Source: Thermoproteus sp.
GTDB lineage: Archaea > Thermoproteota > Thermoprotei > Thermoproteales > Thermoproteaceae
Direction of reading: 5' to 3'
DNA: 64,000 bases
NCBI GenBank assembly: GCA_038893495.1
Contig: JAWARJ010000001.1
Span: 1,601,824 to 1,665,823, forward strand
In this document: piece after piece, positions 1 to 64,000 of the stretch
Layout: the number at the start of each line of letters is the position of its first letter
Position numbering within the stretch: position 1 is the stretch's first letter
Translations under genes and position numbers: made by a program
The notes under the pieces: model-generated
Seen by the model: the letters and a program-made list of their open reading frames with translations, nothing else
What the model was told of the DNA's origin: nothing
The model's database searches: none

Positions 1-307
1 AGAGCGCTCTAAGCCTTTCATATAGCTCCTCTCCGTCGAGGCCCCCCAGCTCTCTCCCCAAGGCTAATATCTTGTTGAAGACCGCCTGCCTCACCTCCTT
101 GAGGGTATAGAGCTCCGACACCCTCTGGGCCTCCTCTTCAGACTTGACGACGACGACCGTCTTCTCGCAGTTGGCGCAATAATATTCGCCCGTCTTTAAC
201 CTAACTAGGACCGTGCCGCATACGGGGCAGGTGTATGAGGTAAGCGCGGCGCCAGCTCTCACCAGCTCTGCTATCTTCTTGACCACTAAGTCCCTTTTTG
301 TGCTCAT
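1..307 (-). CDS. Autoantigen p27-like zinc-ribbon protein (partial, C-terminus off window)
   Basis: Reading leftwards from an ATG at 307, the frame stays open to the window edge, so only about the first 102 residues are seen. The N-terminus begins MSTKRDLVVKKIAELVRAGA, followed by a zinc ribbon with CPVC near residue 30 and CANC near residue 50. This layout matches the Sjogren/scleroderma autoantigen 1 (p27) family found in many archaea; its function is not established. It is divergently placed from the kinase-like gene at 333 with a gap of only 25 bases. Family call is from the Cys pattern and its spacing; the missing end prevents a length check. Confidence 0.7.
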   Translation of the reverse strand, partial: MSTKRDLVVKKIAELVRAGAALTSYTCPVCGTVLVRLKTGEYYCANCEKTVVVVKSEEEAQRVSELYTLKEVRQAVFNKILALGRELGGLDGEELYERLRAL

Positions 308-332
308 ATAGGGGCTGTGGTCCTGTATATAT

Positions 333-1010
333 ATGCACTTAAGGGTCGCGTCGGTTCTCGCCATAGGCGGGGACCTAGCGCACTTGTCGAAAATCTCGGC
401 GCAACTGGCCCTGTTGGGCCTCGACGTAGAGCTCGGCGGCGGGACCATATGGGGCGACATGCGCATTTTGGGCAAGGGCACTAACGGCATCGTGGTGTTC
501 TGTCGGTCTAAATACGGCGATTTATATGCCTGTAAGATAAGGCGGGGGGACTCCCAAAGGCCCCATCTGCTGGACGAAGCCAGATATCTACTTGCGGCCA
601 ATAGCGTCGGGGTGGGGCCGAGGCTTTACGCCTACACGAGAGACATATTGGTGATGGAATACGTCGAGGGGGCACCTCTAGAGCGGTGGTGGAGGGGGGC
701 GGCTCCCCCGGAGAGGAGGAGCCTTGCAGCGGACCTATTGAGGCAGGCGCGCGCCCTCGACAAAATAGGCCTTTCCCACGGGGAGCTCTCCAGGCTCGGC
801 GAACACGTGTTGGTGTCTAGAGGGGGCAAGGCCGTCATTTTGGACTTCGAGTCGGCCCGTTTCGGGAAGGCACGCAACGTGACGCAGGTGGCCAACATGT
901 TGAGGCAGTTGGGCCTCTCGCCACCTCTAGAGCCCCTTAGGAGGTACTCCGAGAGACAGGACGACGAGTCCTTCAACGAGGTGTTGTCGTCACTTTTGGG
1001 CCAGTTCTAG
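333..1010 (+). CDS. Small predicted Ser/Thr protein kinase-like protein
   Basis: A 225-residue protein with a reduced protein-kinase fold. A glycine-rich loop GKGTNGIVV lies near residues 48-56, a candidate ATP-binding Lys follows in YACKI, a hinge-like segment VMEYVEGAPL is near 107-116, and a catalytic-loop-like SHGEL is followed by AVILDFESAR, which resembles the metal-binding DFG region. The length suits the archaeal predicted Ser/Thr kinase group (COG2112-like). The ATG at 333 sits inside a TATA-like run (ctgtatatatatg), so the true start may be the TTG at 384. Substrate unknown. Confidence 0.7.
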   Translation: MHLRVASVLAIGGDLAHLSKISAQLALLGLDVELGGGTIWGDMRILGKGTNGIVVFCRSKYGDLYACKIRRGDSQRPHLLDEARYLLAANSVGVGPRLYAYTRDILVMEYVEGAPLERWWRGAAPPERRSLAADLLRQARALDKIGLSHGELSRLGEHVLVSRGGKAVILDFESARFGKARNVTQVANMLRQLGLSPPLEPLRRYSERQDDESFNEVLSSLLGQF

Positions 1011-1505
1011 CGACATCTTCCATATCTTGTCTCCGAGGTAGTGAGCGTTGTATATCACCTTACCGCGCTCCATGGCCTCCAACTCGTTGCGGGCGTATAG
1101 CGCTATCCCCACAGCTATCACCCTCCCCTTCTCGTCCTGTATGAGCACGGGATCCCCCCTGTTGAAATCGCCCCCTATGTTCTTTATGCCGGGCCTCATG
1201 ACGTCCGCGCCGTTGAGTATATGCTTCACCGCGCCTGCGTCCACCACTACGGCCGGATATAACGACAAGACCTTCTGGCCCAGCTGAGTCTTATGGATTA
1301 AATACAACGAAGGCACGACGGCCTCGCCGACCCCTGCGGCTTGCGTCTTTATTAGAGCGGGCTGGGAGTCCACTATGTACAGCGCCTTGCCTCCCTCTAT
1401 CTCTGCCACCTCCACCACATCGGCATCTCTTAGGATCTCGCCGGCCTTGCCTAAGCTCCTAGCAAGCTCCTTCACCTCCTTGTTGCTCAATGTAGTCCTC
1501 CTCAC
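990..1505 (-). CDS. PUA-domain RNA-binding protein (MCT-1/Tma20-like)
   Basis: A 171-residue protein whose C-terminal two thirds is a PUA domain. The core AVVVDAGAVKHILNGADVMR and the following GDPVLIQDEKGRVIAVG are typical PUA strands. Archaeal proteins of this shape resemble eukaryotic MCT-1/Tma20, which act with ribosomes; an RNA-binding role is known for the domain, but the target here is unknown. The start is a GTG at 1505 with a TATA-like element (gctatatatcg, 1524-1534) about 25 bases upstream, so a leaderless mRNA is likely. It overlaps the end of the convergent kinase-like gene by 21 bases. Confidence 0.8.
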   Translation of the reverse strand: MRRTTLSNKEVKELARSLGKAGEILRDADVVEVAEIEGGKALYIVDSQPALIKTQAAGVGEAVVPSLYLIHKTQLGQKVLSLYPAVVVDAGAVKHILNGADVMRPGIKNIGGDFNRGDPVLIQDEKGRVIAVGIALYARNELEAMERGKVIYNAHYLGDKIWKMSLELAQK

Positions 1506-1539
1506 GTCATGGAGAAAAAACTGTCGATATATAGCTTTC

Positions 1540-1590
1540 TCGGCTCATGAATGGGTCATCAAGGGTCAGGCTTGCCGGGTACTCCGCATT
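1540..1590 (-). ncRNA. Candidate box C/D guide sRNA
   Basis: On the minus strand the order is a degenerate C box ATGCGGA (1583-1589), a 13-base guide, a perfect D' box CTGA (1566-1569), a 3-base spacer, a C' box TTGATGA (1556-1562), a 12-base guide, and a degenerate D box CCGA (1540-1543). The spacing fits archaeal C/D sRNAs. A minus-strand TATA-like element at 1610-1619 would place a transcription start close to 1590. C and D are imperfect, so this is a candidate only. Targets not identified. Confidence 0.35.
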
Positions 1591-1610
1591 ATTTTCTACC
1601 GCCTTTAAGC

Positions 1611-1620
1611 TTTATATATT
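1611..1620 (+). promoter_or_regulatory. TATA box for the HTH regulator gene
   Basis: The run tttatatatt is centred about 25 bases upstream of the GTG at 1640. The spacing predicts a transcript that starts at or next to the start codon. The element is AT-rich on both strands, so it could also serve minus-strand transcription towards 1590. Confidence 0.6.
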
Positions 1621-1639
1621 TTTGAGTATAAGTTTTTCG

Positions 1640-2392
1640 GTGGAGGAGAAACTGCTGAGCGCCACACTGAATATAGTAAGACAACACGGAGTGGACTTGT
1701 TCTTAGACGTCTCTAGGCCCTATGCCTACACCATGGTCGTAGAACATGAAGACAAGAAGATCTTGCTCAAAGTGGCCGTAGACGCAGAGGACGTGCCGAC
1801 CAGAGCCCTTAGGGACGTCAAACTCCTCTCCGAGTTTCTAGACGTACCAGTCGTAGGCGTCGCCTCATCTATTAGGGGCGAGGTTTTGAGGGAGGGCGTG
1901 GTCTATAAGCGCGATGAAGTCAACTTCGTGTCTCTAGCCACTCTGGCCAAGGCCTTTAAGGACGACATGCCCACATTCGTCCAAATTAGAGGCAGGCGCT
2001 ACGCGTTTGTGAACGGAAAGGTGCTAAAAGAGCGTAGAGAGGAGGCCGGCTTGAGCCTCAGCGCGTTGTCCCAACTGCTCTCAGTATCTAGAGAGACCGT
2101 ATATAGATACGAGAAGGAGGAGTTAAGCGTGCCGGAGGAGACGGCGATCGCGTTGGCCGAGTATTTTGACGGCGACGTGTTGAAGAGGATAAATATATTT
2201 TCGTCGATTAGGGCCAGCCCTATAGATAAGGCCAGTAGGTCCATAGGCGCCAATACCTACAAGTTAGAACAGTCGCACCCCAACGGCATAAGGTACGAGG
2301 AGAAGCCGGCCTTTATAGTTAAGGATAGAGAGAAGCGCGAGAAGACTGAAATCTTGGCTGATATATTCGGCGTAGAGGTCATCACGGAGTGA
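1640..2392 (+). CDS. HTH-type transcriptional regulator (COG1395-like)
   Basis: A 250-residue protein starting at GTG 1640; an upstream ATG at 1547 is in frame but precedes the TATA box. The N-terminal half (about 1-120) resembles a nuclease/Holliday-junction-like fold seen in this archaeal family. The middle carries a Cro/C1-type helix-turn-helix: LKERREEAGLSLSALSQLLS followed by VSRETVYRYEKEE. The C-terminal half is less conserved. It heads a run of four genes whose starts and stops overlap (trm1, UPF0200, UPF0201 follow), so co-transcription and translational coupling are likely. Its DNA target is unknown. Confidence 0.8.
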   Translation: MEEKLLSATLNIVRQHGVDLFLDVSRPYAYTMVVEHEDKKILLKVAVDAEDVPTRALRDVKLLSEFLDVPVVGVASSIRGEVLREGVVYKRDEVNFVSLATLAKAFKDDMPTFVQIRGRRYAFVNGKVLKERREEAGLSLSALSQLLSVSRETVYRYEKEELSVPEETAIALAEYFDGDVLKRINIFSSIRASPIDKASRSIGANTYKLEQSHPNGIRYEEKPAFIVKDREKREKTEILADIFGVEVITE

Positions 2393-3474
2393 AGTTCGTG
2401 ATTCTGGAAGAGGGCAAGGCCCGCTTCTGGGCCCCCGACCCGTCGGCGTATTTAGACCCGGCTAACGCCCCAGTGTTCTACAATAGGCATATGGCCAGAA
2501 ATAGGACGATATCGGCCTTGATCCTATCGGTTTTCGCCGACCTAAAAGGAGAGAAACTCGACGTATGCGAGCCTCTGAGCGCCACGGGCATCCGCGGAAT
2601 TAGATATGCGTTGGAGACAAACGCAGTCGGGAGGCTCGTCCTAAACGACATATCCCAAATAGCCGTCGAGACCATAAAGAAGAATTTAGAGCTGAATGGA
2701 GTATCCGCCGAGGTGTACAATGAAGATGCGTCGATACTGTTGAGGAGGTTGAGGGGGCAGTGCGACGTGGTGGACTTAGACCCATTTGGGTCGCCCGCGC
2801 CGTTCGTCGAATCGGCCCTACAGGCCGTCAAGAGCGGCGGGCTTTTATGCGTAACCGCAACGGACACCGCCGTCCTCGTGGGCAATTATAGAGAGAAGGC
2901 CTTGAGGAGGTACGGCGTTAAGCTCTACAAGACGCCCTTCTACGTCGAGGTGGGGCTTCGGGCTTTGCTGGGCTATTTGGCCAGAGCCGCGGCGGCCTAC
3001 GACTTCGCCTTCGAGCCGCTGGTGGCCTATTGGGAGAGACATTACTTCAGGGTATGCGGCGTAGTCGTCAAGGGCGCCAAAGAGGCCTCGGATTCGCTCC
3101 GCAACCTGGCCTACATAAAGCTGAAGGACGGCCATAGGCGTATCTCCAAAACTGGGGGCAAGGGGGCGCTTGGGCCTCTATGGGCGGACCGCCTCGGCGA
3201 TCCGGTTTTTACATTTGAGTTGGCCGAAAGGGCCCGCGGTCTCGACGTCGAGGAGCTATTGAGACTGTTGGCCCTCGAATACACCACGTCTAGGCCCTGG
3301 TACTACTTGACTTACGAGTTCGGCGACTTGAAGCTCGGCGTATCGAGCCTAATAGAGACGCTTCGGGGATACGGCATATACGCCACGGCGACCCACATGT
3401 CGCCTCAGGGATTTAGGGCAGAAGCCGACTACGGAGAACTTTTTATAATGACCTCCCAACTGTTGAAGCGGTGA
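2389..3474 (+). CDS. trm1: tRNA (guanine26-N2)-dimethyltransferase
   Basis: A 361-residue SAM-dependent methyltransferase that dimethylates N2 of G26 in tRNA. The Trm1 signature is clear: PVFYNRHMARNR near the N-terminus, CEPLSATGIRG as the SAM-binding loop (about residues 60-70), and catalytic motif DLDPFGSP at 129-136. Length matches archaeal Trm1. The GTG start overlaps the TGA stop of the preceding regulator (GTGA), and its own stop overlaps the GTG of the next gene, so translation of the run is probably coupled. Confidence 0.95.
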   Translation: MKFVILEEGKARFWAPDPSAYLDPANAPVFYNRHMARNRTISALILSVFADLKGEKLDVCEPLSATGIRGIRYALETNAVGRLVLNDISQIAVETIKKNLELNGVSAEVYNEDASILLRRLRGQCDVVDLDPFGSPAPFVESALQAVKSGGLLCVTATDTAVLVGNYREKALRRYGVKLYKTPFYVEVGLRALLGYLARAAAAYDFAFEPLVAYWERHYFRVCGVVVKGAKEASDSLRNLAYIKLKDGHRRISKTGGKGALGPLWADRLGDPVFTFELAERARGLDVEELLRLLALEYTTSRPWYYLTYEFGDLKLGVSSLIETLRGYGIYATATHMSPQGFRAEADYGELFIMTSQLLKR

Positions 3475-3983
3475 TCGTTGTAGGGGTCGCTGGACTACCG
3501 GGGAGCGGGAAGACCGTGGTGACGTCCTTATTCGTTAAGCGTGGATTTAAGCCCTACACTATGGGCGACGTGATAAGAAGATATGCCGAATATAAGGGGG
3601 TGACGCCAGACGAGGCCGCCATCTTGATAAGGCTTGAGGGGGGCATGAGGGCGGTGGTCCGCGGCCTCGGCGTAGGCCGCGACGATAGGATCGTAGTGGA
3701 CGGCTTGAGGAGTTTAGAGGAGGCGGAGGCCTTCGAGGAGACCTTCGGCCGTCTCTTTTTGGTGTACGTAGTGGCTTCGCGCGAAACCCGCATGAAGCGC
3801 CTAATTACCAGGGGGAGGGCCGACGACCCCATAACCTATGCCCAATTCGCCATGCGTGAATATAGAGAGATACGGCTGGGGGTCACGGCGCTTCTCTCTA
3901 GAGCGGATGCCATAATTGTAAATGAGAACAAAAGCATAGAGGACCTCGAGGCCGAGGTCGACGAAATAGTGAAGAGACTATGA
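3471..3983 (+). CDS. UPF0200 nucleotide kinase-like protein
   Basis: A 170-residue P-loop protein. The Walker A motif GLPGSGKT is at residues 8-15, followed by YTMGDVIRRYA as in adenylate/dephospho-CoA-type kinases, and a lid-like segment with RLITRGRADDP. It matches the archaeal UPF0200 family. The phosphate acceptor has not been established for this family to my knowledge. The GTG start overlaps the trm1 stop by four bases, and the stop overlaps the next start, placing it inside a translationally coupled tRNA-linked operon. Confidence 0.85.
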   Translation: MIVVGVAGLPGSGKTVVTSLFVKRGFKPYTMGDVIRRYAEYKGVTPDEAAILIRLEGGMRAVVRGLGVGRDDRIVVDGLRSLEEAEAFEETFGRLFLVYVVASRETRMKRLITRGRADDPITYAQFAMREYREIRLGVTALLSRADAIIVNENKSIEDLEAEVDEIVKRL

Positions 3984-4411
3984 GGGTGGAGGTCATCGTA
4001 GAAATAAGGCCGACGGAGGACCCAGAGAAAGTCAAGAGGGCGCTGTTAAACGTGTTCGAGCCGGAGGAGTTGGAGGTAAGGAGCGAGGACGAGGAGACCT
4101 TCTTGATCGCGAGGGCTTCCAGCTACAAATCTCTACTTAAGTTGAAAGATGCGATATGGCGGCAGGGCATCCAAGACGCCGCGCGCTCTGTGCTCTCGCG
4201 GTCACTCGCAGGCGAGGGACGTATTGTCTTCCACCTAAATAAACAAGCCGCATATGTCGGCGTCGTGTCCTTCGCCACCGAGCCCGGCGAGTCGCCTTTA
4301 GGCCCAATTATCTTCAACGTCGAGACGTCCGATGTAAGGCGCTTCCTAGACTGGATAGCCCCCCGCACATATAAGGGGAAGGTCTTCTACGAGGGGCCTC
4401 CCCCAGATTGA
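3980..4411 (+). CDS. UPF0201 RNA-binding-like protein
   Basis: A 143-residue protein of the archaeal UPF0201 family (COG1325-like), beginning MRVEVIVEIRPTEDPEKV and ending in a region with SPLGPIIFNVE. The fold has been likened to a ribosomal L5-type RNA-binding domain; no enzyme motif is visible. ATG 3980 overlaps the preceding TGA (ATGA). Its 3' end overlaps the convergent methylase gene by 25 bases. UPF0200-UPF0201 adjacency suggests a shared, still undefined role. Confidence 0.85.
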   Translation: MRVEVIVEIRPTEDPEKVKRALLNVFEPEELEVRSEDEETFLIARASSYKSLLKLKDAIWRQGIQDAARSVLSRSLAGEGRIVFHLNKQAAYVGVVSFATEPGESPLGPIIFNVETSDVRRFLDWIAPRTYKGKVFYEGPPPD

Positions 4412-5079
4412 ACCTCCAAGACCGCTATGACTCTATACAGCCCTCCATGTACATACATAGCACAGCTGTAGAGATACGGCACGTCGAAATAGACAGGAAG
4501 CGCCAACACCAAAAACCCCCGACGTATTACTGAGGCGACCTCCTCGAGGAACTGTTGTATCAACTTCTCCACGTCGCCCTCCACCAACGACAGCCTGCCG
4601 TAGGGGGCATCGCCCACAACGCCGTCGAAGGCCGCCCTCCTAAACGGCAAGAGCCTCGCGTCGGCCTGCATCAAATCGGCCGAGGTGTTCCTCGCGGCGA
4701 GCCTTAACATCTTGGCGTCTATATCGACGCCGACGACATAAGCCCCATATCTCTCAGCCTCACGCGCAATAGAGCCGGACCCCACAAATGGCTCTAACAT
4801 CTTAGCTAAAGGCCTCGCCCTAGCCAGATTAGCCATAAGTCTGGCCGTCAGGTAGTCCATAGTGACTGTAGTCCTCTCGGCGAGGGCCGACGGGCCGTCC
4901 CTCCCGAGACCTAGAGGACGGGCCGATGCGGCCCTCTTGAGGACAGAACAATCGCCGCAGTTCAAGACGAACATCTCCCCCTCCTCCACCACAGCGCAAC
5001 CGTAAATCTCGGCAAGCGCCTTCGCCTCCTCTTTAGATAGACAGGGCGTCCTTCTATTTAAATATAGACGGCAGGACAC
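4387..5079 (-). CDS. Predicted RNA methylase (UPF0020/TrmG10-like, lacking THUMP)
   Basis: A 230-residue Rossmann methyltransferase. FVGSGSIAREAERYGAYVVG is the SAM-binding loop with the following acidic GVDID, and GDAPYGR is the catalytic motif (usual form DPPYGR), pointing to N2-guanine or N6-adenine methylation of RNA. It is like the C-terminal half of the tRNA G10 methylases, but the N-terminal portion is too short for a full THUMP domain. GTG 5079 overlaps the end of the DUF373 gene by 26 bases, so it is the last gene of a minus-strand operon. Substrate unproven; the D-to-A variant of the first motif position is unusual. Confidence 0.75.
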   Translation of the reverse strand: MSCRLYLNRRTPCLSKEEAKALAEIYGCAVVEEGEMFVLNCGDCSVLKRAASARPLGLGRDGPSALAERTTVTMDYLTARLMANLARARPLAKMLEPFVGSGSIAREAERYGAYVVGVDIDAKMLRLAARNTSADLMQADARLLPFRRAAFDGVVGDAPYGRLSLVEGDVEKLIQQFLEEVASVIRRGFLVLALPVYFDVPYLYSCAMYVHGGLYRVIAVLEVQSGGGPS

Positions 5080-6085
5080 GCGAAGCCAATAACGAAGCCA
5101 GTATCCCCACTATTGCGGCCGCTGAAAATGAAAGCGCTCCTTCGAAAATAGCCTTCACGTCGAGCAAGCCGCCTATGGCGCTCATTATCGGCGGCGCCAC
5201 GAAGTAGAAGAAAGAGAAGACAAAGACTGCCAGCATAATGACGCTCCTGGACACGCGGCGGCTCTTGGCAAAGCCCTCAACAGCATAGCTGATTATAGGC
5301 AGGACCAAGAGTATGGCCGGCACCAACGCGTTGTACGTCAGATGTATCCCCGCTTGCGACTTGACAGCGACGCTCAGAACTATGTAGACTATAGCCGCAA
5401 ATAGGGAAACAACAGATGTGGTGAACGTGGCCTCGTACCTCCTCAATATGCTTCTGAGGAAATCATATATGCCGAAGCCGTACATCATCAATAGGAAAAG
5501 CAGGAAGAGGACCCCCAACTCCAAGATGTAGGAAACTATCTGGATGTTTATGAGTATGGAGAGGGTATATAGGAAAAGCAGGAAGGAGGGGACGCCCACG
5601 GTGTATCTCCTATATTCGGGCTCCCTCACGGCTTTAGTTAGATAGTATCTTATCAGCGATACCGTCTCTTCGACTGATCTGGACTGTTTGACTACTACCC
5701 TCTCGACGGACACCACCGGACGACGCGTCTGTACCGCCATAATGGCCGCCTCGTCTGAAGGTCCGTCTGAGACGAAATATATGGCGTCTGCGTCGAAGCT
5801 AGAAAGCACCTGGTTTAGTTCGTCCAATACGACCAAGTTGGCCATCCTCTCGTCGGGCGAGCCGCAGACGACGGCGACCTCCACGTTGCCCTTGCCCAAT
5901 TTCTCCTCGAGGCCGTCGTATATCTTCACGGCTGCAAATATCGCATTCGCGTCGGAGTCGTCTGGGTGCCTCAGGATATATTGTATCCCCAGCCTCAACA
6001 CGTTGTCTCTGCCTACTACCGGCGTGTTGATGCCGGCTTGTTTTAAATCTCCGTCTCTATCTACATATAGCACCAGTATCCTCAC
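5054..6085 (-). CDS. DUF373 family membrane protein
   Basis: A 343-residue protein. Residues 1-155 are soluble and begin MRILVLYVDRDGDLKQAGI, the DUF373 hallmark, with segments such as VVCGSPDERMANLV and ADAIYFVSDGPSDE. The C-terminal half holds about six hydrophobic helices (roughly 160-340). Function unknown in the family. The GTG start shares one base with the TAG stop of the coiled-coil gene (TAGTG), so the two are probably co-expressed. Confidence 0.85.
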   Translation of the reverse strand: MRILVLYVDRDGDLKQAGINTPVVGRDNVLRLGIQYILRHPDDSDANAIFAAVKIYDGLEEKLGKGNVEVAVVCGSPDERMANLVVLDELNQVLSSFDADAIYFVSDGPSDEAAIMAVQTRRPVVSVERVVVKQSRSVEETVSLIRYYLTKAVREPEYRRYTVGVPSFLLFLYTLSILINIQIVSYILELGVLFLLFLLMMYGFGIYDFLRSILRRYEATFTTSVVSLFAAIVYIVLSVAVKSQAGIHLTYNALVPAILLVLPIISYAVEGFAKSRRVSRSVIMLAVFVFSFFYFVAPPIMSAIGGLLDVKAIFEGALSFSAAAIVGILASLLASRVLPSIFK

Positions 6086-7074
6086 TACTCCTCAGAGAGG
6101 TATCCGGCTTCTGCTAATATCTTCATCTCCTCGTGGGTGAGCCTCTCGCCCCTCAAGAGCTTTTGATATATCTGCTCGGCCTTGGCCCTTAAATTCTCCT
6201 TGGCGTTATTCCTGGCCTCCACAGCCGCCCTATACCTATCTGAGAGGTCAGCGGCCTTCAGCAATATAGTGTACTTCTCCAACTCGTCCCTCAGCTGGGC
6301 GCGTTGCGCTCTGAGCTCCTTCCTCTTAGCGGCCAGCTCCACAATTGCCCTCTTCAACTCGTCTCTATTTTGTTTCAACTCGTCGCGCTTCTTCTTCAAC
6401 TCCACCAACTGCTTATAGGCCTCCTCCCTCTCTTTCTTCAATTTGGCCATCTCCTCCTTTATGGCGTTCAGCGTGTTCACCAACTGAGTTATCTCCTGCC
6501 GCACCTCTTCCTTCTTCTTTTTCAGCTCGTCGAGTTTATTCCTAATGTCCTGTATGTGGTTACGTAGCTTCTCTAAGGAGTCGGCTAGGTTCAACTCCTC
6601 CTCGATCTCGGCTATAGCCTTTATGAACTGGCGCTCCCATTCGGGATCTGTAGGCGTGGTCTCGAAGTAATATTCAAGCTTCTCTACCAACATCTTCATT
6701 TTGTCCTTATCGAGGGGACGTCCGCCTACATATTCGTTTATTGCGTTCAGCGCCTTTCTATATGCCTCAAGCTTCTCTCTATACTTCTGGATCTCTATGT
6801 TTAGCTCTAAAATACGAGATTTGGCCTTCCTAATGGAGTCCACCACCTCCTGTCTTTTTGCCCTAAGCTGGTTGAGGTCCTCTCTAATCTTTTGGAATTT
6901 AGCCCTTATATTATCTATTTGTGACCTTATTTCAGCAAGGTTTCTCCTTATTTCATTTAAATTATTTCTTTTATCTTCGATTTCTTTATTTATATTGGCT
7001 ATTTGGCTTTCTATCTGGTCTATAGACGAACTTAGTTCTCGTATCTTGCTCATCAACTCGTCTCGATTAATCAC
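6085..7074 (-). CDS. Long coiled-coil protein (COG1340-like)
   Basis: A 329-residue highly charged protein that is almost entirely predicted coiled coil, with heptad-like runs of Glu/Lys/Leu from residue 5 to about 290 and a short interruption near 120-150 (AINEYVGGRPLDKDK). The last 40 residues (KAEQIYQKLLRGERLTHEEM) look like a folded helical cap. Similar archaeal coiled-coil proteins are found near phosphoserine phosphatase and DUF373 genes; role unknown. Start is GTG 7074, with TATA-like ctaaatatc on the minus strand about 25 bases upstream. Confidence 0.8.
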   Translation of the reverse strand: MINRDELMSKIRELSSSIDQIESQIANINKEIEDKRNNLNEIRRNLAEIRSQIDNIRAKFQKIREDLNQLRAKRQEVVDSIRKAKSRILELNIEIQKYREKLEAYRKALNAINEYVGGRPLDKDKMKMLVEKLEYYFETTPTDPEWERQFIKAIAEIEEELNLADSLEKLRNHIQDIRNKLDELKKKKEEVRQEITQLVNTLNAIKEEMAKLKKEREEAYKQLVELKKKRDELKQNRDELKRAIVELAAKRKELRAQRAQLRDELEKYTILLKAADLSDRYRAAVEARNNAKENLRAKAEQIYQKLLRGERLTHEEMKILAEAGYLSEE

Positions 7075-7134
7075 AAGGGGGGTGAGAAACCCCGATATTT
7101 AGCTTTTCTTATTGGAGCTGTGGCTTCCCCTTGT
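7073..7134. repeat. Inverted repeat spanning a start codon
   Basis: ACAAGGGG (7073-7080) and CCCCTTGT (7127-7134) are perfect inverted copies. A second small hairpin GGGG-7-CCCC lies within (7079-7093). In a minus-strand transcript starting near 7130 the outer stem would cover the GTG start at 7074. A leaderless start from a nearer TATA would leave this stem out of the mRNA. Confidence 0.35.
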
Positions 7135-7148
7135 TTACAAAAAAGAAA

Positions 7149-7158
7149 TAATTATATT
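7149..7158 (+). promoter_or_regulatory. TATA box for the HTH regulator at 7179
   Basis: The run taattatatt is centred about 26 bases upstream of ATG 7179, fitting a leaderless transcript. Confidence 0.5.
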
Positions 7159-7178
7159 CCCATGTATATTTCTCTTCA

Positions 7179-7889
7179 ATGAGTCAGCCGTATAAAGACG
7201 TGGCCATGTATATAGCTGGCGATATAATTATGTCTGAGAATCCAGGAGAGGCGATAAAGAGGTGGCGCCTCGTCTTCGGCTTGACACAAACCGCGTTGGC
7301 GATAAGGCTGAATACCTCTCCCAGCGTCATAAGCGACTACGAATCGGGCAGGAGGAAGTTCCCAGGCGCTAGATTCGTCAAGAGGCTTGTCCAAGCCCTA
7401 ATAGAGGCCGATCTGGAGAGGGGGAGCCCCATAGTTAACCTCTTAATGCGACAAATCCTAAAGGAGAAATACTGGGTCGCCGTTATAGATATGAGGGACT
7501 TCGCCTCTCCGGTCCCCATGAGGGAATTTTTGAACGCCATCGACGCACAAGTCCTAATAGAGCCGCCCGCCGTGGATATATACGGCTATACTCTAGTGGA
7601 CAGCATAAAACTCGTGTTGGAGGTTCCCTCCAACGAGTATCTGCGGCTCTACGGGACGACCTCCCAGAGGGCCGCTATATTCACTAAGGTGTCGACGGGG
7701 AGGTCGCCGGTAATTGCGGTTAAGGCAATGTCGGCTGTAGTCAACCTCAAGCCGGCCATTTTGGTGCTCCACGGCGTTAAGGAGGTGGACAGCTTAGCCT
7801 TAGAGATCTGCAAAAGGGAGTACATCCCGCTGGCGGTCACTAATTTAGAAATAGAAACTTTAATCGATAATTTACGTAGATTTAAATAA
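7179..7889 (+). CDS. XRE-type HTH transcriptional regulator (COG1709-like)
   Basis: A 236-residue protein. Residues about 22-60 form a Cro/C1 helix-turn-helix (AIKRWRLVFGLTQTALAIRL, then TSPSVISDYESGRRKFPG). The remaining two thirds is an alpha/beta domain with strands such as RSPVIAVKAMSAV and PAILVLHGVKEVDSLALEIC, likely a ligand-sensing or dimerisation domain, as in archaeal COG1709 regulators. It lies divergent from the coiled-coil/DUF373 operon with a gap of about 100 bases and may regulate it; that link is inferred from position only. Confidence 0.8.
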   Translation: MSQPYKDVAMYIAGDIIMSENPGEAIKRWRLVFGLTQTALAIRLNTSPSVISDYESGRRKFPGARFVKRLVQALIEADLERGSPIVNLLMRQILKEKYWVAVIDMRDFASPVPMREFLNAIDAQVLIEPPAVDIYGYTLVDSIKLVLEVPSNEYLRLYGTTSQRAAIFTKVSTGRSPVIAVKAMSAVVNLKPAILVLHGVKEVDSLALEICKREYIPLAVTNLEIETLIDNLRRFK

Positions 7890-8375
7890 TTATTTCTTGT
7901 ATATAATTTTTGAAATTCTCTGTAAATTGCCCAAGCCTTTAGTCGCCTCGTGGCGCCTCTTGAGCACCCTTTCTCTCGCCTTCTTCTTCCACTTCCTGGC
8001 GTGCGTCTCTTTGTACTTAACGCTCAACAGCCCTCTGGCCCTCCTCCCGGCCGAGGTCAAGCCCCTGAAGGCGCGACCCCTCTTGGGCTTTATCTTCACC
8101 GTAGCCGCGACTGTCGGCTTCGGCGGCGTGACCTCGCCGCTTAGGACTTTGACCAACCACTCCCTCAATGCCTTTACGTTCTCCTCATGTATAGATTCGC
8201 GCCTTTCGTCCACATAAAGCCCCAGGAGCCTCGCTTCCTCTACGGTAAGCCCCACTTGTCTTATCTCCCCTATCGAGAAGCCCCGGCCCACCCTCCACTT
8301 AGTTACGCCTCCGCTACTAATGCTGGCAGGCTCCTTAACCAAAGGCCTCGGCGGCGTTGCGACGGTGCTGGCCAT
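7890..8375 (-). CDS. rpl13e: Large-subunit ribosomal protein L13e
   Basis: A 161-residue basic protein. The section with [20 protein letters not shown] and [11 protein letters not shown] matches the core of L13e, a protein shared by eukaryotes and some crenarchaea. The C-terminal third is Lys/Arg-rich ([20 protein letters not shown]), typical of an rRNA-binding tail. ATG 8375 is preferred over the upstream in-frame ATG at 8426 because the minus-strand TATA (ctttatatac, about 8396-8405) lies about 25 bases before it. Confidence 0.85.
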
Positions 8376-8395
8376 ATGGGCTCCTATTGGACCAG

Positions 8396-8405
8396 TATAT
8401 AAAGT
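8396..8405 (-). promoter_or_regulatory. TATA box for rpl13e
   Basis: On the minus strand ctttatatac is centred about 25 bases before ATG 8375. This placement decides the start of L13e. Confidence 0.55.
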
Positions 8406-8436
8406 TTGAAATAAATACCCCCTCACAAACCCCTAC

Positions 8437-8775
8437 GTGCAGAGGCTTCTGGCTTTCCTGGCCGTATACAAGCTGGCCTCAATACTCACAATATATCTAG
8501 TCACGTTGCTATTAGACCCTGTCGCCATCGTAAGCGTGGTCATGACGGCCATAGCCTCCTTAGTCTCATCAATAGCCCACGAGCCCGAGGTGTTCGTAGT
8601 GGTCATACCGCTTATAGCACTAGTCGACGTCGTCGGGTTGATGCTGTCACTCTCCTCACTGGCGGGAATTACCGGCGTGGTGACCGGCGACGTGATTCCC
8701 TACGTGGCGTTCTATATAGTATCGGTGATCTGGGACTCAGAGGCATTTAGGCTCTCGCGGGCCCTCTCAACCTAA
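8437..8775 (+). CDS. Small hypothetical membrane protein
   Basis: A 112-residue protein that starts at GTG 8437 and has three or four hydrophobic stretches (about residues 3-26, 29-45, 50-72, 84-100). No family was recognised. It lies divergent from L13e with about 60 bases between starts, and its 3' end overlaps the convergent gene at 8767 by nine bases. Confidence 0.55.
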   Translation: MQRLLAFLAVYKLASILTIYLVTLLLDPVAIVSVVMTAIASLVSSIAHEPEVFVVVIPLIALVDVVGLMLSLSSLAGITGVVTGDVIPYVAFYIVSVIWDSEAFRLSRALST

Positions 8776-9111
8776 TACCTCTACGATCTTCTCAACTGTA
8801 TACTCATCAAAATTCCCATATGCAACTATTTTAAATATGGCCTTGCCATTCGACTGGGCCCTTACCCTATAGACCCCCTCGCCGAGGCGTTCTACCTCCA
8901 CGGGGCCCTGTGTCGAGAACTCTATATCGTAGTTTCTAATTAACGAAGAGAGGTTTGTGAAGTCTATAAGGCCTTCGCTCTTCACCTTAGAGACCACCGG
9001 ATAACTCTTTAAAACTCTTATTATTTTTATATCATATTCAATTTTGTATAAAACATAAAATCCTAAAATAGAGAGAAAAATAAAAAATATTAAGTCAATT
9101 GTGATATTCAT
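8767..9111 (-). CDS. Hypothetical membrane-anchored protein, third gene of the tfb operon
   Basis: A 114-residue protein with one N-terminal transmembrane helix (IDLIFFIFLSILGFYVLYKI, about residues 5-24) and a soluble tail rich in beta strands. No known family recognised. Its ATG at 9111 overlaps the stop of the HIT-like gene by four bases, so it is translationally coupled to tfb - HIT-like. The first 40 codons are markedly more AT-rich than the neighbours. Confidence 0.6.
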   Translation of the reverse strand: MNITIDLIFFIFLSILGFYVLYKIEYDIKIIRVLKSYPVVSKVKSEGLIDFTNLSSLIRNYDIEFSTQGPVEVERLGEGVYRVRAQSNGKAIFKIVAYGNFDEYTVEKIVEVLG

Positions 9112-9422
9112 CTATATGATTCGAAAATCATTTGTGGAGTTTGAGGAGATGTCTTTAAGCCATAAAAGGCGTTAAAGCTAATATCACCACACCAACGGGG
9201 CCACATTTCTATCTTATTGTCCCAAAACACAACATTATATGCCTCTGGCTTGTAGGCTTGTTTCATTTTGGAGACTAGGTCCTTCAGGGCCTTAGCCACC
9301 TCGAGGAGCTCTCTATCGGACATCTCGAAAATGTGTTTATGGGATGAGAGCACTATATGGCCGCTGTTGAACGGCTTGTCAGCTGGCTTCACTACAAATA
9401 GGTCTGTTTGTTTAATTATCAT
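9108..9422 (-). CDS. HIT-domain-like protein without the histidine triad
   Basis: A 104-residue protein that follows the layout of histidine-triad hydrolases: PADKPFNSGHIVLSSHKHIF resembles the HIT segment 'PYNSGHLLVxPxRH', DRELLEVAKALKDLV is the usual central helix, and WPRWCGDISF matches 'HIVPRWNGDTNF' after the active site. The segment that should hold HxHxH is missing: after YNVVFWDNKIEM the sequence goes directly to WPRW. Nucleotide hydrolase activity is therefore unlikely, and binding or regulation may remain. ATG 9422 overlaps the tfb stop by four bases. Confidence 0.65.
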   Translation of the reverse strand: MIIKQTDLFVVKPADKPFNSGHIVLSSHKHIFEMSDRELLEVAKALKDLVSKMKQAYKPEAYNVVFWDNKIEMWPRWCGDISFNAFYGLKTSPQTPQMIFESYR

Positions 9423-10417
9423 TTGACGGGTATCTTTATGTCGAGTGCCTTGGCTAGCTCCTTATATCTATTCCTAACTGTGACTTCCGTGACGCCTGCG
9501 GCGATCGCGAAGTCCTTCTGTGTCCTATTGTCGCCGTGTAACAACGAGGCTATGTAGACCGCAGCCGCGGCGAGGCCTGCCGGGTCTTTGCCGGCCGTAA
9601 GCCCGGCCTTCTTCGCCTTGTCTATAATCTCAATGGCTGTCTTGACTACATCGCCCGTCAGCTTCAGCTGTTCGGCAACTCTAGAGATGTACAGCACCGG
9701 GTCACTTATGGGCACCTTTACGTTGAGTTCTCTCAACAGGAGCCTATAGCACCTGGCGACCTCCCTCCTAGAGGCTTTGGTGTATCTTATTAACTCGTCC
9801 AAAGGCCTGGGCATCTTCAACATCCTACAGGCCATATAGAGGGCCGCCGCCGCCATGGCCTCCACCGAGCGACCTCGGACCAGCTCCTTCTCTAACGCCT
9901 GTCTGTAGATCTCTAGTGCCTGCTCCACACAGGGCCTCGGGACCCCCATGGAGCTCTTCAGCCTCTCGAGCTCCTGCGCCGCCTGGACGAAATTACGCTC
10001 GTAGCTCGTTTGGACTCTAGCTCTCGTCTGCCATTTCCTCAACCTTATCACCTCCAACTTCCTCTTCAAGTCGAGCTCCTTGCCGGAGACGTCCTTGTCC
10101 CTCCAGTCTATCACTGTTGTGAGCGCCTCGGAGACCAGACGAGTTATAGGCGCGCCTGTACGGGCCCTCTGGCCCTTCTCCTCATTGGTGAAGGCCCTCC
10201 ACTCGGGCCCTAAATCCACTAGGTTCTCCGAAATCACAGTGCCGCAGACCACACATACTATTTCGCCTCTCTCGTAGTTATATACGAACTTGTCGTTGCC
10301 GCACACGGGACATACGTACGGCTCTCCGGTCTCTGTGATTAAGCTTAAATACCCATCAGTGCTTTTGGCTACGCGGAGCTTGTGGGGTATTCCCTGGGAG
10401 TTGGGCTGAGAAGACAT
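9419..10417 (-). CDS. tfb: Transcription initiation factor IIB
   Basis: A 332-residue TFB, which binds TBP-DNA and recruits RNA polymerase. The N-terminal zinc ribbon has Cys at 36/39 (CPVC) and 55/58 (CVVC), followed by the B-reader region with LGPEWRAF. Two cyclin-like repeats follow (about 125-215 and 220-315), with DPAGLAAAAVYIASL in the second. Length is normal for archaeal TFB. A minus-strand TATA (gtttatatatag, 10435-10446) lies about 25 bases before the start. It is the first gene of an overlapping run with a HIT-like and a membrane protein. Confidence 0.95.
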   Translation of the reverse strand: MSSQPNSQGIPHKLRVAKSTDGYLSLITETGEPYVCPVCGNDKFVYNYERGEIVCVVCGTVISENLVDLGPEWRAFTNEEKGQRARTGAPITRLVSEALTTVIDWRDKDVSGKELDLKRKLEVIRLRKWQTRARVQTSYERNFVQAAQELERLKSSMGVPRPCVEQALEIYRQALEKELVRGRSVEAMAAAALYMACRMLKMPRPLDELIRYTKASRREVARCYRLLLRELNVKVPISDPVLYISRVAEQLKLTGDVVKTAIEIIDKAKKAGLTAGKDPAGLAAAAVYIASLLHGDNRTQKDFAIAAGVTEVTVRNRYKELAKALDIKIPVK

Positions 10418-10491
10418 CCCTTATAAATACCTTATCTATATATAAACTTTTCGGTTATCTTTATATATGATAGAATTTATATAATACAAAT

Positions 10492-11460
10492 TTAACTCTT
10501 TCGATATTGATTTATTATTCTCCTAATTTTTGCTAATAGGCCATATATTTGTAGTAAACCGTTAGATCCACGTATTATGGCGTAGTGGGCCCTGCTGACC
10601 TCATAGGCCAAATCGGGTTTTATGTATTCCGGAACGTCCAGCCTCAAGACCTCCCTATGTATCTGCCTCACGAGCTCTAGCTCCCCAACGCCTCCATCTG
10701 AGACTATGCCATATATCTGCGATATGGCCTTGCCGAAACTGCCGCCTATGGCCTCCGCTATGATTTGTCTAAGCATTGCAGGACTGACGTAACCTAATGC
10801 CCTGGCCACAACCTCCTCGTTGACTTCTTTCGTCGTGGTGCTGGCTATCTGCAATGCGGTTATGGCCCTCCTCATATCGCCTTGTGTGAAGTCGTAAATT
10901 GCGTCTAGAGCGTCTTGAGACACCTTAACGCCTTCCTGTTCGGCTATATACTTCAACCTAGCCACCACGGCGTCTTTAGGCAGAGGCGTGAATCTAAACA
11001 CCGCACATCTCGACTGGATGGGCTCTATGATGCCCGATACGTAGTTTGCTAGTAGTATGAATCTTGTGGTGTTTGCGTACATTTCCATTATTCTCCTCAG
11101 TGCCTGTTGTGCGTCGCTTGTCATGTTGTCTGCTTCGTCTAGTATTACCAACTTGAATGGGGCTTTGCCCACGGGCGCGGTCCGCGCGAATTCCTTTACC
11201 CTCTCCCTAATTACGTTTATGCCTCTCTCGTCGGAGGCATTTAGCTCCAAAACGTTTTCACGCCAAGCCTCGCCGTATAGCTCCCTCGCGAGGACCAAAG
11301 CCATAGTGGTCTTGCCGGTGCCAGGAGGCCCATAGAAAAGTAAATGCGGCATATTGCCCGCCTTAACGAACTCCAAAAGCCTAGCCTTAACCTCCTCGAG
11401 GTCCACGACCTCCTCAAAAGACCTAGGCCTATACTTCTCAAACCAAAAGAGCTCGCTCAT
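10492..11460 (-). CDS. rfcS: Replication factor C small subunit
   Basis: A 322-residue AAA+ clamp-loader subunit that opens PCNA onto primed DNA. It begins with the RFC box [17 protein letters not shown]. Walker A GPPGTGKT is at 44-51, Walker B LVILDEAD at about 104-111, and the SRC motif in [10 protein letters not shown] near 155. Length matches archaeal small subunits. The large subunit is not in this window. ATG 11460 overlaps the stop of the preceding coiled-coil gene by four bases; rfcS is the last of three genes with a DRG-like GTPase first. Confidence 0.95.
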
Positions 11461-11936
11461 ATTTTGAACTCGTCGGCAAGTTCTGTCGCCACGTATTTAT
11501 TGTCCTTCTTAATGACGTATCCCAGCCTATTCAGTATTTCCAACAGCTCGTATTCCCTCTCGCCTAAACTTTCGGCCTTGTCCACATCTAGTGGGAGCTT
11601 ATTTAATAAATCCAACACTATTTTCTTCGTAGTGACGACTTCCCTATTGGCGGCTTCGTCTCTAAGTAATATCGCAACGCCCTGTTCCACCAGCCTCCTC
11701 AACGCGTTCTTGGAACGTATCTCCTTGGTGTCTAAAAACAGCCTGTCTTCAATGGCCCTCAGCAGAGGGTGTGTGCCCTCGCTTTTCCTCCTCTCGGGCC
11801 CCGCTACCTCTTTCTGCTCCAAAAGGCTCCTCAAGTCGCGAAGCTCCTCCAACGCCAAATTCACGAGACCCTCGAGGGCTTCCAGCCGTTCTTCGAGCTC
11901 TTTAAGGCGCTTGAGGCACTCCTCGTCGTCATGCAT
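11457..11936 (-). CDS. Hypothetical protein: N-terminal coiled coil, C-terminal winged-helix-like
   Basis: A 159-residue protein. Residues about 5-45 form a strong coiled coil ([20 protein letters not shown]), then comes a charged linker. The C-terminal 90 residues look helical with an ending like a winged helix ([20 protein letters not shown]). No named family recognised. It overlaps the GTPase gene upstream by eight bases and rfcS downstream by four, so expression with the clamp loader is likely. Confidence 0.6.
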
Positions 11937-13077
11937 GTATTTCTACTACATCTCCGTCTTTAAGCCTATATTCCAGCCCGACCCTCTTGGGCCATTTAGG
12001 GTAAGACTCGCGACGCCAGACGACCGCGTATTTGAAGTTGTCGTAGAGAGCGCTGTGAATCATTTTGGCTATATCCCCGACGGTGCTGTTCTCCCTAACC
12101 ACTAGGGGCTTAGGTGTATACCCATCGCTGTGTATCTGTTTCGTGAAGACCCTTATGAGGCCCAACGTCTTAAGTATGAGCGAGAGGAGCGCGCTCCGGT
12201 CTAATACGCACTTAGATAGATCCGCGTTTAGGAACGGCACACCCAATTCCCTTAACGCCTCTTCGACTCCCTCGTCCCTCCCCCAGATCACGGCTATAGT
12301 CGGCTTGTATAGATGTTCTGAAAACACCGCATCTTCTATGTCGTCTAACGAGGCCTCGCCCTCTATGTAGATTGCGGCGTGATGTATGCCGTATTCCGAC
12401 AACAACTTCTTCACGTCGTCGTAAGTGGCGCCCTTCAAGCGGCCTATTATCTGAATTCCGCCTAGACCTCTCCGTTCTATTTTCACCAAGGTCTTAGGCC
12501 TATATATCGATATACTCGCCTCGTCCAGAAGCTTCATCACAGAGCCCAAGACCCTTCTGGGCTCTTGGTCCGCCCTGAGCACCAACAATATGCCGTCTGC
12601 GTTTCTAGCTAGCGCATATGTTATGGAGTTTATATCGCTTGTCGGGTCGTCGAGCACGAGACTCGGGGCTTTGACCAACTGAACATAGACGTTGTCCTCT
12701 ACGAACATAGCCGGGATGGGCTCCACCGTGCTAAAGGGGACCTCATCGGGTTCCAACGGGGCTGATGTCAGACACCTCAAGAGGGCCGTCTTGCCCCCGT
12801 TGGGAGGACCTATGACTACTAGTTGCACGTCTCCATCTTTCTTTACGTAGTGCCCGCCCCCTCCGCGCGCACTACGTTCTTTGGCCCTACGCTCCTCGAC
12901 TTCGCGCCTCAGCTCGGCTATTCTCCTCCGGACGAATTTTATCAACTTTTCAGTTCCCTTGTGTTTTGGCACCGCTGAGAGGAACTCCTCCATGGCCCTT
13001 ATCTTCTCCTCGGGGGTCTTGGCCTCCATCACCTTAAGCCATTTGGCCTTGGCCTCTGCCGGCAGGTTGGCGGGCAC
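11929..13077 (-). CDS. DRG/OBG-like TGS-domain protein with degenerate GTPase motifs
   Basis: A 382-residue protein laid out like DRG GTPases: N-terminal helical region (1-75), G domain (about 80-300) and C-terminal TGS domain ending [12 protein letters not shown]. The P-loop GPPNGGKTALL is present. The DRG G3 motif (DLPG) is replaced by KAPS in YVQLVKAPSLVLDD, and G4 (NKxD) reads WGRD in TIAVIWGRDEG. Nucleotide may bind, but GTP specificity and switching are doubtful. GTG 13077 start. It heads an operon ending in rfcS. DRG proteins associate with ribosomes; the role here is unknown. Confidence 0.75.
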   Translation of the reverse strand: MPANLPAEAKAKWLKVMEAKTPEEKIRAMEEFLSAVPKHKGTEKLIKFVRRRIAELRREVEERRAKERSARGGGGHYVKKDGDVQLVVIGPPNGGKTALLRCLTSAPLEPDEVPFSTVEPIPAMFVEDNVYVQLVKAPSLVLDDPTSDINSITYALARNADGILLVLRADQEPRRVLGSVMKLLDEASISIYRPKTLVKIERRGLGGIQIIGRLKGATYDDVKKLLSEYGIHHAAIYIEGEASLDDIEDAVFSEHLYKPTIAVIWGRDEGVEEALRELGVPFLNADLSKCVLDRSALLSLILKTLGLIRVFTKQIHSDGYTPKPLVVRENSTVGDIAKMIHSALYDNFKYAVVWRRESYPKWPKRVGLEYRLKDGDVVEIHA

Positions 13078-13100
13078 GTATATTCAGCCTAGGGTATATA

Positions 13101-13793
13101 TTAGCGCTTCTCCAAGAAGGACCTTATTAGGGATGTGGTCTCCTCCCTCCCAGCCAGCCCCGCCAACTCCTCGAGGACGGCGTCGGCACGCCTCAACGCG
13201 TCTTTGACGAGTCTCCTGTGAGCTTTGGCGTAGGGAAATACGTGTCTGGGCGCCTTAAATAGGCGGCTCAACGCGTCGTCCAGCCCGCCTATGTGGTGGA
13301 CCAGCCCTATACGTCTCGCCTCTTCCGCATATATAGGCCTTGCCAACAAGAGCCTTACGGTCTCGTGGCCGAGTACGTCGGCCAGCATGTAGGTATATGG
13401 CGGGAAGACACCAAGCTTTATGCCTTGTAGCGACAAGATTAGATCGGACCTAGACGCCGCAACGTAGTCCACGAAATACGTGAACTCCACGCCGAAGCCG
13501 TAGGCGTCGCCCGTCATGTAAGCCATCGTGTTGGCCTCACAGTCCAACAGCTTGTGCACCATATCGTTCAACTCCGCCAGATATCGTCTAGCCTCCTCCA
13601 CCCCCTGTAGGAATACCCTCAAGTCGAGCCCAGAGGAAAATACAGGTCCCCTATTTGAAAATATAATTGTTTCAATATCATTACAATTTATAGATTTGAT
13701 CTTTCTTATTAATTCTAAAGTAAAGGCGTTTCTATTTGATTGAAAGTTCATATAGGCGAACATTACACCACCTTGTCGTTTAATTTCGAACAC
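13101..13793 (-). CDS. Enoyl-CoA hydratase/isomerase (crotonase) family protein
   Basis: A 230-residue crotonase-fold protein. The CoA/oxyanion segments are visible: NRGPVFSSGLDLR (about 48-60) and TGDAYGFGVEFTYFVDYVAA (about 93-112). In enoyl-CoA hydratases the next catalytic Glu sits in a P-E-x-x-x-G context; here the equivalent reads LQGIKLGVFPP, with Gly at that place, so hydration may be lost and a different CoA reaction used. Shorter than the usual 255-265 residues. Convergent context is absent; it is divergent from icd. Substrate unknown. Confidence 0.75.
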   Translation of the reverse strand: MFEIKRQGGVMFAYMNFQSNRNAFTLELIRKIKSINCNDIETIIFSNRGPVFSSGLDLRVFLQGVEEARRYLAELNDMVHKLLDCEANTMAYMTGDAYGFGVEFTYFVDYVAASRSDLILSLQGIKLGVFPPYTYMLADVLGHETVRLLLARPIYAEEARRIGLVHHIGGLDDALSRLFKAPRHVFPYAKAHRRLVKDALRRADAVLEELAGLAGREETTSLIRSFLEKR

Positions 13794-13810
13794 ACTAAAC
13801 GAAAAATAAG

Positions 13811-13820
13811 GATTTAAAAG
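13811..13820 (+). promoter_or_regulatory. TATA box for icd
   Basis: The run gatttaaaag is centred about 24 bases upstream of ATG 13839, so the icd mRNA is probably leaderless. Confidence 0.55.
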
Positions 13821-13838
13821 GCCGAAAAAAGTTCTATC

Positions 13839-15158
13839 ATGTCAGAATACCTCGAGAAGATAAAGTCCCAAATACCCAATCTGCAGCCTTATGCCGGCAA
13901 ATATGCAGAGCCCATAGAGGGCGAATATGTCGTATATACGGGGCCGGGCCAGTTGAAAGTACCTGATAAAGTCGTCATAGGCTATATAGAGGGAGACGGC
14001 ACCGGGCCCGAGGTCGCCTACGCCGCCATAAAGGTAGCCAACGCCGCTGTGGAGAAGGCATACGGCAAAGCCCGTAAGGTGTTGTGGTACGAAGTGCTGG
14101 TGGGCTCTAAAGCTGAAAAGCTATTGGGTAGCAGACTGCCGGACCAAAGCGTCGAGGTCTTGAAGAAAATTAGGGTATTCCTGAAGGCCCCACTGGAGAC
14201 CCCTGTAGGCGGCGGCTTCCGTAGCCTAAACGTAACTCTCAGGCAGATTTTCGACTTGTATGCCAACATAAGGCCTGTGAAGTACTTCCCAGGCCTCCCC
14301 TCACCTCTAAAGGACCCGAGTAAAGTCGACCTAGTCATATTCAGAGAGAACACTGAGGATGTGTATATGGGCATAGAGTGGCCTTGGAACGCCCCAGAGG
14401 CCGCCAAATTGAGGGATTTCTTGAGGAGAGAATTGAAAATCAATATTAGAGACGACGCGGGAATAGGCATAAAGCCCATAAGCAAATTCGGCACACAGAG
14501 GATAGCCAGGTTGGCGCTTAAATTCGCCATAGAGAACAAAAGGAGGTCTGTCACCATAATGCACAAGGGCAACATACAGAAATACACAGAGGGAGCCTTT
14601 AGGGACTGGGCCTACGAGGTCGCCAGAACCGAATTTAGAGATTACGTAGTACTTGAGGAGGAATTGCAACAGTACGGCGGCAAGGTGCCGCCCGGCAAGG
14701 TCTTGGTGAACGACAGAATAGCCGACAATATGCTCCAACAACTGTTGACTCGCACCGGCGAGTACGACGTGATACTCGCGCCGAACCTCAACGGAGACTA
14801 CGTGAGCGACGAGGCAGCCGGACTGGTGGGCGGGCTCGGCGTCGCGCCGGGTATCGACGTGGGCGATTGGGGCATGATGGCGGAGCCAGTACACGGAACC
14901 GCTCCGAAATATACCGGCAAGAACTATGTAAATCCCACAGCCACGATACTGGCCCTAGAGCTACTCTTTAGGTTTATGGGTTGGAGGGAGGCCGCCGACC
15001 TAATAATCAAGGGCGTCAGTAAGACTTACCAAGAGGGCTATTTCACCGGCGATCTGGCGAGGCAGATGACTGACGAAGAGAGGAAGGTAGTTAAGGAGGT
15101 CTTAGGCACCCAGGAGTTTGCCGAGAAAGTCGCCGAGATAATTAAAACAGAACTTTAA
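13839..15158 (+). CDS. icd: Isocitrate dehydrogenase (NADP-type)
   Basis: A 439-residue decarboxylating dehydrogenase converting isocitrate to 2-oxoglutarate in the citric acid cycle. Substrate-binding RSLNVTLRQ (phosphorylation-loop equivalent), IFRENTEDVYMGIEW, the catalytic MHKGNIQKYTEG, and the metal site NDRIADNMLQQ with APNLNGDYVSDEAAGLVGG are all present. APKYTGKNYVNP carries the Lys-Tyr pair associated with NADP preference in E. coli Icd. Full length for the family. Single-gene unit with its own promoter. Confidence 0.95.
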   Translation: MSEYLEKIKSQIPNLQPYAGKYAEPIEGEYVVYTGPGQLKVPDKVVIGYIEGDGTGPEVAYAAIKVANAAVEKAYGKARKVLWYEVLVGSKAEKLLGSRLPDQSVEVLKKIRVFLKAPLETPVGGGFRSLNVTLRQIFDLYANIRPVKYFPGLPSPLKDPSKVDLVIFRENTEDVYMGIEWPWNAPEAAKLRDFLRRELKINIRDDAGIGIKPISKFGTQRIARLALKFAIENKRRSVTIMHKGNIQKYTEGAFRDWAYEVARTEFRDYVVLEEELQQYGGKVPPGKVLVNDRIADNMLQQLLTRTGEYDVILAPNLNGDYVSDEAAGLVGGLGVAPGIDVGDWGMMAEPVHGTAPKYTGKNYVNPTATILALELLFRFMGWREAADLIIKGVSKTYQEGYFTGDLARQMTDEERKVVKEVLGTQEFAEKVAEIIKTEL

Positions 15159-15632
15159 TTAAACCTCTTTTGCATATATGGATTGGACCGGCCTGAAGTT
15201 CAATTTTTTATAGAACTCAACCGCTATCTCGTTAAGTGCGGGGAAGTCGGCCATTATCATTTGGGCGCCCTTCCTCTTGAGAGCATCCATGACTTCGTTC
15301 ATCATCCTCTTGCCCAAGCCCTTCCGCCTAAATTCAGGCAGTATATAGAACTCCCTTATGACTCCAGCAAGTCTGGGCTCGTAGAAAATCCTATCCTCCA
15401 CGTCCCCTATGACCACTCCTATCACCCTCCCGTCGACCTCGGCCACCAGGACTACGGAGGTCGGCGAAGTTATTTTAGACTTGACGTAGTCTTTAGAGAC
15501 CGAGGCGAGGTTGTCGACAGGTTTAAGTAGCGGGTCAAACTCCCCGTTGAGTCTCTTTAGGCGTGTGATTAGGTCGGCCACGGCGTCTACATCGCTTTCG
15601 AGCGCGGCTCTAATTACTATATTCGGGTACAT
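15159..15632 (-). CDS. GNAT family N-acetyltransferase
   Basis: A 157-residue GNAT fold. The acetyl-CoA pyrophosphate loop is in FRRKGLGKRMMNEVMDALK (R/Q-x-x-G-x-G/A), preceded by the strand VIREFYILPEFR and followed by NEIAVEFYKKLNFRPVQS, a typical motif B/C ending. The acceptor substrate cannot be told from sequence. It is convergent with icd, with stops directly adjacent. Confidence 0.85.
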   Translation of the reverse strand: MYPNIVIRAALESDVDAVADLITRLKRLNGEFDPLLKPVDNLASVSKDYVKSKITSPTSVVLVAEVDGRVIGVVIGDVEDRIFYEPRLAGVIREFYILPEFRRKGLGKRMMNEVMDALKRKGAQMIMADFPALNEIAVEFYKKLNFRPVQSIYAKEV

Positions 15633-15671
15633 GGCAGAGAGATGGAGCCACTTTAAATCTAAATGTTACGA

Positions 15672-16670
15672 CTAGATCGAAATCACATAATGACGATCGC
15701 CTATTTCGACATAATACGCAAGGCCCGACTCGGCTTCTCCCGTCTGCACTGAGATCTTGCCGCGAAGATCCGTAAAGATTCCGTTTTTTATCTCGCCTTT
15801 GACTCCGCGTCCAACCTTCTCCGTCTTCACCTCGGAGAACCTATACAACGGAATTCTGACGCGACTCCTATTTACTATATCAACTAGATATATGTCTGTT
15901 TTATTTACGTCCAGCACCAAGTAGTAGGAGGGGCCCCTCCTAACGACATCTCCCTCTTCCAGCGTCATTATGTATAGAGTAGCCGTGTAGTGGTATACCT
16001 CCTTGTCGCCCCTGCCCCTCAATTTCTTGTAGCTCTCTACATAGTCGCTGGGGAGCGCCTCGTGTATCCTATGCGCTATATGTCTAGCGAGCTTAGCTTG
16101 AGTCGTCGAGATCTCGAAGGACCTGCCCACCCTCTCGATCGATATTATAGAGCCTAGGTTCTTCCCCCTCACCTCGAAGGCTATGTGCTCCAGAAGCGCC
16201 TCTATTTTCAGCACGTCGACGTCCCTCAAGTCGTCGGGGAATCCTCTTATCCTGACGAGCCCCCTCTCGGAGCCCCATATGTTCCTCCTACAGTCTAGAC
16301 ACACGTCCAGGACGATTTTAGCGGCATATTCGGCGGAAAATTCGCGGGGAGGTATAGACTCGTGGGGGGAGCCCACGCCCGACAGCTTGTAGACCACCTC
16401 GTCGCCTCCGACTTCGACTTGGACAGACTTCAACGTGCCGCTGATCTTCATGTTGTCTTTCAGCAGTCTGACTAACAGAGCCTCTTCGCCCTCCCTGCCC
16501 GGCTTTATCCAGCGCCCCCTGACGAACAACGAACCGCAATATTTACACTTAACTACATTGAACTTCTTGATCTCTAACACTGGATGTCGCTCTAAATAGC
16601 ACTCCTCGCACATGCCCTCTATGAGCCTCTCGGCGGGGCGCCCGCATATGGGGCAGATTATGTTGGGCAC
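15672..16670 (-). CDS. NMD3-family protein
   Basis: A 332-residue homologue of eukaryotic NMD3, the 60S export adaptor. The N-terminus carries paired zinc knuckles: CPIC (6-9), CEEC (20-23), CKYC (43-46) and CLDC near 125. The body contains the NMD3 beta domain with DVLKIEALLEHIAFEVRGK and the segment KLRGRGDKEVYHYTATLYIM. Archaeal forms lack export signals and probably act in large-subunit maturation; this is inferred from the family. GTG 16670 start. The m5C methyltransferase gene lies six bases upstream on the same strand. Confidence 0.85.
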   Translation of the reverse strand: MPNIICPICGRPAERLIEGMCEECYLERHPVLEIKKFNVVKCKYCGSLFVRGRWIKPGREGEEALLVRLLKDNMKISGTLKSVQVEVGGDEVVYKLSGVGSPHESIPPREFSAEYAAKIVLDVCLDCRRNIWGSERGLVRIRGFPDDLRDVDVLKIEALLEHIAFEVRGKNLGSIISIERVGRSFEISTTQAKLARHIAHRIHEALPSDYVESYKKLRGRGDKEVYHYTATLYIMTLEEGDVVRRGPSYYLVLDVNKTDIYLVDIVNRSRVRIPLYRFSEVKTEKVGRGVKGEIKNGIFTDLRGKISVQTGEAESGLAYYVEIGDRHYVISI

Positions 16671-16676
16671 GTCCGC

Positions 16677-17618
16677 CTAGTTTCTCGACAATATATTTTT
16701 GATGTACTCGCCAATAGCCCGCGCCAACGGCGGAGGCACAGCCTCCCCGACTTGGTTAAATTGGGAATCCTTAGGTCCGAAGAACACGTGGTGGTCCGGA
16801 AAGCCCATGAGCCTGGCCTGTTCCCTAACGGTCAACAGCCTATTCTCCTCGGGGTGGATGAAGCGCCTGCTGCCCATGACGGTGGGGGCTATCTCGTCCC
16901 ATCTTAGCCTTATGAAGTTCCCATAGATGTTATTGGCGCCTCTAAATTTCATAAGGGCCTCGCCCGGCTTGACCGCGGCTATTCTGCTTAGCTTTGACTC
17001 GCTCAACGTCACTGTCTCGTGGTTGGGGAAGCCGGAATCGACCGGCGGCAGTCCGCTCAACGCCTTCCTCACGGTTATAGGCGGGCTGGTGTCAGGCGAA
17101 AGCCTCAAGTTCGATATGAAGACCCTCCTCCTGTGGCTAGGAGTGCCGTGGCGCTCTGCGTACAACACGTTGAAGTATATCTCGTCGAAGCCCACCCTCT
17201 TGAACTCCCTCCTCAAGGCGTCCCTCAGAGGCCCTTGGGCTATCCCGGGCACGTTCTCCAGCACGAACGCCTTTGGCTGTAGCTCCCCCACGAGCCTTAT
17301 GAAATGGAGAGTCAACTGGCCTAGGGGGTCCGTGTAGAGTCTGTCGAGGGGGTCCTCCATACGCCTCGGATTTGTGGCGGTGAAGGGCTCGCAGGGCGAC
17401 CCCCCAATTACTATATCTACCCTCCCTATATGTCTCTCCACGTCTCTGTGGCTTATAGCCGCCACGTCCTCTTCGAGCACAACCGCCTTGGGGAAGTTAT
17501 AGCTGTACGTCCTGGCGGCATTGGGGTCTACCTCTATCCCCATAGCTACCCTAAATCCCGCCTCGGCGAATCCCCTTGAGAATCCTCCTCCCCCTGCGAA
17601 TAGATCTAACACGTACAT
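16677..17618 (-). CDS. DNA (cytosine-5)-methyltransferase
   Basis: A 313-residue C5-cytosine methyltransferase. Motif I DLFAGGGGFSRGF (4-16), catalytic PC in GGSPCEPFTATN (motif IV), ENV in FVLENVPG (VI), SHRRRVF (VIII), RWDEIAPTVMG (IX) and QVGEAVPPPLARAIG (X) are all in order. The stretch between VIII and IX that should recognise the target is short, about 70 residues. No restriction endonuclease gene directly adjoins it, so it may be an orphan methylase. A minus-strand TATA-like aatatttaag at about 17656-17665 allows a short leader with GTGAGG before the ATG. Confidence 0.9.
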   Translation of the reverse strand: MYVLDLFAGGGGFSRGFAEAGFRVAMGIEVDPNAARTYSYNFPKAVVLEEDVAAISHRDVERHIGRVDIVIGGSPCEPFTATNPRRMEDPLDRLYTDPLGQLTLHFIRLVGELQPKAFVLENVPGIAQGPLRDALRREFKRVGFDEIYFNVLYAERHGTPSHRRRVFISNLRLSPDTSPPITVRKALSGLPPVDSGFPNHETVTLSESKLSRIAAVKPGEALMKFRGANNIYGNFIRLRWDEIAPTVMGSRRFIHPEENRLLTVREQARLMGFPDHHVFFGPKDSQFNQVGEAVPPPLARAIGEYIKNILSRN

Positions 17619-17686
17619 ATCCTCACGGCCTCAGCGTGTGCTTACATAGAGGCTGTACTTAAATATTCCCGTCTTGCGCCTCTCAG

Positions 17687-18379
17687 CTAGCCGATCTTCA
17701 CGTAGACGCCGCTCGTGTTGTACAGCGGAGCTCCGACCCTCAACCGCGAGGGGTCGAGTTGCGCTTTGACTATATATGTACAATTCCAAGACACAGGTCC
17801 CAGAATCTCGCCGACTACCCCCCACTGTCCCCCGGCTACATAGATGCCGTCGTCCGCGAAGAGAAAGGACGTGTTGTTTAGAGGCCAGCCATATGCGAAG
17901 AAGAGGCGCCCGTCGCCGCTCCCGGCGTCTACCACTAAGTACACCGGCACCACTATGGCCATGGCAGGTATGGCGACCGTGCTGACGTTGTGCTTCCTAG
18001 CGTAGCAGCTGGCGACTACATAGTCTTCAAATGGCGAGTGGGGATCTAGGAGCGTCGCGATGGCGACTCCTCTAAGCACGACGTAGAGCTTCCCTCCAGC
18101 CCGGCCCGCGACGACGCATATGTTGGGCGGAGAATCCCAGGATACGGGCAGTCCCGTAATTAGGGTCACGTTCCCGTCGTGTTCGCACGGCGAGTATACG
18201 ACCCCCGATACGTTCTTGGGCACATCGCACACAATCGAGGCGTTCAGCTTGCACCCATAGCTATAAGACCCGCCCCTATGGGGCTTGCTTTGTTGCAAAT
18301 AAATTAAATATATTGAAATTGCTACAAATATAATAGTTATTACAGAAATGATAATAATTCTATTTTTATTTTTATTCAT
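17687..18379 (-). CDS. Hypothetical membrane-anchored extracellular protein
   Basis: A protein of about 230 residues with an N-terminal signal anchor (RIIIISVITIIFVAISIYLI) after a short basic start, then a large outside domain with Asn-x-Ser/Thr sites and four or more Cys, consistent with a disulfide-bonded secreted domain. No family recognised. ATG 18379 is preferred; an in-frame GTG at 18400 would add seven residues. The ATG overlaps the stop of a 44-codon reading frame upstream (ATGAATAA). The first 30 codons are AT-rich, the rest GC-rich. Confidence 0.6.
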   Translation of the reverse strand: MNKNKNRIIIISVITIIFVAISIYLIYLQQSKPHRGGSYSYGCKLNASIVCDVPKNVSGVVYSPCEHDGNVTLITGLPVSWDSPPNICVVAGRAGGKLYVVLRGVAIATLLDPHSPFEDYVVASCYARKHNVSTVAIPAMAIVVPVYLVVDAGSGDGRLFFAYGWPLNNTSFLFADDGIYVAGGQWGVVGEILGPVSWNCTYIVKAQLDPSRLRVGAPLYNTSGVYVKIG

Positions 18380-18506
18380 GATATATTTGTTTTGAGCCAC
18401 TATGATATAACATACTAAGCATCGACATTACTATCATTGGTAATATAATTAGCTCTCTAGCCTCCACAGCGCTTAGTATTTTTATTTTGTATTTATCTTT
18501 TTTCAT
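18372..18506 (-). CDS. Small 44-residue membrane peptide (candidate)
   Basis: Reads MKKDKYKIKILSAVEARELI followed by a hydrophobic run LPMIVMSMLSMLYH, ending at TAA 18372-18374. The charged start and single hydrophobic segment suit a small membrane protein. Its stop overlaps the ATG of the following membrane-anchored gene, suggesting coupling. It could also be a leader or a chance frame in AT-rich DNA. Confidence 0.4.
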   Translation of the reverse strand: MKKDKYKIKILSAVEARELIILPMIVMSMLSMLYHSGSKQIYHE

Positions 18507-18577
18507 ATTTCTGACGAAAGGCCTCTAGCTTTATGTCGCATGTGGCCGATCCGAGAATAGGACAAAATACCACAACC

Positions 18578-18586
18578 TTTTTATAT
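18578..18586 (+). promoter_or_regulatory. TATA box deciding the start at 18605
   Basis: The run tttttatat is centred 23-25 bases upstream of ATG 18605, and downstream of the earlier in-frame ATG at 18533. This excludes the longer reading frame. Confidence 0.55.
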
Positions 18587-18604
18587 TCATATCCATGGCA
18601 GAAT

Positions 18605-19204
18605 ATGTCTTTGCGCAAATTGCGGTTGAGGCTGAGCGATGCCTTGGGGTTGCCGAAGCCTGACGAGGTTAGTTCTAAATACGGTAGGGCCTTTGAGCGC
18701 GCTGTTTTGATACTGCTGAAGGCCAAAGACGCTGTGGCGGCTCTGAGGACGTTTATAGAACATTATGGGGAGCCACATTCAGGCGCTTTCAACAAGATAA
18801 GGATGCTGTCGCCCTGGGCCAAGAGGGTTAGGGAGGTGTCCGAAGCGCCGCCCGTAGTGGCCAAGGTGGGCGACGCCCTTTTGACTGCACAGGCTGACTT
18901 CTTGGTGTCCTATGAGGACGGGAAAAAGGAGATAGTTGAGTTGAAGAGCCACATAATAAAGAAGGACGAGTGGAAGATCAAGGCCGAATGGTCCTTTGCG
19001 GCTAAGGTCATGAGGATGCTCTACCGCCGTGCGGGCTACGACTATCCCATAAGGCTGATCTACTTCACTGAGGATAGGGGTGGCGTCAAGGTCGAGGAGG
19101 AGTTGTACCTATACCCCAACGACGAGAAGGACGACGAACATCTACTTAAAGCGTTGGAGGAGCGGATCAATAAGGTTAAGGAGAGAATTTCGGCGGGGCG
19201 TTAG
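18605..19204 (+). CDS. PD-(D/E)XK nuclease-like hypothetical protein
   Basis: A 199-residue protein. The central segment ADFLVSYEDGKKEIVELKSH has the D-x(n)-E-x-K arrangement of PD-(D/E)XK nucleases, followed by a helix with EWSFAAKVMRMLYRRA and a strand YPIRLIYF, as in Cas4/RecB-type folds. No Fe-S Cys cluster is present. The start is ATG 18605, supported by the TATA position. It lies about 1 kb from the orphan m5C methyltransferase, but on the opposite strand and with other genes between. Activity is inferred from the motif alone. Confidence 0.55.
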   Translation: MSLRKLRLRLSDALGLPKPDEVSSKYGRAFERAVLILLKAKDAVAALRTFIEHYGEPHSGAFNKIRMLSPWAKRVREVSEAPPVVAKVGDALLTAQADFLVSYEDGKKEIVELKSHIIKKDEWKIKAEWSFAAKVMRMLYRRAGYDYPIRLIYFTEDRGGVKVEEELYLYPNDEKDDEHLLKALEERINKVKERISAGR

Positions 19205-19233
19205 GTTCATAAGTCCACATCGTAAATCTCCCC

Positions 19234-20202
19234 ATGAGCGCGGACTACGACGTAATTGTAGTTGGAGGCGGTATAGCCGGATTTTCGGCTGCGTTATATG
19301 CAGCGCGGCAGAGACTCAGGACTCTCGTGATCGCGAAGGACATAGGGGGCCAGTTAAACATGACCACTTTAGTAGAGAACTATCCGGCCATAGCGAAGAT
19401 ATCGGGGCCTGAACTTGTGGCGAGAGTTCACCAGCAAGCTGAGCGGTTCGGCGCCGAGGTCATATTCGACGAAGTTGTCGGCATCGAGAAGGACGGTAAT
19501 ATATTTAGAGTCAAGACGTACGGCGGCGATGAATATAAGGCGCTTGCCGTCATATTAGCCTTCGGCAAGACCCCCAAGGAGTTGGGAGTGCCCGGCGAGG
19601 CTAAATTCAAGAATAAGGGCGTCTCCTACTGCACCATATGCGACGCCCCCTTCTTTAAGGGACAGGACGTGGCGCTAGTGAGCTGGGGCGACCTCGCCAG
19701 AGAGCCGGCGACTATACTTTCATCTACGTCGAATAGGTTCTATTGGATCTTCCCCGGCGAGAAGCCCATCTACGACGAGGAGTTCCTGTCCACAGTGCTC
19801 GGCGCGGGTAGAGCCGTCTTGGTGCCCAACAGCGAGGTGATAGAGATAAGGGGGACCAACAAGGTGGAGTCTATAGTCGTCAAGAATAGAAAGACCGGCG
19901 AGACGCAGGAGCTCAAGGTGGCGGCTGTATTCATAGAGGTCGGCTACGTCACCAAGACCGACTTTGTGAAGCACTTAGTGGACCTAAACGAGAGGGGCGA
20001 GATCATAGCCGACTGGGAGGGCAAGACCAAGACGCCGGGCCTATTCGCCGCGGGCGACGTGATACAGTACCCCTACAAGCAAGCAGTAATAGCGGCTGCC
20101 CAAGGCGTGGCCGCTGCGCTGTCTGCCACCGCCTACGTGATGGGCTTGAAAGGCAAAAAGGTAGTTTCCTTGACCGACTGGCGCGCCGAAAAGGCTAAGT
20201 AG
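19234..20202 (+). CDS. Thioredoxin reductase-like flavoprotein with altered NAD(P)H site
   Basis: A 322-residue protein of the low-molecular-weight thioredoxin reductase fold. FAD binding is shown by VIVVGGGIAGFSAALYA (8-24) and TPGLFAAGDVIQYPYKQAV near the C-terminus. The redox-active CxxC is in SYCTICDAPFF. The second Rossmann motif, normally GGGxSA, reads VSWGDLAREPA, and the HRR NADPH-phosphate motif is absent. Thermoplasma and ferredoxin/F420-type archaeal relatives also lack NADPH use, so a different donor is likely. Single-gene unit. Confidence 0.85.
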   Translation: MSADYDVIVVGGGIAGFSAALYAARQRLRTLVIAKDIGGQLNMTTLVENYPAIAKISGPELVARVHQQAERFGAEVIFDEVVGIEKDGNIFRVKTYGGDEYKALAVILAFGKTPKELGVPGEAKFKNKGVSYCTICDAPFFKGQDVALVSWGDLAREPATILSSTSNRFYWIFPGEKPIYDEEFLSTVLGAGRAVLVPNSEVIEIRGTNKVESIVVKNRKTGETQELKVAAVFIEVGYVTKTDFVKHLVDLNERGEIIADWEGKTKTPGLFAAGDVIQYPYKQAVIAAAQGVAAALSATAYVMGLKGKKVVSLTDWRAEKAK

Positions 20203-21564
20203 CTAGACGACCAACAGGTCGTGTAGCTCCGACATATTTCTGTCCTCCAGGCGCCAGACCAAGTCGACTACGGCCTTCTGCACTGAGGGGGGCAACACGT
20301 GGCTTGTGTTCTCTAGGAACTTCGCCTCAAGCTCTCTGTCGCTCATCGGGTTCTTCGGGTGGCCTTTAGCGTAATCCACTTGTTCTGCGTACTTGGCGCC
20401 TCCCTTAGTGACCACTGTGATCCTATTGGGATGTGCGTGCGGGTACATCCTATCGAGCTCTGGGTCCACCTTGACCTCAATTTTCTTCATTAACGAGAGC
20501 ACTTGGGGGTCCCTTATGTTCTTGTAATGTTCGATCTTGATGGGGCCCCATAGGAGTGCCGCTGCGGTTATCCACATGATGGAGTGGTCCGCAGTCTCCT
20601 TCGTGTGGGGGTCCCACTTCTCGGGGTCCTTTGGCCCTATTATGTCGTAGGCCGCCTGGAACGTCTCTATTGTTATCTTTTCTATCTCGTCGGGCTTGAC
20701 TTTTTCCCTAAGCCTCAACGCGGCCTCCACGGCCGTCTGCGCGTGGTACTCCACTGGGTATGGCTTTATGTAGGTGTCCAAGATCCTGTGGGGCGGAGTC
20801 AGGCGCTCTATATCGGCTAGAGGGCCGTAGTCGAACTCGCCGGACAGCAACTGTTTGATGAAGCCCATCTCGCCCTCGAAGGGCTTATACGGTCCCGTGA
20901 AGCCCTCGGAGGCCAGTAATGCCGCAAATACGGCATTCCTAGTCGCGTTCGCCGCAGCGGCGCCTTTCCACATGCTCAATTCGCCCACACGCGTCTGCCT
21001 CATGGCGGCGTGAGGCACGGCGTATATGGCGAGGGCGTGTTGAGTTTTCTCTTCGTCTAGGCCTAACAACTTCGATGCGATTAAGACGCTCCCGACCCCT
21101 AGATAGTTCACGTGGTCCCAGCCGCGCTTCCTCAAAGACGCCGCGTCACAGAGCGAGACGGCCACCTCGTAGCCTATAGCTATCGCCGTTATTACCGACT
21201 TGCCATCAGAGCCCAATAGGTCGCCTATGGAGAACGCGGCGGCTATCATGTCGCTGGGATGTAGCGGCTCCTTGGACAAATAAGTGTCGTTGAAGTCGTG
21301 ATATCTAATCATGAGGCCGTCCACAAAGGCCGCCCAGTCGGGCGTTGTTCTGTGTCTAGTGCCCAGCAGCCTGGCGCCCCAACTGGAATAGGCGCGAGAG
21401 AGGGCCCTACGGGCCAACACCACGGGCTCGTATGTATAGGCCGCGAAGGCGGTGGCGAGCGAGTCTAGGACTCTCCGCTTGACTTCATGCACGACGTCGT
21501 TGGGGATTTTGTCGAAGTTGGTATAGCTGGCGTATTGCGAGAACGCCTTAGTTATCCTGTCCAT
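20203..21564 (-). CDS. prpD: 2-methylcitrate dehydratase (MmgE/PrpD family)
   Basis: A 453-residue MmgE/PrpD protein, which dehydrates 2-methylcitrate in the methylcitrate cycle. Conserved segments include RVLDSLATAFAAY, the active-site-like FNDTYLSKEPLHPSDMIAA, IGYEVAVSLCDA and MWKGAAAANATRNAVFAA. Length is normal for PrpD (about 450-480). The start lies three bases after the prpB stop, forming a prpB-prpD operon. The pair supports propionyl-CoA turnover; activity towards citrate is also possible in this family. Confidence 0.9.
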   Translation of the reverse strand: MDRITKAFSQYASYTNFDKIPNDVVHEVKRRVLDSLATAFAAYTYEPVVLARRALSRAYSSWGARLLGTRHRTTPDWAAFVDGLMIRYHDFNDTYLSKEPLHPSDMIAAAFSIGDLLGSDGKSVITAIAIGYEVAVSLCDAASLRKRGWDHVNYLGVGSVLIASKLLGLDEEKTQHALAIYAVPHAAMRQTRVGELSMWKGAAAANATRNAVFAALLASEGFTGPYKPFEGEMGFIKQLLSGEFDYGPLADIERLTPPHRILDTYIKPYPVEYHAQTAVEAALRLREKVKPDEIEKITIETFQAAYDIIGPKDPEKWDPHTKETADHSIMWITAAALLWGPIKIEHYKNIRDPQVLSLMKKIEVKVDPELDRMYPHAHPNRITVVTKGGAKYAEQVDYAKGHPKNPMSDRELEAKFLENTSHVLPPSVQKAVVDLVWRLEDRNMSELHDLLVV

Positions 21565-21567
21565 GGT

Positions 21568-22500
21568 TCATCTATTTAGCCTCAATTTAACGGCTACCGT
21601 CTTGTCTACCTCCTCGGCTATCCTCCTATCGAACTCCTCGTAGTCGTAATAGCCTATGAGCTCGTAGAGCTCCCTCCGCGTCATCATCTTCTGCACTAAC
21701 GGCTCCTGCGTGCCGGACTCCGCTATAGTCCTCAGCGCTTCCCTCATGGCGCCGAGCGCCACTCTGAGGAGTGTAACTGGATATATGACGAACTTGTAGC
21801 CGTACTCTTCAAGCCTCTTGGCGGGTATCAGTGGCGATTTGCCGAACTCAGTCATGTTGGCCAGAAGCGGGGCTTTCACCCTCTGGGCGAACTCGGCGAA
21901 CTCCTTCTCGCTCTCTAGAGCCTCGGGGAATATGACGTCGGCCCCGGCCTCTAGGTACAACTTGGCCCTCTCGACCGCGTCGTCGAAGCCCGTGACTCCT
22001 CTGGCGTCGGTTCTGGCCACAATCACGAAGTCGGGATTCCGCCTGGCCTCAACGGCCGCCTTGATCTTCTTCGCCATCTCGTCGGCCGGTATTACTTGTT
22101 TGCCCGACAGATGGCCACACTTTTTCGGCAGGACTTGGTCTTCTATTTGGATGCCCGCGGCCCCTGCCTTTTCGAACTCCACGACGGCCCTAACTACATT
22201 TAACGCCTCTCCGTAGCCCGTATCTATATCCACGATAAGCGGTATATCTACAGACGAGGCTATATAGCGGACGACTCTCGTCATTTCGTCCATAGTTATC
22301 AGGCCTAAGTCCGGCAGGCCCAGCGATGCGGTGACGGCGGCCCCCGAGACGTAGGCTGCCTTGAACCCCATGGACTGCACTAAGAGTGCAGTTATTACGT
22401 CGTATACGCCGGGGACCATCACTATGCCCGGCCTCTTCAGCTCGGCCCGTAGTTCGGCCACCACGTCTTTCTTCTCCCTCTTTAGGAGCGGCGCCTTCAT
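21568..22500 (-). CDS. prpB: 2-methylisocitrate lyase (isocitrate lyase/PEP mutase family)
   Basis: A 310-residue TIM-barrel lyase splitting 2-methylisocitrate into pyruvate and succinate. The signature loop KKCGHLSGK is at 126-134 with catalytic Cys128. Metal-binding residues lie in PLIVDIDTGYG and in the following IQIEDQ. ARTDARGVTGFDDAVERA is typical for this family. Length about 300 points to PrpB rather than the longer isocitrate lyase AceA. First gene of the pair with prpD; divergent from the siroheme decarboxylase gene. Confidence 0.9.
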   Translation of the reverse strand: MKAPLLKREKKDVVAELRAELKRPGIVMVPGVYDVITALLVQSMGFKAAYVSGAAVTASLGLPDLGLITMDEMTRVVRYIASSVDIPLIVDIDTGYGEALNVVRAVVEFEKAGAAGIQIEDQVLPKKCGHLSGKQVIPADEMAKKIKAAVEARRNPDFVIVARTDARGVTGFDDAVERAKLYLEAGADVIFPEALESEKEFAEFAQRVKAPLLANMTEFGKSPLIPAKRLEEYGYKFVIYPVTLLRVALGAMREALRTIAESGTQEPLVQKMMTRRELYELIGYYDYEEFDRRIAEEVDKTVAVKLRLNR

Positions 22501-22544
22501 GTATCTACTAAGGCCTCTATTTAATTATGGGAATCGAAGGTGCT

Positions 22545-23501
22545 ATGGAAAAGATTGACATAGATCTTTTGATGAAGACCCAGTACGAGTTCCCCCTAGT
22601 CGAAAGGCCGTTTCAAGAACTCGGGAAGCAACTGGGGTTAGACGAGGAGGAGGTCATAAGGCGGCTTAGAGCCCTCGCGGAGGCCGGCGTGCTTAAGAGG
22701 ATAGGATCCGTCATGAATTATCGCGCAAGAGGCTTGGAGGCCGCTCTTGTGGGCTTCGCGGTGCCTGATAGACTTGTAGATGAAGTCGCCGCGGAGATAA
22801 ATAAGGACCCCATGGTGACCCATAACTACCTGAGAGACTACAAGCCTTATAACGTGTGGTTTGTCACCAAGGCCAATACTGCAGAGGAGCTGGAGAAAAA
22901 GGTGAGAGAGCTCGCCGACAGGTGGGGTCTTGACTACGTAATTCTCTACTCCTTAAGGACCTATAAGCTCGACGTGAGGTTTGACCTCTACGAGGGAATT
23001 TCTAGGTCTAAATCCGGCGTCTTGCCCGAAAGCCCCCCGCCTGCGGACAGCCTCGGGATACCCAAGGAGTTTTACTCCAAGGTGCGTTCTATCCCTCTTG
23101 TGGCCGAGCCTTTCCGAGAGGCGGCTAGAGCTCTCGGTAAGAGCGTCAGCGAGACTCTAGACGTCCTACAGGAGTTGATAAGGCTGGGCGTGTTGAGGGA
23201 CTTCCACGCATCTCTCGACGGGGAGAAATTGGGCTTTAGGGAGAACGCCATGGTGGTACTCAAAAAGCCCGACTGTGAGAAGGCCGCCGCGTTGACGGAG
23301 TCGACCCACGTAGTTTTGAGGAATACAGTGCCGGGCAAGTGGGAGTATCCATGTTACTTCATGGTACACGCGAAGTCTAGAGATGTGATTACTAAAAGGA
23401 TCTCGAAATATTTTGGAGATGGTTACGACATGTTGTTCAGCGTGAGGGACCTCCTAGGCGGGAAGATCATGGCCAGAAGAATAGAATCCGTAAGCGATTA
23501 G
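22545..23501 (+). CDS. Siroheme decarboxylase, fused AhbA-AhbB type
   Basis: A 318-residue protein made of two tandem AsnC/Lrp-like units (about 1-150 and 165-315). The first holds VIRRLRALAEAGVLKRIGSV and the NirD/AhbB hallmark VTHNYLRDYKPYNVWFVTKA; the second repeats the pattern from PLVAEPFREAARALG to GKWEYPCYFMVHAK. Such proteins convert siroheme to 12,18-didecarboxysiroheme in archaeal haem synthesis; older annotation calls them Lrp regulators. Two subunits in one chain is the notable point. ATG 22545 is chosen; an in-frame ATG at 22527 lies too close to the TATA-like sequence. Confidence 0.8.
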   Translation: MEKIDIDLLMKTQYEFPLVERPFQELGKQLGLDEEEVIRRLRALAEAGVLKRIGSVMNYRARGLEAALVGFAVPDRLVDEVAAEINKDPMVTHNYLRDYKPYNVWFVTKANTAEELEKKVRELADRWGLDYVILYSLRTYKLDVRFDLYEGISRSKSGVLPESPPPADSLGIPKEFYSKVRSIPLVAEPFREAARALGKSVSETLDVLQELIRLGVLRDFHASLDGEKLGFRENAMVVLKKPDCEKAAALTESTHVVLRNTVPGKWEYPCYFMVHAKSRDVITKRISKYFGDGYDMLFSVRDLLGGKIMARRIESVSD

Positions 23502-23941
23502 GCGGTCGTCCCCTGGTAGCACCAGACACCTCTTTCTTTCTGGACGAAGCCCTTCCTCCTTAACATGACGCTGTTTAGGTTCTTGCCGTAGTATTTCCTC
23601 ACCTCCGAGAACGTCAAACACTTATCGGGCCTCTTGAGGGCTTGATTTATAACGGCCTCCCAACCTCCCTCGTAAGTTTCCGCGACCAGCTCCGGCTTTA
23701 TCTCCTTGAGTATCTCCGGCATCTGTTCTGCAAGCGTCTCCTTAACGGCTTTCTTCACGGTATCGTAAAAACGCCTATCGTTGAGGAGCTCGTTGAGAGC
23801 CTCTCTAGCTACATCTATCAGTCGGACTTTACAGGGTTGTTCTAATAAAAGCCTAATCGCATCGTCGTAGGGGGCATCGGGTCTAGGTAGGAGACGCCTT
23901 AGCCTTTCCACGAGGGAAGGATCTCTTACCTCGATGTGCAT
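23498..23941 (-). CDS. Hypothetical protein
   Basis: A 147-residue protein beginning MHIEVRDPSLVERLRRLLPR, with a helical middle (LLNDRRFYDTVKKAVKETLA) and a C-terminal segment CLTFSEVRKYYGKNLNSVML that resembles a winged-helix or helix-turn-helix. No named family recognised. It is convergent with the siroheme decarboxylase gene (four-base overlap) and lies downstream of rpl22 on the same strand. Confidence 0.6.
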   Translation of the reverse strand: MHIEVRDPSLVERLRRLLPRPDAPYDDAIRLLLEQPCKVRLIDVAREALNELLNDRRFYDTVKKAVKETLAEQMPEILKEIKPELVAETYEGGWEAVINQALKRPDKCLTFSEVRKYYGKNLNSVMLRRKGFVQKERGVWCYQGTTA

Positions 23942-23982
23942 GCTCGACGGAATGAAAGGTGATATATAACTTTTATATCGCT

Positions 23983-24513
23983 CTATTTGAAGACAGACAG
24001 CTTGAGCCTCTTGGGCACTACTTCCTTAGGCAACTCGACGCCTATGACTTCGATGTTCACGGTCTGCTCGTTCCACGGCGTCGAGCGGCCGAACGCTCTG
24101 GGCATGTAATTCCTTATGGTTATGCCCTTATGGGATGCCACGTGTACTATGACCACCCTATCCACATCGAGGCCTTTGAACCTGGCGTTATTCTCTAGGT
24201 TCTTGAGAACCGAGAGGTAGTTAGAGGCGACCTTCACGGGCCATTTAGCTACAGGCCAGCCGGCCCACGGGGTCGGATGGTGGGCTTGTTTTTTGGTGAA
24301 CCTCCTAATGGGCACTGGCTTCTTCAAATTCACGACGTCCTCCAACCACGCCTCGGCCTGTTTGATCGTCATGAACTTAATGAACCGCCCCACCTCTACT
24401 GCCTTCTTCCAGGACATCCTGAATTCGTTGCCGTACGCCCGCGCTATTTGTTCCTCCGAAATTTTAACTCCATATCTCTCGAAGACCAGCCTTATCACGT
24501 CCTCATTGGACAT
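23983..24513 (-). CDS. rpl22: Large-subunit ribosomal protein L22
   Basis: A 176-residue uL22. Key segments are [40 protein letters not shown], and [30 protein letters not shown], the C-terminal hairpin region that lines the exit tunnel. ATG 24513 is preferred over the far upstream frame start at 24684, since a minus-strand TATA (cttataaataat, about 24550-24561) fits it. The gene stands outside any S10-type ribosomal cluster. Confidence 0.9.
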
Positions 24514-24550
24514 ACTGTAATGTAGACGCGCCACGGTGGCGGGTATGGGA

Positions 24551-24560
24551 TTATTTATAA
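24551..24560 (+). promoter_or_regulatory. TATA box for the UbiA-family gene
   Basis: The run ttatttataa is centred about 25 bases upstream of GTG 24581, which moves the start from the in-frame GTG at 24536. The same AT-rich run may serve rpl22 on the other strand. Confidence 0.5.
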
Positions 24561-24580
24561 GTCTTAGCGCTAGAGGCGGC

Positions 24581-25420
24581 GTGAGGCAGTACTGGCGACT
24601 AATACGGGGCGAACACGGCGTGTTGACCGCCATCTCGTCCGCCGCCTCGTACCTAGTGGCCGGAGGTAGAGACCCCTTCTCCATCGTCGTGTTGGGCGTA
24701 AGCGCGTTTCTAGCTGAGGCGGGCCTCTTCGCTCATAACGACATAGCCAATATATCTGAAGATAGAATAAATAGGCCCGATGCGCCTTTAGTTACGGGCG
24801 ATGTGAGCATAAAGGCCGCGTGGGCCGTCGCTCTGAGCTCCTACGCCCTAGGCCTAGCCCTTTCGCTATTCCTCTCCTGGACCGCCGCCTCGATCTATCT
24901 AACCGCAATAGTCTTGGGGTCGTACTACAACGTACGGGGCAAGAGAGTGCCGTTCCTCGGGAACTTCATAGTGGCGTTTTTGACATCTATGGTGTACCCC
25001 TACGGCATGGCCGCCGCCAAATCTCTCAGCTATATCTTAATTTTGTTGTTCTTAGCGTCGTTATTGGCAAATTTCGGCAGGGAGCTCGTCAAGACCGCAA
25101 TAGACTATCGGGGGGACGCGGCCGCCGGCTTGAAGACCGCCGCGACGGCTCTCGGGCCGGAGAGAGCGGCGATGATCGGTGCGTATTTCGCCCTGGCCTC
25201 TTCGGTAGTGGGCGCATATCTGGTCTACCTATCGGCCAAGAGCGGGCTTGTAGTCCTGGCGATAGGCGTATCGGCGACCACTATAGCGCTCGTCGTATTG
25301 GCCGCGATGTGTATTATAGGCAGATGGCAGTTGTTCAGAAGGGGGTCTCTGGCGGCCTTTGGGGCCACCTTAATAGGTCTTTTCGTGCAGGGGCTTCTCG
25401 ACATAATTAATTTTACGTAA
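24581..25420 (+). CDS. UbiA-family prenyltransferase (geranylgeranylglyceryl-phosphate geranylgeranyltransferase-like)
   Basis: A 279-residue integral membrane protein with about eight helices. The first Asp-rich motif is in [18 protein letters not shown] (about residues 51-68) and the second in [17 protein letters not shown]. This suits digeranylgeranylglyceryl phosphate synthase, which adds the second geranylgeranyl chain to the archaeal lipid backbone; together with egsA at 37-38 kb it covers two steps of that pathway. The start at GTG 24581 follows from the TATA position. Other UbiA substrates cannot be excluded. Confidence 0.8.
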
Positions 25421-25432
25421 TAATCGTAGCAT

Positions 25433-26116
25433 ATGTCTATCGCCCTTGTGGACCTAGACGGGACATTGATACCCCTCGAGGCGTGGGACCCCGTGTTTTA
25501 CGAGATATCGGCCTCGATAGCGAGGAGGGCCGGCATACAGCCGGGGGAGTTTTGGAGTCTAGTAAAAGCTCTACATTATCAGCTAATGAGGAGGTTCAGC
25601 CCCAAGGCCTTCGACTGGCAGTACCTAATAGAGTCGGTGGCGTCGAGCTTTGGGATATACGAGACGCCGAAGATAGAGGACGTCTTGTCGAGATATGTGG
25701 GCGGCTTCCCCGTCAATGACGGGGCTTACGAGCTCCTAGAGGGACTTAGAGGGCTGGGGCTCCTGCCCGTAATAGCCACTAACGGCCTCCGTAGATATCA
25801 GTCCATTGTAGTCGAGGCGTTGGGTTTCTCGAAATATATAGGCGGCTTGAGGGCTTCTGACGATTACGGATGCGTAAAGAACTGTAGGGAGTTCTTTAAC
25901 GGCGCCTATTTGATGATAGGCGACAATCCTGTCTTCGACGTATATTTCCCCCAGAGGTTTGGGCTGAAGACTATATTTGTGGGCGATTGGGCTAGGGCGT
26001 CGCTTAAGTATAGCGAGCTCCTTGGGGTGGATCTAAGCCAGGTGAAGCCAGATTATATAGCAGAGAATTTGAAGTCGGCTCTCAACGCCGCGAGGTTGTT
26101 AACAGAAAATATATAG
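25433..26116 (+). CDS. HAD-superfamily hydrolase
   Basis: A 227-residue HAD protein. The nucleophile motif is VDLDGTLIP (6-14), motif II is in PVIATNGLRRYQ, the Lys motif lies around GCVKNCREFF, and the metal-binding motif IV reads YLMIGDNPVFDVYFPQRFG. An alpha-helical cap occupies about 20-90, making it a class I (phosphatase-type) enzyme. It follows the UbiA gene by 12 bases on the same strand and may be co-transcribed. Substrate unknown. Confidence 0.85.
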   Translation: MSIALVDLDGTLIPLEAWDPVFYEISASIARRAGIQPGEFWSLVKALHYQLMRRFSPKAFDWQYLIESVASSFGIYETPKIEDVLSRYVGGFPVNDGAYELLEGLRGLGLLPVIATNGLRRYQSIVVEALGFSKYIGGLRASDDYGCVKNCREFFNGAYLMIGDNPVFDVYFPQRFGLKTIFVGDWARASLKYSELLGVDLSQVKPDYIAENLKSALNAARLLTENI

Positions 26117-26137
26117 CGGCGCCCCTCGGACCGCTTT

Positions 26138-26918
26138 GTGATACTGCTCAACCTGACGATACCGCCGTTAGTCTATATATTATTGGGCCCGGCGGTATTC
26201 TCGAATTTGTCGCTTCCCGTACAGCCCTCGTCGGCAGTTGCGGCGTTTTGGGCCAACGGAACTCCAATACCCTGTTGGGTGCTTCAAGATAGGCTCTATG
26301 TGCTTCAGGACAACCTCTCGGCGTATGTGGAATATATACCTCAGTTCTCAAACACGTCAGGCGTCTATTCCCTAACAGTAGATGCGTCAGAGGGTCTCGT
26401 GTTGGTCATACCGCCTGGAATATTGGCCGATATATATCCAATAAATTATACAATAATTAATATAAATAAAACTGGATTATATGTATATATAAAATCAAAA
26501 TATGTCTCTATATCTTTTTCACCAATATCAATAACGCTTACCACCACTTTGAGGAATATAACACCATCTGCGACTAATAGCACGTCGCCATCGACGAGTA
26601 TGACAGGCGCCATGGGCCTTCTGGGCTACATCGCCATCGCCGCGTCGGCCGTAGTTATAATTGCCCTAGCCTCGTTTCTGCTCTTAAGGCAGAGGGAGAC
26701 ATGTGAGGGGCTGGGGGACACCGATAGACTGATTTTAAGGGAGTTAGAAAGCCGTGGAGGAAACGCCCCTAGGTCCGAACTGGCGCGCTCGTTGGGGTTG
26801 CCCCCCCTCCACGTTGCATAAGCACCTACACAAGCTTTCGAGGTATGGGTACGTACGGCTGATCTCCGAGGGGGGCGTCCAGAGAGTAGAATTGTTAAGG
26901 CGGTGTTCAGACGGCTAA
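26138..26918 (+). pseudogene. Membrane protein with C-terminal winged helix, interrupted by a frameshift
   Basis: The frame from GTG 26138 encodes an N-terminal hydrophobic segment, an outside region rich in Ser/Thr/Asn, a second helix (GLLGYIAIAASAVVIIALAS), and then the start of a winged helix (RLILRELESRGGNAPRSELA). It stops at TAA 26819-26821 just after a run of seven C (26811-26817). Shifting by one base restores STLHKHLHKLSRYGYVRLIS and a proper end at TAA 26916-26918. With six C the protein would be an intact membrane-linked MarR/ArsR-like regulator. Sequencing error, a recent mutation or programmed slippage are all possible. Confidence 0.65.
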
Positions 26919-26957
26919 AAACCGGTCACTAATCGCCGCTCAGCGGCATCATCACTC
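26905..26957 (-). ncRNA. Candidate box C/D guide sRNA
   Basis: On the minus strand a perfect C box GTGATGA (26949-26955) and a D box CTGA (26907-26910) are 38 bases apart, the usual inner distance. Internal boxes would be a degenerate D' GCGA and C' GTGACCG. A minus-strand TATA-like aatataag at about 26977-26984 would place the start near 26956. It overlaps the 3' ends of the convergent genes on either side. An extra CTGA five bases after the C box confuses the layout, so the call is weak. Confidence 0.35.
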
Positions 26958-27489
26958 AAGGCTTGAGGCGCCTAGACTTATATTCTATATGTGGCAGAGT
27001 CCTCATGACCTCGAAGGCGAGGTTCGACATTTGGTTTAGGAGCTTGGCGGCTTCAGCCTCACCGAGGGAGACCGCCCTCCTCTCGGCCCATCTTATCCAG
27101 ACCCTGGCCTCGTCCACGGCTGAGCACTCCGGCGAGGCGCAAGCGATCCAGCTCCTAAGCGGCTCCTCCGGCGCGCTGGCGTAGGCCAGCTTGAGTGCCC
27201 GGCGGTAGAGCTCAAAGGCGTTATCTAGATGCTCGGCCTTCCCCGTCGCTATGTAGAAGCCCAGCTCCATCGCTGAGAAGCCGACCAGCCTCATGACTCT
27301 GGCTTGTGGGCGGGGCAGTAGGTTCGCCGCCTTGAAGGCGTAGGCGACTGCGGTGTCCAGCGCTCCGTAGAACTTTATGAGGGGAGAGTCCTTGGTAGCC
27401 CGCTCGGCCTTCCCCCTATGTAGCACCGTCGTGTCGCCGTTGTCGCCAGGACATGCGAAAAAGAGGAGACATGGCTTGACGAGAGCCAT
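26956..27489 (-). CDS. Hypothetical helical protein
   Basis: A protein of up to 177 residues, mostly helical, with repeats of Ala/Leu/Glu helices (ELGFYIATGKAEHLDNAFEL, EARVWIRWAERRAVSLGEAE) that suggest a TPR-like or four-helix fold. No family recognised. The first 30 residues (through GDNGDTTVL) look unlike the rest, so an internal start is possible. It is convergent with the frameshifted gene at 26138. Confidence 0.5.
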   Translation of the reverse strand: MALVKPCLLFFACPGDNGDTTVLHRGKAERATKDSPLIKFYGALDTAVAYAFKAANLLPRPQARVMRLVGFSAMELGFYIATGKAEHLDNAFELYRRALKLAYASAPEEPLRSWIACASPECSAVDEARVWIRWAERRAVSLGEAEAAKLLNQMSNLAFEVMRTLPHIEYKSRRLKP

Positions 27490-27529
27490 GGAGGTCTGTA
27501 GTTGGGCTTATTACTAAGCTATGGACAAA

Positions 27530-27612
27530 ATAGACCCCGATAGAGGTGAATGCGGCCGGGGTAACCCACCACGCTCATCCCCGCCCCAGTCGGGGGCAGT
27601 CCGTGTGGCGTA
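27530..27612. other. GC-rich, potentially structured intergenic segment (candidate RNA gene)
   Basis: This 27490-27641 gap holds no convincing gene, but its centre is far more GC-rich than the flanks, as expected for a structured RNA in a hyperthermophile. CCCCG/CGGGG pairs occur at 27536-27540 with 27558-27562 and again around 27580-27595, and CCACCACG (27568-27575) can pair with CGTGTGG (27602-27608). A minus-strand TATA-like gtttatattt (27630-27639) points into it. I could not fit tRNA, SRP RNA or RNase P RNA. Strand and nature unresolved. Confidence 0.35.
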
Positions 27613-27641
27613 TAGAGAAGTAGTCACTGAAATATAAACCT

Positions 27642-27851
27642 TTAGTACTCCACGATCTTCTTACCTTTCTCCTTCAGCTCGCCAAGTAGCGGGTCGGCCT
27701 TCTCCGGCGGGAGCCTTATGGTGTAGAGGTAGCCCGACAGCCTTGCTTTTAGCTTCACTACGCCCTCTTCGGGGAAACGCTTGACTCTGATCTCCTCTGC
27801 GTTCTCGGCGTATTTCTTCCAGATGTCTATTAGGAACACTTCTTTCGGCAT
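27642..27851 (-). CDS. rpl38e: Ribosomal protein L38e
   Basis: A 69-residue protein matching L38e: [20 protein letters not shown], then [20 protein letters not shown], equivalent to the eukaryotic 'KFKVRCSRYLYTLVV' core, and a short C-terminal helix. L38e is found in eukaryotes and some crenarchaea. ATG 27851 lies divergent from the P1/L12 gene with an 80-base gap. Confidence 0.8.
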
Positions 27852-27900
27852 AATCGCGACGTGTTCGCGGGGTTTTTATCTATTTAAGGCGGCACAAAAT

Positions 27901-27910
27901 ATTTTTAAAT
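27901..27910 (+). promoter_or_regulatory. TATA box for the P1/L12 gene
   Basis: The run atttttaaat is centred about 25 bases before ATG 27931 and downstream of the earlier in-frame ATG at 27781, which fixes the start. Confidence 0.6.
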
Positions 27911-27930
27911 TGTGTAGATCGCGTGAAGCC

Positions 27931-28260
27931 ATGGAGTACGTCTATGCGGCCTTATTACTGCACTACGCCAAGCAGGAAATAAACGAGGACAATTTAGCGA
28001 AGGTGCTACAAGCCGCTGGTCTGCAACCCGACGAGGTTAGGGTTAAGACTCTAGTGGCCGCCCTTAAGGAGGTCAATATAGACGAGGCTATTAAGTCTGC
28101 CGCCTTCGCCCCGGTAGCCGCGCCGGCCGCCGCCCCTGCTACTACCGGCCAACAGGCTGGCGGCGCCGCACAGCAGACGAAGGAGGAGAAGAAGGAGGAA
28201 GAGGAGAAGAAAGGTCCCAGCGAGGAGGAAATCGCAGGGTCTCTCGCCGCTCTGTTCTAA
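27931..28260 (+). CDS. rpl12: Ribosomal protein P1 (L12, archaeal stalk protein)
   Basis: A 109-residue acidic stalk protein that recruits translation factors to the ribosome. The N-terminal dimerisation domain starts [20 protein letters not shown], followed by an Ala/Pro hinge (about 60-80) and a charged tail ending [12 protein letters not shown], the factor-binding motif. ATG 27931 fits both the family length and the TATA position. Confidence 0.95.
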
Positions 28261-28270
28261 AAACAACCAA

Positions 28271-29008
28271 CTAAGAGGATTTTCCAGTTCTTTCTTGTAT
28301 TACAACCATTTTGGATAATACTTCATGTACCTTTTCTATATCTTTATAGTATATTCTATATAATTGGTTCCCTATCTTTAATTCTATAAATTTTCTTTCT
28401 GGTTGATATCTATATTCTTGTATCTGTATGGGGGCCTTGAGGCCAGTGTTCTTATTTATGACGAGCCCCGTGTCGTATACCTTAACGTCTGTTGCTATTA
28501 TGGGGAACTGTATCGGTCTGAACGTGAAGTAGTATAGAGGCGAGAATATGGCCGTGAACGAGGCAAAGAGCGCCACGTACCCCATATACGACGCCCAGAA
28601 GTCGCCTAAAGCTGGCTGTAGCCTCTCGCTCACCGCGGGCACTACTGCCGACTGGAGGTACGGGAAGAGCCATATTCCTATTAACATTATGGGGAACGAC
28701 ATGAAATATACCATAAATGCCCTGTTTAGCTTCTTCATTTCGTTAGGCAACTCCTTATCTTTCTCTAGTGCTTTATTTACATCCTTTTCATTTATATCAA
28801 AAAGCAATTTGCCCTTTACGACCTCTCTGGCTTGTTGTGAGCCTCTGCGATACGCCCTAACGCCCATCACCGCGGTTATTGCTATAATTGAGGCGACATA
28901 CAGCAACCCGACAAGCCATAAGTACTTCATGCCCAGTACGGCCAATACGGCGGCGTATCCAAATATAGTGGCCAGCGTTACGAGGACCCTCAGGGCGATT
29001 TGATTCAT
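28271..29008 (-). CDS. Membrane protein, DUF2208-like
   Basis: A 245-residue protein with two N-terminal helices (about 8-28 and 31-50), a charged loop (KGKLLFDINEKDVNKALEKD), two more helices (about 98-118 and 140-165), and a soluble C-terminal domain of beta strands. It resembles crenarchaeal DUF2208 proteins, of unknown function. It is convergent with the P1 gene and divergent from the MBL-like gene. The family name is from memory of overall layout; the membrane topology is the firmer statement. Confidence 0.6.
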   Translation of the reverse strand: MNQIALRVLVTLATIFGYAAVLAVLGMKYLWLVGLLYVASIIAITAVMGVRAYRRGSQQAREVVKGKLLFDINEKDVNKALEKDKELPNEMKKLNRAFMVYFMSFPIMLIGIWLFPYLQSAVVPAVSERLQPALGDFWASYMGYVALFASFTAIFSPLYYFTFRPIQFPIIATDVKVYDTGLVINKNTGLKAPIQIQEYRYQPERKFIELKIGNQLYRIYYKDIEKVHEVLSKMVVIQERTGKSS

Positions 29009-29058
29009 AGGGCGTGTATAATGGACTTCCTAAAAGCTTTATGTAGGTCTTATTTTTA

Positions 29059-29634
29059 GTGAAGCTGACGGCGATATGTAGCGATTTCGGCGGCAAGTTG
29101 CCTCCCTCTCATGGATTCGGCGTCTTGCTGGAAAGCGGGCTGTTGTTCGACTCATGTAGCGAGGAGGCGGCAAGGGCGTTCATTAAGGCGTTTGAGGCGT
29201 CGCCTAGGTTAGGAATTTCCGCTGTGGATAATCCACACCACTCTGGAGGGTTCGCCGTATTTAAAGTGCCAGTTATTCGCTGGCAGGAGGGCATTTTGGA
29301 GTTTAGGCTGGGCGGAGTCGTGCATAGGGTGATAGGGTTCGGCAGGGAGGCCATGTTGGTCGTCGGGAGGACTGTGGTGTCGCCTTGCGGGCTCTTCACG
29401 ATCCCCTTCGGCAAGCTGTCGTCTCTGGGCCTAAAGGCCGACTGTTTCGTAGGGGGATTAGGCGGCTCTACCGCCAGTCCGTATGCCCTCTCGCGCGTCT
29501 TGGGCGAATTGAGGGCATTAGGCGTAAGGTGTGTCGCGCCGCTTCATACGCCTCAAGGTATGATTAAAGAGGTGGAGAGGCGGTTCAACGTCTATAGGCT
29601 CGGCGCTGGTTCGGAAATAGAAATACCTATATAG
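29059..29634 (+). CDS. Reduced metallo-beta-lactamase-fold protein
   Basis: A 191-residue protein that starts at GTG 29059. The opening LTAICSDFGGKLPPSHGFGV and GLLFDSCSEEAA resemble the first strands of COG1237-type MBL hydrolases, and later segments VVGRTVVSPCG, FVGGLGG and VAPLHTPQGM follow the same order. The metal motif HxHxDH is replaced by AVDNPHHSGGF, and the protein is about 60 residues shorter than usual. Metal-dependent hydrolysis is doubtful. It precedes the site-2 protease gene on the same strand. Confidence 0.6.
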   Translation: MKLTAICSDFGGKLPPSHGFGVLLESGLLFDSCSEEAARAFIKAFEASPRLGISAVDNPHHSGGFAVFKVPVIRWQEGILEFRLGGVVHRVIGFGREAMLVVGRTVVSPCGLFTIPFGKLSSLGLKADCFVGGLGGSTASPYALSRVLGELRALGVRCVAPLHTPQGMIKEVERRFNVYRLGAGSEIEIPI

Positions 29635-29653
29635 CCGGCTCGTAGCGCCCAAT

Positions 29654-31195
29654 ATGGACGTATTGGAGTCGCTCGCCATATATATAGCGGCGTGGTTCGT
29701 ACTTGCCCTGATAATTTACGCCATACGTAAAGACGTCGTGAAGGGCTTCCTCTTGATAATGTGGAGCTCCGAAAAGGCCGCCGAGCTCATAAGAAGAATT
29801 TCCGAGAAGCTTTCCTTCATACCGCTTAAGGTCTATCTGGCGATAACGGTGGTGCTCTTCATATTGGCGGGATATTTCCCCTACTTCCCCATACCTGCGG
29901 GGTCCGGCATTGCCTACATGCCGGGGTTTCTCTATATCTTATCGCAATCTACCTATCAAGCGCTGTTGGGGCTCGTGCGGGGCGCCTCAATACAGGAAGT
30001 CGCAGTGGTTGGAGGGCAGGCGGGGGCTGTGCCATTGCTACCAGGAATAACAATACCTTGGGGGCAACTCCCCTATATAGCTCTTGCAGTGATAGTTGGG
30101 GTGGCTCTACATGAGTTCATGCACGGCTACGCCGCAGTTAGGCATGGGATAAAGTTGAAGACGGCGGGCATATTCTCGGCGTTTTTCATATTTAGCGGAG
30201 CCTTCGTGGAGCCTGACGACGAACAACTCAAGGCTAGCCCCCTAAGGGCCAAAGTTGCCGTCCTCGCGAGCGGCGTGGCGGCAAATGTCGTGCTGGCTCT
30301 ATTGGCTCTAGCAATCTATCTGGCCGGGGTCCATCTAGGGCTCGGGGGGGCCGTGGTGGCCAACGTCAATAACGCCACCGCCCAGCTCGGACTTAGGCCG
30401 GGCGATGTAATCACGGCCGTCAGTGGGTGTGGCATTTCGGCCAAGATCGTAGTGCCGGAGCAACTGCTGTCGGTTTTAAACTCGATGATAGGCAATCCCG
30501 TGGGCACGCCGCCTTGCGGCCCTAACCAGACCATAACTTTAGTGGTGAGCCGGGGAGGACATCAGATATATCTAGAGATTCCCGCCGAGCGCCTATTCGT
30601 GGGGGCTCCGATCTTATCACTAGTATACCGTGGCCCTCTATACAACGCCGGCGTGAGGCCCGGCGACGTCGTCGTGGCGTTCTACGGTTGCGGGGTGGCT
30701 AGCAAAGTATATTCAAGCGGTCAGTTCTTAGGGCTGGTACAAGACATAGCGACTAAAGAGCTGTGCAGACCTGGAGACTCCGTTGTCGTGACCGTGTTGA
30801 GGAATGGAAGTCTTGTAAACTACACCGTGGTGTTGGGGAGGAATCCCGACAACGCGACGAGGCCGTTCTTTGGAATATACACTAACGGGCTGGGCCAGCT
30901 CGGCTACAACACCGAATTGCTCAGCGCCGATCTGTTCGCCAATACCATATTCGTGAAGGCCGCCATGTGGTTCTTCTTGATAAATCTAGGCTTGGCTTTA
31001 ATAAACGCGCTACCTATATATCCCCTAGACGGCGGACTGTTAGTCGCAACGGTAATTGAGAGAATATGGGGAAGGAAGGCGTCCATATATGTGACGTACG
31101 CCATAACTGCCGTCCTCGCCTCATTCCTGATGTTCGACTCGGCTCTGGGCTTTATAGGCGGCGTATATAAACAGGTATTTTCCTTATTGAAATGA
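29654..31195 (+). CDS. Site-2 protease family (M50) membrane metalloprotease with PDZ domains
   Basis: A 513-residue intramembrane protease. The zinc motif HEFMH is at 153-157 within a transmembrane helix, and the third ligand lies in LINALPIYPLDGG near residue 460. Between them are two PDZ-like repeats with LGLRPGDVITAVSG and AGVRPGDVVVAFYG, each with a Cys-containing loop. N-terminal helices occupy 5-23 and 60-80. Such proteases release membrane-bound regulators; the substrate here is unknown. The next gene overlaps its stop (ATGA). Confidence 0.9.
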   Translation: MDVLESLAIYIAAWFVLALIIYAIRKDVVKGFLLIMWSSEKAAELIRRISEKLSFIPLKVYLAITVVLFILAGYFPYFPIPAGSGIAYMPGFLYILSQSTYQALLGLVRGASIQEVAVVGGQAGAVPLLPGITIPWGQLPYIALAVIVGVALHEFMHGYAAVRHGIKLKTAGIFSAFFIFSGAFVEPDDEQLKASPLRAKVAVLASGVAANVVLALLALAIYLAGVHLGLGGAVVANVNNATAQLGLRPGDVITAVSGCGISAKIVVPEQLLSVLNSMIGNPVGTPPCGPNQTITLVVSRGGHQIYLEIPAERLFVGAPILSLVYRGPLYNAGVRPGDVVVAFYGCGVASKVYSSGQFLGLVQDIATKELCRPGDSVVVTVLRNGSLVNYTVVLGRNPDNATRPFFGIYTNGLGQLGYNTELLSADLFANTIFVKAAMWFFLINLGLALINALPIYPLDGGLLVATVIERIWGRKASIYVTYAITAVLASFLMFDSALGFIGGVYKQVFSLLK

Positions 31196-31665
31196 GGCGC
31201 GACGAGGCGATTGGCCTAATCATCGGCGTGGTTTCCGTAATTGTCGCGTTAATTGCGGCCGCCGCGCCCATAGAGCCGCTTCTATCCGACGAGCCTCTTC
31301 CCGAGCCGCCCCATCTCGTAATAACGAATGGCATCATCATGCCCGACCAAAATGCTGTGTGGTACTATTTTTGGAAGGTCACCGTACTCCTAGTGGTAAT
31401 ATTCTTCGCGGCATTTGTGGCGTCGTTCTTCGTGGAGGTTCGAGGCGGCGTTAGGACTTTCTTTGCGTTTTTGTCTTTCGCAACAGCCACCTTCCATTAT
31501 CTAAATCTGTTCATGATGGCTAATTCCATCACCATGTATCCTTTCTTATACGTATTACATATAAAGACAAATAATAGTGGCACGATTAATCAATATTATT
31601 TAGATATAGGCCAAATATTTATATTATATGGCGTATATAATATATGGAAATTACTTAAGGAATAA
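31192..31665 (+). CDS. Hypothetical membrane protein coupled to the site-2 protease
   Basis: A 157-residue protein with about four hydrophobic stretches (9-28, 58-80, 87-112 and a final YNIWKLL region). No family recognised. Its ATG overlaps the TGA of the protease gene, so it is probably co-translated and could be an accessory subunit. The last 40 codons are AT-rich. The 3' end overlaps the convergent TIP49 gene by 15 bases. Confidence 0.6.
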   Translation: MRRDEAIGLIIGVVSVIVALIAAAAPIEPLLSDEPLPEPPHLVITNGIIMPDQNAVWYYFWKVTVLLVVIFFAAFVASFFVEVRGGVRTFFAFLSFATATFHYLNLFMMANSITMYPFLYVLHIKTNNSGTINQYYLDIGQIFILYGVYNIWKLLKE

Positions 31666-33003
31666 CTCCTCATATTGTTTCACATACTCCACAGACTCCT
31701 TCAACGATACGAATAGGCTCTTGACGTATTCGATGTCGTCGCGGCTTATCGTCTCCCTTCCCTTCTCTCTAGCCCGGATGTAGGCCGGCACCAATAGCTG
31801 TACGGCGTATCGTAGGGAGTTCTCCACGCCTATTTTAGTCAGTAGGTCGAGCGCGTCTTCGTCGATCTTAATGCCCTCCTCGTTGGCTTTTATCTTCACT
31901 ATTTCCCGTATCTCCTTTTCTCCATACGGTCTGGTCCTAATTATGACCAATCTGTCCAACATATCTCTAGGAATGCCGTGAGGCGACTCCACGTCAGTGC
32001 CTCTTATCTTCGCCACGCCTCTATTAGTGGCCAGTATGACTATGGGAGCCATTTCGCTCTCCATAGCCCTCGACAAGAAAGCGAAAGACTCTATATCTAG
32101 GAGGTGTGCGTCGTCTATGAACAAAATCCCGGGCACTAGCTCCGCCTTGCCTTCATCTATTATCTTCTTTATGAAGTTATCCGCTTCGCGCCTCACCTCT
32201 TCCGGTATCTCTCTTGTCTCTTCCACAAAGCCGAACAACGCGGCCGTCAATAGGCCTCTCTGCCTAGCGAAAGCCACATCGACGTCGTGTAGCGTGAAGA
32301 ATCTAGTGATCTCCTTCTCCTTGTAGATGGGGCCTTTAGGTAGTTCTATTTTCCTTCTGACGCTTATGTCGTATTGCTCTCCGGACTCTCCCCTGCCCTC
32401 TACGGTGACCCTCCCGGTTTCTTCGTCTATCATAATTATGTCGCCCTCCTCCACTCCGAGCTCTATGAGCTGTACTGCTATTTCGGCCGGAACTCTTAGA
32501 GTCTTCTCCTCGTCTTTTGTCCTAAGCTTTATGGTGGCGCCTCTAGGCACTTGGACGTAGGGGTTGTAGGGATGTCTGTCGTATCTTATGTCTATGGACC
32601 TCACTTCGCCTTCATATACCTTACGCCACTCCCTCATCCTAATGCCTATGGCCCTCCTCAAGGCCCTCATGAGGAACTCCGTCTTTTTCATCTCGGCGGA
32701 GTAAATCTCGCCGGCGGATAAAGCGACGAAGGGCGTATCCTCGCTCAATTCTCTGGCTATGCCTATCGCCAACGCCGTCTTGCCGGTGCCGGGAGGCCCT
32801 ACTATTAAGACTCCCTTTCCGGCGAATTTGCCGGCCTTTATCATCTTGACGACCATATATGCCGCCTCTCTCGCCTCCACTTGGCCCACAAAGCCGTCAG
32901 CCGAGAACTCCACCTTGCCGTCCCTCACACCCAGCCCCTTTATGTGGGTATGTGCTGCAAATCTCTCAAATTTGGCTTTCACCTCTTCTATCTTAACCGT
33001 CAT
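31651..33003 (-). CDS. TIP49/RuvB-like AAA+ ATPase
   Basis: A 450-residue homologue of eukaryotic RuvBL1/RuvBL2 (TIP49). The start ATG 33003 gives MTVKIEEVKAKFERFAAHTH, followed by GLGVRDG and FVGQVEAREAA. Walker [16 protein letters not shown], an inserted OB-like domain II (about 120-250), Walker B GILFIDDAHLLDIESFAFL and sensor 1 LATNRG follow in the normal order. In eukaryotes these act in INO80/SWR1 remodelling and in snoRNP assembly (R2TP); the archaeal role is unknown. It is convergent with the protease pair. Confidence 0.9.
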   Translation of the reverse strand: MTVKIEEVKAKFERFAAHTHIKGLGVRDGKVEFSADGFVGQVEAREAAYMVVKMIKAGKFAGKGVLIVGPPGTGKTALAIGIARELSEDTPFVALSAGEIYSAEMKKTEFLMRALRRAIGIRMREWRKVYEGEVRSIDIRYDRHPYNPYVQVPRGATIKLRTKDEEKTLRVPAEIAVQLIELGVEEGDIIMIDEETGRVTVEGRGESGEQYDISVRRKIELPKGPIYKEKEITRFFTLHDVDVAFARQRGLLTAALFGFVEETREIPEEVRREADNFIKKIIDEGKAELVPGILFIDDAHLLDIESFAFLSRAMESEMAPIVILATNRGVAKIRGTDVESPHGIPRDMLDRLVIIRTRPYGEKEIREIVKIKANEEGIKIDEDALDLLTKIGVENSLRYAVQLLVPAYIRAREKGRETISRDDIEYVKSLFVSLKESVEYVKQYEELFLK

Positions 33004-33073
33004 GCCCAGATTCCCACGTGGGTTAAAAAATTTCCTCGACGTAATTGATATATTGTCGACAGTGGGATATTTC

Positions 33074-33622
33074 ATGGACCTCCGCTATTTGAAGGTCTTG
33101 CTGTTTTTGGCGATAACACAATCCCTAGCGGGCAGGCGCTATATCTCGTCTAAATTAGGCCTAGGCGAGGGCGTCGTGAGGCGGCTTTTAGAGGCGGGCA
33201 GGGAGGCGAAACATATATCTGTCAATCGCGCTGGAGTTAAGATTACAGAGGAGGGGATCAGATATCTGGCAGAGGCCATGTCCATATGTGGCTTGAAGCC
33301 GCTCGCCTATTCCAACAAGTTCGGCGAGAAGCTCTGCGGTAAGATCTGCGTGGCGTTTTCGCTCAGAAGGCCCGTCGAGAATATAGTGAAGTTTAGAGAC
33401 GAGGTAGTGCGCAGAGGCAGTTGCGGGGCCGTCGTGGCGTATATGAAGGGCGGCTTTGTCTATATACCTCTAGCAGATATGCTGTTAGAAGATCTCGACG
33501 CCGACATGGCCCAGGCGTTGAAAAAAGTATTAAAGGAGGGGGAGGTCGTAGTGATAGCATGTGGCGACAATTTCGGCCAGGCCTTGGCGCCTCTCGACGT
33601 GGTCTGCAACGTGATGATGTAA
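33074..33622 (+). CDS. Winged-helix protein with DUF4443-like C-terminal domain
   Basis: A 182-residue protein. The N-terminal 75 residues form a winged helix (AGRRYISSKLGLGEGVVRRL, then ISVNRAGVKITEEGIRYLAE). The C-terminal half has strands KICVAFSLRR and CGAVVAYMKGGFVYIPLAD, resembling archaeal DUF4443 proteins. Likely a ligand-responsive regulator; targets unknown. ATG 33074 is used; the long upstream frame is antisense to TIP49. The last codons overlap the box C/D RNA candidate at 33608. Confidence 0.65.
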   Translation: MDLRYLKVLLFLAITQSLAGRRYISSKLGLGEGVVRRLLEAGREAKHISVNRAGVKITEEGIRYLAEAMSICGLKPLAYSNKFGEKLCGKICVAFSLRRPVENIVKFRDEVVRRGSCGAVVAYMKGGFVYIPLADMLLEDLDADMAQALKKVLKEGEVVVIACGDNFGQALAPLDVVCNVMM

Positions 33623-33662
33623 CCCGGACTGATCGATGAAGTTCGGCATCCTATCTGAAGAC
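33608..33662 (+). ncRNA. Box C/D guide sRNA candidate overlapping a gene 3' end
   Basis: All four boxes are present in order: C GTGATGA (33611-33617), 11-base guide, D' CTGA (33629-33632), C' TCGATGA (33633-33639), 15-base guide, D CTGA (33655-33658). C, D' and D are perfect and C' differs by one base from TTGATGA. The C box overlaps the stop-codon region of the winged-helix gene, an arrangement known for Pyrobaculum sRNAs. No TATA is visible 25 bases upstream, so it may be processed from the mRNA. Targets not identified. Confidence 0.55.
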
Positions 33663-33734
33663 TAGCAATTATCAATATAGATCTACATAGATAGGCTAAA
33701 TCAATGCTTATGAGATCCCCTAACCATAGAATCA

Positions 33735-34967
33735 ATGAGCGAACAAACTGTATCTATCAGGACAACAGGCAAGATAATTCAATCTCCCTGCGGCCCCATA
33801 ATCCATGGACTTGAAGACGTTTTGGTCAAAATAACTACAATAAGCGATATAGACGGACAGACAGGTCGGTTGTGGTATAGAGGCTATAGGATAGAGGACC
33901 TAGCCAACAACTCGACCTACGAGGAGGTGGTGTACCTCCTCCTATATGGCAGGTTGCCCAATAGACAAGAGCTTGAGGGTTTGAAGAAGAGGCTGGCATC
34001 TAACAGAGACCTAAATCCCGCCACTGTGGAGGTGATACGCGCATTAGCCAAGGCGCACCCAATGTTCGCATTGGAGGCCGCGGTGGCTTCAGAGGGCGCA
34101 TACGACGAGGACAATATCAAGCTCGCGGAGGCGTTAAAGGCAGGGCGTTATAAACAGGAGGAGAAAGACTTGGCGCTGAGAATAGCCGAGAAGCTCGTGG
34201 CTAAGTTGCCGACTATTGTGGCTTATCACTATAGGTTCTCTAGGGGCCTAGAGGCCGTGAGGCCCAGATCCGACCTATCACATTCTGCAAACTTCCTGTA
34301 TATGTTCTTCGGCAAGGAGCCAGACCCGCTGGCCACTAGAGCCATAGACCTCTACTTAATACTCCACGCAGACCACGAGATACCTGCCTCTACATTCACC
34401 GCATTAGTCATAAGCGCTACGTTAAGCGACCTCTACTCGGTAGTCGCCGGCGCTATAGGCGCGCTCAAAGGCCCTCTACACGGTGGAGCCAACGAGGCCG
34501 CTGTGAAGGCATATCTAGAAATCGGAGACCCCGCTAAGACAAAAGAGCTGGTAGAAGCCGCGACGAAGCCCGGCGGACCTAGGCTCATGGGAGTAGGCCA
34601 TAGGGTCTACAAGGCATATGACCCACGCGCTAAGATCTTCAAGAAGCTGGTGGAGGACTATACCGCCAAATTCGGAGACCCGCAGAAGCTCTATGCAATA
34701 GCCAGCGGCATTGAGCAGGCCGTGTTGTCGCATCCCTACTTCCAGCAGAGGAAGCTATATCCCAATGTAGACTTCTGGTCTGGCATAGTGTTCTACTACA
34801 TGGGCATACCGTATGACTACTTCACCCCGCTGTTCGCCATGTCTAGAGTGGTCGGATGGACCGCCCACGTGCTTGAATATTGGGAGAATAATAGGCTGTT
34901 CAGACCGAGGGCATGTTATGTAGGACCTCACGACCAACAATATATACCATTAGAATCAAGAACTTAA
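33735..34967 (+). CDS. gltA: Citrate synthase (2-methylcitrate synthase activity possible)
   Basis: A 410-residue citrate synthase condensing oxaloacetate with acetyl-CoA (or propionyl-CoA). The catalytic triad is in place: His249 in GPLHGGAN, His289 in MGVGHRVYK and Asp346 in NVDFWSG; LILHADHE is at 208-215. Short archaeal type, with about 20 extra N-terminal residues (starts ATG 33735). With prpB/prpD at 20-22.5 kb it could also feed the methylcitrate cycle. A weak TATA-like gcttatgag lies about 25 bases upstream. Confidence 0.93.
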   Translation: MSEQTVSIRTTGKIIQSPCGPIIHGLEDVLVKITTISDIDGQTGRLWYRGYRIEDLANNSTYEEVVYLLLYGRLPNRQELEGLKKRLASNRDLNPATVEVIRALAKAHPMFALEAAVASEGAYDEDNIKLAEALKAGRYKQEEKDLALRIAEKLVAKLPTIVAYHYRFSRGLEAVRPRSDLSHSANFLYMFFGKEPDPLATRAIDLYLILHADHEIPASTFTALVISATLSDLYSVVAGAIGALKGPLHGGANEAAVKAYLEIGDPAKTKELVEAATKPGGPRLMGVGHRVYKAYDPRAKIFKKLVEDYTAKFGDPQKLYAIASGIEQAVLSHPYFQQRKLYPNVDFWSGIVFYYMGIPYDYFTPLFAMSRVVGWTAHVLEYWENNRLFRPRACYVGPHDQQYIPLESRT

Positions 34968-35290
34968 ATAATACTATATGTTATTTTTATAGAAAAACTT
35001 TTAGTTTTACCCTTAAAATCTAAATATGATATATATCCATCATGTCTCAACTTAGCGGTTAGAGGGAGTCCGGCCTCCTTTATCCTTTCTTTTAATCTGC
35101 CAACGACCGCCGCCGGCAGTTTAAGCTCCCTCATTAAAACCTCGCCTATTGACTCCACTATGTCGTCTACCTCCTCCTCTAGGGCCTCTCCCTCCAAGCC
35201 TTTGTAATATTCCGTTCTGATGATCGCTCCTTCGTCTTTCCGCCAAGAGATTACGAGCTCGCCTAGGTCTATCTCGGCCAGGACAGACAT
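34964..35290 (-). CDS. Hypothetical protein downstream of malic enzyme
   Basis: A 108-residue protein, starting MSVLAEIDLGELVISWRKDE, with an acidic helix (EEEVDDIVESIGEVLMREL) and a C-terminal pair of strands. No family recognised. ATG 35290 directly follows the malic enzyme stop, so it is the second gene of that operon. Its end overlaps the convergent citrate synthase gene by four bases. Confidence 0.6.
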   Translation of the reverse strand: MSVLAEIDLGELVISWRKDEGAIIRTEYYKGLEGEALEEEVDDIVESIGEVLMRELKLPAAVVGRLKERIKEAGLPLTAKLRHDGYISYLDFKGKTKSFSIKITYSII

Positions 35291-36595
35291 CTACTTCGGT
35301 ATTATGCCAGCGTTAATTAATACCTCCAGCGTCTTTACACTCCTACTGATTATCTCTTGTGCTATGTTCAGCTCCTCCCTATAGCTTAACGGCTTGCGGG
35401 CCAGACCTAGCTCCGAGGCCTTGGCGGCCACAGCCGCCGCCTCGCGGGGATATACCTCCCACTCGGTCATTTTGGGAAGTATATAGTCCTCGTTCATCCT
35501 ACTCTCGACGAATTTAGCTAGCTCCTCTGCCGCCGCTATTAACATCTCGTCGACCACGCCTCTCGACCTCGTGTCCAATAGGCCTCTAAATACTGCAGGA
35601 AATACGAGTGAGTTGTTCACTTGGTTCGGCAAGTCACTTCTTCCCGTCGCCACTATCTTAGCACCGGCCTCTTTAGCCTCCCAAGGCCATATCTCAGGCG
35701 TGGGGTTAGCCAAGGCGAAGACTATGGGGTCTTTATTCATCTGGGATACCCACTCTTTCTTTATGACGCCGGGACCCGGCCGGGATGCGGCCACTACGAT
35801 GTCCACTCCCTTCATGGCTTCCGGTATGCCTCCTCTACGCCGCTCTGCGTTGGTCTTAAGAGCGAGGTCGTACTTCCAGGGGTTTTCCACCATGAGCCTA
35901 TCCATGTCGTCCCTCTCAGGATGTAGTATGCCTCGCGTATCGACTAGTATCAAGTTCCCCGGCTTTACGCCGTAGGCCATTAAAAGCCTCGCCGTATATA
36001 TATTGGAGGCGCCAGCTCCTATAAGCGCTATGGTCGAGTTCCTCAGGTCTCTCCCTGTCAGTTTAGCCGCGTTTATTAGGCCAGCCAACGTGGCCGTGGC
36101 CGTGCCTTGCTGGTCGTCGTGCCATACGGGTATTTTAAGCTCTTTGCTCAGCTGGTCCAATATCCTAAAACACTTAGGCGACTCTATGTCCTCCAGATTT
36201 ATCCCCCCGAAGGCGGGCTCCACCGCCTTTACGACTTCTATAAACTTATCCGCATCTCTAGCCCTAATGGGCAACGGAACCGCGTCGACTCCGCCTAGGT
36301 ACTTAAATATAAGAGCTTTGCCCTCCATTACCGCATAGGCGGCCTCAGGCCCCACGTTGCCGAGCCCCAGAACCCTAGTGCCGTCAGAGATCACTGCTAT
36401 TACATTCCAACGGGACGTTAACTCGAAGGTCAGATCTGGGTTCTCTGATATCCTCCTAGAGACCTCCGCTACGCCGGGGCTGTAATAAATCGCGAAGTCG
36501 TCCATCGAAGTTACGGGGACTTTGGGCACTGTGGCGAACTTGCCGCCGTACTTTCTGTGGATCTCGACTGAAAGCCTATACCACTTATCGACCAT
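35291..36595 (-). CDS. Malic enzyme (decarboxylating malate dehydrogenase)
   Basis: A 434-residue enzyme converting malate to pyruvate and CO2 with NAD(P). The N-terminal domain has [13 protein letters not shown] and [17 protein letters not shown]. Catalytic and metal residues lie in [14 protein letters not shown] and in [18 protein letters not shown]. The NAD(P) Rossmann motif is [13 protein letters not shown], and [10 protein letters not shown] follows. Length is typical of the short prokaryotic type. It leads a two-gene operon and links the citric acid cycle to pyruvate. Confidence 0.93.
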
Positions 36596-36637
36596 TGTTC
36601 TTTTTACATTTTTAAGGTATAAATAGTTTGTCTTACC

Positions 36638-37042
36638 ATGATTTCGTTAATCGGCGAATATAAATGTGTTATACATCCCCATAACAACTATATAGAAATT
36701 ATAAAAAATGATGTTTTAATATATGCAATTAGATCCAATAAATTAGCTCATGAAGTATATAGGTTAATAAATACAATTCAAGAGCTTCGTCGCGGCAATA
36801 TGGGCGTAAAGCTCGTCGTAACGACATGCGAAGATTGGACAGCCCACGTAGAGCCCCGCATTACTGGCTCCGGCTGGATTGTCGATTATGACATGAGGAG
36901 AATAGTAGGTGCTAGGTGTCTAGACGGCTTATGTATCCTGGCCTCTAGATGTGTGGGCAGGAACGTTTCGTACATCGATGGGAGGGAATATGTGGCGGAG
37001 ATCCTACCTAGGGCCTTAGGGTACGAACTTGTAGATTTTTAA
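36638..37042 (+). CDS. Hypothetical protein
   Basis: A 134-residue protein starting [20 protein letters not shown]. The first 50 codons are strongly AT-rich and the remainder (from [20 protein letters not shown]) is of normal composition, which suggests either a fused or a transferred 5' part. Four Cys occur in the second half. No family recognised. Divergent from malic enzyme; followed by the box C/D RNA candidate at 37061. Confidence 0.55.
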
Positions 37043-37044
37043 AC
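37034..37044 (+). promoter_or_regulatory. TATA box for the sRNA candidate at 37061
   Basis: The run gatttttaaac, overlapping the stop codon of the preceding gene, is centred about 24 bases upstream of 37062, just before the C box. It is well placed as an independent promoter. Confidence 0.45.
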
Positions 37045-37060
37045 GCCTACGTCCCTCTAG

Positions 37061-37112
37061 GCGGTGATGTAAAGGTTTCCGGTGCGACTAGTGAGCGGGC
37101 CGCACGTGCTGA

Positions 37113-37115
<3 letters not shown>
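37061..37115 (+). ncRNA. Box C/D guide sRNA candidate in a convergent gap
   Basis: The 70-base gap between two convergent genes holds a C box GTGATGT (37064-37070, one base off) and a D box CTGA (37109-37112) with 38 bases between, the standard inner length. Internal boxes are degenerate: D' GCGA (37084-37087) and C' AGTGAGC (37090-37096), leaving a 12-base D guide gggccgcacgtg. A TATA box at 37034-37044 would start transcription at about 37061. Targets not identified. Confidence 0.5.
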
Positions 37116-38676
<1,561 letters not shown>

Positions 38677-38708
38677 CGGCCGCGTCTACTCTTCGGGATA
38701 TTAAAATT

Positions 38709-39302
38709 CTACCTCAATTTCCTCGCCGATAGAAGTAAATTCACTATATAGTCCGCCGCTATCTCTGCGTGCTCGAAGGGCCTGGACTGGGGCTTGCCTC
38801 TGAAGTTTATTATGTGGACCGTACATTCGGCCGCGTTTGCGGCGGCGAATGCGTAGTACCTATTGGCCATTTGGTGTAGCTCTATCTCCTCTTCGGTCTC
38901 TACGTCTCTAAACCTAGTGGGGTCTCCCCTACGCCTCTCTAAGATGTCTTTGGGGTCGTATTCGACTAGGATTATCGCGTCCGGTTTTAATCTGGCAACA
39001 ACCCTGTCGGGAAGTCCCGGATAGTAGCCTCCGAACATTTTTATCGAGGCGTGGGTGTCGACTATGATGTCGCCTGGCAGAGACGCTATATAGTCGGCGG
39101 CCTCCTCTTGGACCTTTCTATATTCCTCTACGGGTATTTTCTTCCTCATCTCGTCTCTATTCTCTATCCCGAATTTCTTCTTGGATATCTCTAACATCAC
39201 GTCGCCGAAATTTACTATCTGTACGTCTGGCAACTTCTTCTTCACATAATTCATTATGGTAGTCTTTCCGCTCCCCGGAACTGCCACTAAAATGAGCCTC
39301 AT
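38709..39302 (-). CDS. adkA: Adenylate kinase, archaeal type
   Basis: A 197-residue archaeal AdkA interconverting AMP+ATP and 2 ADP. The P-loop is AVPGSGKTTIMNYV (8-21), the AMP-binding region is VNFGDVMLEISKK, and the lid/Arg-rich segment is ILERRRGDPTRFRDVETEEE. It lacks a zinc lid, as usual for archaea. Length is typical (about 190-195). Separate minus-strand unit between hps and the DJ-1-like gene. Confidence 0.92.
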   Translation of the reverse strand: MRLILVAVPGSGKTTIMNYVKKKLPDVQIVNFGDVMLEISKKKFGIENRDEMRKKIPVEEYRKVQEEAADYIASLPGDIIVDTHASIKMFGGYYPGLPDRVVARLKPDAIILVEYDPKDILERRRGDPTRFRDVETEEEIELHQMANRYYAFAAANAAECTVHIINFRGKPQSRPFEHAEIAADYIVNLLLSARKLR

Positions 39303-39333
39303 TGGAACTTGATGAAAACTATACTTTTAAGTA

Positions 39334-39975
39334 TTACTTAGTAATTATAGATTTCAACGAGAGGAAAGCTTCTCTAGGCGACGGCGATGAAGTGATGGCG
39401 CGGCCTATAATTGCAATGTCTAGTCTGGATCTCGCTATCTTCTCAAGCTCTTGTCTACCTATGCCGCCGGCAACCGCCACAACTACGCCTAGATCCTTAA
39501 TCCTTTCGGCCTCGCCTATAAGTTGATCTACAGTGACCCCCCGCCTCTTCTGTACGTCTATGCCCATGTGGAGTATTACGGCATCGGGGGCAACCTTCTC
39601 TATGATTTCCTTAATCCTATCGTAGGGCCTCAACAGGCCTATCGTATCTATTGCTGTCTTGACGCCCAGCTCCCGCCCCCTCCTCACGAACTCCTCTATC
39701 GTCTCTATGTTAGTCGCCGCCATCACTGTGGCCCAGTCGGCCCCAGCGGCTTTGGCCATCTCCACTTCGAGGGCGCCCACGTCGGCTGTCTTCAGGTCCG
39801 CGACTACCTCCGCCGAGGGACATGAAGATTTTATCAGGGCGACGGCCCCCATGCCGAATGCCTTTATTAGCGGCGTCCCCGCCTCTAGGAGGTCCGCGCC
39901 AGCTCCACATAGACTTCGTGCCATATCGGCAGCCTTAAATAAATCGGTCAGGTCGAGAGCTACTTGTATCCTCAT
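39334..39975 (-). CDS. 3-Hexulose-6-phosphate synthase (OMPDC superfamily)
   Basis: A 213-residue TIM barrel. The HPS signature starts VALDLTDLFKAADMARSLCG, GADLLEAGTPLIKAFG; the catalytic D-x-K-x-x-D is in VVADLKTADVGALEVEMA; phosphate binding lies in VVAVAGGIGRQEL and IAIIGRAITSS. HPS and OMP decarboxylase share this motif, but EAGTPLIK and DVGxLE favour HPS. In archaea lacking the oxidative pentose pathway it runs in reverse to make ribulose-5-phosphate. Its isomerase partner is not nearby. Confidence 0.85.
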   Translation of the reverse strand: MRIQVALDLTDLFKAADMARSLCGAGADLLEAGTPLIKAFGMGAVALIKSSCPSAEVVADLKTADVGALEVEMAKAAGADWATVMAATNIETIEEFVRRGRELGVKTAIDTIGLLRPYDRIKEIIEKVAPDAVILHMGIDVQKRRGVTVDQLIGEAERIKDLGVVVAVAGGIGRQELEKIARSRLDIAIIGRAITSSPSPREAFLSLKSIITK

Positions 39976-40008
39976 GAGAATTAAAAACTATGGCGTTTTT
40001 ACAGTTAC

Positions 40009-40449
40009 GTGTCGTGCCCTAAGCCGGCCGAATATCAATACGGCGAACATACGGCGGACGTATTGATAATAGCATATGGATGTACCTTGGGCGAGGCGTT
40101 TAGGAACGCCGCCATCGCCACGGCCGACGTGACTTATTACAGCGAGCGCGTACAGCCCGCTGAAGCCAAAACCGTAGAGCTAGAACACGAAGACCTAGAG
40201 GGCTTGTTGTTCTCCTGGATAAGCGAGGTGTTGTACCTATTCGACGGCGAGAAGTTCGCCATGAGTAGAGACATTTCGGTGGATATCTCGGGCGAGGGCC
40301 CCTATAGGCTCGTGGCGTCGATAAGAGGCGAGAAGTACGATATAAACAAACATGGATTTAAAGGCCTCATAGTCAAGGCCATGACGTACAATATGATGGA
40401 GATAAGGCGAGACGGCTATTGGTCTCTACAATTCGTCGTAGATATATGA
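40009..40449 (+). CDS. Archease
   Basis: A 146-residue archease, a chaperone-like activator of the RNA ligase RtcB in tRNA splicing. [14 protein letters not shown] at the N-terminus and [21 protein letters not shown] in the middle are family hallmarks, with the metal-binding Asp at the C-terminal end (FVVDI). GTG 40009 start. RtcB is not in the window. The next gene overlaps its stop (ATGA). Confidence 0.9.
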
Positions 40450-40742
40450 GCTTCTATGAGTTCTTATGGGAGTCCGTCAAAAAGCCGGAACTCCTATTGG
40501 AATACGCCAGGCGGGCGGGCCTCGTGGTCTATGCTGACATTAAGGGCGATTTTTACGACAGGCTGAAATTAGTGGCGAAGCTGTCTGTAGATGTCTTCGA
40601 GGCGGAGATCTCTAGACTCGATGTAGAGATGCCGCAAGTAAAAGAGCGGTGTCGCGACGTGAGGCGGTTCGTCCTGGAGGCGAGACAGGACCTAGAGGAG
40701 GCCGGCAGAGACGCCTCAGATTTAAGGGCGCCCACTTGTTAA
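40446..40742 (+). CDS. Hypothetical helical protein coupled to archease
   Basis: A 98-residue protein starting [20 protein letters not shown]. It is mostly helical with several acidic/basic heptads ([20 protein letters not shown]). No family recognised. ATG 40446 overlaps the archease TGA, so it is probably co-translated and may act in tRNA splicing or RNA repair; that is inference from position. Confidence 0.6.
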
Positions 40743-40864
40743 ACTACTTCCGGCCCCTCCTCCTTTAACATTTCGGCGAGCTTCCTCCTTTCCTCCTCCC
40801 TGGGGACCAGTCTGAGTATCAGCACCCATAGATTCAACTTCACGGCGCTGGCGGCTTCCAGCAA
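40739..40864 (-). CDS. Small 41-residue hypothetical protein (candidate)
   Basis: The minus-strand frame with TTG at 40864 or GTG at 40843 encodes a short peptide with VKLNLWVLILRLVPREEERR then [14 protein letters not shown]. The longer frame to 41074 is antisense to the zinc-ribbon gene and less likely. A TATA-like ttaaaata on the minus strand at about 40901-40908 could serve it. The hydrophobic-then-amphipathic layout suggests a small helical protein; it may be chance. Confidence 0.3.
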   Translation of the reverse strand: MLEAASAVKLNLWVLILRLVPREEERRKLAEMLKEEGPEVV

Positions 40865-40936
40865 TATAACGCAACGAGACAAAAAACCGCAATGCGTTAT
40901 TTTAACCGAGGCCAATTTTAAAATGCCCAGAAACGT

Positions 40937-41197
40937 ATGGCGATGACCCTCCTCGAGGCCGTAAAGCCCACGACGGCCTTCCAGACAACGTTCGTATGTA
41001 GGCGTTGTGGTTCCCACCTCGTCTTTATAGAGGACGGCGATAATGTATGGCTTGGATGCGATAGGTGCGCCCAATACGTCAGAATGAACAAGAGGGAGGC
41101 TAGGCGTTATTGGAACTACACCTCACGTGTGGTGCTCTGGCGCGACATGTTGTTGGACCTCTACGAGGCCTTCAAGGCCTCGGTGGGCGAAGACTAG
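40937..41197 (+). CDS. Zinc-ribbon hypothetical protein
   Basis: An 86-residue protein with a single zinc ribbon: CRRCG near residue 21 and CDRCAQYVRM near residue 41. The C-terminal half is helical (ARRYWNYTSRVVLWRDMLLD). No family recognised. ATG 40937 follows a TATA-like aattttaaaa (40914-40923) by about 20-25 bases; an ATG two codons on is equally possible. It is convergent with the gene at 41194 (four-base overlap). Confidence 0.6.
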   Translation: MAMTLLEAVKPTTAFQTTFVCRRCGSHLVFIEDGDNVWLGCDRCAQYVRMNKREARRYWNYTSRVVLWRDMLLDLYEAFKASVGED

Positions 41198-41553
41198 TCG
41201 CCTTCGCCCAGCTTGTACTCGCGTCCGTGTCTAACTATACGTAGCCTAGTCTTAAGCGGAATTACGAACCCCGCGTTGGTTAGAATCCTATAGAGCTCGT
41301 GGTCCCACAACTCTTTTATTATGCCCTGTCTATGCAGTTCTACTATCTTCCTAAATAGTGGAATTAAGGAGTCGCCGTAGAGCTCGAGGGCCGTATCAAG
41401 GATCTCCTCGGCCCTGTCGCCCTTCAACAAACTCCTCACAGTTTTCAGGATGTCCTCCTTCGAGAGCGGTTTCTCCTCTTGTTTCTTTACCATCTGTTTG
41501 GCGGCTATCTCCAACGCCTTCCTTTTTATAATAGTGTCGATGTCGTCCGACAT
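41194..41553 (-). CDS. Hypothetical helical protein downstream of pheT
   Basis: A 119-residue protein starting MSDDIDTIIKRKALEIAAKQ with charged helices and a C-terminal region VIPLKTRLRIVRHGREYKLG. No family recognised. It lies 38 bases downstream of the pheT stop on the same strand and might be co-transcribed. Confidence 0.6.
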   Translation of the reverse strand: MSDDIDTIIKRKALEIAAKQMVKKQEEKPLSKEDILKTVRSLLKGDRAEEILDTALELYGDSLIPLFRKIVELHRQGIIKELWDHELYRILTNAGFVIPLKTRLRIVRHGREYKLGEGD

Positions 41554-41591
41554 ATCCGTTACGTCGTTCGAGGTTAATAAATCTTGGGAGG

Positions 41592-43151
41592 CTACAGTAA
41601 CAACTCGCCCAGAACTAAAGGCGTGAATACCTCAAAGCCCACCAATATTTCTGGCTTGACCTCGCCCACATATCCCGAGATGTCTCCGCCCACCTTGACG
41701 CATCTGCCTTCTATACTCCATGGCGCCCTCCAGTTTTCTACCCTACAGTTGACTCCCAACGCCGAACACAGGGCGTTGACGGCCGATATGCCGTCAGTAA
41801 TCGTGACCCCCTCGCCGCCTATGGCTATGGCGACGGCCCTTCTGGTAACGCCGTTTACTATCACGTCGCCTACTTCAAAAAGCTTGAATCTGGGCCTCTT
41901 CAACGCCGCCGCTACGAGGAGGAGTTCGGGCAGTATGGAAGGCCTCACGGCATCTAGGCGTTCAGATACGGGATTTTTCACTCTGGGGTATGTGAACCCG
42001 AACGCGTCAAATAGAGCCGAGTACGCCAATACGCCGTTCATAACCTCTTGGAACCCCAGAATCGATAAGGCCCTTCTGGCGTCTTCGGAGGCGATTTCTA
42101 TTTTGTGTTTTCTGCCCGCCGTAATTATGGGCGGCGGCTCTCTGGGGAGGTCGTTGTATCCCTTCATTATCGCTATATCTTCAGCTATATCTACCCAGCT
42201 GAGCACGTTGATCCTATATGGCGCTACCAATACTCTGCCGTCTTGTACGTCGTGCCTCGCCTTACGCAACAAGGCGATATATTCATCATCTGCGAGCTTG
42301 ACGCCGAGTATTTCCTCCACAGACTCCTTCTTGACTTCGAACGCCCGCCCTTCAAATCTTGTGGGATACCCCCCGTTTATCTTAACTAGTTCGATCTTCT
42401 TACTTTGACTACGTTCAGCCAAGCTGTAGCTCAACACAGCCAGGATTTTCAATAGGGGCTCAAGCTGGGGGCCTGTGACGTCTATCAATATATCTCTGGT
42501 CGAGGTGGTCACCTTACAACATTCGCTACCCAACACGGGTATTACTACCATTATCTTGCCGTCGGAGTCCACCAGAGCTGGAGGTCTCTCCCTGTTTATC
42601 AGAGTGGAGTACTTCCTGCCCTTATCGGTTATTTCGTACATCTCCTTGATCTTAACAGGTCTGTCCAGGCCGAGAGGCACATATTCGTCTTCTTGGGAGA
42701 CCCTCTTGTAGAATATCGGCGGCTTGATCTTGGAGAGGTCGTAGAAGCCTATCGCTATTTTCTTCCTATCGCGCCCATAGGTGTCATGTAGTTTTTCCTG
42801 TAGCTGTATCATTTGTACTATAGCCTCGTCGTCTAGGCGTAAACCTCTAACCACCGCCATGACGGCATAAGGTCTTTCCTCTATGGCGCTTACATATTTC
42901 AACTCGACGGGGCCCTCCATTATTTCGACTTTAGGAAGGCCCGTCTCGACGCCTAAGACGCCTTTTAGCGTTCTCGCAAGGCCCTCCGCCGAGAAGTGGT
43001 CGGGCCTGTCATGAGTAATTTCTATTTTCATCCTGTCGCCCTCTCTGCTCTCGACCTCTCCCTTTATGTACTCCAACGCCTTTATGATCTTGTTTTCAGT
43101 CTCGCCGATCAGTCTCTCCAAGTCCCATATGGATACGTCAATTACAGGCAC
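41592..43151 (-). CDS. pheT: Phenylalanyl-tRNA synthetase beta subunit
   Basis: A 519-residue archaeal PheT. It begins MPVIDVSIWDLERLIGETEN, has the B3/B4 editing-domain elements (RPYAVMAVVRGLRLDDEAI), TTSTRDILIDVTGPQ, and the B5 domain with VAPYRINVLSWVDIAEDIAI, followed by the catalytic-like core (NPVSERLDAVRPSILPELL). Shorter than bacterial PheT, as usual for archaea. The alpha subunit gene pheS is not in the window, so the two subunits are encoded apart. Confidence 0.93.
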   Translation of the reverse strand: MPVIDVSIWDLERLIGETENKIIKALEYIKGEVESREGDRMKIEITHDRPDHFSAEGLARTLKGVLGVETGLPKVEIMEGPVELKYVSAIEERPYAVMAVVRGLRLDDEAIVQMIQLQEKLHDTYGRDRKKIAIGFYDLSKIKPPIFYKRVSQEDEYVPLGLDRPVKIKEMYEITDKGRKYSTLINRERPPALVDSDGKIMVVIPVLGSECCKVTTSTRDILIDVTGPQLEPLLKILAVLSYSLAERSQSKKIELVKINGGYPTRFEGRAFEVKKESVEEILGVKLADDEYIALLRKARHDVQDGRVLVAPYRINVLSWVDIAEDIAIMKGYNDLPREPPPIITAGRKHKIEIASEDARRALSILGFQEVMNGVLAYSALFDAFGFTYPRVKNPVSERLDAVRPSILPELLLVAAALKRPRFKLFEVGDVIVNGVTRRAVAIAIGGEGVTITDGISAVNALCSALGVNCRVENWRAPWSIEGRCVKVGGDISGYVGEVKPEILVGFEVFTPLVLGELLL

Positions 43152-43196
43152 GGAGCACAGATAGAATCCTTATAAAACATATACTCGTCGTTAACT

Positions 43197-43493
43197 ATGG
43201 GCAGAGAGCGCGTCGAGGAGTACTTCAAGAAGCTCTCAGAGACGTTGGAGAGAAGATCTAAAAGGCTGACGGTCGAGTGGCGGCGCGACGAGGCGCTTGG
43301 CCAAATACAACTAGATGAAGATTTTTACGTATTTATAGTCCTCTCGTGGGCCGGCGATGAGTACTACATAGAATACATGGTGGGTGATGAAAACGCCGTG
43401 ATTCAAGCCAGACATGTGGGCGCGTTGGACGACGCGGTGTCCATAATTAAAGAGGCCCATGGCCTCGCGTTGAAGATGGGACTTATATCGTAA
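43197..43493 (+). CDS. Hypothetical protein upstream of the S19-S17 genes
   Basis: A 98-residue protein starting MGRERVEEYFKKLSETLERR, with a central beta region (DEDFYVFIVLSWAGDEYYIE) and a C-terminal helix. No family recognised. It is preceded by a TATA-like cttataaaac (43169-43178) about 23 bases before the ATG and precedes S19 by 33 bases on the same strand. Confidence 0.6.
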   Translation: MGRERVEEYFKKLSETLERRSKRLTVEWRRDEALGQIQLDEDFYVFIVLSWAGDEYYIEYMVGDENAVIQARHVGALDDAVSIIKEAHGLALKMGLIS

Positions 43494-43498
43494 GAAGA

Positions 43499-43507
43499 GA
43501 TATAAAC
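43499..43507 (+). promoter_or_regulatory. TATA box for the S19-S17-xpf operon
   Basis: The run gatataaac is centred about 24 bases upstream of the S19 ATG at 43527. Confidence 0.45.
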
Positions 43508-43526
43508 ACCACTTCATCTGCGGACG

Positions 43527-44009
43527 ATGTCGGCACCTCAGGAGGCTGAAGCTGCTCAACGCGGGAGGACCGGATGGCCCCAGCCGGCGGTCATAACTCA
43601 AGATGAGTGGGCCACATTTAGGTATAGGGGCAAGACTCTTGACGATATACTTTCCATGTCCATGGACGACTTCATAAAACTCCTGCCGGCTAGACAGAGG
43701 CGGAGTTTAAGGAGGGGGTTGAAGCCGGAGCATAGAAAACTCCTTGAGAAAGTCAGAAAGGCCAAGGCCCTAGCGGCTCAAGGCAAGAAGGTGACCATAA
43801 AGACCCACTGTAGGGACATGATAGTGCTTCCCGAAATGGTGGGATTGACTATACAGGTATATAACGGCATAACTTGGATACCAATATACATATCGCCCTG
43901 GCATATAGGCCACTATCTCGGCGAGTTCGCCGTGACGACAAAACCGGTACAACACGGCGAGCCGGGCCTAAAGGCCACTAAGTCTTCACTACATATCGCA
44001 GCTAAGTAA
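43527..44009 (+). CDS. rps19: Small-subunit ribosomal protein S19
   Basis: A 160-residue uS19. The N-terminal archaeal extension ([20 protein letters not shown]) is followed by [12 protein letters not shown], the rRNA-binding [20 protein letters not shown] and [24 protein letters not shown] core. It is the first gene of a run with S17 and xpf and is outside the usual S10 cluster. Confidence 0.93.
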
Positions 44010-44010
44010 T

Positions 44011-44451
44011 ATGGCTGTCATAAAACTGCCCTCAAGGCCACATATCGGTGATATTATAACTCTGCCTAATGGGGTCAAAGTGAGAGTTGCCGATATAGGC
44101 ATCCCCTGGATACAGCCACCAGCCGCCGCCTGCGACGACCCCGAATGTCCTTGGCACGGCCACTTGAAGATTAGGGCTAAGTTGATGGAGGTTGAGGTTG
44201 AGAGCGTCAAGATGCATAAATCCGCCGTTGTGATACACGAGTGGATACACTACGTGCCTAAATACAAACGTTATGAGAGGAGGCGGAGGAAACTACATGT
44301 GAGGGTGCCCGAATGTATAGAGGTGAAGCCAGGCGACAAAGTGATCATAGCTGAGACTAGGCCGTTGGCCAAGACGATCTCTTGGGTCGTAGTAGGCAAG
44401 AAGGAGGACGTGACTGAGTGGACTGCCAAACGTGAAGTCTTGACGACTTGA
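44011..44451 (+). CDS. rps17: Small-subunit ribosomal protein S17
   Basis: A 146-residue uS17 of archaeal type. The N-terminal extension carries CDDPECPWHG at 41-50, then the OB core with AVVIHEWIHYVPKYKRYERR and PGDKVIIAETRPLAKTISWV. One base separates it from S19 and its stop overlaps the xpf TTG start. Confidence 0.9.
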   Translation: MAVIKLPSRPHIGDIITLPNGVKVRVADIGIPWIQPPAAACDDPECPWHGHLKIRAKLMEVEVESVKMHKSAVVIHEWIHYVPKYKRYERRRRKLHVRVPECIEVKPGDKVIIAETRPLAKTISWVVVGKKEDVTEWTAKREVLTT

Positions 44452-45089
44452 GTCAGGTAATAGCAGACTCCAGAGAATATAGGGCGGAGGTAGTTAGGTT
44501 CATTAAGGAGGCTGGATGTCAGGTCGTCCAGAAGCAACTAGAGGTGGGCGACTATATAGCTGGAGATTTAATATTCGAACGGAAGAGCGCACACGACTTC
44601 ATCTCCTCCATAGCTGACGGCAGGCTATTTGAACAGATCTCAAAGCTGACCTCTAGCGGGTTGAGGCCGGTCATAGTGATAGAGGGCGATTTATGGAGGG
44701 CTGTAAATATGCGCGAAGTACATCCAAATGCCGTGTTGGGCGCCCAAATTGCGATATTGCGTATGGGCGTCAGCGTCTTGTATACACGCTCCCCCGAACA
44801 GACTGGGTACGCCATATGCTACTCGGCCAAACAGACCAATAGGAGCGGCGGCATTAAGATACCTCACCCCAAGGGGAGAGATATAAGGAGGCTACAGATA
44901 GAATTCCTCTCGTCGTTGCCCGGCGTCGGCGTCAAGACGGCCGAGCAACTAATAAGGAGATATGGGAGTCCGTTAAAGGCCTTGCAGAACTATAGATCGT
45001 GGCCTCTATCTGAGAGAGCTCTAATTAAAATCAAGAGGGTCCTAGAGGGCGAACAGGAAGATAGAGGCGATCTATCCGCCTTCTTCTAG
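44448..45089 (+). CDS. xpf: XPF-family endonuclease (short crenarchaeal form)
   Basis: A 213-residue structure-specific nuclease acting on 3'-flap and fork DNA. The nuclease motif ERKSAHDF is at 44-51 with upstream DSRE and VGDYIAGD. A tandem helix-hairpin-helix follows (LPGVGVKTAEQLIRRYGS). The C-terminus GDLSAFF resembles the PCNA-binding peptide of crenarchaeal XPF, which requires PCNA. TTG 44448 overlaps the S17 stop (TTGA), so synthesis is coupled to ribosomal protein genes. The helicase half found in euryarchaeal Hef is absent. Confidence 0.92.
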   Translation: MSQVIADSREYRAEVVRFIKEAGCQVVQKQLEVGDYIAGDLIFERKSAHDFISSIADGRLFEQISKLTSSGLRPVIVIEGDLWRAVNMREVHPNAVLGAQIAILRMGVSVLYTRSPEQTGYAICYSAKQTNRSGGIKIPHPKGRDIRRLQIEFLSSLPGVGVKTAEQLIRRYGSPLKALQNYRSWPLSERALIKIKRVLEGEQEDRGDLSAFF

Positions 45090-46142
45090 CGCGACTCTCC
45101 ATTCTAGCCCCAACCGCCTAGGGACAGAGCTGCACGTGTTGGGCGGAGTCTCTAATATTTCCCTCATCCTTAACGCCAGCCTTGTAGGCCTCCTGTTCTC
45201 GTCTACGAGGGCGAAAAACGGCTTATACCCGAGCCCCCACTCGTAGCCGTGGAGGAAAGACCACCATATCGCCGCAATCGGTTTGATCTCCCTAAATATG
45301 TGGGACATCCTGCACAAATAGGCCTCTCTGATCTCCTCGTTGCGGGTGGCTATGCCGTATTCCGTCACGGCCACCTTACGTCCGCGGAGATCTAAAAGTG
45401 CCTCCGGCTCCAAGACGTTGGCGAAATCCCCCAGAGAAATCTCCGTTACTATATAGAAGTTGACCGCCAGAAGGTCCATTTCTTCGGCCAGTTTGAAGCT
45501 AGAGGGGCTGGCCTTCGAGAGGATCCACTCTAGCGGCTTCAATAACGCGCCGGTTCTGTACTTCCTATATGGATGCGTGAAGGTAGAAACGACGCCGTAG
45601 CTTTTAGCTAGATCTCTCGCCGAGATTATGGCGTCTTTTATGTTCTCGAAGGCCCTGGCGGCGTGTTTATAGGCCAGGAAGCCGTAGGGCGGCAGATCCC
45701 CCTTCAAATACGACAGATAGATATATATTTCTGGTTCGTTAAATATTATAAATATATCTATATATTTATTAAAATTTCTTAGTATAAAATCTATATATTT
45801 TAAAAAATACGATACTGTACTTTTTGACTCCCATCCCCCCTCTTTCCATATCCAAGGAGGATTTGTGAAGTGGTGTGCTGTCAGCCAGAGCTCAAGCCCC
45901 CTCTCCTTAATGTAGCTGAAATATTTCTCGAAGAACGACGCCCATTTGGGGTCATAATTGCCAGCTTTTGGCTCCAGTAGGGCCCACTCCACACCTGTAC
46001 GGAATGCGTCCAGCCCTATCCTTTTAGCGAGGTCTATATCGTCCTCGTAGAACTGTATATGTCGAGCTCCAACTTCATCGGGGAGATCGCACTTACATAT
46101 GCCGAAATGCTGATAGGGAGATATGGCCGCACCTATTTTCAT
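45072..46142 (-). CDS. Compact GH1-like glycoside hydrolase
   Basis: A 356-residue TIM-barrel beta-glycosidase of the GH1 clan. It begins IGAAISPYQHFG (the GH1 'ATSSYQ' region), has the acid/base Glu136 in IFNEPEIY, the nucleophile Glu261 in VAVTEYGIATRN and the substrate-binding WWSFLHGYEWGLGY. It is about 130 residues shorter than usual GH1 enzymes, missing loops. Last gene of a run pgk-gap-usp; its start overlaps the usp stop. The middle (codons 110-145) is AT-rich. Substrate unknown. Confidence 0.8.
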   Translation of the reverse strand: MKIGAAISPYQHFGICKCDLPDEVGARHIQFYEDDIDLAKRIGLDAFRTGVEWALLEPKAGNYDPKWASFFEKYFSYIKERGLELWLTAHHFTNPPWIWKEGGWESKSTVSYFLKYIDFILRNFNKYIDIFIIFNEPEIYIYLSYLKGDLPPYGFLAYKHAARAFENIKDAIISARDLAKSYGVVSTFTHPYRKYRTGALLKPLEWILSKASPSSFKLAEEMDLLAVNFYIVTEISLGDFANVLEPEALLDLRGRKVAVTEYGIATRNEEIREAYLCRMSHIFREIKPIAAIWWSFLHGYEWGLGYKPFFALVDENRRPTRLALRMREILETPPNTCSSVPRRLGLEWRVALEEGG

Positions 46143-46558
46143 CTAAGCACCAACACGCTCGTAGGCGCCGAGAGAGCTATTGCTATTGATACCGAATTGT
46201 AGAGAAGGGCTTCCACCCCTGTTAGGCCTCTAGACTCGACGATAACTAGATCGTATAGCCCCCTCTTTATCTCCCCCAATATTGTGGAGGCCACCGTCTC
46301 ACCCTCCCTCACGCGCTCTATTTTTAGGTCGTAGGCGATATCTTTGGCATATCTAGATAAAAATTCTTTTACTTCTATACTTTTATCGACATTACCTATA
46401 ACATATAGAAATACTATATGTGAGCCATATCTCAAATAGAAATCTCGCGCTACCTCTATCGCGCCTAGCGCCTTTTCGTCTGGCGTAATTGGGACGAGGA
46501 CCTTCCTGAACCTAAACGAAAGCTTATAGGACGGCTCATCGACCATATCTCTTTCCAT
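46139..46558 (-). CDS. Universal stress protein (UspA family)
   Basis: A 139-residue UspA-like protein: [20 protein letters not shown] at the N-terminus, [20 protein letters not shown] in the second strand, and [20 protein letters not shown] near the C-terminus, where ATP-binding members have G-x2-G-x9-G-S; here the final Gly-Ser reads Asn-Ser, so ATP binding is uncertain. It overlaps the end of gap by 23 bases and the GH1 gene by four. Confidence 0.8.
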
Positions 46559-47567
46559 ATGTGGTTAAACCTAACGATTTATCAGTTTTCTCTATGGAGG
46601 TCCATTTGTCGGCTAGCTTGCCCACGGCCCTTATCGCGTCTATGTTCTCGGGGACGACTACGGCTTCTTGGTGGACTCCATACATTAGGTAGAGCTCGCG
46701 CCCGTTTATCGTTATGGAGTCCGACAGCACGGATACCTCCCACACGTCGCCTCTCGGCCTGCCTAAATCGCGCGCCCATTCTATTATTTGAGCCAGGCTG
46801 CCGTACCCCCTCTTGGAGTCGAACAACAAAATCCTCGGCGTCGATGCGAAGGCCTCCACCACCGAGTCCTTGGTGGGGCTGTCTTCAAGCTCTATATAGG
46901 CCATATGCATGTGCATTATAGTCACCGGAACTGCCACAGCGACCGTGACGATATCTATATCTCCGAAGACTGTCTTAACATCGGGCCCGTGGTGGCTCGG
47001 TATGGTCACCGGATTCGGCACGACGTCGTTAATAGGCCCCTTTTTGTGCTCCTTCGGATCTGCCCCCCTCCTAGCTATGAAGAACCTGGCCTTCTTGACG
47101 CGAAGCCCGTTTAACATAAGCGATGCCAACACTCTAGATATACCTGTCGTATTACAACTAACTACTCTGACATACTTCTTGCCTACAGCGCGCTCGTAGT
47201 TGGCGAGCGCATTGAAGCTCACCTCGGCCACGTCGGCCTCCTCACCTCCTTGAAAAAGTGCACTCCTGCCCGCCTTGACGTAGACCTCCTTATTGCGCGC
47301 GCCGACTCCGTCGGGGGTCGCATCTACGACTATATCCGCCTTGGATATTAAGTCCAGCAGATTTCCCTTCACATCTAGGCCCGCCTTACGGAAATCCTCC
47401 CGTTTTTCGTCCGGCGCGTATATGTCGAAGCCCTTCTGGCTCGCTAGAACTGCCTCGTAGTCTGGAGTGGTCTTGAATATACCAACGAGCCTCATGTCGT
47501 CTTGGCGCGCCACCGCGTCGGCCACCCTCTTGCCTATAGTCCCGTATCCGACTACCGCGACCTTCAT
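46536..47567 (-). CDS. gap: Glyceraldehyde-3-phosphate dehydrogenase, phosphorylating, archaeal type
   Basis: A 343-residue archaeal GAPDH. The Rossmann motif [14 protein letters not shown] (3-16) precedes the active-site Cys138 in VVSCNTTG and the phosphate-site [13 protein letters not shown]. Start overlaps the pgk stop by four bases, giving the pgk-gap pair known from Thermoproteus. In this group the phosphorylating enzyme mainly serves gluconeogenesis while GAPN/GAPOR serve glycolysis; that assignment is from knowledge of relatives. Confidence 0.95.
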
Positions 47568-48769
47568 GACCAGAACCTCTCTGCAGATTTCATTAAGGCG
47601 GTTACGGCCGGCAGTTCCTCCGTCAGCGCCATCAAGAAGGCGCGGCCGCCCGTAGATATGTGGAATAGGCGCTCAAGCACTCCGGCCTTCTCGGCGGCCA
47701 ATATCGTATGTCCGCCGCCGATTATCCCCTTGCGCCGGCTAGCCGCCTCTAATACTTTCTGCGTGCCGACGAAAAACTCCGCCTCCTCTATTTTGCCCAT
47801 AGGTCCTGTCACCACTACGTACTCGTAGTTGTTTATAATATCCACAAATTTGGCCGTAGCGACCTCGCCTATATCTCCCGGCACCTCGTTGATCTCAGCC
47901 AAGGCAGAAGATCCCGATTTTGTCTTGAAGTCTTCGGGCAGAATCACGAAGTCGCCATATGTCTCCAATATGACTTTCGCCTTTTCTACTTCAGATAAGA
48001 GGCCCGCCGACTCCAAAAAGGCCCTGACTGCGGGTCCCACGCGGCTTTTAGCCGCTGTCATAACAACCGCCACGAGACCGCCGACTAACACCCTGTCGGC
48101 CAGCCCCTTGTCCAGCACCTCTTTAATGGCCCTAATGGACTCAGGCACTTTGGCTCCTCCGACTACTATCAACGTGTTCTTCCTGTTTTTCCATATCTCC
48201 GATAGCGCCAGGAGCTCCCTCTCCATGACGTAGCCCATACAGGACGGCATAACCATAGGGAAGCCCACGACGCTCGGTTGCGACCTGTGGGCCACCGCAA
48301 ATCCGTCGAAGACGAAGTAGTCGGCGCGGGGAGCTAGTCTTTTAACCAGCCAGGTGTTTGCTTGCCTTTCAGGAGGGCCTTCTATGAGTTCTTCGGATAG
48401 CAGTCTGACATTTTCCAACATCAATATCTCCCCGCTCTTCAGCTCCTCTATCGCTTTAAGTGCCGCCGGCCCCACGACGTCTTCTATAAACGAGATTTCC
48501 CTCCCCGTGTACTTCTCTAAGAGCTCCCTATGGCCTTGGAGACTCACAAAATCCTCTTGGCCGGGCCTGCCTTGATGCGCCAAGACCACGACCTTCACGC
48601 CGGAGTCAGACAAGAGCCTTAATGTTTTTGAATGCATTTTCAACCTAAAGTCATCAAGTATTTTATTGTTCTTTATTGGAGAATTTATATCTATTCTAAC
48701 AAGTATCTTTTTATCTTTTTTGGAACACCTAGAAATATTTGGAATAACTGCAAGCGCTCGTTCTAACAT
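47564..48769 (-). CDS. pgk: Phosphoglycerate kinase
   Basis: A 401-residue [20 protein letters not shown] is the substrate-binding N-terminal motif, [16 protein letters not shown] and ENVRLL follow, and the C-terminal nucleotide domain has [21 protein letters not shown] and [13 protein letters not shown]. First gene of pgk-gap-usp-GH1. A minus-strand TATA-like aatttttaata at about 48789-48799 fits the ATG at 48769. Confidence 0.95.
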
Positions 48770-48836
48770 GAATAATAGAGAAAGTTAAGTATTAAAAATT
48801 TTACCATAACACTCACTATATAGAATATATATATCA

Positions 48837-48846
48837 ACTTTAAAAG
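48837..48846 (+). promoter_or_regulatory. TATA box for the nucleotidyltransferase gene
   Basis: The run actttaaaag is centred about 25 bases upstream of ATG 48866. Confidence 0.5.
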
Positions 48847-48865
48847 CCTGTACTCTGCGGCGCAT

Positions 48866-49447
48866 ATGGATAAGTATGCCAAATACAGAGAAGGACTTAT
48901 ACAGGTAGGGAAGGCGCTAGAAAAGTACGGCATCGATTTCGTATTAGTAGGATCTGCCGTGCTACCACTTGCCTATGGCATAGATTATGATCCGGGAGAT
49001 CTGGATCTATTTGTATTAAATAAATCAACAATCTTAGATTACGAACTATTTGAAAAAATAGCTCAAGAGAACGAGTGGGACATGGGATCTACTGACCACG
49101 GCACCATATACTATGAGGTAGTCGTATCAGGCGAGCTACTTAAAGTGGATTTATTAGAAAATATATTGGATATTTATATTCCACAACAAATATTAGATAA
49201 TCCATTAATTATATCTATTAATAACCTAAAAGTAAAAAGTATAAAACTTGAGGACCTTTTAGCCCTTAAGGCTAAAATGGCTACAAAAGATGCCGAAGAC
49301 TTCATAGCGGAGGTTGCCCGCATTCTTGCCGACCCTAAATCTAATATTACTATAAATAAATTATACTTGAAAAATATTATAAATTTATTTCCTGAAAAAG
49401 AAAATATAGTAGATAGGCTAAATAAAAATGGAATATATATTGATTAG
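48866..49447 (+). CDS. Nucleotidyltransferase-fold protein (DUF6036/MNT-like), AT-rich
   Basis: A 193-residue protein of the Pol-beta nucleotidyltransferase fold. The active-site pattern is FVLVGSAVLPLAYG, then DPGDLDLFV with D-x-D, and a third acidic strand LKVDLLEN; ending elements KLEDLLALKAKMATKDAEDF match NTase toxin/antitoxin-like families. The 3' half is strikingly AT-rich compared with neighbours, pointing to recent transfer. No HEPN or antitoxin partner adjoins it. Function unproven. Confidence 0.7.
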   Translation: MDKYAKYREGLIQVGKALEKYGIDFVLVGSAVLPLAYGIDYDPGDLDLFVLNKSTILDYELFEKIAQENEWDMGSTDHGTIYYEVVVSGELLKVDLLENILDIYIPQQILDNPLIISINNLKVKSIKLEDLLALKAKMATKDAEDFIAEVARILADPKSNITINKLYLKNIINLFPEKENIVDRLNKNGIYID

Positions 49448-49638
49448 CCAAAAACTAATTGCTTAACGGCGTCAACCAGTTGGTTGAGTAACGTGTTCGT
49501 TTCGTTCCTAAACCCCAATATCCCGCCAATAGCCCCCTTTATCATGCCGGTTACCGTCAACGCAAATGCGACAAATATCCCAATCGCCAAGAACAGTAAC
49601 AGCGTCTCCTCCACGAATAGAGACCCTTTGGACTTCAT
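49444..49638 (-). CDS. Small type IV pilin-like protein
   Basis: A 64-residue protein starting MKSKGSLFVEETLLLFLAIG. A Lys-Gly before a long hydrophobic helix, with Glu at position +5 after the Gly (SLFVE), matches a class III signal peptide of type IV pilins or archaellins. The C-terminal part is a short amphipathic helix (NTLLNQLVDAVKQLV). ATG 49638 is chosen because a minus-strand TATA (tttttatag, about 49653-49661) lies upstream; the longer frame runs into thrS. Other pilus genes are not nearby. Confidence 0.55.
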   Translation of the reverse strand: MKSKGSLFVEETLLLFLAIGIFVAFALTVTGMIKGAIGGILGFRNETNTLLNQLVDAVKQLVFG

Positions 49639-49669
49639 GTAGTAGTAAGAGCTATAAAAACTGCTTGCG

Positions 49670-51511
49670 TTACAACTGTTTGTAGGACGGCCTCTGGGAC
49701 AGGAGCCTCGGCATATATAGAGGCCTCCTGGGGTACCCCGCAATCTCCTTCTCTATTGTCTCTAACAGCTCTTGTCTCGACATCTGTACCTGACCCCTAC
49801 CTCTAATTCTAACCGTGAGGATTCCCGATTCGGCCTCCTTTTGGCCCAACACGACTATGTACGGTATCCACTCCCGCTCCGCGTCGCGTATCCTTCTAGA
49901 CAGAGTTTCGTTTCTATCGTCAATATCTACTCTTATGCCTCTACTCTCTAGGAAGTCGGCTATGTCCATTGCGAGTTTTGTATGATCGGGACCGATGGGG
50001 ATCAACCGCACCTGTACTGGAGTTATCCAGGTCGGCAACTTGGGCGTTTCTCCTCTTTTCTCCATAAGCGCCGCAGTATCGAAGAGCGCAAATAGGTACC
50101 TCTCGACACTCCCCAAAATCGCCGTGTGTATTATGACGGGATATCTCACCTTATTCTCCTCATCGACATACTTTATTCCGAACCTAGACGCATTGCCCAC
50201 GTCGATCTGGAAGGTAGCTATCTCGCGGGGTCTCCCCAACTCGTCGACTATGTGGAATTCCACATTGAGGACCCAATAGTACTTCTGTTCGGGCAATATA
50301 CGTAGGAGTATCGGCTTGCCTTCTCTTTTGGCCAGTTCGACTAAGTAATCTTTATGGCCCTCGTAGAAATCCCTTGTTATATTATAGAGCGAGACATAAT
50401 CTCTTCCTATTTTTCTTATTTCGTTAAAGATTTTTTCATGTAATATATATGAGACCTTTATTGCTTCATTTAGATCTTTAGTAAATATATGTAGATCGGG
50501 CATATAGAACCTCCTTAGTCTAAACAACAACACTGTTTCTCCCGGCTGTTCGTACCTATATGAGTCGGCTATTTCGAGCATGCCGAACGGGAGGTTTTTG
50601 TAGCTTATTACCCAGTCTTTGGCCATAGCGAACTGTTGGAAACACGCGGCGTATCTAAGAATGGAGTCTACATCTGTCTCTACTAGATAGAGCCTTTCGC
50701 CGAACAGCTTGGCGTGGGTCTCTATCGCCTTCTCGCTCAATTTAAACATGTTGGTACCCCTTATCTTGAAGATGGGTATCCCAAGCGACTTCGCAGTCTG
50801 GAAGGCGTAGTCCTCTACCAGTTCCATCATAACAGTAGCGTCGGGGCCATACCTCATATGGCCTATATCGGACATAGGCTCCCACTCAAACCCGAACCTC
50901 CTTACATATTCTATATACTTCGGCTCGCCTCCCGGCAACTCCTTTCTAAATACCTCCTTTTCTACTAACGCCTTGAGGTCGGGATATTTGTCTAGCGGGA
51001 ACTGGTCAGGCCTATATTCGGCGCCATCCGGAGTCAGTATAAGGTAGACGTCCTGTACCTGTTTTTGTTGTGGCGCCAAGCGCATAGCAGACTCCTCCGG
51101 CGTGTAGGACCTACTTAATTCAGAAAGCGGATGACCCAGACATTTAAGTTCAAACTGTTTATAGTAGCCGAAAGGCGCTTTCAAAACTTGTAAGTTTCTT
51201 TTGTTATTTAATAATATATTATATAACTTATTTAAGATCTCTCTAGATATATATGGACGAGCTAATTTTGAGGATAAATGGGCATATGGATATAATACTA
51301 TATAGTCTGCTTTAACCCTCTCAGCCACATCGACTACATCCTCTGCGATCTTGGATAGATACGCGTCGTCGGGGGTGTCTCCCTCTTCTACGGTGGTGAA
51401 CACCACAAGCGCATTTTTCGCCTCGCCTGAAGTGGGCTCGTCTCTTATCTCGCTGGCAACTTCTTTCGGCGTCCAGCGGAAGAACTCGGCATGTATAAGC
51501 AGGACGCGCAT
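49670..51511 (-). CDS. thrS: Threonyl-tRNA synthetase (archaeal, with editing domain)
   Basis: A 613-residue ThrRS starting MRVLLIHAEFFRWTPKEVAS, the archaeal D-aminoacyl-deacylase-like editing domain (about 1-140). The catalytic core holds motif 2 in DSYRYEQPGE, zinc-site residues in RYAACFQQFA and a later His, and motif 3 in GSVERYLFALFD; the C-terminal anticodon domain has TPVQVRLIPIG. Many crenarchaea split editing and catalytic functions; here both appear in one chain. ATG 51511 preferred over the upstream frame. Confidence 0.93.
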   Translation of the reverse strand: MRVLLIHAEFFRWTPKEVASEIRDEPTSGEAKNALVVFTTVEEGDTPDDAYLSKIAEDVVDVAERVKADYIVLYPYAHLSSKLARPYISREILNKLYNILLNNKRNLQVLKAPFGYYKQFELKCLGHPLSELSRSYTPEESAMRLAPQQKQVQDVYLILTPDGAEYRPDQFPLDKYPDLKALVEKEVFRKELPGGEPKYIEYVRRFGFEWEPMSDIGHMRYGPDATVMMELVEDYAFQTAKSLGIPIFKIRGTNMFKLSEKAIETHAKLFGERLYLVETDVDSILRYAACFQQFAMAKDWVISYKNLPFGMLEIADSYRYEQPGETVLLFRLRRFYMPDLHIFTKDLNEAIKVSYILHEKIFNEIRKIGRDYVSLYNITRDFYEGHKDYLVELAKREGKPILLRILPEQKYYWVLNVEFHIVDELGRPREIATFQIDVGNASRFGIKYVDEENKVRYPVIIHTAILGSVERYLFALFDTAALMEKRGETPKLPTWITPVQVRLIPIGPDHTKLAMDIADFLESRGIRVDIDDRNETLSRRIRDAEREWIPYIVVLGQKEAESGILTVRIRGRGQVQMSRQELLETIEKEIAGYPRRPLYMPRLLSQRPSYKQL

Positions 51512-51587
51512 TGGCCGACATGCACCTCCATTATTAAATGCTCTCTGCGTATTACGTCCAGACGACGTAGCTATTCGAAACACAAGG

Positions 51588-51596
51588 CTTATATAC
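51588..51596 (+). promoter_or_regulatory. TATA box for the pyruvoyl decarboxylase gene
   Basis: The run gcttatata is centred about 27 bases upstream of ATG 51620. Confidence 0.5.
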
Positions 51597-51619
51597 TGGT
51601 GCCATTCGCGCATTCAGCA

Positions 51620-52015
51620 ATGCAAAAGACGCAACAGATATTGGGTGGCGTCCCAGTGGTCGGAAAACATTACTACGGCGAGGCGTATGGTATAGATGAA
51701 AGCCTTCTGTCGGATGAAGACCGATTAAGGCAAATCGTAATTAAGGCCGCAGAGACGGCCAATATGCACATTGTTGAGGTCAATAGTTGGAAGTTCAAAG
51801 GAGGAGATAAAGAGGGCGTATCGGTAATAGCTTTAGTTCTAGAGAGCCATATCGCCATACATACATGGCCAACGTATAGGTATGCCACAATTGACGTCTA
51901 TACCTGCGGCGAGCAGTCAGACCCCCTCTCGGCATTTAGGTATATCATAAGCCAGTTAAAGCCAAAACGCTACACTATAAACTACTCAGATCGCTCATAT
52001 AAATATCCATTATAA
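51620..52015 (+). CDS. Pyruvoyl-dependent AdoMet/arginine decarboxylase proenzyme
   Basis: A 131-residue proenzyme that self-cleaves at Glu75-Ser76 in ALVLESHIAIHTWP to form a pyruvoyl group. GKHYYGEAYGIDE and ATIDVYTCGEQSDP complete the archaeal SpeH signature. In Crenarchaeota closely related paralogues act either on S-adenosylmethionine or on arginine; sequence inspection alone does not separate them here. It supplies polyamine synthesis. Divergent from thrS. Confidence 0.88.
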   Translation: MQKTQQILGGVPVVGKHYYGEAYGIDESLLSDEDRLRQIVIKAAETANMHIVEVNSWKFKGGDKEGVSVIALVLESHIAIHTWPTYRYATIDVYTCGEQSDPLSAFRYIISQLKPKRYTINYSDRSYKYPL

Positions 52016-52020
52016 TCTTT

Positions 52021-52296
52021 CTATTTTTTAATATAATTTTGATATTTATAAGGCAGAAGACCCAACAAGTCTGATTGTAGTATGTCGAATTTATCTTTAT
52101 CTAGTATCCAAGTCCCTTTTTTCCATTTATATACGATCCCCTTCGACTCAAATAATTTCATATATCTATATATATGCCACGAACACCTTCTATCAACGCC
52201 ACAAATCTTATCTATTTTTATCACTATTACAGTCCCCTTATTTTTTCCTGCACTTTCGAGAAAGCCCAATAGCCTATTTATGTACTCACTACTCAT
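52021..52296 (-). CDS. Hypothetical small winged-helix-like protein
   Basis: A 91-residue AT-rich gene product starting MSSEYINRLLGFLESAGKNK, with a central HIYRYMKLFESKGIVYKWKK that resembles the recognition helix and wing of a winged helix. No family recognised. Convergent with the decarboxylase gene. Confidence 0.5.
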   Translation of the reverse strand: MSSEYINRLLGFLESAGKNKGTVIVIKIDKICGVDRRCSWHIYRYMKLFESKGIVYKWKKGTWILDKDKFDILQSDLLGLLPYKYQNYIKK

Positions 52297-52467
52297 ATAT
52301 CCTTAAAGCTCCTATTTATTCAACTGTGCTTTATTTAAATTTATTATTTTTTACTGGAAATATGTTTTAATATTCAGAAAAATTATCTTAAGATAGTATT
52401 AAATTGTATAGATTTCTATAATTTCTAATTAGAAGAAAGTTTTTATATGCAGAATGCCACCTAGGCC
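52297..52467. other. AT-rich intergenic region upstream of htpX
   Basis: No gene is seen. It is strongly AT-rich and contains a perfect 12-base palindrome TATCTTAAGATA (52384-52395) about 45 bases upstream of the htpX TATA box (tttttatat, 52440-52447), a possible operator. Confidence 0.4.
52440..52448 (+). promoter_or_regulatory. TATA box for htpX
   Basis: The run tttttatat is centred about 25 bases upstream of ATG 52468, so the mRNA is probably leaderless. Confidence 0.55.
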
Positions 52468-53508
52468 ATGTGGCCCTATTTCATATGGTTTGACCCGGTT
52501 TATTGGATCACAATGGTTCTTGGCTATGTTTTCATGTTAGTTGCGGCCTCGACTATAGCCCCCAGGCTTGCGCGTAAATTTAGCGGCCGATTCTCCTTAT
52601 ATGTGTCTATGGCTATTTTGGCAATAGTCCTAGTGTCGGTGACCGCGGCCGCAATATGGGGCGCGCTATATATAGGCAACTACGCTACGCTCTATTCTAT
52701 CCCATATATAATCGGCTTCATATTGGTAATGAACCTACTAACCTACATAATTTCGCCATTTCTAATAAATCTTTCCTATAATGCGAAGGAAGATCCAGAA
52801 CTACAGTCCGTAGTCAACGATGTGGCTAATAGGCTGGGAATAGGCGGGCGCATAAAAGCCGTCCTGGTGGACGGACCTCCAAACGCCTTCTCCTATGGAA
52901 ACATCTTAACTGGCAAGTACGTCGCTGTGTCTAGATCGCTCTACGACATGTTGAGCCGCGACGAGCTTGAGGCGGTCGTAGGCCACGAGTTGGGGCACCA
53001 TATCCACAAGGATAACTTAGTCATGTTATTCTTCGGCCTCTTTCCTTCAGTTGTGTATTATTTGGGCTACAGCCTAATGTGGCAAGGCATATTGGGAGGG
53101 AGGGGCGAAAGAGGTGGGTCTGGCGGCGGAGTCGTATTACTGGTAGGGCTGGCTCTGGTCGTGGTTTCGTTTTTAGAACAGCTGTTGGTTTTGGCGTTTA
53201 GCAGAATGCGCGAATATTATGCCGACTATGTGGGCGCCCGGGCCGCAGGCAAGTGGCCTATGCAGAAGGCCCTAGCAAAACTACATCTATACTACGAAGG
53301 CGGCGGCAAGGAGCAGATACATGACAGCAAGCTGAAGGCCCTGTTTATATACGCAATAACGGCCGCCTACGCCAATCCGTTTAGAGAAGTTACTCCGGAC
53401 ATCGTTGAGAGAATTAAACAGTTGGATGTAGGCGGCGTGAGCGAAATCCTATCGGACCACCCGCCGACGCCTAAACGTTTGAGATTCCTAGACTCGATAG
53501 AGGTTTAG
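52468..53508 (+). CDS. htpX: HtpX-like membrane zinc protease (M48)
   Basis: A 346-residue membrane protease. The zinc motif HELGH is at 173-177, the third ligand Glu in SRMREYYADYVGAR, with transmembrane helices at about 12-34, 43-67, 75-98, 185-205 and 225-248. A Gly-rich loop (GGRGERGGSGGGVV) precedes the last helix. M48 proteases degrade misfolded membrane proteins. It is convergent with the PadR-like gene. Confidence 0.92.
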   Translation: MWPYFIWFDPVYWITMVLGYVFMLVAASTIAPRLARKFSGRFSLYVSMAILAIVLVSVTAAAIWGALYIGNYATLYSIPYIIGFILVMNLLTYIISPFLINLSYNAKEDPELQSVVNDVANRLGIGGRIKAVLVDGPPNAFSYGNILTGKYVAVSRSLYDMLSRDELEAVVGHELGHHIHKDNLVMLFFGLFPSVVYYLGYSLMWQGILGGRGERGGSGGGVVLLVGLALVVVSFLEQLLVLAFSRMREYYADYVGARAAGKWPMQKALAKLHLYYEGGGKEQIHDSKLKALFIYAITAAYANPFREVTPDIVERIKQLDVGGVSEILSDHPPTPKRLRFLDSIEV

Positions 53509-53825
53509 GGTTCCGCCTCTAGGAACTTAAGGAGGTTTTTCATCTCGTTCACAGCTATGCGGTAGGACCTCAAGCCCTCCTCACTGACCACATATACCTT
53601 CCTTCCCCCAGCCTCCTCTTTTTCGGCTAAGACGCCATCTGTGACCATTCTCTTCAAGAGGACGTAACCGTATACGTTACTTATACCGAACCCTAGAGAC
53701 CTCAACCTAGATATTATGCCGTAGCCGTGTAGGGGGCCTTCTCTTAGCAGTATGGCCACCACATAGAGCCATAGATTGCCCTTGCCTATACAGTTCCTAA
53801 ACCTGAGGTAAGCCCTCGTGGGCAT
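53505..53825 (-). CDS. PadR-family transcriptional regulator
   Basis: A 106-residue winged-helix protein. LWLYVVAILLREGPLHGYGI is the PadR hallmark, followed by the wing region GGRKVYVVSEEGLR and a C-terminal dimerisation helix. It lies divergent from the inositol-phosphate synthase gene with 67 bases between, and convergent with htpX; either could be its target. Confidence 0.85.
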   Translation of the reverse strand: MPTRAYLRFRNCIGKGNLWLYVVAILLREGPLHGYGIISRLRSLGFGISNVYGYVLLKRMVTDGVLAEKEEAGGRKVYVVSEEGLRSYRIAVNEMKNLLKFLEAEP

Positions 53826-53892
53826 CTGCCAGTTAGACTAGGCAGTTTAAATAGTTATGCTTACAGAATAGTTTATTAACACGTCTGTTTAG

Positions 53893-54954
53893 ATGGATAT
53901 GCCCATTAGGGTCGGCATAGTTGGCGTCGGCAACTGCGCCTCGGCTTTAGTGCAAGGCGTGGAGATGTACAAACAATTCCCTGAACTGGACCCGCCGGTG
54001 GCTTTCAAGAAGATAGGCGAGTATACTGTGTCAGATATAGTGTTCACCTCAGCCTTCGATATAGACGCCAGGAAAGTGGGCAGAGACCTATCCGAAGCCA
54101 TATTCTCGCCTCCCAATAACGCCACTAAAGTCTATCAACCCAACAAGTTAGGTGTCGCCGTCAAGGCGGGGCCTGTACTCGACGGAAAGCCCGAAGGAGG
54201 GCTGGTCGAAAAGGTGGTAGAAGGTACGGTAGAGGACGTAGTGAGAGAGTTGGAGTCCACCAATACCGAAGTCTTGGTTAACTACTTGCCGACTGGCGCC
54301 AGAAAAGCAGCAGAGGCATACGCAGAGGCCGCGTTGAGGGCTAGAGCCGCATTTATAAACGCCATGCCGGCCCCTATAGCTACCAGCGAGATCTGGCAGA
54401 AGAGGTTCATGGAGCGAGAAGTGCCGCTGTTGGGCGACGACACGCAGAACCAAATAGGAGCGACGGTCCTTCACAAATCACTAGTGAGGCTGCTCTCCCT
54501 TAGGGGCGTCGACATAGTGGATACATATCAAATAAACGTAGGGGGCACGCCCGACTTCGTCAATTTGATGTATAGAAGGGGCGATAAGGAGAAGACGAAA
54601 ACCGCGGCGGTCAAGAAGATGGCTGAGGAGCAAGACTTCAGCGCGTATATAGCTCCTGTGGCCTACATACCGTTTTTGGGCGATAGGAAAATCGCACATA
54701 TGTTGATAGAGGGGAGGATTTTCGGAGGGGTTCCGATATCCATAAGAGTAGAGCTGGAAGTACACGACGCATGGAACAGTGCCGCAGTGGTAACGGACGC
54801 CATAAGGCTGGCCAAACTAGCGCTAGATAGACATGTGGGAGGGCCCATATACAGCGCGTCTGCGTGGGGCTTCAAGAACCCGCCTATACATATGCCCCCT
54901 GAAGAGGCCTATAGAGCCGTCTTGGCGTTTATAAACGGAGAGAGGAGGAACTAA
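53893..54954 (+). CDS. myo-Inositol-1-phosphate synthase
   Basis: A 353-residue enzyme converting glucose-6-phosphate to inositol-1-phosphate for inositol phospholipids and compatible solutes. The NAD motif VGIVGVGNCASALVQG (7-22) and the catalytic region LGDDTQNQIGATVLHKSLVR are present, along with HDAWNSAAVVTDAIRLAK. It is the archaeal/mycobacterial-type short form. A TATA-like gtttattaac lies just upstream of the ATG at 53893. Confidence 0.92.
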   Translation: MDMPIRVGIVGVGNCASALVQGVEMYKQFPELDPPVAFKKIGEYTVSDIVFTSAFDIDARKVGRDLSEAIFSPPNNATKVYQPNKLGVAVKAGPVLDGKPEGGLVEKVVEGTVEDVVRELESTNTEVLVNYLPTGARKAAEAYAEAALRARAAFINAMPAPIATSEIWQKRFMEREVPLLGDDTQNQIGATVLHKSLVRLLSLRGVDIVDTYQINVGGTPDFVNLMYRRGDKEKTKTAAVKKMAEEQDFSAYIAPVAYIPFLGDRKIAHMLIEGRIFGGVPISIRVELEVHDAWNSAAVVTDAIRLAKLALDRHVGGPIYSASAWGFKNPPIHMPPEEAYRAVLAFINGERRN

Positions 54955-55663
54955 ATCGAGACGCCAGATCGACATAGCGCCTTCTAGTCCTGGCGTACTC
55001 CACTTCGTCCTCGACCAGCCTAGCCAGAGCGAATCCAGCCCTTTCGTCCATTTCCAATAGGATGTAGCCGTTAGGCGTGGCGACGACGCTACCGCCCGAT
55101 ACGGTCCTTCCATCGGCGTACGTGCCGCCTACGTTGTTCGCGAACGCTACATACATATGGTTCTCGAAGGCTCTAGCCAGAGCTAGAGATCTCCATAGAG
55201 GGATTCTATCGCGGCTTATATTGGCCGGATTGAGTAGGAGGTTTACTCCCCTCAATGCATAGAATCTAGCAAGTTCGGGGAACAACAAGTCTACACATAT
55301 CAACACGCCTATCTTCAACCAGCCGTACTGAGCCGCACAGAGCTTATTGCCAGGCGATATGCGCTCCGCCTCGCCTACCGCATAGCTCGGAAAGATCTTC
55401 TCGCAGTAGTCTAAGACCTCGCCGTCCCTCAATATGTAAGACCTCGATTTTATCTTATCGCCGTCTTTCACATAAAAAGCGCCGGGCACCACGATAGGAA
55501 ATTTCGGCAATGTCGAAAAGAACCTTAACAACTCCTCTTCGCGCGTAATCTCTGCATTCCAATTTTCTGGCAGTAGAACTACGTCGGCAGATATAGAAGA
55601 GAGGACCTCTCTGACTTCAAAATAGCTAGCTCCCCTATTTGTTTGTACCAGCGCTAACAACAT
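54929..55663 (-). CDS. Carbon-nitrogen hydrolase (nitrilase superfamily)
   Basis: A 244-residue nitrilase-fold amidase. The catalytic Glu-Lys-Cys are in VVLLPENW, DYCEKIFPSYA and VLICVDLLFPE, with a later NPANISRD. Start ATG 55663 chosen because the longer frame lies within the GT2 gene; even so it overlaps that gene by 29 bases, so the two are probably co-transcribed. Its 3' end overlaps the inositol synthase gene by 26 bases. Substrate unknown. Confidence 0.85.
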   Translation of the reverse strand: MLLALVQTNRGASYFEVREVLSSISADVVLLPENWNAEITREEELLRFFSTLPKFPIVVPGAFYVKDGDKIKSRSYILRDGEVLDYCEKIFPSYAVGEAERISPGNKLCAAQYGWLKIGVLICVDLLFPELARFYALRGVNLLLNPANISRDRIPLWRSLALARAFENHMYVAFANNVGGTYADGRTVSGGSVVATPNGYILLEMDERAGFALARLVEDEVEYARTRRRYVDLASRFSSSSLRL

Positions 55664-56876
55664 CTGCGAACTTCCTCTCGGTCCTAATCCAACCGTACTC
55701 CCTGCCGAGTAGCCCCAAAATCGTGCCGGCGATATGGACAAAAGCTGTCATAAACTCTATAAACGGAGCCAATACGTCCGGCCTAGTCGGCGTGTGGTAT
55801 TTAGACTCGACATATAGATCTATTGTTAATCCTGCTATAAACATATATATGAGAAGCGCTATTTCAACAAAAGAGAACGAAGCGCCCACTATAAGTTTAT
55901 ATATAAAAATTATTATAATCGAAACATATATTACTCCAGTAGCGAAGACAGTACCCTGAAATATGAAGTCCACCTTCCTCGCCATGGGCAGATCGCTTTT
56001 AAGCACAGGCAAGAAGTACCTCAAGAATACTCTAATAGTCCCAGAAGACCATCTAAGTTGTTGCCTAAAATACGACCTCAAATTGCGCGGCGGTCTGCCC
56101 CATGTGTATAAGTTCCAAGTCGCCGCTATGGTGTAGCCGTTAAGCCACATACGTACGGAGAGGTCTAGGTCCTCGGTGACTGTGTTTTCGGAAAACCACA
56201 ATTTGGTTATGGACTCCAGCCGCGCTATGGCAGTAGAGCCGGTAAATATGGGCATCATCTTGAGGCGGGTCCTGCCGACCAACATGGTGCCAGATATGTC
56301 GTGGGACGTCGAGACCAGAGCGTCGAGAGGCGAGCCCAAATACAGATGTCTCTGGACGCCTTGGACTAAGTCGACGCCGAGCTCCCTTATTATGGAGACG
56401 GCCCGCGTTATGAAGTTATGGTCGGGCGGCTCGTGGTCGCTATCGATAAATATCACGTATTTGGGGTTCCGCAATGGCCTTAACGCCAATAGGCCTCTTA
56501 TTGCATCGTTCAACGCGCCTCCCTTGAGGCCAAATCTGCCCTCCCTCATGAACAACAACAACCTATCCCCCATGAAGACCTTCAACTGCCTTGACGCCTT
56601 TAACATCCCCACGTATTTAAGCCCATAGGGCTCCACCGCACTGTTGTCTCCGCAGTCCTCCACGACGGCCACTTTATAGTTTTTATAGCTCTGCGCAAGC
56701 CATTTGGGCAGAGTCTCCAGTAGGTTCTCGTCCCTACAGGACGGTATGACGACATAGACCCCCTCATCCCCATCGACCTTCACGTCGCCTAGAGGGCGTT
56801 CCGACGAGGATAAGGTCGTGGCTAGATGCCAAGTGGCCACGAGAGAGCCTAATATCAACAAAACCAAGAAGATCAT
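55635..56876 (-). CDS. Family 2 glycosyltransferase, processive membrane glycan synthase-like
   Basis: A 413-residue membrane GT2. One N-terminal helix (2-18) is followed by the catalytic domain with VVIPSCRDENLLETLPKWL, the D-x-D in IFIDSDHEPPDH, the catalytic base TEDLDLSVRMWLNG and the product-binding QQLRWSSG (Q-x-x-R-W), then at least three helices. This pattern is that of cellulose/hyaluronan synthase-like enzymes. It could make a surface polysaccharide or glycolipid; which is unknown. Confidence 0.88.
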   Translation of the reverse strand: MIFLVLLILGSLVATWHLATTLSSSERPLGDVKVDGDEGVYVVIPSCRDENLLETLPKWLAQSYKNYKVAVVEDCGDNSAVEPYGLKYVGMLKASRQLKVFMGDRLLLFMREGRFGLKGGALNDAIRGLLALRPLRNPKYVIFIDSDHEPPDHNFITRAVSIIRELGVDLVQGVQRHLYLGSPLDALVSTSHDISGTMLVGRTRLKMMPIFTGSTAIARLESITKLWFSENTVTEDLDLSVRMWLNGYTIAATWNLYTWGRPPRNLRSYFRQQLRWSSGTIRVFLRYFLPVLKSDLPMARKVDFIFQGTVFATGVIYVSIIIIFIYKLIVGASFSFVEIALLIYMFIAGLTIDLYVESKYHTPTRPDVLAPFIEFMTAFVHIAGTILGLLGREYGWIRTERKFADVVSAGTNK

Positions 56877-56892
56877 GCAGAAAATAGCCCTA

Positions 56893-58818
56893 TTATTTAT
56901 GTAGATTTTCGGCCACCACCTCGGCCAGATCCTTTATATTCACCTTAACCTCTCTATTCCTGCTGGCATCTGAAAGCATGGCGTTACAGAATGGACACAG
57001 GGTGACTATCGTCGAGGCGCCGGTTTCCAGCAGTTGGTCGAGCCTTATGTGGCTTATACGTCTCTCTTCCTTCACGTCGTACCAATAATTGGCGCCGCCA
57101 GCGCCACAACAGAAAGTACGCTCGCCATGTAGCCTAGGCTCCTTCAACTCTCCCAAGTTTATCGCGATTCTCCTCTGCGGGGCGACCACCTTATTATATC
57201 TAGCCAAATAACAGGGATCGTGTATTGTCAAAACACCATCACTTCTCTTTATTTTTATCTTGCCTTCATCTACTAATTTAGATAGAAATTCGCTGTGGTG
57301 ATATACATTCAGTTCTACGCCAAAACGCCTATATTCATTTTTAAATGTATTATATCCATGTGGACATATTGTGATAATATTTTTAATATTATACTTTTGG
57401 AATAAATTCTTGTTGTTCAGCACTATTTCTTGAAATCTACTCTCCTCGCCTAGCCTCCTTGCGGGGTCCCCACAACAAGTCTCCTCGTCGCCTAAAATCG
57501 CTATTTTGTCGAGCATGCCGGCCTCTTTAAGCACCTCGACGAACGCCTTTACGATTTGGCGCGCCCTATTGTCGAAACTACCCATACATCCAACCCAGAA
57601 GAGATATTCGAAATTGGGGTTTTCGGCTACCGTCTTGATGCCTAGCTCTCTCAACCACTCATGCCTGCCGTAATTGCTCTGCATTTGGGTGTTGTTGTAT
57701 TGGCTTAGTGACATCAATAAGTCCGATTTCTTCTGGTCTATCTTCGAGTCGAATACTAAAGCTCTCCTGACATCTACTATATAGTCCACATGCCGTATAT
57801 AGACGGGACAGGACAACATGCAGGCGCCACAAGTCGTACAAGCCCATACCTCATCCTCTAAAAGCCCCACCTCGAACAGCGATTTGTCTAGAGGCGCCGA
57901 TGAGAACTTCTTTATCAGCACGCGAGGACTTAACGGGCGGCCGGCCTTAGTCGCCGGACATACATCTTCACACCTATTACAGTTGGTACACGCATCTGGC
58001 ATGACTCTATGAAGAGGGTCTAGGTCAACCTTAGACTTTACGCCGACTTTAATTTCGGTCTGGCCGGTTTCTATTACTTTTTCTAGCTCAAACGGCGTGG
58101 TCAACTCGCCATAAGGCCTAACAACGCCTATATAATTCGTATACGCCAATATCATATGCTTTAGCATAATTATTGGAATTATTGAAATTAATGTAAATAC
58201 TATAAATATATGAATAAAATATGATATGACATATAGTTGGGTGGACGGCATGGGGATTATATAAGAAAGGGGAGACCATATAGTAGGCCCTCCGAAATAG
58301 TACTCTATCCTATACCTCTGTAATATCATTCCTGTAATGCTAATTGCGATAAATCCAAATAGTACTAATATATATTCCTTATAGTTATATCTATTTCTAT
58401 TTTTTGAAATTCTATATATGGCCAATAGGGGTCCAGCTATAAGAAATATAGCTGCGACATCCAACAGAAATCTAAACGCCAAGAATAGGGGACCGCTGTA
58501 GACTATACCAGCATAATGTGTAACTGCGACTATGATCGTAGCTATGAGCGAAATTCCGAGCCCTATGATGAGTAGATAATGCGCAACGCCGCCTAGAGTC
58601 TCATTTAGAAAAAACCTCTCGTGTAGTAAAAACTCCTTTAGGAATATATACGTCCTTCGTTTTAAAATTCCACTAAGTAGGAACTTTAATCCCCCTATTT
58701 CTTTTAGGAGTTTATGTGTGAAATATAGTAGAGATATTACTGATATAAAAGCTAAAGCATATACGACATAAGGCGTATATGAGGGCATCCCCAAATATTC
58801 GATATAGCTGGGCGTCAT
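56893..58818 (-). CDS. HdrD-like heterodisulfide reductase/Fe-S oxidoreductase with membrane cytochrome-like domain
   Basis: A 641-residue fusion. The N-terminal 245 residues hold about six helices resembling NarI/HdrE cytochrome b subunits. Two [4Fe-4S] motifs follow (CTNCNRCEDVCP, CTTCGACMLSCP), then two CCG domains (TCCGDPARRLGEES and FCCGAGGANYW). Thermoproteales have no methanogenesis, so a role in quinone- or thiol-linked electron transfer is likely; the partner is unknown. AT-rich in the membrane part. Single-gene unit. Confidence 0.88.
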   Translation of the reverse strand: MTPSYIEYLGMPSYTPYVVYALAFISVISLLYFTHKLLKEIGGLKFLLSGILKRRTYIFLKEFLLHERFFLNETLGGVAHYLLIIGLGISLIATIIVAVTHYAGIVYSGPLFLAFRFLLDVAAIFLIAGPLLAIYRISKNRNRYNYKEYILVLFGFIAISITGMILQRYRIEYYFGGPTIWSPLSYIIPMPSTQLYVISYFIHIFIVFTLISIIPIIMLKHMILAYTNYIGVVRPYGELTTPFELEKVIETGQTEIKVGVKSKVDLDPLHRVMPDACTNCNRCEDVCPATKAGRPLSPRVLIKKFSSAPLDKSLFEVGLLEDEVWACTTCGACMLSCPVYIRHVDYIVDVRRALVFDSKIDQKKSDLLMSLSQYNNTQMQSNYGRHEWLRELGIKTVAENPNFEYLFWVGCMGSFDNRARQIVKAFVEVLKEAGMLDKIAILGDEETCCGDPARRLGEESRFQEIVLNNKNLFQKYNIKNIITICPHGYNTFKNEYRRFGVELNVYHHSEFLSKLVDEGKIKIKRSDGVLTIHDPCYLARYNKVVAPQRRIAINLGELKEPRLHGERTFCCGAGGANYWYDVKEERRISHIRLDQLLETGASTIVTLCPFCNAMLSDASRNREVKVNIKDLAEVVAENLHK

Positions 58819-58929
58819 GCCTTATAGCAAATCTATTTTATTTATAGATTGCCTCGATTCTTTACTTTATCTAATTATCTTATTTATTTTTTATAATATG
58901 TAATTTTCTTTAATGGAAAAACTATAATG

Positions 58930-59580
58930 CTATTTAGAATATATATTACATATTGACCTAAATGGGCAACTTCTGCAACGAGTCTTGTCGACTTCGGGGG
59001 GTCTCTCACTTTCGAGGACCCTCTTTATTTCCCCCAATATTGCCATGGCATCTTGGTTTCGTTCTATTCTTTCTACTTTATTCCTATAAACTAGATAGCC
59101 AAATTTTGACCCTAATAATTCTATATATATTTGTAACTGCTTTACATGTGATTCTCTAGATAAAAAACCACTTTTAATTTCAATTGGTATAATTTTTTCG
59201 CCGCGTTTAAACACGACATCTATTACGCCCACCATATCGCCCAGCTCTATTTTGTATTCGGTCAAGACGTCTTCCATGGCTGAAATAGCCCTTTCGTACC
59301 GTTCGTGGAGCAAACGGCCCTTTACTAAAGAGACCAACGACCTACGTGTGAGCAACTTCTTGCCAAGCCTCGCTTGTATCCAGAGGAGTCGGGGGCAGTA
59401 TTCGTAGTCGTTTATCATGGATGGGGTGATCCTCTTGAAGTCGTACTGTATCGCATATATATTGCGCCCTAACGTCTCCACCTTGTCCGTCTTTTCGAGT
59501 TCCCTCAAGGCCTCGTCTAGCGTCAAGTAGTCCAGGTCTTCGCACCGGACTATCCTACATAATGGCGGAGGTATCAGCAC
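58930..59580 (-). CDS. cas4: Cas4/Dna2-like RecB-family nuclease (stand-alone)
   Basis: A 216-residue PD-(D/E)XK nuclease of Cas4 type. ITPSMINDYEYCPRLLWIQA gives the first Cys and motif, GRLLHERYE is the conserved His region, GVIDVVFKRG and IIPIEIKSGF are the catalytic D and E-x-K, QLQIYIELL follows, and CRSCPFRSIC supplies the other Fe-S Cys. No cas1, cas2 or repeat array is in the window. It might work with a remote CRISPR locus or in DNA repair. Confidence 0.85.
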   Translation of the reverse strand: MLIPPPLCRIVRCEDLDYLTLDEALRELEKTDKVETLGRNIYAIQYDFKRITPSMINDYEYCPRLLWIQARLGKKLLTRRSLVSLVKGRLLHERYERAISAMEDVLTEYKIELGDMVGVIDVVFKRGEKIIPIEIKSGFLSRESHVKQLQIYIELLGSKFGYLVYRNKVERIERNQDAMAILGEIKRVLESERPPEVDKTRCRSCPFRSICNIYSK

Positions 59581-59601
59581 TAGCTCCGGTCTGTGCTCCT
59601 T

Positions 59602-61146
59602 TTAATACACTTGGTCCACTTTGCCCAACACTCTAGTCGGGCCGTTCCTAAAGATGAACCTCTCGCCCATGGGGACCAACATGGGGCGCGAAAACCTCAA
59701 CTCCATCTTGCCCACATCTCCCATCATTAAGGAGCCCCTATCTATCCAAGTTATCGTAGCGGGGACACGTATCGCCTTGAGGTGAACTACTCCGGTGAAG
59801 CCTGGCTTTATCACAGTGGGGTGCCGTAATACTATAACGTCCGCCTTTATCTTGACGGCCGGCTTGGCAGGCTCTACGACTAGGGCCATGCCCTTACGGA
59901 TATCGTCAAAGCCGTCTATAGCTATGGTTATATACTGTCCGGGCTCCGCGGAGCTTACAGACACCTTGTTTATCTGTATGGATTTGACTCTGACAGCCTT
60001 CCAGCTCCCGTCGTCTAGAGGCCCCACGAAGGCCTTCTGCCCTGCAGAGAGCCGGCCCCCCTCGAGGAGGCCGCCTACGACTACGCCAACCCCTCTGACT
60101 CTATATATCTCCGAGATGTAGAGGACGGGCCTTCCCACATTCGGCCAATGTAGCCTTTTCGGGAGGAGGGAGAGGAACAGCCTCAGCTTGTCAAGACCAT
60201 CGCCAGTGACGTTCGAGACTAGAAATATAGGAGATACGCGACCGCTCGGCATCATCTTGGCCGCTATCACCACGTCGGCGGTTCCCCTGACCACATAGGG
60301 GACCTTGCTGACGCCGGGCATCTTCAATATGCCCACCACGTCTTCGAGCGTCTTTTCGAGCACTTCCCTCGGCGTGATGTCTATTCTAGTGATCACGACG
60401 AAGACCGGAATGTTCATGGCGACCGCCACTCCTAGGTGTTCCTTAGTCATCTTCTGCACTCCAGAATTCGCCGCGACCACCAACATGCCGTAGTCGGGCA
60501 TTGTGCCCAATATGCCTCTAAGCGAAGTCCTTAAGTACCCCTCATGGCCTCCCACGTCGACGAACATCACGGCCTTATCGGAGTTCAAATACACCGACGC
60601 CTCGTCCAGAGGGTCGGGTAGCCCGGCGTTCACCACCTCATAGCCCCTAAACCCCAATAGGCGTGTGGACACTGCGGAGGTGCGGCCGGTTATTACTTCA
60701 TGTTTAAATCTGGCGGCATAGACCCTCGCGCTTCCCCTCCCGTCGTCAAGACGTCCGGTCACTAGTACCCCTATGAGCGTGGACTTCCCCGCGTCTACAT
60801 TCCCCAGAGCGACTACGTGTATAACCGGCGGAGGACTGTTCTCGCCCGCCTTATTCCTAATAAGTACTTCAGCGACCTTCCCCCTTATGCCGTTTTCAAG
60901 CCTCACCAGATACGCCACGGCGCCTATTCTCTCCGCAGCCTTTTCGACTATAGACAGAGCTTCCTTCAATTCCTCTTCGCCCACGCCGAGGGGCTTGCCG
61001 TCGTTTGACACACCTATTACGTATATGGCCTCGCCGCCTCCTTCAATTAATCTACGTTTCATTTGGCCTGCAAAACGCTCTATATCTACATCTTTAACGT
61101 ATAGCTTGTATTCTATATTGCCCTCTTCAGACTCAGGGGGGTACAT
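59602..61146 (-). CDS. GTPBP1/GTPBP2-like translational GTPase
   Basis: A 514-residue EF-Tu-like GTPase with an N-terminal extension of about 105 residues. G1 is GNVDAGKSTL, G3 is FVDVGGHEGY and G4 is TRID; domains II and III follow, ending GERFIFRNGPTRVLGKV. The family is linked to ribosome rescue/RNA quality control in eukaryotes. The archaeal role is not established. Twenty-two bases upstream of the cas4 gene, same strand. Confidence 0.88.
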   Translation of the reverse strand: MYPPESEEGNIEYKLYVKDVDIERFAGQMKRRLIEGGGEAIYVIGVSNDGKPLGVGEEELKEALSIVEKAAERIGAVAYLVRLENGIRGKVAEVLIRNKAGENSPPPVIHVVALGNVDAGKSTLIGVLVTGRLDDGRGSARVYAARFKHEVITGRTSAVSTRLLGFRGYEVVNAGLPDPLDEASVYLNSDKAVMFVDVGGHEGYLRTSLRGILGTMPDYGMLVVAANSGVQKMTKEHLGVAVAMNIPVFVVITRIDITPREVLEKTLEDVVGILKMPGVSKVPYVVRGTADVVIAAKMMPSGRVSPIFLVSNVTGDGLDKLRLFLSLLPKRLHWPNVGRPVLYISEIYRVRGVGVVVGGLLEGGRLSAGQKAFVGPLDDGSWKAVRVKSIQINKVSVSSAEPGQYITIAIDGFDDIRKGMALVVEPAKPAVKIKADVIVLRHPTVIKPGFTGVVHLKAIRVPATITWIDRGSLMMGDVGKMELRFSRPMLVPMGERFIFRNGPTRVLGKVDQVY

Positions 61147-61195
61147 CTACACAATCCTTAAAAAATACCTTCTTTTTAGCCTTTCCCTTAAAGGA

Positions 61196-63370
61196 CTAGA
61201 AGTGGAGTAGCCCTGTTAGCACAATGCCCATGTGGGCGTTGGCCAACACTATCGCAAACGCAAATACTACAGAAAGTGTGTTCAGCACCTTTATCAGCGG
61301 GTTGAGGGAGGGGCCTGACGTGTCCTTAAACGGATCGCCTACCGTGTCGCCTACCACTACGGCCTTATGTAATTCGGTCTTCTTCAAGCCCTGAAGCTCT
61401 ATATACTTCTTGGCGTTATCCCAAGCGCCTCCTGCATTCGCCATAAGTAAAGCGCGCGGTACCCCAGATACCACCGCCCCCATTATCAGACCCGCCAGCG
61501 CCTGCCAGCCCATCACGAAGGCCGTAATTAGGGGCACTATTATCACCACGAGACCCGGCAGTAGGAACTCGCCGAGGGCCCTCTTGGTCGCTATGTCCAC
61601 CACGCGGGCGTAGTCGGGCGTCTCTTTCCACTCTAATATGCCCGGCTTCTCTCTGAACTGCCGCCTTATCTCCTCTACTATCTCCATGGCGGTCCTCCCC
61701 ACCGCCCCTAAAGTCCTGCTGGTGAAGAAGTACACTATCATGACCCCTATGAAGGCCCCTATAAGCACATTGGGATTTATTATCGAGATCTTAGAAATGG
61801 ATTCGCTGAGCAGGTCGGTCAGCTGTTGCACGCCTAAGACCTGAGCCATAGACTTCATTATTTCGAACATCAACGCTATGAACAACACCAACGCCGCCAA
61901 AGCGGCGCTCGCAATCGCGTAGCCCTTTGTGGTGGCCTTAGTGGTGTTGCCTATGGAGTCCAATACGTCCGTCACTTCCCTCACGTTTTCGGGGAGGCCC
62001 GCCATCTCGACGACGCCGTTAGCGTTATCGCTCACAGGGCCGTAGGAGTCGGCCGTAATTATTATCCCCGCTATCGCCAAGAGCCCCACAGAGGCCAGCG
62101 CAGTTCCGAATATGCCGGCCAGATACTGGCCATAGCCGCCGAATCCGCCAACTTGGAACACAGTGAACCCTATGGCGTAAGAAACGCCCAATACAACTAT
62201 TATCACCAATAGGACCGGAACTGCGCTCATAAGGCCCACCCCATAGCCAGTTATGATCACAGTAGCCGGGCTTATCTTAGCTTGGTCAGCTATCTGTCTC
62301 ACGGGCTTGTAGTTATAGGAGGTGTAATAGTCGGTTATCTTGACGACTATGGGCGCTATGACGGCGCCCAACGACACGGCTGTCGCCATGGCTAAAGAGT
62401 TCACTAGACTCAAACCTAACATAGAGCTCAATAGGAAAGCCCCTATGAAGAACAGGACGACCGATATGGCGATGGTGGCATATATGGCAGTACTTATAGA
62501 GCCCATGGGGTTCTTCACGTTTCTAATACGCAACAGATTCACCCCCACGAACGTAGCTATCAGCGCTAACGTCGCGAACAGTATTATGCCCTCTATAAAG
62601 GCCGAAGACATGCCCAGTATGCTCGCTAAGAATATGGCCGCAGTTATCGTGACTATATAGGATTCATACACGTCGGCGGCCATTCCGGCTACATCGCCTA
62701 CATTATCCCCGACGTTGTCGGCTATAACTCCCGGGTTCCTCGGGTCGTCCTCCGGGATCCCTGCCTCTATTTTTCCCACCAAGTCGGCTCCGAGGTCGGC
62801 GGCCTTGGTGTATATCCCCCCGCCGACCCTCATGAACAAAGTGACTAGACTCGCACCAAAGCCCAAGGCGACTAGCGGCGTGGCCCACTCGCTTGGGGCG
62901 ACGAACCTAAAGAGTATGTAGAAACCTGATATCAACAGCAGAGCGACACTCGCCAACGAGAGCCCCATAACGGCGCCTGCACGCCACGACACTTGTAGAG
63001 CTCTGCCCATGCCGCCGCTGGCCGCAGCTTGGGCTACACGTGAAGCAGATCTCGTGGTCACATACATGCCCAAATATCCTGCCAACATGGAACCCAAAGC
63101 GCCCACAACGAAGCCTATAGCCGTAAGTCCTGGAAGCCCTCTAGTCATATCTACAGCTAGGAATATTGCTATGGCTAATATTACTAGCAGTATTGTTAGG
63201 GTTCTATACTGTCTGAATAGATACGCCCTGGCGCCGGTAGCTATGGCGTTAGATATAAATTTCATTTTGTCCGTACCTGGGTCTTGTCTTAATACCCATC
63301 TGGCCAAGTATAGAGCATATAGAAGGCCGAAAATTCCGACCAATAGGCCTAATACCGGTATAACTAACAT
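61196..63370 (-). CDS. hppA: Membrane H+-translocating pyrophosphatase (K+-independent type)
   Basis: A 724-residue pump with about 16 helices that couples pyrophosphate hydrolysis to proton export. The substrate segment [20 protein letters not shown] then [20 protein letters not shown] is intact. The cation-selectivity region reads [10 protein letters not shown], with Lys and Thr at the places that are Ala in K+-dependent pumps, so K+-independent. ATG 63370 follows a minus-strand TATA (attttaaa, 63393-63400), leaderless. Confidence 0.95.
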   Translation of the reverse strand: [724 protein letters not shown]

Positions 63371-63392
63371 AGTGGTTTAGACTTGCTAGACC

Positions 63393-63400
63393 TTTAAAAT
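63393..63400 (-). promoter_or_regulatory. TATA box for hppA
   Basis: On the minus strand attttaaa is centred about 26 bases before ATG 63370. Confidence 0.55.
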
Positions 63401-63418
63401 ATTATCATTAATGATAAT
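63401..63418. promoter_or_regulatory. 18-base palindrome directly upstream of the hppA TATA box
   Basis: ATTATCATTAATGATAAT is a perfect inverted repeat abutting the TATA box, at about -31 to -48 of the predicted hppA start. The place where a regulator would touch the BRE/TFB region makes it a candidate operator. Confidence 0.45.
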
Positions 63419-63627
63419 TATAGCCCAACTCTTTAAATACATATTAACCAGTAAATATCGATTTAAATAGATATACATTTATGCTTAATAGTATATTTTC
63501 TAATCTATATTATATCTATCGATAATAATTACGATTTAAGAGGTAGCCATCCTTAGTGCTATTGGGGTTGCGATATGCCTGTTCCAGCAGGAGGTCTATA
63601 CTTTAAAAATATTGCAATTCCCCATTT
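63419..63627. other. Intergenic region between hppA and the last gene
   Basis: AT-rich in its hppA half. No solid gene: a 20-codon frame (ATG 63575 to TAG 63637) is present but contains the TATA box of the next gene, so it is unlikely to be real. The TATA-like actttaaaaa (63600-63609) serves GTG 63628. Confidence 0.4.
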
Positions 63628-64000
63628 GTGCCTTTAGAGCGGATTGTTGAATTCAGAATAGCGGCGCCGATCGACGTACTGCCTGATGTAATATTCTATA
63701 TTGGCAAGACCAAGGCGGCTATGTTTGAAGAGAGGCCTCAAAGGCTAGCTAGGCCGAGGGATCCGGAGGCTCAACAATATTTGAGGAAACTTGACGAAAT
63801 ATTATCTTTATTCTCACAATACTATCAGCCAAATCTGATGCAGTTGCCAAAAATACCATTAACGCAAATATTTAATAATGTATTTACAGAACTTATACAA
63901 ATCTTCAATGAGGTTAAAGGATATGCCGAAGACCTCCAGAAGTTAAGACAGAAACTCCAAATCTCAAGCCATCTGCGCGACGTAAAGAACGCCGAATTCC
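63628..64000 (+). CDS. Hypothetical protein (partial, C-terminus off window)
   Basis: From GTG 63628 the frame is open to the window end (about 124 residues): MPLERIVEFRIAAPIDVLPD, then RPQRLARPRDPEAQQYLRKL and predicted helices with coiled-coil features (IQIFNEVKGYAEDLQKLRQK). No family recognised from the visible part. The start rests on a TATA box at 63600-63609 about 24 bases upstream. Confidence 0.55.
   Translation, partial: MPLERIVEFRIAAPIDVLPDVIFYIGKTKAAMFEERPQRLARPRDPEAQQYLRKLDEILSLFSQYYQPNLMQLPKIPLTQIFNNVFTELIQIFNEVKGYAEDLQKLRQKLQISSHLRDVKNAEF

What the first reader, a model, noticed from the sequence alone, without database searches (positions are those of the whole stretch)
33608..33662. 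Four-box C/D sRNA overlapping the 3' end of a winged-helix gene
C, D' and D are perfect and C' near perfect, in order and with guide-sized gaps, while the C box lies on the stop codon region of the regulator gene. Such 3' overlaps are reported for Pyrobaculum sRNAs. With no promoter visible, the RNA may be cut from the mRNA and so tie regulator expression to sRNA supply.
Basis: partly seen in the sequence, partly recalled or inferred. Interest (0 to 1): 0.55.

Follow-up and report, generated by a model that had tools for sequence, protein, structure and literature searches.

The report
C/D guide RNA for proline tRNA
A hot-spring archaeon carries a small guide RNA, overlapping the end of a regulator gene, that most likely directs a methyl mark onto one proline transfer RNA; it is a real and conserved gene of a well-known kind.

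Summary
Window 33611-33658 (+) is a box C/D sRNA gene. C, D' and D are perfect, and the RTGA half of C' is present. The box layout occurs once in 64 kb and in 0 of 100 shuffles. Comparison across species moves C' to 33636-33642 and makes the D guide 12 nt.

A model of the RNA finds it in 5 of 6 same-genus (Thermoproteus) genomes, 11 of 11 Pyrobaculum genomes and, more weakly, in other Thermoproteales. In 15 of those 16 genomes it lies next to the same winged-helix gene. Boxes and D guide stay fixed while that gene's stop slides from 97 nt before the C box to 50 nt past it, so the RNA is the conserved element.

The D guide's best partner is the D arm of tRNA-Pro(GGG): 10 consecutive Watson-Crick pairs in 13 of 14 genomes, 9 in the other. 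The best 23S site gives at most 8. The N+5 rule puts the methyl on G23.

The proposed link to regulator expression is not supported: such overlap is known and common, and Pyrobaculum copies have a TATA-like element. New member of a known kind, modest interest.

The parts
33611..33658 (+). box C/D sRNA gene, core (mature ends unknown, perhaps 2-6 nt beyond on each side)
33611..33617 (+). C box GTGATGA
   Evidence: RTGATGA in all 30 parsed relatives
33618..33628 (+). D' guide TGTAACCCGGA; core AACCCG kept in 15 of 16 Thermoproteus/Pyrobaculum genomes (AGCCCG in G017); matches the tRNA T-arm CCGGGTT(C), target uncertain
33629..33632 (+). D' box CTGA (degenerate, usually NNGA, in relatives)
33636..33642 (+). 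C' box ATGAAGT (RTGA half conserved)
33643..33654 (+). D guide TCGGCATCCTAT, 12 nt; pairs with the D arm of tRNA-Pro(GGG), N+5 on G23
33655..33658 (+). D box CTGA
33074..33622 (+). host gene: winged-helix/DUF4443 protein, 182 aa, stop TAA 33620-33622 inside the sRNA
33735..34967 (+). downstream citrate synthase gene (context, conserved synteny)

Best explanation
This is a box C/D sRNA gene. Its RNA would bind L7Ae, Nop5 and fibrillarin at the C/D and C'/D' motifs. Its D guide (TCGGCATCCTAT) would base-pair with positions 19-30 of tRNA-Pro(GGG), that is the D-loop end, the 3' strand of the D stem and the 5' strand of the anticodon stem, and direct 2'-O-methylation of G23 by the N+5 rule. In Thermoproteus it has no TATA element of its own and is most likely cut from the winged-helix mRNA; in Pyrobaculum it probably has its own promoter. 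Shown here: the boxes, their conservation, the guide-tRNA complementarity, the sliding stop codon and the TATA contrast. Inferred: the RNP, the methylation and its site, and the processing from mRNA. The D' guide probably contacts tRNA T arms or has no target.
For: Box layout unique in the window, 0 of 100 shuffles. Model R1, built from nine copies that match by construction, matches 34 of 45 genomes of the order: Thermoproteus-type genus 5 of 6 (the miss is 73% complete and lacks the winged-helix gene too), Pyrobaculum-type 11 of 11. D guide: the best partner in the 36 tRNA loci found in this genome is tRNA-Pro(GGG), with 12 pairs of which 2 are G-U. Shuffled guides do as well against tRNA plus rRNA in 25 of 3000, and random window 12-mers in 124 of 3000. 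TAGGATGCCG occurs in 1 of 36 tRNA loci here and in 1 of 43 in the P. aerophilum-like genome, the orthologous tRNA each time. Ten consecutive Watson-Crick pairs in 13 of 14 genomes where that tRNA was found, nine in the other (the G002 value after splicing by eye). The 23S alternative gives at most 8 pairs, always with a mismatch at guide position 2, only 7 Watson-Crick plus a G-U here, and is broken in G015, whose guide-tRNA duplex is the best of all.
Against: No transcript or modification data were available. The 14 genomes are not independent, because both guide and tRNA are conserved. The single-genome probability against random window 12-mers is only about 0.04-0.06. No 2'-O-methyl at tRNA position 23 appeared in the passages I read, and I recall none. 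A 23S site with 8 Watson-Crick pairs also exists in 10 of 12 Thermoproteaceae genomes, so the guide could serve rRNA as well. In the other family (Vulcanisaeta-like g6) the guide of G038 fits tRNA-Val(GAC) better than tRNA-Pro(GGG). tRNA-Pro(GGG) was not found by pattern in 2 of 16 genomes (G010, G017). The tRNA sets are probably incomplete.
Confidence: 0.68

Rival explanations
1. The D guide's true target is 23S rRNA, at the GAAAGGATGC site (position 580 of the 23S here), with N+5 on the second G; the tRNA match is incidental.
For: 8 consecutive Watson-Crick pairs (guide positions 3-10) in 10 of 12 Thermoproteaceae genomes aligned; most assigned guides in Pyrobaculum target rRNA (56%, PMC7994747 passages).
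Against: Mismatch at guide position 2 in every genome; only 7 Watson-Crick plus one G-U in this genome; site destroyed in G015 while the guide is kept. Fails the nine-pair rule quoted from PMC4644070 (passages), which tRNA-Pro(GGG) meets.
Confidence: 0.2
2. The sRNA is a double guide on one molecule: the D guide on the D arm and the D' guide on the T arm of tRNA-Pro(GGG), acting as a folding chaperone and/or a two-site methylation guide.
For: The D' core GAACCCGG of many Pyrobaculum copies is the exact complement of T-arm 49-56 (10 of 11 guide positions pair in the P. aerophilum-like genome). It is conserved where the RNA is intergenic, so not through coding.
Against: The same T-arm sequence is in 21 of 36 and 26 of 43 tRNA loci, so it is not specific. 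In this genome the D' match is no better than chance (954 of 3000 shuffles, tRNA only). The N+5 base shifts between 52 and 53 among genomes. The D' box is degenerate in Pyrobaculum.
Confidence: 0.15
3. The sRNA and the winged-helix mRNA are a regulatory unit: cutting out the sRNA lowers or times regulator expression.
For: No TATA-like element before the sRNA in 5 of 5 Thermoproteus genomes, so it probably rides on the mRNA; cutting would remove the stop codon from the message.
Against: Overlap not conserved; a review reports neutral or slightly negative effects of 3' overlaps in a reporter (PMC7994747 passages).
Confidence: 0.08
4. Chance box matches in coding DNA; no RNA is made.
For: None beyond the lack of transcript data.
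Confidence: 0.02

Closest known systems
Archaeal box C/D sRNAs of Pyrobaculum (110 families, Lui et al. 2018, NAR; not held, known to me through PMC7994747 passages and recall)
   Same: Box order, guide lengths, size, genomic setting at a gene's 3' end, tRNA-directed guides as a known minority (16%). The Pyrobaculum orthologues found here are very likely already in that catalogue.
   Different: I could not check whether this family is listed, nor which target it was given.
tRNA-targeting archaeal C/D guides (sR50/tRNA-Trp intron Cm34 and Um39; the Cm56 and Gm18 guides)
   Same: Proposed 2'-O-methylation of a tRNA by the fibrillarin RNP.
   Different: Predicted site G23 in the D stem of one isoacceptor, outside the anticodon, Gm18 and Cm56 sites that I saw described.
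Rfam sR5, sR51, sR9, sR47 C/D families
   Same: Box pattern gives weak matches (14-20 bits).
   Different: All below the gathering score; guides differ.

Membership tests
archaeal box C/D sRNA | C box RUGAUGA and D box CUGA | tested here: met
archaeal box C/D sRNA | internal D' (CUGA) and C' boxes with a short spacer | tested here: met
   D' perfect, C' RTGA half only, 3-nt spacer
archaeal box C/D sRNA | guides of about 10-12 nt next to D and D' | tested here: met
   11 and 12 nt
archaeal box C/D sRNA | conserved as RNA across relatives independent of the reading frame | tested here: met
archaeal box C/D sRNA | at least nine consecutive Watson-Crick pairs to a stable RNA spanning N+5 | tested here: met
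   10 pairs to tRNA-Pro(GGG); not met for 23S (7-8)
archaeal box C/D sRNA | expressed RNA bound by L7Ae, Nop5 and fibrillarin | not testable with these tools
   no expression or binding data
double-guide sRNA (both guides on one molecule) | second guide with specific complementarity nearby | tested here: inconclusive
   T-arm match better in Pyrobaculum, at chance level here
Rfam sR5 and other listed C/D families | score at or above gathering | tested here: not met
   20 bits against 40

The most novel reading that the evidence does not exclude
A C/D sRNA whose two guides both address the same tRNA, tRNA-Pro(GGG) (D arm through the anticodon stem, and the T arm), marking D-stem G23 and acting as a fold-checking chaperone. 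In T. tenax the D-arm intron sits directly before the N+5 base, so the mark could only be laid efficiently after splicing.
Probability: 0.15. Interest if true: 0.5.

Novelty: new member of a known kind. Interest (0 to 1): 0.3.

Why it matters
It adds an annotated, conserved guide RNA with a testable tRNA target in a genome where Rfam sees nothing at this place. It also gives a clean natural series in which one sRNA goes from sitting behind its own TATA-like element (Pyrobaculum) to being embedded in the 3' end of a protein gene with no visible promoter (Thermoproteus). If the tRNA-Pro(GGG) G23 methyl is real, it would be a modification site I have not seen described.

Tried and rejected
Rfam families: none at gathering score at this place. 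Stable fold of the free RNA: none, z = -0.47, as expected for a C/D sRNA. Sigma-70-type promoter/terminator scan: nothing above chance, and it does not suit archaea.

16S as target of either guide: no conserved site as good as the tRNA or 23S ones. The SSU set was 7 genomes, and its flanks ran into the 23S. 23S as target: considered seriously, ranked second.

D' guide at Cm56: rejected because the N+5 base would be 52 or 53, and position 56 is unpaired in three Thermoproteus genomes, this one included. The D' register in the two 10-nt cases (G002, G003) is my reading.

First alignment A1 mixed strands and was discarded. The first parsing script found only 2 of 9 loci because of a pattern error and was redone. 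ARAGORN anticodon calls for intron-containing tRNAs are unreliable: it called L036 Pro(tgg) and L184 Ser(gga). I read both as tRNA-Pro(GGG) from the anticodon stem and loop, and from the UGG and CGG isoacceptors being other loci here (read by eye).

Naming by protein search of genome contigs: one search found nothing, one search found 5 loci.

Papers: Lui 2018 and Bernick 2012 are not held. For the rest I saw search listings and passages only. Searches looked for a tRNA-Pro guide and for Gm23: no Gm23 occurrence in the 8 papers listed of 330.

Full report
WHAT IS THERE. Window 33611-33658 (+) reads C box GTGATGA, an 11-nt guide, D' CTGA, 3 nt, C' ATGAAGT, a 12-nt guide TCGGCATCCTAT, D CTGA. 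A pattern of this layout occurs once in the window with no mismatch and in none of 100 dinucleotide shuffles. With looser spacing it is again alone with a strict D' box, and 60 simulated windows gave none. No Rfam family reaches its gathering score at this place.

WHERE IT LIES. It overlaps the last codons and the stop (TAA 33620-33622) of a 182-aa winged-helix protein with a DUF4443 domain, 76 nt upstream of a citrate synthase gene. The protein alignment shows the conserved part ending at an invariant Cys (codon 33606-33608), just before the C box.

CONSERVATION. A DNA search of 41 genomes found the locus in other same-genus genomes, and a 48-49-nt match covering just the sRNA in three Pyrobaculum-type genomes. 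A sequence-only model from nine copies, which match it by construction, then matched 34 of 45 genomes of the order at E <= 0.01. By group: same genus 5 of 6; Pyrobaculum-type genus g3 11 of 11; g2 0 of 2; g4 0 of 5; g5 1 of 1 (weak); g6 11 of 12 (two weak); g7 1 of 3 (weak); g8 5 of 5 (weak). The one same-genus miss, G001, is 73% complete and also lacks the winged-helix gene. Names: g1 is Thermoproteus and g3 Pyrobaculum, because contigs of G003 and G013 have the lengths of named records (Thermoproteus sp. AZ2, Pyrobaculum sp. WP30). T. tenax (G002), T. uzoniensis (G004), P. islandicum (G010), P. aerophilum (G012) and Vulcanisaeta (g6) are recalled, mostly from genome lengths.

RNA, NOT PROTEIN, IS CONSERVED. 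In the five Thermoproteus genomes the gene's stop ends 12, 12, 30, 47 and 48 nt after the C box start; in two the stop is the UGA of the D box. In Pyrobaculum the winged-helix stop lies from 97 nt before the C box to 50 nt past it, G013 apart. In G013 (Pyrobaculum sp. WP30) the intact gene lies about 2.4 kb away with a TIP49 gene between. Only a 57-nt stretch resembling the gene's 3' end (81% identity) remains beside the sRNA, which is intact. Of 14 distant winged-helix homologues examined, none has four boxes near its stop.

TARGET. The D guide was compared with the 36 tRNA loci that RF00005 finds in this genome, 43 in G012 and 45 in G038, and with their rRNAs. The best tRNA partner here is tRNA-Pro(GGG), 12 pairs with two G-U. 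In G012 it is the orthologous tRNA, 11 pairs. In G038 it is tRNA-Val(GAC), 12 pairs with two G-U (anticodons read by me). Shuffled guides match as well against tRNA plus rRNA in 25, 68 and 14 of 3000; random window 12-mers in 124, 186 and 177 of 3000. Across the 16 Thermoproteus/Pyrobaculum genomes with the sRNA, tRNA-Pro(GGG) was located in 14 (not in G010 and G017): 13 have ten consecutive Watson-Crick pairs at guide positions 2-11, and G009 has nine. G002 is counted after removing a D-arm intron that sits directly before the N+5 base. The best 23S site has 8 Watson-Crick pairs in 10 of 12 genomes of this family aligned, always with a mismatch at guide position 2, 7 plus a G-U here, and is broken in G015. 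In G015 the guide's first base is changed and pairs with its tRNA, giving 11 Watson-Crick pairs. By the N+5 rule (stated in PMC4644070, passages) the methylated base would be G23.

D' GUIDE. The AACCCG core is kept in 15 of 16 Thermoproteus/Pyrobaculum copies and complements the T arm (CCGGGTT, in 21 of 36 and 26 of 43 tRNA loci). In this genome the match is at chance level (954 of 3000 shuffles, tRNA only); in G012 it is somewhat better (71 of 3000). A review says that tRNA-directed Pyrobaculum sRNAs use one guide while the other has no target (PMC7994747, passages), and that may be the case here.

BIOGENESIS. A loose TATA-like consensus of my own scores 3-5 of 8 upstream of the sRNA in 5 of 5 Thermoproteus genomes. 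In Pyrobaculum it scores 8 of 8 in 4 of 11, 7 of 8 in 5 and 6 of 8 in 2, lying 26-35 nt before the C box. A score of 8 turns up in 1-2% of random stretches of the same locus, but a score of 7 in 8-25%, so only four genomes are convincing one by one. In G013 and G015 the element is within sequence coding for, or left over from, the gene's last codons. So Pyrobaculum copies probably have a promoter and Thermoproteus copies probably depend on the mRNA. The review gives 25% of archaeal C/D genes with 3' overlap and neutral or slightly negative reporter effects, which speaks against a regulatory tie.

VERDICT. A real, conserved, ordinary C/D guide RNA gene with a good but untested tRNA target. The Pyrobaculum orthologues are probably in the catalogue of Lui et al. 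2018, which I could not read.

Noticed in passing
31651-33075 (-): A TIP49/RuvBL-like AAA+ ATPase gene (PF06068) is divergent from the winged-helix gene; the order TIP49, winged-helix, sRNA, citrate synthase recurs in Pyrobaculum-type loci. TIP49 helps assemble C/D snoRNPs in eukaryotes (recalled), so the closeness to a C/D gene is curious, but may be chance.
   Followed up: partly
33074-33622 (+): The winged-helix protein has six Cys invariant over 10 aligned homologues (C72, C88, C92, C117, C163, C178), suggesting a metal or redox sensor.
   Followed up: no
26906-26955 (-): A second four-box C/D-like candidate with a degenerate D' box.
   Followed up: no
27551-27612 (-): Rfam PyrR205 H/ACA-like sRNA, above gathering score.
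   Followed up: no
L309 (T. tenax-like G002): tRNA-Pro(GGG) carries an apparent intron in the D arm exactly before the predicted N+5 base, interrupting the guide's target.
   Followed up: partly
L313 (Pyrobaculum sp. WP30): TIP49 and an intact winged-helix gene are rearranged relative to the sRNA; a 57-nt stretch like the winged-helix 3' end with a TATA-like CTTAAATG stays beside the sRNA.
   Followed up: partly
L145 54-1268 (-): An ORF that looks like an IS605-type TnpB (by eye) follows the sRNA in G016 where citrate synthase stands in other genomes.
   Followed up: no
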